Positions 1-26,116 of a DNA stretch of 26,116 bases are shown piece by piece (the stretch's first letter is position 1; each line of letters starts with the position of its first letter). The DNA comes from Chromera velia (lineage: Eukaryota; Sar; Chromeraceae): positions 1 to 26,116 of the forward strand of contig JAHBMJ010001788.1 in NCBI GenBank assembly GCA_018398765.1. Reading direction: 5' to 3'. The notes below the pieces were generated by a model, which saw only the letters and a list, made by a program, of their open reading frames with translations, made no database searches and had not been told where the DNA came from. Both the position numbers and the translations under genes were made by a program.

Positions 1-500
1 TTTTCTTGCTTTCCGGGGCCGTTCGCAAGCTTGCTTGCGTCAGATGCACGTGGGCTGGGGTATTTCTGTTTTCTAAGTGCCCCCCGCTTCGCTTTCCGGG
101 GCCACCTGAGCCCATGCATGAGATGGCATGCCAAAAAACAAAAATTAAAAGTGAGGTGGCTGTCTCTTGATCAACCAATCTCGACCATTGAAATGTCACC
201 ATTCTCCACCCTTCAGACTTCCTCTCCAGTCCAAAGTCTGTCCAAACATAATCCAAAGAATTTCCTTGGGGCTTATCTTCTGGCTGTAGGATCAGAACCC
301 TCAAAAGAGAGTGGTCGAATCTTCTTGGGTCTTCCGCATTTCTTGCCTTCATCAGATTTCGACTATTTGGTTTTTGCTGGGTATGGAACCTTGCTAGAAG
401 ACTGTAAGCTCTCTGAACGAGGGACCGGATTTCAGAGCGGAAAGGAAAAAAAACCCTGTGAAAGCCGAACCAGAAAAAACTTGATTTCAAGGAGCACGTG
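1..500 (+). promoter_or_regulatory. Upstream region of the large gene, with 13-bp direct repeat and possible upstream ORF
   Basis: This stretch lies directly upstream of the predicted start codon at 501. The 13-mer GCTTTCCGGGGCC occurs twice, at 8-20 and 91-103, in direct orientation 83 bp apart. A TGCATG-containing patch follows at about 112-130. TGCATGC-like words are known AP2-family binding motifs in apicomplexans, so a regulatory role is possible but inferred. A plus-strand frame stays open from about 31 (first ATG at 118) to a stop at 499-501 that overlaps the predicted start codon. It could be an upstream ORF or chance; the translation matches nothing I recognise. No TATA box or initiator can be assigned with confidence. 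Confidence 0.35.
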
Positions 501-1408
501 ATGATGAGCGCTGTGTGAGTGAACCACCCCTAGTCGGTACGATGCAGAATGGGTTTCATTGAGTGATGGCGTCTCGTTTTTCTTCTTGTCCTGTCTGTGT
601 GATTTTCTGCCTGCAGGCACATCAGCTACGGGGCCCTTGTGTCGATTGCGGTCAAGGGAGTCCAAGAAGGAGAGGGAGAGGAGGGCTCTTGTCGCCATCC
701 CTCTCTCGGAGTTCTCTTGGGCTCCTTTGTCCCTCAACTTGGCACAATTGTGAAGTCGAGTCGCGAAGTTTCTTCGCAGACACACACGGGCTCAAAGGAA
801 GCACAAGACGACATCGCTAGGGTGATTGAAGAGATGAAAGAAGACACCACGAAGAAAGGACAACAAGAGGAATCTGTGCTGGGAGTTTATGTGGCTGGAC
901 GGGGAGATGAGACCTCCCTCTTCGAATCTGCAAAGGATGCGGTGGGTCACACAGCAAGGCAATAGACTGAAAACTCTTGTCATTTTGTTCATTGACCCGG
1001 CCGAGGCACTCGACATGCAACCGTCTGACCCTGCCTGATCCCTTTCCCAACTTCCCCTGCGATATATATATGTGTGCTTTTGCCATATTTGTCTTGTGTA
1101 TGTCTTCCCTGTGTCCGTGTTGTCTGCAGGTGCCTGCGTGTCTGCCTGGTGCCCTTCTTCTGAACTTCCATGTCCCCCCCCGGAAAGGAGAGGGAGAGAA
1201 GGACTCAAAGACAAGCAGCGACCTGGAGTCAGTGATGCTCGCGTTGACGATGGCTGCTTCCTCTACTGACTCGAGAGGGGACCGGGAAGAGAAAGATGAA
1301 GGAGGGACGAGGGCTCTGCCCTTCGTGGCCGTTCACCGCAAGCAGGAAGACGAAGACGAGAAAGGAAAAGGAGACGAGTGGAAGCCCGTGACGTACGCGC
1401 TCTTTGCG
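501..1408 (+). other. Exons 1-3: N-terminal MPN-like domain, JAMM motif absent
   Basis: Residues about 4-206. The order of predicted strands and helices follows MPN domains of the CSN6/eIF3f/eIF3h class. It opens with a strand and helix (VHISYGALVSIAVKG), followed by a GVLLGSF strand typical of MPN domains, a second strand, and a helix around IARVIEEMKED. Next comes SVLGVYVAGRG where MPN proteins carry the (L)GWYHSHP or GWYxTG segment, then a core strand ALLLNFHV, then LPFVAVH and KPVTYALF, which match the paired late strands. Catalytic MPN+ proteins need HxH followed by S and D; here that site reads VYVAGRG, so a metalloprotease is unlikely. Non-catalytic MPN domains act as dimerisation scaffolds in the proteasome lid, COP9 signalosome and eIF3. 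A charged insertion lies between the last strands. The assignment is by pattern only; a structure or profile search would decide it. Confidence 0.5.
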
Positions 1409-1691
1409 GTCAGTTTCGCTGAATCTGATGTTTCTACCTCATTTACTGCTTTAACCTTTTCAGTGGCAGTACTGCCCTCAGCCCTTCCCCAACTTTTTGT
1501 TGGCTCTGGGAGACGACTTTTGCGCGTGGCTACCTTCTCTCTCTTCTCGTTCGGTTGTCCCCCCCCTGTCCACAAACTGCCGATCCGGTTGTATGGCGAG
1601 GAGTCCATACGCGTGCCCCGCAACATCTTCTTCCTTCCTTCCTTTCTCCGCTCTTTTCTTCGCTGTTTTCTCCTCTCTTCTCCTCTCTCTC

Positions 1692-1731
<40 letters not shown>

Positions 1732-4700
1732 TACGTATGTATGTATGTATGTGTGTGTGTGAGTGTGTGTGTGTGTGCAGAGGGGCCTGCCGAGGAGGGG
1801 AAGGGAGGAGAAGAACCCGCCCCTCTCCGCGGGTGCCTCGACTCTGAGCGACGACGGGGGCGGGGGCTCTCTCCCTCTCCCCCTCGACGGCACCAGCCGG
1901 TTGCCTTTAGGGGACGGGGAGGGAGAGGCAGAGGGAGGGACGGGGATACAGACGCCCGGAGAGACCGGAGCTGCCACCTCTGCCGCAGAGACGCTGGCAG
2001 ATGACGCTAGCGCCTTCCTCACAACCCCTCTGGGATTATCTTCAGGAGGGAGGAGGATCGGTGAGGAGGAGGAGGAGGAGGAGGAAGAAGACGGAGAAGA
2101 GGAAGAGGAACATCAGAAGGGACAGCATGAAGAAGAGAGAGGGGAACAGGAGAAGAATGAAGAGAAACGTGGGACAGAGGAGGAAAGGGAGAAAGGTGGA
2201 CGGTATGATGAACCCAAAAAGGTGGCTGCAGAAACTGAAGAGGAACAGGTCAGAGGGCACGCCTCAGCAAGCCTGAAGGAAGGTCTTCTCGCTGCCTCAG
2301 GATGTTTCTTTCACCTCTCTCTGACAGCGAGAAGAAGACACAGCTTTGATCCTTCCATTTCTTTGTTTTTCCTTCTGTCTCTGCTTCTATGCCTGTCTCT
2401 ATCCGTTGTAATCCATCCTCTCCGTAGTCCCTCTCTCTGTCACTGGTTGTGGCTGCTCTGTCCCACTTTCTGTTTATCCGTGTTCGCCTGCTCATACAAC
2501 CTACTCCCTCCGCACAGATTTCTCTTCGTCAGTGTCAAGTGAAACCTCCTTATCTCATTCTATCTCTGCCCCCACCCCTCCCCCCACCCCCCCACTCCGC
2601 AGAAGGATAGCACGAGTGCCTCCAACCCGAGCAGCAGACCCACGCCAACCACCACCGCAACCGGCGACCACACTCCGCCGCCCAACCAGCCCCCCCCGCT
2701 GCAGCCCCTCCGCCACGTACGCACTCACCGCTTGACCCCTGCGCAGGCCGCCCAGGCCCTGCAGTCGATTCTCGAGGCGGTCCCTGGGCCCATGCGGGTG
2801 TGCGACCTGGAGGATTCCTTCGAGGCCCAGTGCGGACAAAAGTCAGTCAGTCAAGAGCGAGGGAGGGTGAGTTCAGGCAGGCCCCAGCCTGAAGACCTGC
2901 AGATAGATCAGAAGGCATGCGGAAGGGCATGTAGACAAGCAGAGAGCGAGGGTGCAGAAAATGCTTGGGGGGATTTTCTTCGAGAGGTCATGCATGTGCC
3001 AGCCTTCCTGTTTTTTCCGAATTCTTCTAGCCCTTCCTCATGCACGGCCTTCCTTCCTTCGCTGTCCTGTCGGCGTCCCGGCGCCCGTTCCCTTTCCTTT
3101 CTTTGCGCGTCAATGAGGATGCATGCGAGCGTCTCTTTTCTCCTTTTTCGTAGGGGTTTCTACACCACCGTGCAGCCTCTTTGCTCAGTCCTCTTGTCAC
3201 ATGATGCGTAATTGTTTGATTCACTTACTGCGTTAACCGAACAACGCACCGATGGACTGTTTGACTTGACTGGAATGGTATCTAGACACTTTCGTTTTCT
3301 TCTCTGCTGTTCTTTTCTGCTCTGCCTTGTTTTGTTCCCTTCCCTTCCCTTCCCTTGCAGGGTCTCGGAGGCTCTGGGGTTTCCTCTCCTGATCTTCCTG
3401 AGGGAGCACAGTGAGACATTCCCGATGGAGGCATCGGAAGAGGGAGAAGGGGAGGAGGGGGGAGAAGCGAACGCGACCACCGACAGCAACGAAGGGGCAG
3501 AGAGCCGATCGAATCTGGTCTTCCTCAACAGACGGGGGAAGGAGGGGGCGAGGGAGATCAACAAGGAGGCGAAAGTGAACCGAAAAGTGCCGATGGTGAG
3601 TCAAATAAGACAGAAAGCCAGGCAGATGGGCAGGCTCATATTTGAAAAGAGGCCCCACTGTCTGGATCTCTCTCTCTCTCTTTTTCTCTCTCTGTGTATT
3701 CCTTTGATTTTCCCTTCTGTCGTGCTTGGGTCAAAGGCATTGATTGATAGATGTGAATAGGCAGGCTTGTGTACGTCAGTTGATTGTCATTGAAACGGCT
3801 TAATTAATTCTCTGCAGGACGAAAAGTTCGTTGTGTCAGAACTGGAGAGGCTCATCGATGAGTCCGCCTCTACAGGCAGTGGGGCTGTGTGCTACATCTC
3901 CTCTCTGTGCGGGCGGTTTATTCAGAAATGGGGAGTCTCTGTGACGTCTGTGATCGGGTCCCGTCCTCTGGATGTGTTCAAGAAGAATCAGGACAAGTTC
4001 CTCCTGCTCGGGGGAGGGTCAGTCAGTCAGTCAGTTAGGTAATCAGTCTGTCCGAAATCATTCATTCATTCTGTCGAGAGAAAAAGGGGGGGCGGGGCGC
4101 CTGTCCAGTCTCACATCGTCTCGCGCCTTGTCCTCTGTCTCTCCTTTTGCGCCCTCTGCCATTTTTGGGTCGTAAATCAACATCCTTCCTCCATTTTCTT
4201 TTTCGCTGTGTCTGCCCCCATGACGCCTTACTCTCTTTTTCCTCCCCTGAAGCATCATTGTTCTCTTCTCCCCTGTGTGCAGAAATGTGACACTCCGGAA
4301 GTGCGGGAGCAGAGAGGAAGTAATGAAGGCCCTCACCCAAGCACACACGGCTGCCATGTCGGGAGACGGCGGGGGCAGCGGCAGCACCAAGTACCGAACA
4401 CTGGGGGTGAGCGAGTACATCACAACCGGCGGGGCTGGGAGTGGCGCCGCCCTCCGTTCTCTTGCCACAACAACGGGTGCATCCCTCCCCTCCCCTTCGG
4501 CCAACCAGAAAGAGCCGAAAGTCGCTGCCCTGGAGTCCTCTCCCACTCAGGCTGGAGTGAAGACACAGACAACGTGAGTGAGTGAGATGTCAACAAGGAA
4601 AGGGAACGTGCGCTTCTTTTCTCCTCCCTCCCTTTGACGCGTGGCATTGTCACTGCGCTGCTTGTAAACACAAGTGCAAGTAGAAGAAACAGATGAAAAG

Positions 4701-5843
4701 GTTGAATGAATCCAAGTCAACATCCTCCGTCTCTCTGATCTATCTCAGTATTCGCTTCGATTCTCTCTCGAAGACCTGTCTCCTAGAGCAAGGAGGACGG
4801 AGAATAGAGTCTCTTCCACCACACTAGGTCCAATTCTCTCTCTCTCTCTCTCCCTCGCATCGTGTCCTTATTTCCTGACGATTGGATTCTCGTGGGGGTC
4901 TGCACAGAAACTCGACTCACTTGGCAAATCAATGAACGCATTTTCAGTCTTCCTTGCCTTCTTCCTTGTCCTTCAAAGATTCCCGCCACTCGAAAAGGAG
5001 TCCACCTGCTCGTTTTCTCTGAACCTCCTAGCTCGCTTTCCTTCCTCCCTTCTGTATGCGCCCCCCCCCTAATGCAACACCTGCATGTGTGTGTGGCCAT
5101 CATGGGCATGCAGGGGAGGAGAGACAAATGCCAAGGGAGAAGAATCCGCCGCCCCCTCTCCATCCTCATCTGGGGTCAAGCCAGCAGGAGGCCACGCAGA
5201 TGGAGGAGAGGCGGTTGGTGAAGCCTCCTCGGACACTGCAGGGAAGCAGCCTGCTGAACAGGGCAAGAGCGCGCAGGGCGGGGAGAAAAAGGAGACGAAA
5301 ACGAACAGCGGAAGCGCCTCTTCTCTGACAGAGCAAACAGTTCTGGAAGAGTTCAGACGCCTCATACTGGCAGACGGTGCGCACAGTGTGTACATCTCAT
5401 CTCTCTGTGGTCGCTTTCTGCAGAAGTATGGTCAGTCAACCAGAAAAGGTCTCAACCAGCCAGAAAGCGATCAGATTTCTTGCGTGCTTGCTTTCTTGTT
5501 TTCTTTCTTTCTTTCTTTCGTTCGTTCGTTCGTTTCTTTTCTTTCTTTCTTTCTTTCTTTCTTTCTCTCTTTCTTTCTCTCTTTCTTTCTTTCTTTCTTT
5601 CTTTCTTTCCTTCTTTTTTTTTTTTTTTTTTCTCTTCTTTCTTTTCTTTCTTTCGTTCTTTCTTTCTTTTCTTTCTTTCTTTCTTGCTTGCTTGAAACCC
5701 ATGTTGAACTTTTTAGGTCAGTCGGCGAAAAAGAGAAAGTCGCTCGATAGATGCAGGTGCAGTCACCACCACTGCTTGAAAGTGTTCTCTTTTGATCGTC
5801 TCTCTCTCTCTCTCTTTCTCTCTCTCCCTCCCTCTCTTTTCTT

Positions 5844-5876
<33 letters not shown>

Positions 5877-5877
5877 G

Positions 5878-5964
<87 letters not shown>

Positions 5965-8686
5965 GAAATTCCTTGGCCCGCTTCACTTTTGCATGCGAAT
6001 CTGGTCGGGGACACATGCAGTCTCTCTCCTCGCCAGCGTCCCGGTCGACGTTTTGTGTCATTTGTTAGCCAGCTGATTGTGGGGTGTGCATGGTGACTGC
6101 GTTTTAGTCTTATTCAATTTCCACCGTGCATGTTTGCCTGCTGTTTTCTTTCTGCGTGCAGGTGAGCCTGTGTCTGCTGTGATCGGGGCCCGCCCTGCAG
6201 AATTTCTGCGGAAGTACCCGGACGTATTCGTGATGACAGGTCGGTCTGGGTTTCTGTCGGTGTGTCGGCATGCATGTGTTTCGATGTGGTTATTGTAAAG
6301 CTCGGGAAGGCGGGGTGGCGGACATCGCAGTCTTCACTTCTTCTCTCTCTCCGTCTTTTTCCATGCATACCGTTCTCGCGGTTTCCTTTCACGAATGAAG
6401 AAGATGCGTATATAGCAGAGGTAAGGAAAAGAAGAAGATCGACGCCTTTGTCGACTGTCACTGGATCGGCCGCTGGATGCGTGGATGGATGGATTTGTTG
6501 TGGCTTGGTTGATGTGGATGGATGGATTTGTGGCTTGGTTGATGTATCTCTCTGCAGGAGGCGGCAACGTCGGGCTGAAGGAGATTCTGGGGGACAAGGC
6601 CGAGAGCGTCCCTCCACCCGCACCCAGAGAACCCAAGAGAGCCGTGATGGAATTCAAAAAGTCAGCATGCAGCCTGTTTCTCTACGTCTTTTTGTAGTGT
6701 GAAACAGAGGAGAAGCAGGACAGGAAGGAGCAAGGCACCAACGGCACTGCCTTCCTTTCCGATGTTTGTCGTTTGTTCGTTTTTCTCTCCAGCGCTTGTG
6801 CGTCATGCGGCCTCTCACCCTTTGACCACAAATTTTATGTATCGGTCTGTCTGTTTGCCCTCAAGCAGCAAGGGGGCTCCCTTAGTGATGAAGTCGCGAT
6901 CGGTTCTTGTTCTGTGTTCCTTCTTCTGTTCGCGTCGACATTGGTGTTCTTTTTTTCTTTGTTGATCACTGTCTCTGTTCTTTTTTTGTTGTTGATCACT
7001 CACTGTCTCTGCAGGCAGCTCGCCGCGTTCGTGTCCTCCATTGAACTCTCTGACGAGATCCTGAACCAGATCCAGCAAAGGATCGCGACACGGGAACTCT
7101 TCGCACTCATCTTCGACCAGGTGCAGAAACTGGCAGACACCCTGCAGGTCTGTCGGTTCGTTGGTTCGTTTGTGAGTCTGTGTATCGAACTTCTGCCGGT
7201 GCTCGCCCTGCAACGGACCTCACGATGCCCAGTCGTGATTCTTTCGGTCTTTGTTTTTTCCATTCAAACACTGGGTGCACGCAGACCATATTTCCTTTTC
7301 TCCCGGCCTGATATCGTCTCGCCCATCCCACCTTCTGCTCCCCTCTGTTCCTCTGACGTGTCCGTCTGGAGAGAATGGAGGAAGGAAAGAAGGAAGACGA
7401 CTTGTTCTTGTGTTCCTTCCAAGGGCGGTTCTTTCTCTCTGCCATCATAAAAGGGAGTTGGTTGGTATTCAATTAGACGAACTGAAATGGAGCTTTTGTC
7501 TTCTTGTTTGTTTCTGGCTGCTTTCTTTCCTTTTTGCAGCGCCACTCTTTTCTGCTGGTGAAAGATGTGGTGAGAGGTGGCAGTGTTGGGAAGGGCCTGG
7601 TGACGATTGAGAACAGAGACGCGGCCTTCGTCTTGGTCGTGCGTCAACTGCCCAAGGTGGACCACTCGAAATGGTGCGTCGGTCTGTCTGTCGGTCTTTC
7701 CGTGAGATTCGTCCGTCGGGCTGTTGTGTGCGTAGGTTGGTGTGCTTGAGGGTTGTGGTGCTCTCGTAGGTAAATTCAAGCAGGAGTCTAAGTTCGGTTG
7801 GGCAAATATCTATCCGCCTTTCTATCTATCTATGTATCTATCTAATTTGCATATCTGGGTCATCGATTCCCGTCTTCTTTCCTTCCCTTTCGCTTTCCCT
7901 TTCATTTTCGTTATTGCAGTGGTGGCCTTTTCCCATTTTCCTTTTTTATTCGCTGCAGTGATTGTTGTATGTGTTCCTTTTGATATTCAGTCGGTCTGAT
8001 CTTCTTCCGACGACGATGCCTTCCTTCTTTTCGTTCCAACTCTGCACGCAGGCTTGAGAGTACTCTGGAGTCCCTTCAGAGCATTCTGGAGATGAGCATC
8101 GGTCGGGAGAGGGGAAAGAACTTCAGGGTAGACTCAGAGAGCGCCTCGATCAAATTCACCCTCATGATCTCCAAACGACAAGCAGAGCAGTACTTCTCTC
8201 CACCCTCACCTGCACCAGGGACAGCGTGCTCACAGCAGGCCTCGCGGGATAATTCGAATAATAACTCTGTGTCTTCACAGTACGGGGGAGAGAGGGGGAG
8301 CAACGTGCCTCCTGTGACTGACCAGACGCTAGCCCAGTCTCTGGCTGAAATTCTTGTGCAGGAGGGAGTCGACATCTGGTCAGTCAGGCGGGCAGTCAGC
8401 AAGTTGGTCGGGTGGGTAGAGGAGGGAGAAATCTCGGTGTCTCTGTGTTTGCTTGGTTGATTGATTGGTCGTGGAGGTGAGAAACGGACATCTCTGCTTC
8501 CTTTTTGGGGGTCTTCAGCTTGATTCTCTCTCATTGTCTTCTCTTCTCTCTTTCGCGGGGTCTCTTTGTTTTCGCTGGTTCAATGTCCATTTTTCTTCTC
8601 TTCGTTTTCAAGCGTCTCGGATGGGAAAGGAAGGCCGGGCATGCGAGTCAGAAGGAAGGAGTACAGACCCGTTACTGACAGTGGGC

Positions 8687-8735
<49 letters not shown>

Positions 8736-11700
8736 TGTGTCTATATGTGTGCACGCGCGCGCGCGAATTTGAATTTGAGCAATTCGGGTGCTGATTTCCC
8801 TCGCAGTCCTTCAATCAAGTCCTCTATCCCTCCCTCTTCTCCCTGCCTGCCTGCAGCATCCAACTGAGTCCAGAGTACGGCGACAGGGACGAACTGATGT
8901 CCTGCATCCAGCAGGCCGTGCCCTCACAGCGGCACTTCTTCAGACCCTCGCTCCTGTCCGACGAGGTCTATCTGGTCTCCAATCAACCTGCACACGTGCG
9001 CACTTGCCTCCGCCTCGTGAAGTTTTGGGCTGCCAAACAGGTCAGTCAGTCAAGCCATTCACTCTCTCTCTCACTTACGCAACTAGGTCAACCTGTTACG
9101 GTGTCTAACCTGCATGCGTACAGCTTTTTTCAATTTCTTGGTGGTTGGCAGGGCCTCTGTATGCTCTTTCCTGCTTTTCTTCCGCTGTCTTCGAACTCCC
9201 CCAAGGCATTGTGATGGCAGTCCTCTTCATTCCCTTCACACCTTGACCGTCAGCCTGTCTGTCTGTCTGTTTCTCTCTGCAGAGCTGGGCCTCTCCCCAC
9301 ACGACTCCAGACCCATACTTGCTCGAGTTGGTCGTCATCCACTCTGTCTTGAAGGCGCGGGCAACGGCAGAGACAGGGACCGCCAGGCTGTTGGAACTCG
9401 TGTTTGCCGATTTGAGGGACTTCGAGAGCCTCCGAATTTTGTGGGCAGACACAGACCTGGCTCTCTATAGGGTCGGTAGGTTCTCTTTCTAGACTGGTTG
9501 CTCTCTCAGTGCCCTCTCTCTTTTCCCAGTCCACATTTCTGTTGGCAAAGAGAAGAACGCAGGCTTCACTCGCCAGCTGCGACCGCAGACGAAAGAACGG
9601 GGAATGCAGGGAAGGACGGAAGAAGTGGCAGACAGGATTGAGCGAACAACTCTCGCTGTTGAGGCCAGGTCCCTTTTCTCAATCAAGCCTTGAAGGGACC
9701 AGATCTTCCACACACTCTCCCTGTCTTTTCTGCTCCGGCGGAATTTTTCGAAACGCGCAAGTCGCTAAACCTCGTCCCTCATTGTGCCCCCCTTTCGTAC
9801 GCTGCTCTTTGGGTTCTTTCTTTGAATGCTCGCGTGCGTCAACTGTCACGTTCCCCCCCTCTCCTCTGTTTCCTTCCACTGTGCAGCTCCCAGACATCTG
9901 GAGGCCGCTCTTGTGCCAGAGCCCTATCGTGATGGACCCCGTGAACCCGTTCAGAAACCTTGCAGACCCCCAAGTTTTCGATGGCAGACAGCTGGTCGCA
10001 TTCGCACAACAGCAGGGGGCCCTGGAGTGTTTCCGGAAGGAGGCCGCAAAACTTCCTTCAGTGCAGGTGGGGTGGGTGAGTGTCTTATGAAAGGAGACGG
10101 GGGGGGAGGTCATGTGAAACGCATGGTGTGTCAACCTATGCGTTTCCATTTCGCCTGCCTTCCTGCCGGACCAACACAAATGCTACAAGTCCTCCAACAC
10201 GAGAACATTGATGTTTTGTTTCTTACCGCCTGCCCTACCATCTTGTATTTGCCCAAATAAAAGTCTTCGTTTTTTCCTTTTCACTGTCTATCCTTCTCTC
10301 CTGCATGCAGGCATCCCTTCACAGTGCCACTGGAGGCAGTCTGATGGCTTCTTTCCGTGCCAAGGCAGAGAGACGGGATGACCCCCTCAGAGGAAGCACT
10401 GAGGAGAAGGAGCTTCACCTCGGAGGCGGAGACAGGGAGAGAGAGCGAGAACGCACTGACTGCCCTAGTGACGCAACACCCCCCCGAAGCCGTAGTCAGC
10501 CAGCCGATTACCCGACTCCTCTTCACTCAGAGCAGAGAGAAAGGGGCAACACAGCGGAATCCAGAGAAGGAAGAGGAGGGAGATTCCCGAACCCCAAAGA
10601 AACCCATGCGGCAGCTGCGGCTGCGATGGCTGCTGACGGGTTCATCCTCGACAAGCAGGCGGCAGCAGACAGGTCCCAGCAAGCTGTGACTCGTCACAGC
10701 CCCCCTCCATCCTCCCCCCCCTCATCCCCGTCTGAGGACAACCAGCACAGCCAGAGAGGGGCTGTCGTTGTCTCCCCCACACCCGAAGAGCGAGAGATGC
10801 CTCATTCCAACCCAACAACAACCGACCCCATCTCCACGAAGCCCACTCCTCCTGGGGCCGCCCCCCTCTCAGAGCTTCAGCAGAACTACCAGGAGGCCGC
10901 CTTCAATGGAGAGCCGCAAGCTCAAGGCCAGACGGAGACACAGGAGCCGACTGAGACTGCAGCGGCAAAGAAAAACAAAAGACGAAAGGCAAAAAAGAAG
11001 GAGATCAGAGAAGAAGCTCAACAGAACCTGCAGGTACGTGCTCCCTTTTCGTTCCATTTTGTTCTGAGCCAAAAAAGGAGATCTGTCACTTCGAATGTGT
11101 TCCTCCCTTCCCGTCTTGTTTGTTTCAGGTGCATGCATGTGAATCCTTTTTGTTCTGCAGATGCAGCTCCTTTCAAAAAAGGACCTTGGGCCTTTCAGAC
11201 CTCCCTACTAGCTCAGGTCTCTTTTCTTTCCTTTCGTATTCGCCTTCTGTTGTCACCTCTCCCTCTGTCCCTTCCCACCCACCCTTGAACGAACGAACCT
11301 GCAGGTCGTCGCTTCTGTTCACCCCCAGCCGCAGCAGTTTCCACAGCAGCAGGGGGCCAACACGCAGGCCTCCCGTCTGCCCTCCCCTTCCAACGCGCTG
11401 GGAACAAACCTGAACCCGCAGGCACAGGAATTCTGTCCGGGCCTCTGGGGGGGATCAGCAGCGGCAGCAGCAGCAGGCGTGCATGGGGTGGGAGGAAGCG
11501 TTCAGCAGAAGGAGCCCATCTCGCTCTCTCAGGTGCTCAATCTCTCTCCTGCAGTCGGCGTCTCCCCCCCTCGAGGCACCCCAACGGGCACTAGTGTCCC
11601 TCCAGGGTTCTCTCCTGTCAACGCTCAACGTCCCAATCCCCCTCCCCCCCCTCCGATGGCGTCGCGCCCCCTGATCCCCCAACCTCCCCCCCCTCTGCCC

Positions 11701-12459
11701 GAAGCCTCGGCAGAGAAGCCACCGGGCAAAAAGAAGAAAGCGAATGCGCAGTCTCTGGCAGCTGCGGGGGCGCCTGGAGCCGCTTCTGCAGTCGCTGGTG
11801 CTGCCAAAGGGGCAAAGCAGACAAAAACAGCGGCAGCATCGAAGAACAAACAGCAGCTGCAGATGCCAACGCAACACCCGATGCCTGTCGTAGTCCCTCC
11901 TCCGCCTCCCGCCCCCCCCGGATTCGAATCGGTTGCTCCCGGTCCCTCTGACCCTTTCGCTGCTTCCGACAGTTCCTTCGGGGCTTTCGGACTCGGAGGG
12001 CAGCACAACTACCCCCTCTCGTCGACACACCCCACCCATACTTCTCCTGAACCCCTCTGGGGGGTGAGTCGTTCCTCCGCTGGAATTGGAAGCGGGGGCG
12101 TGGGAGGTTTAGCGAAGGGAAAGCCCACTGAGACCCGTCCTGCCGGCATAGGAAGGGGTTTCGGTACATCGAGAGGAGTGTTCGGTCAGCACGGTCTGGC
12201 GGGGGGGTCCTCTGCGAACGGGGCTGGGGGTGAGATGCCTTCCTTCAGGCAGCCGCCGGGGGTCTCCCTGACGAAGGGAGGGGGGCCCCCGGGCCTGCAT
12301 GGGATGGGGGTCGGGGGGGACTCTGAATACTCCGGGGACTCGTTTGGGCTGTTGGACGGTCGGGAGCGTTTGGACCCTTCCGACACTCAACTGAAGGACG
12401 AGGATGATGAGGGCGTCTTCGGGGGTGGTTGGGGAGGGGGGGCACCTTTCTGGCAGTGA
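501..12459 (+). CDS. MPN-like / triple winged-helix (LOTUS-like) / OAS-like nucleotidyltransferase fusion protein, 19 exons
   Basis: This is a hand-built gene model. Exons: 501-514, 617-941, 1130-1408, 1781-2248, 2603-2841, 3361-3595, 3818-4017, 4283-4573, 5114-5430, 6162-6239, 6558-6660, 7015-7147, 7540-7673, 8052-8378, 8857-9040, 9283-9471, 9887-10075, 10311-11033, 11305-12459. They total 5,583 nt, an exact multiple of three, with no internal stop. All introns are GT-AG, every acceptor ends GCAG, and every donor has G at +5. The start is chosen because the 14-nt first exon (ATG ATG AGC GCT GT, then GTGAGT) restores the phase of exon 2, giving an N-terminus MMSAVHISYG that begins a plausible MPN domain. 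Domain order: MPN-like about 4-206; acidic linker about 207-362; winged helices about 406-465, 521-596 and 755-827; OAS-like catalytic lobe about 850-1047; OAS1-C-like lobe about 1048-1235; disordered tail 1236-1860. The main uncertainties are whether the MPN part is a separate gene (the break would fall in 2249-2602), the donor of exon 17 (10066 or 10075, both in phase) and possible optional exons. Likely role, inferred: RNA binding or sensing, or translational control. Confidence 0.72.
1694..1778 (+). repeat. GT-rich microsatellite immediately before acceptor of exon 4
   Basis: A GT dinucleotide tract with embedded GTAT units occupies the 3' part of the intron and runs directly into the GTGTGCAG acceptor at 1780. 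It replaces the usual pyrimidine tract. A CT-rich stretch just upstream (about 1620-1693) could serve as the polypyrimidine element. Confidence 0.9.
1781..2248 (+). other. Exon 4: acidic low-complexity linker with Glu run
   Basis: Residues about 207-362, in phase with both neighbouring exons. The first half is Gly/Pro/Ser/Thr-rich. The second half is dominated by Glu, with an uninterrupted run encoded by a GAG-repeat tract at about 2062-2090, followed by Glu/Lys/Arg-rich sequence that could form a charged helix or remain disordered. No domain is recognisable. The frame overlapping positions 2001-2276 would give a strongly basic Arg/Lys peptide, but only the acidic frame joins the flanking exons in phase. 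The exon follows an intron that ends in a long GT microsatellite directly before the acceptor. Confidence 0.6.
2603..3595 (+). other. Exons 5-6: first winged-helix (LOTUS/OST-HTH-like) repeat
   Basis: Exon 5 starts with a Pro/Ser/Thr-rich spacer. From LTPAQAAQALQSIL (about residue 406) it encodes a helix, then VPGPMRVCDLEDSFEAQCG, then (in exon 6) VSEALGFPLLIFLREHSETF. The pattern is helix, short strand, helix, a second helix with an aromatic-rich end (FLxxHxxxF), then a wing. It matches the two clearer repeats downstream and the general LOTUS layout (LxxLL, VxxxxLxxxYxxxxG, LGYxxLxxFLxxxPDxF). This copy is the most diverged of the three. The intron 2842-3360 splits the domain after the second helix (phase 2). 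Exon 6 then runs into an acidic and basic spacer that ends at a GTGAGT donor. Confidence 0.5.
3818..4573 (+). other. Exons 7-8: second winged-helix repeat plus Gly/Ser/Thr spacer
   Basis: Residues about 521-596 form the domain: a first helix FVVSELERLIDES, the signature VCYISSLCGRFIQKWG, then VTSVIGSRPLDVFKKNQDKF, and a wing LLLGGGNVTLRKCG split by the intron after the glycines. It is very similar to the third repeat (shared YISSLCGRF, a VIGxRP core and GGGNV), so the two probably arose by internal duplication. The remainder of exon 8 is a low-complexity spacer ending at ACAAC followed by GTGAGT. LOTUS domains are known to bind RNA (G-rich or G-quadruplex) or Vasa-type helicases; applying that here is inference. 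Confidence 0.6.
5485..5695 (+). repeat. CTTT/GTTC tetranucleotide microsatellite in intron 9
   Basis: About 200 bp of CTTT units with CGTT, CTCTTT and poly-T interruptions, almost pure pyrimidine on the plus strand. It lies in the 731-bp intron that splits the third winged-helix repeat. The apparent open frames here (Phe/Leu/Ser on plus, Lys/Arg/Glu on minus) are repeat artefacts. Confidence 0.95.
5799..5959 (+). repeat. CT dinucleotide microsatellite in intron 9
   Basis: A near-perfect CT tract of about 160 bp with few CTTT and CTGT interruptions, in the same intron as the CTTT tract. The mirror-symmetric pyrimidine sequence could form triplex (H-DNA) structure under supercoiling; that is inference from the base composition. 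Confidence 0.95.
6482..6544 (+). repeat. Tandem duplication in intron 10
   Basis: Two adjacent copies of a unit starting TGGATGGATGGATTTG and ending TGGCTTGGTTGATG, at 6482-6514 (33 bp) and 6515-6544 (30 bp). They differ only by a 3-bp indel, which points to a recent duplication. Confidence 0.9.
7015..8378 (+). other. Exons 12-14: OAS-like nucleotidyltransferase catalytic lobe, altered D-x-D
   Basis: Exon 12 (residues about 850-894) encodes an N-terminal helical segment like that of OAS proteins. Exon 13 encodes VKDVVRGGSVGKGLVTIENR, which aligns well with the OAS segment [20 protein letters not shown] and includes the G-S nucleotide-binding loop (G908, S909). The OAS metal site is D-A-D followed by hydrophobics; here it reads D921-A922-A923-F, so the second Asp is missing. 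Exon 14 encodes a helix (LESTLESLQSIL), a strand pair (FRVDSESASIKFTLMIS, also reminiscent of the DZF domain of NF45/NF90), a Ser/Asn/Gln-rich insertion of about 60 residues, and GVDI, where D1046 could be the third catalytic Asp. OAS enzymes make 2'-5' oligoadenylates on dsRNA. Activity here is doubtful; a DZF-like or OASL-like pseudoenzyme is the main alternative. Confidence 0.65.
7806..7843 (+). repeat. TATC tetranucleotide repeat in intron 13
   Basis: A short imperfect TATC/CTAT array interrupted by CGCCTT and TATG, within the intron between the GGSxGKG exon and the next exon of the OAS-like domain. Confidence 0.8.
8689..8765 (+). repeat. CT-GT-GC compound microsatellite in intron 14
   Basis: A run of CT, then a GT run, then alternating CGCGCG. 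The alternating purine-pyrimidine part (GT and GC) is the kind of sequence that can adopt Z-DNA. It lies in the intron 8379-8856. Confidence 0.9.
8857..10075 (+). other. Exons 15-17: C-terminal helical lobe of OAS/DZF type
   Basis: Residues about 1048-1235. Exon 15 contains HVRTCLRLVKFWAAKQ, matching the OAS hallmark LKSLIRLVKHWYQ. Exon 16 continues with SWASPHTTPDPYLLELVVIH, matching the LPPQYALELLTVYAWE region, then helices LLELVFADLRDFESLRILW. Exon 17 contains SPIVMDPVNPFRNLAD and RQLVAFAQQ, matching the OAS segment VILDPADPTGNLGGGD and WRQLAQEA. This lobe (OAS1_C) completes the nucleotidyltransferase and helps bind dsRNA in OAS proteins; cGAS and DZF proteins have related lobes. Exons 15, 16 and 17 all end in phase 0. 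Exon 17 has two possible in-phase donors nine bases apart (after 10066 or 10075); the second, GTGAGT, fits the gene's other donors better. Confidence 0.68.
10311..12459 (+). other. Exons 18-19: long disordered C-terminal tail with Lys-rich patches and PPG-hydrophobic motifs
   Basis: Residues about 1236-1860. Exon 18 is hydrophilic and charged, then Pro/Ser/Gln-rich, ending in a strongly basic patch (AAAKKNKRRKAKKKEIREE) that could be a nuclear localisation or RNA-contact segment. Exon 19 is Gln-, Ala-, Pro- and Gly-rich, with a second Lys patch (PPGKKKKANA), several poly-Pro runs and a Gly-rich acidic end. Four PPG-hydrophobic motifs occur: PPGF at 1575 and 1680, PPGV at 1793 and PPGL at 1804. 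PPG followed by a bulky hydrophobic is the known ligand of GYF domains. The frame is open without interruption for 1,155 nt to the TGA at 12457-12459. Codon choice is GC-rich like the rest of the gene. No folded domain is apparent. Confidence 0.65.
11161..11216 (+). other. Possible alternative cassette exon that would end the protein early
   Basis: Inside the last intron a 56-nt segment is bounded by a CTGCAG acceptor (ending 11160) and AG followed by GTCTCT. Included after exon 18, it would add a short peptide beginning MQLLSKKDLGPFRPPY and then stop, removing the whole PPG-motif tail. Skipping it joins exon 18 (phase 0) to exon 19 (phase 0) without a frameshift, so skipping is taken as the main form. 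It may be a poison exon, an alternative end or chance. Confidence 0.25.
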
Positions 12460-12724
12460 GTGAGAGAGTTTGTGTGTGTGTGTGTGTGCGTGTGTGTGTC
12501 TGTGTTTGTGTGTGTGTGTTGAAGGGTGAAGATTGAAATGGGTTGTGGAAAGAGATTGGGATGATGTAATGGAAGGGGAAAAGAAGAAAGAGACTAGAGA
12601 GAAGGAAGGAGGATCCATTTACTGTTTCGTTCGTTCCTTCTGGTCGATTTCTCTTTCTTTCTCTCGCTTCCTTCCACTTAATTGTCCCGCCCGTCTCGCT
12701 CTGCGACCCGATCACCCGAATAAG

Positions 12725-12777
<53 letters not shown>

Positions 12778-15700
12778 CTTTTGGTGATTGCCCTCGTACT
12801 GAATGACTCAGAAAAGGACCGTGGTAGTCACTCAAGTGGATTCTTCTCTGCGGAGTTTTGTCTCTCTCTGTCTCTCTCTCTTAGTCACTCCTCGCTCGAG
12901 GTGAGAATGCACGACAGAGTGAATGAATCTGTGGATGCCAACTTAAAAGGATGGAAGGAAAGAAAGAAGGCAGGAAGGAGCATGGGGGAATGAGTGGCAG
13001 TCGGGGTGGGGTGCAATGAGGGTGTGTGAATGTGTGACCATTCTTGCTTGCCTTCGTTCATTCGTCCGTCCAAATTCCACTCGCAAAAAAGGAAAGACAG
13101 AGAGAGAGAGCGAACGATGGAACTCCCCAGAAGAGAAGAAGGGTGCAGAGAGAGAGAGAGTGTAGTGCTGGTTGTAAAAAAAGTCCGGAAGAGAGTAGGG
13201 GGAGAAAAGAAGAGACAATGAAGAAATTCTGTGCGCGTTCACGCATGACTCCTTCCCTGCTTCCTTCCCTCTTCTCTCTCCTCCTTCCTGGCTTCTCGTC
13301 TCTTCCTTTCTTCAGCACACAAAAGCTCCTTTTTTCCTTCTTTCAATTGTCGTCTTGTCCGTCGTTTCCTTCCTCCTCTCTTCCTTCTTCCTTCGTGTTC
13401 ATGGGTCTGCTTGAGGGACCGTCCGTTCGTTTCCATTTGATGCTGTGGTCGTGTTGCAACGCCGACTCTTCATTCAAGGGGGCAGAAAGATTAGCACGTG
13501 AGATACAGACAAACTGCTGTGGTGTGTGATGGCGGTGTTCCGATTTTGGTTCCTTCGGTCAAATGAGATCGGTCAGGCTGGCTCTTTGTCTCCCTTTCCG
13601 CATCTGCCTGTGGACCGTTGGGAAGGAACCTTCTTGGGGCCCGTGCTCATCCATCCATCCTTCCTTGCAGCTCCTGCCTGCCTCCGGCTTCGTTGATAAA
13701 CCGTTCGGGTGAATGGAGCGGCGTTCGCAGTTGATGCTTGCTTTGTTCTGCTGTTCGTATTTGTGCGTACTTTCTGCAAGCATGTCTCTGTGTATGCTCG
13801 TCTTCGACTGTTCCTTGGTGTCTCCTCCAGATACCTTTCTTGCATCGTCTTTCTCTTTGTGCATTTATTTAGCTGCTCAGACAGACAAAGACGGACAGTG
13901 CGTCTCCACTCCTTCAGTCAGTCTTGGCACTATTTGCATCCTTTCTTTTTTTTTTTTCCTTCTTTCTTTCTTTGTTCTTGCCCATTCAACATCGCATGCC
14001 TTGAATTCCTTTCCTCCTTTGCCTTCTTTGTGTCCGTCCATCTTCTTGCTCGACCGCATCGGTTGGCTTGGATCGGCCTGGGGGGTTGGCCTCTGTTTGT
14101 GCATGCACGTGCATTCTGGTCCAAAAGAGAAGGAAGAGGGGAGAACAGAAGGGGGGGCAATTCGAACTCAAAGAGAGGTCCGAAAGCCATCCCAATCACT
14201 TTCTGCATCTGCTTCTCGCATGGACCAGTCACCGAGATCAGAAGGAGAGGGTGTGGGGGGGAATGGAGATGGCGGCTGTGGAAGAGGAGGAGACGAGTGG
14301 GGCAAACTTGCGGAGATCAGCTGAGGGAAGGGAAGCATTCTTCGGTTTCCCTTCTGCCTCTGTCTACTTTCCCAAACAAGTCATTTTCCATTCGTCTTTG
14401 TTCCTCTTCGCTTCGGTCGGACAGGCAGGATAAGACAGAACCCCCTCAAAAGAATAAAAAAAAAGGGCAGCACCCCTCCTGAGTCCCAGAGAGGCAGCTG
14501 ATAAACCGAAAAAATCGAGAGCAGGTGGCTATTGCTGTCTCTTCCTTTCGCTGCCATTCCTGCCCATACAAGCCGGATGGATGTAGAGAGAGACACCGAT
14601 CTCTCTCCCTTCCTTCCTAACACTTCCCTCCTGGCTTCCTTCCTGCCTACGGGTGATCGTGCGGTCAGATGAGTTGGGGGAATGAGACCGTGACTTTGCC
14701 TGCGTTCACCCTTTTGTTTTCTCGTCCTGTCGTTCGCACCGGAGTAAGGAAGGAAGCAGAACAAGGAGAGGGCGGGAAAAGCAGCTAAAGGGGGGAGTCT
14801 GTGTTCCCTGTACGATTCCTTCCATAGTGGTCACTCCTCTCTCTCTCTCTCTCTCTCTCTGCGTGTTTTTCTGTGTGTGCACACTGTGGTGCAGATGCAG
14901 CCGTTTGTGGTAGATGTTCACCTGCGTATCTGCCTCTCTTGTGTGCCTGTCTCTATTACCCATCTGTATCGTTTGGTGGAATGCAGAGGCGAAGTCTTTG
15001 GTGCAGCTTTTGTGAATGGACAAACAACAAAACGGGTACGCAAACGTCCGTCCTTATTTAACAATGCAACCCGGGGACGAGGGGGGGGGGAGGGGGGGGC
15101 GTGGCCAGTTGCATGATGCGCATGTCGTCCTTGAGGTTGCAGGCAGCTTGCATGACCTTATTCTCCCTCCCTTCTCTCTCTTCTGCCCACAACAAAAGGG
15201 CTCTATTTATTTCCCTTCCTTGCCTTCCCCTTTGTGTTCCCGCTGCCCTTGATAGACAGGTCTCACGTCTGTCAGGGGGTAGCTACGTGCACGTGTACGT
15301 GTTCTTCCTTCCACTGCCTTTGTAATTTCTCTTTGTCTTGCAGTCATTCGGTCTGTCTGTCTGCCCGTTTGCGATGAATGAATGAACCGACGGACCAAGA
15401 AAGGACGGACAGACAGACAAGAGAAGAGAGTCAGACGAAATAAATCGATCTGCCGAATCCAAAGCCAAACTTGTCATCCGCTCAGCTCCTCGTGCTCGGT
15501 GATCAAACAGACCGCGAAGGAGGGGGCAGATGGAAGGCAGCCGTCGTCCATCTACCCGGTGCATCCTTCAGCTAACTGTTGAGAGAGAAAGTGAAACAAA
15601 CGCGAGGGTGGAGTGAATAAATCAACAGATGAGATGAGATGCGCCCCACAAGACAAGACAAGACAAAATGGATTTGCGTGACAGGAAAGAGATGAGAGGG

Positions 15701-18300
15701 AAGAGAAGAGAAGAGAGAAGGGGGCGTCTCTTCTTGCAGACAGGGCAGGGCAGGGCAAGGTGTTAGGGATTGTTGGAGGAAGAAATGAAGAGAGGAGACA
15801 GCTGAAGGGAGGAGAGATGAATGAGTGAATGAAGAGCGAAGAAGCGGTCAGGAGCGGATAGCCAGAGAAAAGAGGAATCGATCGAACGAGGTCCATCGAT
15901 TCATCTGTCTGAGCTTCTCTGCCCTTCAAGTTTCTTCTTCTTTGCATTTCTTTCTCTTTTTCTTTCCGTCCTCCACACAATGCGAGAAGGCAGGCGGAAG
16001 GCAGAACGGTTTTTTTTGTACCCTTCTTTGTTTGTTTGTTGCGCTGTTTATCAGCATCGCCCCGCCTTTCTTGCATTGGTCTTCTTTGCTCTCTCTTCTT
16101 CCCTGCCTCCTTTTTGCAACGAACAGACAAAGAAGCAGATGACCATCAGGAATGAAAGGCATCGACAGAGAGAGACCCCCTCTCGTCCCTGGCTCTTCAA
16201 ACAGAATAGAGAATGGTCCTTTTTGATATGTCACTTCACTTCATTCAGTGCGAATGAAGGAGTGATAGAGGGAGGGAGGTGGGTGCAGTGGGATTCTCTC
16301 TGCCTCTCTGCTGTAAATGACTTTCAAAAGAGAGAGAAGAAAAGAAAGTGCACCTGACCGATGTTCGTTTGTACGTCATTCGCCATCCTTCCTTCCGCTC
16401 TTCTTCCTGATCCCATTCGGATCCTATCCCTTCAAAGACCTCCCATCCAATTTCCGTCCACCATTCCCTTCCGTGTCTTTCTCGTGGGTGTGCGTCTCTC
16501 CTTGCTTTCTTTCCTGGCTGGTTGACGGTCCGCACGCGAAAGAAAGAAAGAAAGATCAGTTTGTTCAATGGATGGATGTGATGGATGAATGAAGGGACGA
16601 ATAATCGAAAGAAAGGACCGGGAGTGGTGAATGAATGAAAGAAAGACAAATGAATACCCACGCTCAATGCCGGCTGGCTTTTTCATGTTCTTCTTGTAGG
16701 TCCTTCAAAGAAAAGGGGTAGGGGGGGGGGCATTTTGATTCACCCACAGGTGGGAAGAGAGGCCTAATTCTGTTGGCCTTGTACCTGAGTAGGTAAGGAA
16801 AGAAGCCGGAAGGAAAAGAAAGAAACAAACGTCATTTGGAAACACCAAGGAGGTCGGGAGGAGGGAGATGGTATTTCGACGGAAACAAAAGACGACAAAA
16901 ACTTGACCTGAAGGAGAAAGAATGAAAGAAAGAAACACCTGAGTGAGTGGACTCCGCCTGCCTGCAGTCAGAGTTGATGTCCTTGATCTTCTTTTCGTCG
17001 GACGAGGAAGTTAAACGAAGAGACAAAGAAAAGAAGAAAGGATTCCCCACCTCTGTCTTTCTGTTTCATTCTCTCTCTCTCTCTGCGCATCTTTGTACCT
17101 CTCTCTTATCCTCCGGCCACGAGACTTTCTATCTTCAACTTCAACAAACCTGAAAGACCAACACACACTTCATCGTTCATGGCATGTCTCCCAGTTGCCC
17201 TCCAATAATCCCCACGGCTTGGCATGCACCGCTCTTTCCTCCTTTCCCTTTCCGCTCTCTCACGACGATCTCCACTTGGGTGCTTGCTGGCTACGGCGTA
17301 TGCCGTCTGTCTAGACACGCACCTGAGGGGGGAACCTGTCTTGGATCGAGAGTCCGTCCGTCTTCCGTAAGTAGTCTTTTCCTCCACATTGTCTTTTCTT
17401 TCCTATCTTGCGAACATTTTCATTCTTTCACCCCTTCCTTCCAGATGATCGCACCGCTTCCGTCTTGGGTGGCCAGCCAATGTCCGCCGTGCCTTCTCTC
17501 TCTTTCTGACTGTGTCAGTGTGAGAGAGGGAGAGAAAGGGACGGGAGGTCGCTTACCTTACCTTTCCTGACTCTCCGTTCGTTTCTCTTTCCTGTTTTTG
17601 AAACCGCCCTGCTAACGGACCTGTTTGTTCGGTCGGTTGGTTGGTCGGTTTGGTCGTGCCCTTGCAGAGGGGGGAGAGGTTTACAACGGGAGTGAGTCTG
17701 CATGAGATGACGGCAGAGACGGAGGAGCGCGCATTGGAGGGAATCTTCTGCCTCTCTCTTTTTTGTCCCAAAGAATGAATAAAGGCCCCCGCATGGGGGG
17801 GGAATTGGGATAGATGGAGAGATGCAGGCCTGAATTTTTGTTTGAACGACGGGTGACGAATGCTGTTGCTACAGATCGGACCGAGAGCGCCTGAGAAATG
17901 ATGATTCATCAGAAGAGCATTAGCGGTCCTACGGTCATATCGAAGCCAGGGGAAGCATCCAGTCGCATCGCACAGGCAGGCTGCGAAGGAGTCTGAGAGA
18001 GTGTCGTAGCTAGAGGCAGAGAAACACGAGAGAGAGAGACTCCAGAAATGAAAGGCAGATCGATTATTCGGAGATGATCTGCACCTGTCTGAATGGAGTC
18101 TCGGCAGCAGGCAGGAGCAGAATGTTGGTGTCGAAAGGTCTAGATACAGCGAAGGGTAAACTTGGTGAAGACAGGTCCGGGTGTCTGATGGAACTCGAAT
18201 TCATTCCAAAATTATGGGAGACCGTGGTTTTCGCAAGAAAACTTTGTTTGCGACGACGAACCGCCCCTAAACGCGCTACATGTTCTCTTTTCAGCTAGCT
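12460..18300. other. Gene-free stretch with 3' UTR and microsatellites
   Basis: About 5.8 kb after the stop codon of the large gene. It probably begins with a 3' UTR, but I cannot place the poly(A) site. It contains GT tracts (12468-12520), a CT-GT compound tract (about 12727-12777), a CT tract (about 14838-14862), a poly-T block near 13946, ACAAG pentamer repeats (about 15650-15668) and many short AAAG/TTCC-type runs. Open frames of 60-260 codons occur on both strands but are compositionally simple and overlap each other. None joins to neighbours by GCAG acceptors and +5G donors the way the large gene does. A short frame at 14877-15116 (plus) is the least repetitive but is unrecognised. Confidence 0.55.
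15081..15099 (+). repeat. G-run with G-quadruplex potential
   Basis: Ten Gs, one A, then eight Gs. Uninterrupted guanine runs of this length can fold into intramolecular or intermolecular quadruplex. No gene context is seen. Confidence 0.7.
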
Positions 18301-18930
18301 TTTCAGATACTTTGCATATAATTTTAGGCAACATTTACAAAAGGGTGAAAAGTTCAGTAAGGTTGCGTAGGCTGAGTCGGTGCACAGCACAGCATTCTTC
18401 GCACCTGTACCGCTATAACTAGATAGCATTACCATACTAGTTAGTGCTAGTACATGCAACTCGTACATGCCAGTAATCTCAGTTGTTTGTCACGTATCAA
18501 GGGTGTGACATTCGTGACATGATTGTATACGATGTCACATACATGTAGTGTATAATAATATAATTATATATATGAAGATAATAATAATAATATTATGTAA
18601 ATAATGTAATGATAATGATAATGATTGAGGCTTAAATCCTAGACTCAGCGACGCTAGATCCCAAGCCAGTAACAAGGCTTTGAGGACAACCCAGAGCACA
18701 TATTCATTAAGGGGGGGGGGGATGAGGAAGCGTGCCTGCCACACGGATCGATTTGACTCAACCTGCCTGATCGAAAGAATGAACCTTCCTGAGACACTCG
18801 GCTAGCGCTTTAGAACCGCTCCTAAGCAGGATTATGCACAATGGCAACACCATTTTGCATACTTAGGCCCTTGGGGTAGCTAGATATCAGCCCTCCAGGT
18901 TTTCCTCATCTTTCAATACCAACGAGACTC

Positions 18931-18970
18931 TCTCTCTCTATATATATATATATACTAGTATATATATAGT
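18931..18970 (+). repeat. CT then TA microsatellite
   Basis: A short CT run followed by TATATA with a central ACTAGT, giving a partly palindromic AT tract inside the AT-rich island. Confidence 0.85.
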
Positions 18971-19096
18971 AATCAGACAAGCCCCTCTTTTTCTCGTTTC
19001 TTTATTTTCTTTGTTTTTCCCAGATCAACTGCATGATACTTAATTCAATTTAATTGTATACTGGGAGACCTATATTATCGTCCTATAAGGACGGGA

Positions 19097-19216
19097 AAAG
19101 GTGCATTCCAGAAAACGCGCATTCTCAAAAAATGTACTAATACCTTTAGTGGCATGCATCTGATGCACCTGATTTGCACCTATGCACCTAGATGCACCTA
19201 ATAGGTGCATTTTGTG
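19097..19216. repeat. TGCACC motif cluster 1
   Basis: GGTGCAT near the left end and at the right end (about 19203-19210) bracket several TGCACCT words spaced 9-12 bp apart. The inward-facing copies make the cluster partly self-complementary. It resembles clusters 2 and 3 in the same AT-rich island. Confidence 0.6.
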
Positions 19217-19337
19217 AAGTAAAGAGATTGTTTTAAGAGTCGAATATCTAGGTGAAGATGCAGCAGCTGACGGGGCCCTTTACTGGCATGGCGCGTTTAG
19301 CACGCTAGCTGGGATGCTCCTGGATATTTTAATTGAA

Positions 19338-19346
19338 AATATATAT

Positions 19347-19377
<31 letters not shown>

Positions 19378-19378
19378 A
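19338..19378 (+). repeat. AT microsatellite
   Basis: An alternating AT tract with a few TATTATAT interruptions, self-complementary along its length. Confidence 0.9.
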
Positions 19379-19599
19379 ACCTAGATATAAACTAGCATAA
19401 GTAGTATTATACTGAAATGAGATACAGAGCCAATATATCTAGCAATATATTTTTCATGACTCATTTGGAATAAATCAAAATATTTGGTCGATATCTCTCT
19501 CTCTCTTTCGATCAGTGCCAACCCGGTTGTCTCTTTCTTTCTCTTTGTACAACAACTGCGCATAGAATCCTCGCTCAATCCTTCATGTCTAAAGCTTGG

Positions 19600-19697
19600 A
19601 AAAGGTGCACCTTAGAAAAGGTGCAAACTAAGAAGTTGCACCAGATGCACCTGTTTTGCACCAGATAGACCTGATACACCTGTTTTGCACCTGATTG
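19600..19697. repeat. TGCACC motif cluster 2, with a perfect 12-bp palindrome
   Basis: It starts with the perfect palindrome AAGGTGCACCTT at 19602-19613, then AAAAGGTGCAAAC, then at least five TGCACC-type words. CACCTGTTTTGCACCTGATT (ending about 19696) is nearly identical to a segment of cluster 3, 2.4 kb away, so the clusters are copies of one repeat family. Confidence 0.65.
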
Positions 19698-19739
19698 AAT
19701 GAAATTGGTTGAAAAGTGTCAGCGTCATGGCCATATAAC

Positions 19740-19805
19740 ACGCCGCGGCCCCGCCCCTGCGGCTCCCTGCGGCTCCCCGCGGCCCCAAACACGCGTGTTG
19801 CCGGG
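19740..19805 (+). other. GC-rich block inside the AT-rich island
   Basis: About 65 bp of almost pure G+C with a tandem GCGGCTCCC duplication and two CCGCGG palindromes, ending in ACACGCGTGTT, itself near-palindromic. It is sharply different from its surroundings. I see no gene or RNA that explains it. Confidence 0.6.
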
Positions 19806-20700
19806 CCATGGTGCACGGAACAAATCTAATATTAATCATATGCAGCCGATTTTTGAGATAAATTTAAAATTGGCTACATACAGAGGTCACTGAATGCACG
19901 TTCGACAACGCATGCGCTGCATGAAATCAATTAAGTCCATTGGAGTATGAGTACCTCTTCTTTTTGCAGCATGAGAACTGTTTTATGGGCTGCCTTATGC
20001 AACAGAAACGACTGCATATACACGTATAGCAACGCGGAGTGGACGAGGGTAAAAGGACTAGAACAACAGGTTTGAGTCAAGAAGCTAAGTAAGCAGACTA
20101 AGTTTGTTTGCACAGCAATGGCACAATGCTAAACGGTTTGCCGGGAGGAAAACAGCTTCCGCGACTTTTATTAGCAATCCGAGGATGAATGCCAATGCAG
20201 TGCTCCACACAGATTCTTTTTCACATGATGAAGAGAAGCAGAAACGGCACACACATGGGAACACACATATGCGAAGGTACGTTGACACTCTCCCTCTTGG
20301 TTGTAGGTAAAGACTTTTGAAACCTGGTGCTGGGTGCTCTTTACGATTGGCGGGCTCGATCTATCTTGATCAGTAAGAGTGCAATTGGTTTGATCATTCG
20401 ATTTACTGCTTTGTCTTAGAGAGTGGAACCATTCGTCACTTCCGTCTGCTGATGGCTTATCAAGTTTCGTCAAGTTTGCATGCTCACATACAGATCTGTA
20501 TCTGACTTTCTGTCATGCCACGGCTTCTCATTGCATTTGGTACTTCCAGAGGGTTTAAAGTCCGTCTATAGATGGAATTGCAGCTTTCCTAGGGGCATTC
20601 ACCCCTTCGTTTGCAAGTCGTCAATCATACTGGTCCTGTATACTGGTCACTGCAGTTAATCATTTTTCAATTTCACAAACTGGGGCCCTGTCCAGACACG

Positions 20701-20924
20701 GCCCATCCACTCTAGAAAAATTGGTAAGGGGTCTTCAGCTTGGGAATATTTAGTATTGAAGACTAGAGAAAATCAGCCTTCGATGGGTCAGATGTTTTGA
20801 TTTCAGCAGTGTTTTTTGCTTTATTTGAGCCTTTGTGGGAAAGTGTGGCAAAGGGGGGGCAAAAAAGGGAAAATTTGGTAGGGGTCTTAAAGTTCTGGTA
20901 CCAAAAATTCCCGAGTGGATGGGC
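20701..20924. repeat. Inverted repeat about 220 bp across (MITE-like or fold-back)
   Basis: The 24-bp arm at 20701-20724 (starting GCCCATCCACTC) is matched in inverted orientation at 20901-20924 (ending GAGTGGATGGGC), about 19 of 24 positions by eye. A direct copy of the adjoining AAAAATTGGTAAGGGGTCTT segment (from about 20716) also occurs near 20870-20887. The layout suits a small non-autonomous DNA transposon or a folded-back repeat. No clear target-site duplication was identified. Confidence 0.5.
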
Positions 20925-21198
20925 TACGTATCCAGATAGACGGCTTCAAACAAATCTTAACAAACAAAAAAGGAGTTGTTGAAGAGTAAGGAGAGCCTTC
21001 TTTTAGATCTAAAGATAGAAAAACTACTTGTACTAGCCGCGTAGATCCTTGCAGGTGGCTCAGGAGGGTATGGAAAGACAAGCTAGTCTGGATGGACATC
21101 ATGAATTAAGCCGGGTCTGACTTAGTCAAAAAAAGAGGGTCTGGGGTTAAGAATCGCACCTGTCCGACTCTGTCTGTATTTCTCTCATTCTTCACTAG

Positions 21199-21309
21199 AT
21201 TCTTCAAAGCCAAATCTAAACCAAAAGCCAAAGCCAAAGCCTCCCCTCCACCCCAAGCAGCCCGCATTAAACTAGAGGAGTTTCTAGGGAAGAAAGACGA
21301 CATACTGAG
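21199..21309 (+). other. Exon-like fragment encoding Lys/Ala/Pro-rich peptide
   Basis: A pyrimidine-rich stretch ending CACTAG precedes an open segment that encodes FFKAKSKPKAKAKA, then RIKLEEFLGKKDDILR, ending at a strong GTACGT donor. It sits in otherwise non-coding AT-rich DNA. Its acceptor does not fit the GCAG pattern of the large gene. It could be a fragment of a captured or dead gene, or chance. The opposite strand is also open. Confidence 0.2.
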
Positions 21310-21850
21310 GTACGTCGACTTTCAAGTCGGACTTCGAGTGAGACAAAGTCTGCAAGGAGCCTGCTCTCTTCTCTTCTTTCTCCTCTTCTTCTTTCTCTTC
21401 TTCCTCTTTTTTATCCTCCGTTGTCATTTTGTGTGGGGGGGTGAGCTAGGGGGTGAGTGAAGAAGAGAGCTAGGTATGACGGGGCTGGGCTCTGAGCCTT
21501 GAGATCAGGCCCTCACTTATCCTCACTTGCCCTTGCTCAGAGGAAAAATGCAAATTAAAAAAAACCTTCTTTTGTTTCATTCTTTCTTCTTTTTCTTTTT
21601 CATGAAAATGTACCATTTGTGGTTGCTTTCTTCATGAGTTTGCTCTAAAGGGGTATCATGCAGTTTGAAGGTTTTATGGTCCATATAGGGACAGAACTGG
21701 ACTACAGTGGTAACAGTGCAGCACGCAACCGGTGCCAAACATATTCACACATTGGACAAGTAAACAACGTTGCTTAAATTAAGAAAAGAAACCCAGAAAA
21801 AGACTGAAGTCATGAGACAGTCAGAGACATATAGTCTTTAATTGTCATAT

Positions 21851-21941
21851 CAATCAATCAATCAATCATATTTTTTATTTTTACTTTTTATCGCGTTTTC
21901 ACTGATATTTCTAATAATCAATCAATCAATCAATCAATATT
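21851..21941 (+). repeat. Two ATCA tetranucleotide tracts
   Basis: CAATCAATCAATCAATCAT at about 21851-21869 and a similar run at about 21914-21939, separated by AT-rich DNA. Probably one microsatellite interrupted or duplicated. Confidence 0.85.
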
Positions 21942-22078
21942 TTAAGTTGTTTCACATAGTAAAAATCAATGTAGCAAATCTATATCATAAAAAGCTTTTA
22001 GACCTTGATTAAGGCGCCTTTTAGCCGTTAGAAACACTAGAAATCAACCCTAGAAACCTAGTTGTTATATAGTAAACG

Positions 22079-22165
22079 GTACACCTTATTTTGCACCTGT
22101 TTTGCACTTGATTTAAGGTGCAAACTTGTTTTTACACCAGCATCAGCACATTATGCACCTTTTCT
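22079..22165. repeat. TGCACC motif cluster 3, at the right edge of the AT-rich island
   Basis: It contains CACCTGTTTTGCACTTGATT, matching cluster 2 except for one base, followed by TAAGGTGCAAACTTG, again similar to cluster 2, and ending with ATGCACCTTTT. Its position at the composition boundary suggests it may mark the end of an inserted block. Confidence 0.6.
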
Positions 22166-22179
22166 CAGCCTTATTCATG

Positions 22180-23262
22180 TCCACAGGAAGTGGGGCCGGG
22201 GAAAAAGACGGGATGCGACAAGGAGAAGAGTGAGGGCAAAGCTGCCGCCTCTTGTCTCTTCGGGGCTCTTTTTCTGAAGTCTGCAGTGCTCTCTCTCTTT
22301 CCCCTCTTCTTTTTATTCTTGTTCTTGTTCTCCTTCTTCTTCTTCTCCCCTCTCTCTCAGCTCTCTCTGCCGCCTTCCTCCTTGTTCCCGGTCGTCGTGT
22401 GTAGCAAGAAAAGAGAAAAAGGAGGGGGGGGAGGACGGGGTGAGAGATAATTTGTGGAGACAGGTGGGAGATTCCCCACTCCGATAGCACGGCTGCGTTC
22501 GGAAGGGGTGAAGAACCCTTACATCACTTCCTTTTCTGCGCGTGCTGCTCCAGGGGCACCGCCACCATCTCATATGTCCTTGACTCGAATTCCTTCAGGT
22601 CTTTTGTTCGGCCGGTTGGCTTGTAGGAGTCACTGTGTTGGTTACATTTCCTTCCATCCATCTATCCATTTATCTGGCTAAATTCTTTTCTGCTAGCCCT
22701 TCCCCTTCTTCACCTCCGATGGAAGTCTGCAGCAAACAGAAACCCGGAAAACAAAAGGAGACAGGTAAGAAGGCAGAAAAGATGGATGGAAGGAAGGAAT
22801 TAAGGAAGGATGAAGACAACTGAAACTTTAAGAAAAAAAGGACTGAATGGAGGGTGAGAAATCCGTGAAACGTCGGAAACAGAACTGCAGGGCCCCATGC
22901 GCAAAGGTAGAGAAAGAGATGGATTCCGAACTTTAAGCCCGGCCTGTTTCTTTGGCACCGTATACACACAATGGCAGTGTATTACGGCACGAAGAAAAGC
23001 GACACGAGCAGAGGAACAGAGGAAGGAACCCAGGCCAAAAATAAACCAAGAGAAAATTGATAGACTCAGCCAAAAGAAAAAAGGGGCAGGGGGGGCTAAT
23101 TGCATAATGAAAATACAACCACAAGGGGGCAGGGGGAAGAGATGGTACACACAGCAAAAAAGAAAAAGAAACGAAAAATTGAATAAAAAAAACTGAGGGG
23201 GGAAAGAAAGGTTGAAAAAAACTTCAAGAAAGGGGAGGAACTTCAATCATGCTGACAGTGTA
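22180..23262. other. No gene seen; purine-rich on the plus strand in the right half
   Basis: The left part is CT-rich on plus (about 22288-22376). From about 22740 the plus strand is A/G-rich, so the minus strand is T/C-rich. This would suit a 3' UTR or intron of a minus-strand gene that includes the Pro/Gly/Tyr-rich fragment to the right. No conserved coding sequence is recognised. Confidence 0.35.
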
Positions 23263-23263
23263 G

Positions 23264-23656
23264 TTATAGTTCCATACTGGTACAGGCTGAGACTGGTGAG
23301 GAGGAACGGGCTACGGCATGCCTCCGGGAGGGGCAGAGGGTATCGGTGTACCTCCAGCGTTGGCATACGTTGGCAGCAGCAGCAGAAGCTAGAGCAGAAG
23401 GCACCTGGTGCTGATTTTTTGGGTCTACTGCTGCTGCTGCTGGCTTTTCCCTTTTTCTTTGGGTTCTTTGATCCCTGTCTCCTCCTCCGTCTCCAGTTGT
23501 GCCTCCGATCTCTCCCGCCGGGGGGGGGGATGGGCGTTTGCGTTTCACCAACCACTTCGAGGGCCAAGGGTAATACCCATAAGGCACCCCCCCAGGGGTG
23601 TATGCGAATGGAGGAGGGAAGCCGTAATCATACGCAGTGGGAGGAGGCCCCCCTGC
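23264..23656 (-). pseudogene. Pro/Gly/Tyr-rich coding fragment, possibly a broken or incompletely spliced gene
   Basis: Read on the minus strand, 23656 down to 23264 is one open frame. It starts AGGPPPTAYDYGFPPPF, continues AYTPGGVPYGYYPWPSKW, then becomes basic and Gly/Asp-rich. The Tyr/Gly/Pro composition is like the disordered tails of RNA-binding proteins and is unlike the surrounding simple repeats. The same frame is interrupted by an in-frame TAG at 23657-23659; just upstream of it the frame again reads as Pro/Gly/Ser-rich protein. A second Pro/Gly-rich piece (YANAGGTPIPSAPPGGMP) lies in another frame near 23311-23370. Either short introns are unrecognised or this is a decayed gene. Function unknown. 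Confidence 0.3.
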
Positions 23657-23740
23657 CTAGGGGGGGAGTATGGGGCCCCCTCTCTCCTTGAAGGGGTGAG
23701 AAGGAAGTGGGGATGCCACGTTCGATGCTCCTCCAGGGTT

Positions 23741-24900
23741 TTGCGGAAGGAATTTGTGTTCTCCTTGTCTATAAGAAGGAATGAATGCAGAGAGGGATCT
23801 TTGCCCTTCACTGTGTGCAGGAAGAAAGGAATGTATACAGATGGATCTGCGTCTGCAAGGAGGAATGAAAGCAGAGAGAGGGATCTTTGCCCTTCGCTGC
23901 CTGCAAGAAAGGAGTGAATGCTGAGAGAGGGATCTGTGTTCTCCTTGTTTGTAAGAAGGAATGAATGCAGAGAGGGATCTTTGCCCTTCACTATGTGCAG
24001 GAAGAAAGGAATGCGTACAGATGGATCTGTGTCTGCAAAGAGGAATGAATGCAGAGAGAGGGATCTTTACCCTTCACTGTGTGCAGGAAGAAAGGAATGC
24101 GTACAGATGGATCTGTGTCTGCAAGGAGGAATGAATGCAGAGAGAGGGATCTTTGCCCTTCACTGTGTACAGGAAGAAAGGAATACATACACATGGATCT
24201 GCGTCTGCAAGGAGGAATGAATGCAGAGAGAGAGATCTTTGCCCTTCGCTGTGTACAGGAAGAAAGGAATGCATACAGATGGATCTGCGTCTGCAAGGAG
24301 GAATGAATGCAGAGAGAGGGATCTTTGCCCTTCGCTGCCTGCAAGAAAGGAGTGAATGCTGAGAGAGGGATCTGTGTTCTCCTTGTCTGTAAGAAGGAAT
24401 GAGTGCAGAGAGGGATCTTAAATGTTTATCCTTGTCTGGCTGCAAGCATGAAGAAATGCAGAGAGGGATCTTTGCCTTTCACTGTGTACAGGAAGAAAGG
24501 AATGCAGAGGGATCGATCCGTGCCTGCCAGGAGGCATGAATGTGGAGAGGGGGATCCTTTCCCTTTGTTGTCTGCGAACGTCTACGAAGGAATGAGTGTA
24601 GAAAGGGATCTTTGCCCTTTACTGCATGCAAGAGAAAGGAATACAGAGGGATGGATCTGTGTCTGCCAGGAGGAATGAATGTAGAGAAGGGGATTTTTTC
24701 CTGTTTGCTGTGTGCGAACGTTTGTGAAGGAATGAGTGTAGAGAGAGGGGTCTTTTCCCTTTGCTGTCTGCGAACGTTTGCGAAGGAATGAGAGCACAGA
24801 CGGGGATCTTTTCCCGTTGCTGTCTGAACAGGAATGAGTACAGAGGGGGGGATCTTTGCGCTTCGCTGTCTGCAAAAAGCCATGAATACGGAGACGGGGA
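23741..24900. repeat. Minisatellite with higher-order structure (84-86-bp and about 95-bp units)
   Basis: Unit A is 84-86 bp. It starts near GCAGAGAGAGGGATCTTTGC and includes AGGAAGAAAGGAATG and a GATGGATCTG core. Unit B is about 95 bp and includes GTGAATGCTGAGAGAGGGATC and GTGTTCTCCTTG. Starts of the GCAG marker fall at 23787, 23871, 23967, 24051, 24137, 24223, 24309 and 24404, giving the order A-B-A-A-A-A-B. Degenerate copies follow to about 24900. Because 86 is not a multiple of three, the reading frame rotates from unit to unit. Open frames on both strands are therefore a by-product of the repeat and not evidence for a protein. Confidence 0.85.
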
Positions 24901-24971
24901 ATTGTGGCAGCACAAGGATCTACAGACGATCCGAATGGATGAAAGTGCTTTCTCATGATGATCGAGGGTAC

Positions 24972-25201
24972 GAATGTTGCCTCGTTTCGAGGAGCGAAGG
25001 TGTGTCACTGAATGCTGCTTCCTTTCGAAGCGCGAAAGTGTGAATGCTGCCTTGTTCCGAGGAGCAAAGGTGTGAATGTTGCTTCGTTCCAAGGAGCAAA
25101 GATGCGAATGTTACCTCGTTCCGAGGAGCTAAGGTGTGAATGTTGCCTCGTTTCGAGGAGCGATGGTGTGAATGGTGCCTCGTTTCGAGGAGCAAAGGTG
25201 T
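24972..25201. repeat. Minisatellite of 32-bp units with palindromic core, 7 copies
   Basis: Unit starts at 24972, 25010, 25042, 25074, 25106, 25138 and 25170; all spacings are 32 bp except the first (38, a 6-bp insertion). The consensus begins GAATGTTGCCTCGTTTCGAG and ends GAGCAAAGGTGT. Its centre CCTCGTTTCGAGG (or CCTCGTTCCGAGG) is a short hairpin, with paired changes in some copies. No coding role is evident. Confidence 0.9.
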
Positions 25202-25540
25202 GACTTAAAAGAGACGTGAGCATGAACCACGATCGACCTCCGTCCTTCGTTTTCCGAAGGAAGTTGGCTGATGGGTGCTCACGGAGCCGGGAAAACGAAT
25301 CGGACGCTTCCATACGAGGGGGTGACACTGTCCATTCGAATTCACCGACTGATCTCCAGAAGGCTTCTCTTATTCCTCTCATTTTCACCGATCATTGTTG
25401 TTCTTTGTTGTTTTTCATAGTTTTTCATCTGATTTGATTTCTTTCGAATCTTTTTTTGCAGTGAGATGCGGCGACGATGCTCAAATGCCCGGCTCAAGGC
25501 TCTGCAGGCGCCGCCACGCCTTTTCATGCAACACTCCATG
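25202..25540 (+). other. Stretch with possible splice signals, gene uncertain
   Basis: An ATG at 25222 opens a short plus-strand frame starting MNHDRPPSFVFRRKLADG, but it has no good donor. A GTGAGC donor at 25216 could pair with a strong TTTTTTTGCAG acceptor ending at 25462, giving a 247-bp intron of the same style as those in the large gene. What it would join is unclear, since upstream lies the 32-bp array. The minus strand is also open over much of this span (about 25005-25388). Confidence 0.2.
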
Positions 25541-25542
25541 CA

Positions 25543-25609
25543 TGCATGCAACACACGCGCGCATGCAGATCATTGCATGCATATAACTGTTGCATGCAAC
25601 ACACGCGCG
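25543..25609 (+). repeat. 19-bp direct repeat in a TGCATGCA-rich patch
   Basis: TGCATGCAACACACGCGCG occurs at 25543-25561 and 25591-25609. Further TGCATG/GCATGC words lie around it (about 25525-25675), including TGCATGTTGCATG and CAACATGCATGCC. GCATGC is a known AP2-domain binding core in apicomplexans, so a regulatory cluster is possible; otherwise it is a simple repeat. Confidence 0.75.
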
Positions 25610-25643
25610 TTTCATTCAAGTGCATGTTGCATGAATGTGACAG

Positions 25644-25916
25644 TTGCGTACGTGCAACATGCATGCCACAGGCACATGTGTTGCTCAACCAACCGAAATC
25701 GAAGTCCAAACCAGAGTATGGGCAGGAAACCTACACACATATAAGATCACAGGGAGGACAGGGGCAGTAGCAAAGGAGGAAAGAGGAGTGTGGAAGCTGA
25801 AATGGGAGTTCACGCGGAGCCAGACCAAACCAGACAACGGAGCGGGAATGCAGGTTCAGCTGGAACGAACTGCACGTGCGCACGTGCGCAGGCCGGGGTC
25901 GGGCCCTGAGGCGTGA
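25644..25916 (+). CDS. Unrecognised coding-like frame near the right edge
   Basis: From about 25690 the frame reads EIEVQTRVWAGNLHTYKITG, then a stretch containing VWKLKWEFTRSQTKPDNGAG and MQVQLERTARAHVRR, ending at a TGA at 25914-25916. The amino-acid composition is balanced and not repeat-like, with amphipathic strand-like segments, unlike most open frames in this part of the window. It may be part of an exon rather than a complete gene: no convincing start is seen, the upstream part runs through the TGCATGCA patch, and a GCAG followed by GTTCAG near 25850 could be a splice acceptor. I do not recognise a family. Confidence 0.25.
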   Translation: MRTCNMHATGTCVAQPTEIEVQTRVWAGNLHTYKITGRTGAVAKEERGVWKLKWEFTRSQTKPDNGAGMQVQLERTARAHVRRPGSGPEA

Positions 25917-26116
25917 GCGCGACTGAACGCCGATTGCGTCACGCAGAGAATCGTCGCGGACGGAGAATCGGCAAGAGCTGAATAATGACAAAAAGGAGAC
26001 GGGAATAGCAAGGAGAGACAGCAAAGAAATAGATTAACAAGAAGAGAGCAAGCTGTAAAAGCGAGAGACGGCAAGCGAGACGGCCTAAAAGAGTGTTGAA
26101 AAGTGAATCGGTGCAT

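What the first reader, a model, noticed from the sequence alone, without database searches (positions are those of the whole stretch)
501..12459. Undescribed fusion: MPN-like domain, three LOTUS-like winged helices and an OAS-like nucleotidyltransferase in one protist gene
Nineteen exons join in phase into about 1,860 codons. The pieces point separately to MPN scaffolds (proteasome lid, COP9, eIF3), LOTUS/OST-HTH RNA-binding winged helices, and the 2'-5'-OAS/DZF nucleotidyltransferase family. OAS proteins are best known as dsRNA sensors of animals. An OAS-like protein in an alveolate-like genome, wired to RNA-binding and scaffold domains, would be a new arrangement and possibly a protist RNA-sensing or RNA-silencing factor. 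The exon phases and splice patterns are read from sequence, the families are recognised from memory of their motifs, and the biology is inference.
Basis: partly seen in the sequence, partly recalled or inferred. Interest (0 to 1): 0.92.

Follow-up and report, generated by a model that had tools for sequence, protein, structure and literature searches.

The report
OAS-like pseudoenzyme fused to winged helices
A single-celled alga, probably a relative of malaria parasites, appears to carry one long gene that joins winged-helix domains of an RNA-regulator type to a degenerate relative of the animal antiviral RNA sensor OAS, which suggests an RNA-handling adaptor rather than an enzyme.

Summary
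The gene is real. Nineteen exons (501-12459, + strand) give 1,857 aa with 18 of 18 introns GT-AG. A simple gene finder trained on other genes of the genome recovers the same start, stop and exon count: 394 bits, against 26 on the other strand and at most 20 in 20 shuffles.

Domains: the OAS-like nucleotidyltransferase is firm (OAS1_C E 9e-11; a family profile hits OAS2 at 5.5e-32, NF45/DZF only at 0.067). The winged helices are Egalitarian-type (WH_Egal E 4.8e-7, over cut-off). The MPN call is weak (JAB E 0.013, below cut-off).

That OAS is an animal matter fails: a published survey puts OAS-like proteins in 8 of 12 supergroups, and this genome holds three further members. This copy lacks at least two of three catalytic carboxylates and three of four dsRNA contacts checked.

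Best reading: a catalytically dead adaptor for structured RNA, analogous to Egalitarian and OASL; RNA binding is inferred.

The parts
501..12459 (+). whole gene, 19 exons, 1,857 aa: 501-514, 617-941, 1130-1408, 1781-2248, 2603-2841, 3361-3595, 3818-4017, 4283-4573, 5114-5430, 6162-6239, 6558-6660, 7015-7147, 7540-7673, 8052-8378, 8857-9040, 9283-9471, 9887-10066, 10311-11033, 11305-12459
501..1408 (+). exons 1-3, residues 1-206: MPN-like domain (about residues 4-135), no JAMM metal motif seen, then an acidic stretch
   Evidence: JAB E 0.035 / 0.013, below cut-off; small MPN profile 6.0 bits, 9 of 20,000 shuffles as good, other profiles weaker
1781..2248 (+). exon 4, residues 207-362: acidic low-complexity linker (net charge -27)
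2732..3484 (+). WH1 (residues about 406-483, exons 5-6): divergent Egl-type winged helix, acidic (net -13 over 410-483)
   Evidence: WH_Egal E 0.016 and 0.066, below cut-off; aligned with WH2/WH3
3818..4301 (+). WH2 (residues 521-593, exons 7-8)
   Evidence: 46% identical to WH3; no profile hit of its own
5325..6583 (+). WH3 (residues about 755-824, exons 9-11)
   Evidence: WH_Egal E 2.2e-5, 25.3 bits alone; residues 1-849 reach 30.6 bits, cut-off 27, 2 stretches
7015..10066 (+). OAS-like nucleotidyltransferase module (residues 850-1232, exons 12-17)
   Evidence: OAS1_C E 9.2e-11; PDB OAS1/OAS2/OAS3/OASL
7576..7596 (+). GGSVGKG motif (residues 907-913), equivalent of OAS1 GGSSGKG
7612..7629 (+). 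NRDAAF (residues 919-924): equivalent of OAS1 D75-A-D77; second Asp is Ala
8966..10045 (+). OAS1_C match (residues about 1085-1225) incl. MDPVNPFRN
10311..12459 (+). exons 18-19, residues 1233-1857: low-complexity tail with a basic run KKNKRRKAKKKE and four PPG[F/L/V] motifs (first at 11599-11610)
   Evidence: the least certain join of the gene

Best explanation
A single large adaptor protein of a chromerid alga (probably Chromera velia). Shown: gene structure by sequence, OAS-class nucleotidyltransferase by profile, Egalitarian-type winged helices by profile, loss of catalytic residues in this copy. Inferred: the three wings and the catalytically dead OAS-like module, joined by flexible linkers, act together as a composite reader of structured or double-stranded RNA, and the weak MPN-like head and the proline/glycine-rich tail dock partner proteins that decide the fate of the bound RNA. 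It would work like Egalitarian (three such wings plus an exonuclease-like domain whose putative catalytic residues are dispensable) or OASL (inactive OAS domain that binds dsRNA and acts through other domains), not like an oligoadenylate-making enzyme.
For: Single open chain of 19 exons. Splitting at MPN|WH1 or WH3|OAS lowers the coding score (359 and 380 against 394) although a split saves one intron penalty and no charge is made for an extra gene. OAS class. WH_Egal over cut-off. Broken site: D75 kept, D77 to A, D148 position L or C according to alignment. Precedents (passages and one section seen): Egl ED1 and ED2 with its exonuclease-like domain and a neighbouring helical domain grip stem-loops (PMC13186709); OASL is inactive, in part through loss of one carboxylate, yet binds dsRNA (PMC4446440). 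Two GYF domains over the cut-off exist in the genome that could read PPG[F/L] motifs (4 in the tail, 0.22 expected; the ligand rule is recalled).
Against: No binding data. The OAS-like module is not basic (net -4), WH1 is acidic (-13), WH2 and WH3 are near neutral (+1, 0). Of the OAS1 dsRNA contacts K60, R195, K199, K204 (list recalled; OASL equivalents of two are named), only position 60 stays basic (R); V, S and H stand at the others. The wing residues that read RNA in Egl could not be compared: no Egl chain came up in the PDB searches. MPN is sub-threshold, and the PDB search with residues 1-206 gave no MPN protein. Six-frame family searches of the own genome did not list the window for OAS1_C, JAB or WH_Egal; the domains are cut by introns. 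No transcript proof of one gene; several splits score slightly above 394 when a second gene is free (best 403.1).
Confidence: 0.4

Rival explanations
1. Protein-interaction scaffold only: the pseudo-nucleotidyltransferase and the wings serve dimerisation and partner binding (as NF45 or the MID49/51 pseudo-NTases do, recalled), with no direct RNA contact.
For: Neutral to acidic composition of WH1, WH2, WH3 and the OAS-like module; three of four OAS1 dsRNA contacts checked are lost; MPN-minus domains are scaffold parts of the lid, COP9 and eIF3 (recalled).
Against: Egl-type wings and LOTUS-like folds are met in RNA regulators (PMC13186709 and PMC9750867, passages); position 60 stays basic.
Confidence: 0.32
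2. Two or more neighbouring genes read as one: an MPN-like gene, a wing/OAS-like gene, and possibly a separate low-complexity tail gene.
For: No transcript data. With no cost for an extra gene, some splits score above 394: 403.1 (before the last part of WH2), 400.9 (OAS|tail), 398.5 (inside the OAS-like module), 398.2 (after exon 2). The relatives show no MPN or wings by eye in 10 kb upstream of the C3577 and C3426 loci or about 6 kb upstream at C690.
Against: MPN|WH1 split 359, WH1|WH2 split 389, WH3|OAS split 380; the splits at 403.1, 398.5 and 398.2 cut through a domain; the chain runs 501-12459 unaided.
Confidence: 0.15
3. An active OAS-like or CD-NTase-like second-messenger synthetase with RNA-sensing wings.
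For: OAS class by profile; weak matches to CBASS cyclase models (E 2.1e-5, 9.3e-5); the C690 relative could still have a carboxylate triad (D, E, and E under one alignment, by eye).
Against: In this copy D77 is A and the D148 position is L or C; CBASS_cyclase_a reaches 23.8 bits against a 200-bit cut-off.
Confidence: 0.05
4. A factor of the small-RNA pathway (RNA silencing).
For: The genome has Piwi-domain matches on 14 contigs; LOTUS-type proteins sit in piRNA and germ-granule pathways of animals (listings and abstract starts).
Against: Nothing found in the gene points to that pathway specifically; the wings are Egl-type, whose known member moves mRNA.
Confidence: 0.08

Closest known systems
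Egalitarian (Egl), Drosophila mRNA-transport adaptor (PMC13186709, section 6 and passages seen)
   Same: three LOTUS-like winged-helix 'Egl domains' joined by flexible linkers to an enzyme-like domain whose putative catalytic residues are dispensable; Pfam WH_Egal matches here
   Different: Egl has a 3'-5' exonuclease homology domain plus a tetrahelical domain and binds BicD; here the enzyme-like part is an OAS-class nucleotidyltransferase, with an MPN-like head and a long tail
OASL and other inactive OAS domains (PMC4446440, passages seen)
   Same: OAS-class module with incomplete catalytic triad in a larger protein
   Different: OASL has dsRNA contacts R196 and K200 and ubiquitin-like domains; here the equivalents of those two contacts are V and S, and wings are attached
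OAS superfamily of non-animal eukaryotes (PMC10732462, abstract and passages seen)
   Same: OAS1_C domain; OAS-like homologues reported in 8/12 supergroups
   Different: its main text has no occurrence of Chromera, alveolat- or LOTUS; its supplements were not seen
MARF1 / Md1 / TDRD5-7 LOTUS proteins (Md1: PMC9750867 passages; the others: listings, abstract starts)
   Same: one or several OST-HTH-like wings in post-transcriptional regulators, including apicomplexan Md1
   Different: the OST-HTH cut-off is not met here, and Pfam scans of residues 1-1473 gave no NYN, Tudor or RRM domain

Membership tests
OAS superfamily | OAS1_C domain (PF10421) over its curated cut-off | tested here: met
   42.1 bits against 19.9, E 9.2e-11
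OAS superfamily | closer to OAS than to other pseudo- or CD-NTases of solved structure | tested here: met
   3-member profile: OAS2 5.5e-32, OAS1 2.4e-16, OASL 3e-13, OAS3 9.7e-11; CdnC 0.0021; ILF2 0.067
OAS superfamily | GGSxGKG motif of the N-lobe | tested here: met
   GGSVGKG, residues 907-913
active OAS enzyme | three catalytic carboxylates (D75, D77, D148 in OAS1 numbering) | tested here: not met
   D, A, and L or C (alignment-dependent)
OAS dsRNA-binding groove | basic residues at 60, 195, 199, 204 of OAS1 (list recalled) | tested here: not met
   R at 60; V, S, H at 195, 199, 204
OAS superfamily | OAS fold by structure | not testable with these tools
DZF (NF45/NF90) | DZF_N profile match | tested here: not met
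   not listed for the window module at E up to 10; one relative (C3426) 12.3 bits against 27.1, E 0.17
CBASS oligonucleotide cyclase | NCBIfam cut-off of CBASS_cyclase_a | tested here: not met
   23.8 bits against 200, E 2.1e-5
Egalitarian winged helix (PF23713) | profile over cut-off | tested here: met
   30.6 bits against 27 on residues 1-849, 2 stretches; single wings alone are below it (WH3 25.3, WH1 16.1, WH2 not listed)
Egalitarian protein | 3'-5' exonuclease homology domain | tested here: not met
   no such Pfam hit, which covered residues 1-1473; residues 1474-1857 were not scanned
OST-HTH/LOTUS (PF12872) | profile over cut-off | tested here: not met
   WH3 12.0 bits against 23.8, E 0.2
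MPN / JAB domain | profile over cut-off | tested here: not met
   15.7 bits against 22.5, E 0.013, the only family listed for residues 1-133
MPN / JAB domain | similarity beyond composition | tested here: inconclusive
   residues 1-133: 9, 265 and 625 of 20,000 shuffles reach the score with profiles of 6, 5 and 3 sequences; residues 1-206: 23 of 20,000 with the first; left-out true MPN controls 44.6 and 47.6 bits against 6.0
MPN+ metalloprotease | JAMM motif HxHx(7)SxxD | tested here: not met
   none in residues 85-135, by eye (sequence; motif recalled)

The most novel reading that the evidence does not exclude
A protist counterpart of Egalitarian in which a dead OAS stands in the place of the exonuclease-like domain: a composite RNA-structure reader that arose by putting Egl-type wings on an ancient immune nucleotidyltransferase, and that hands its RNA to a GYF-domain-type repression or mRNP machinery through PPG[F/L] motifs in its tail. 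It would be an immune-type sensor turned into a housekeeping RNA adaptor.
Probability: 0.15. Interest if true: 0.8.

Novelty: new variant of a known kind. Interest (0 to 1): 0.55.

Why it matters
If the fusion holds, it shows that OAS-class proteins outside animals can lose catalysis and be recruited into larger adaptor proteins, which bears on what the ancestral OAS did before 2-5A signalling. It also places Egl-type winged helices in a lineage next to the apicomplexan parasites, and joins two otherwise separate ways of reading structured RNA in one polypeptide that could be expressed and tested.

Tried and rejected
Tried without result: structure prediction (not available); viral-contig scan with the family profile (61 pattern stretches, none confirmed); genome-contig scan (29 stretches, none confirmed); phage searches (no match); PDB searches with the MPN-like region (only low-complexity matches) and with the wings (best E 1.1 and 0.33, no Egl chain); own-genome search with residues 1-131 for other MPN-like genes (only the window, the C1327 scrap, and five matches at E above 2). 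Rejected: DZF/NF45 class; an active CBASS-type cyclase for this copy; canonical OST-HTH; an MPN+ protease. A first MPN test with three own-genome exons was weak (625 of 20,000 shuffles as good) and is reported beside the stronger one. An exon at 11161-11210 would add 16 residues and a stop after residue 1473; I left it out by hand and the chain leaves it out too, but a short isoform stays possible. The intron just before the GGxVGKG strand lies three codons apart in the window gene and in relatives C3426 and C3577 on alignment A1 (phase 0 in all three), so I count it as near-coincident, not as the same position.
Full report
What was examined. The window is one whole contig (C1785) of an assembly of 177.8 Mb in 4,040 contigs. 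The size is near that of Chromera velia, whose published assembly is 193.66 Mb in 5,953 scaffolds (PMC4501334, passages seen). The species name is inference, resting on size and on recall of the genome's composition.

The gene. Nineteen exons join in phase from 501 to 12459 (5,574 bases, 1,857 aa plus stop); 18 of 18 introns are GT-AG and 18 of 18 acceptors are CAG. A Viterbi chain with codon log-odds trained on seven coding stretches elsewhere in the genome (three of them from the relatives C3577 and C3426) and splice patterns set after seeing the window found one 19-exon chain with the same start and stop. 14 of 19 exons were identical, and the other five differ only in the donor. It scored 394 bits, against 26 on the minus strand and a mean of 12, maximum 19.8, in 20 shuffles. 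In 17 of 19 exons the assigned frame had the best mean codon score of the three forward frames. This is far beyond chance.

One gene or several. Allowing two genes at no extra cost, a split between MPN and WH1 scores 359, between WH1 and WH2 389, and between WH3 and the OAS-like module 380, against 394 for one gene. Some other splits score higher than 394: 403.1 (reading exon 7 into its intron and so cutting off the end of WH2), 400.9 (between OAS-like module and tail), 398.5 (inside the OAS-like module) and 398.2 (after exon 2). So the two joins that matter most are supported, the tail join is undecided, and none is proven without transcripts.

The OAS-like module. Residues 850-1232 match Pfam OAS1_C at E 9.2e-11 (42.1 bits, cut-off 19.9). 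Alone they hit OAS2, OAS1 and OASL in the PDB (6 distinct sequences, E 6.6e-9 to 3.2e-4). A profile of three family members (A1) hits OAS2 at 5.5e-32, OAS1 at 2.4e-16, OASL at 3e-13 and OAS3 at 9.7e-11, but CdnC at 0.0021 and ILF2 (DZF) only at 0.067. It is OAS-class, not DZF-class. The six-frame OAS1_C search of the own genome did not list the window, whose module is spread over six exons.

Catalysis and RNA contacts. On the profile alignment with OAS1 (read together with A1; the chain numbering places the Asp pair at 75 and 77), the window keeps D75, has A at 77, and has L or C at the place of D148, depending on how that strand is aligned. The active site of this copy is broken either way. 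Relatives, by eye: C3426 has S, D and no acid at 148; C3577 has S, E and either E or no acid; C690 has D, E and either E or no acid. C690 may still be active, so I do not call the whole family dead. Of four OAS1 dsRNA contacts (K60, R195, K199, K204; list recalled), position 60 stays basic (R) and V, S and H stand at the others. OASL, also inactive, loses dsRNA binding and function when several such residues are mutated (PMC4446440, passages). dsRNA binding by this module is therefore possible but not supported by its residues.

The family in this genome. Two relatives are over the OAS1_C cut-off (C3577 and C3426), each 35% identical to the window module over the matched part. A fourth, C690, was seen at E 0.064 with the window query and at 1.4e-7 with the C3426 query, and its exons were read. 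By eye, 10 kb upstream of the C3577 and C3426 loci shows long low-complexity N-terminal exons and no MPN or wings (part of the C3426 stretch reads N); about 6 kb was read upstream at C690.

The winged helices. WH3 matches WH_Egal at E 2.2e-5 alone, and residues 1-849 reach 30.6 bits, over the 27-bit cut-off, with two stretches. WH1 is weak (E 0.016). WH2 has no hit of its own but is 46% identical to WH3. OST-HTH reaches only E 0.2. PDB searches with the wings found nothing, and the own-genome WH_Egal search listed only another region, on C1282.

The MPN-like head. JAB is the only Pfam family listed for residues 1-133 (E 0.013, 15.7 bits, cut-off 22.5). Other tests are mixed or negative: 9, 265 and 625 of 20,000 shuffles as good with three small profiles, with real MPN controls at 44.6 and 47.6 bits against 6.0; no MPN protein in the PDB search; the window not listed in the own-genome JAB search. 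I take it as a divergent MPN-minus domain with probability about 0.7. No JAMM motif was seen.

The tail. Exons 18-19 are low-complexity with a basic run and four PPG[F/L/V] motifs where shuffles give 0.22 on average. The C3426 N-terminal exon has two (0.16 expected), the C3577 one none, and two stand in ORFs at C690 that may belong to that gene (by eye). Such motifs can be GYF-domain ligands (recalled), and the genome has two GYF matches over the cut-off. This is a lead only.

Mechanism. The closest working parallel is Egalitarian: three wings on flexible linkers plus an exonuclease-like domain, in which ED1, ED2, the exonuclease-like domain and a helical neighbour grip a bent stem-loop, ED3 is not seen, and the putative catalytic residues are dispensable (PMC13186709). 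Here the enzyme-like part is OAS-class. The inferred function is a structured-RNA adaptor. Against it stand the neutral or acidic composition of the domains and the lost OAS contacts.

Known or new. PMC10732462 (abstract and passages seen, supplements not) finds OAS-like homologues in 8/12 supergroups, probably since LECA, so an OAS relative in an alveolate is no surprise. Searches of the paper library listed no paper that, by title and abstract start, describes OAS joined to LOTUS/Egl wings or to MPN. These are open-licence papers only; two searches returned none, and the listings of 28, 49, 56, 57 and 85 were shorter than their hits. No eukaryotic protein database could be searched, so the arrangement may exist unannotated elsewhere.

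Noticed in passing
L020 (C3577), L021 (C3426), L026/L034 (C690): Three further OAS-like genes in the same genome; C3577 and C3426 have long low-complexity N-terminal exons; the C690 copy has D-A-E at the catalytic pair and a low-complexity insertion in its C-lobe.
   Followed up: partly
L027, L028 (C1282:1-18000): A proline-rich gene region with two WH_Egal-like wings (24.8 and 25.8 bits, just under the cut-off) and an RRM-like exon by eye.
   Followed up: partly
C1327:44804-44995 (L042): A scrap matching 171 window bases of exon 2 with its splice donor, 84% identical, with frame-breaking indels: a decayed DNA-level duplicate.
   Followed up: yes
11161-11210: Possible alternative exon between 18 and 19 that would end the protein 16 residues after residue 1473.
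   Followed up: no
23766-25203: Tandem repeat arrays with units from 32 to 172 bases. Ten ORFs that I picked between 13.7 and 25.8 kb gave no Pfam match at E 0.05.
   Followed up: partly
own genome, 23 rows: Piwi-domain matches on 14 contigs, 13 of them with a match over the cut-off: an expanded Argonaute/Piwi set.
   Followed up: no
C3945:45261-45455, C3489:63107-63229: Two OST-HTH matches over the cut-off elsewhere in the genome.
   Followed up: no
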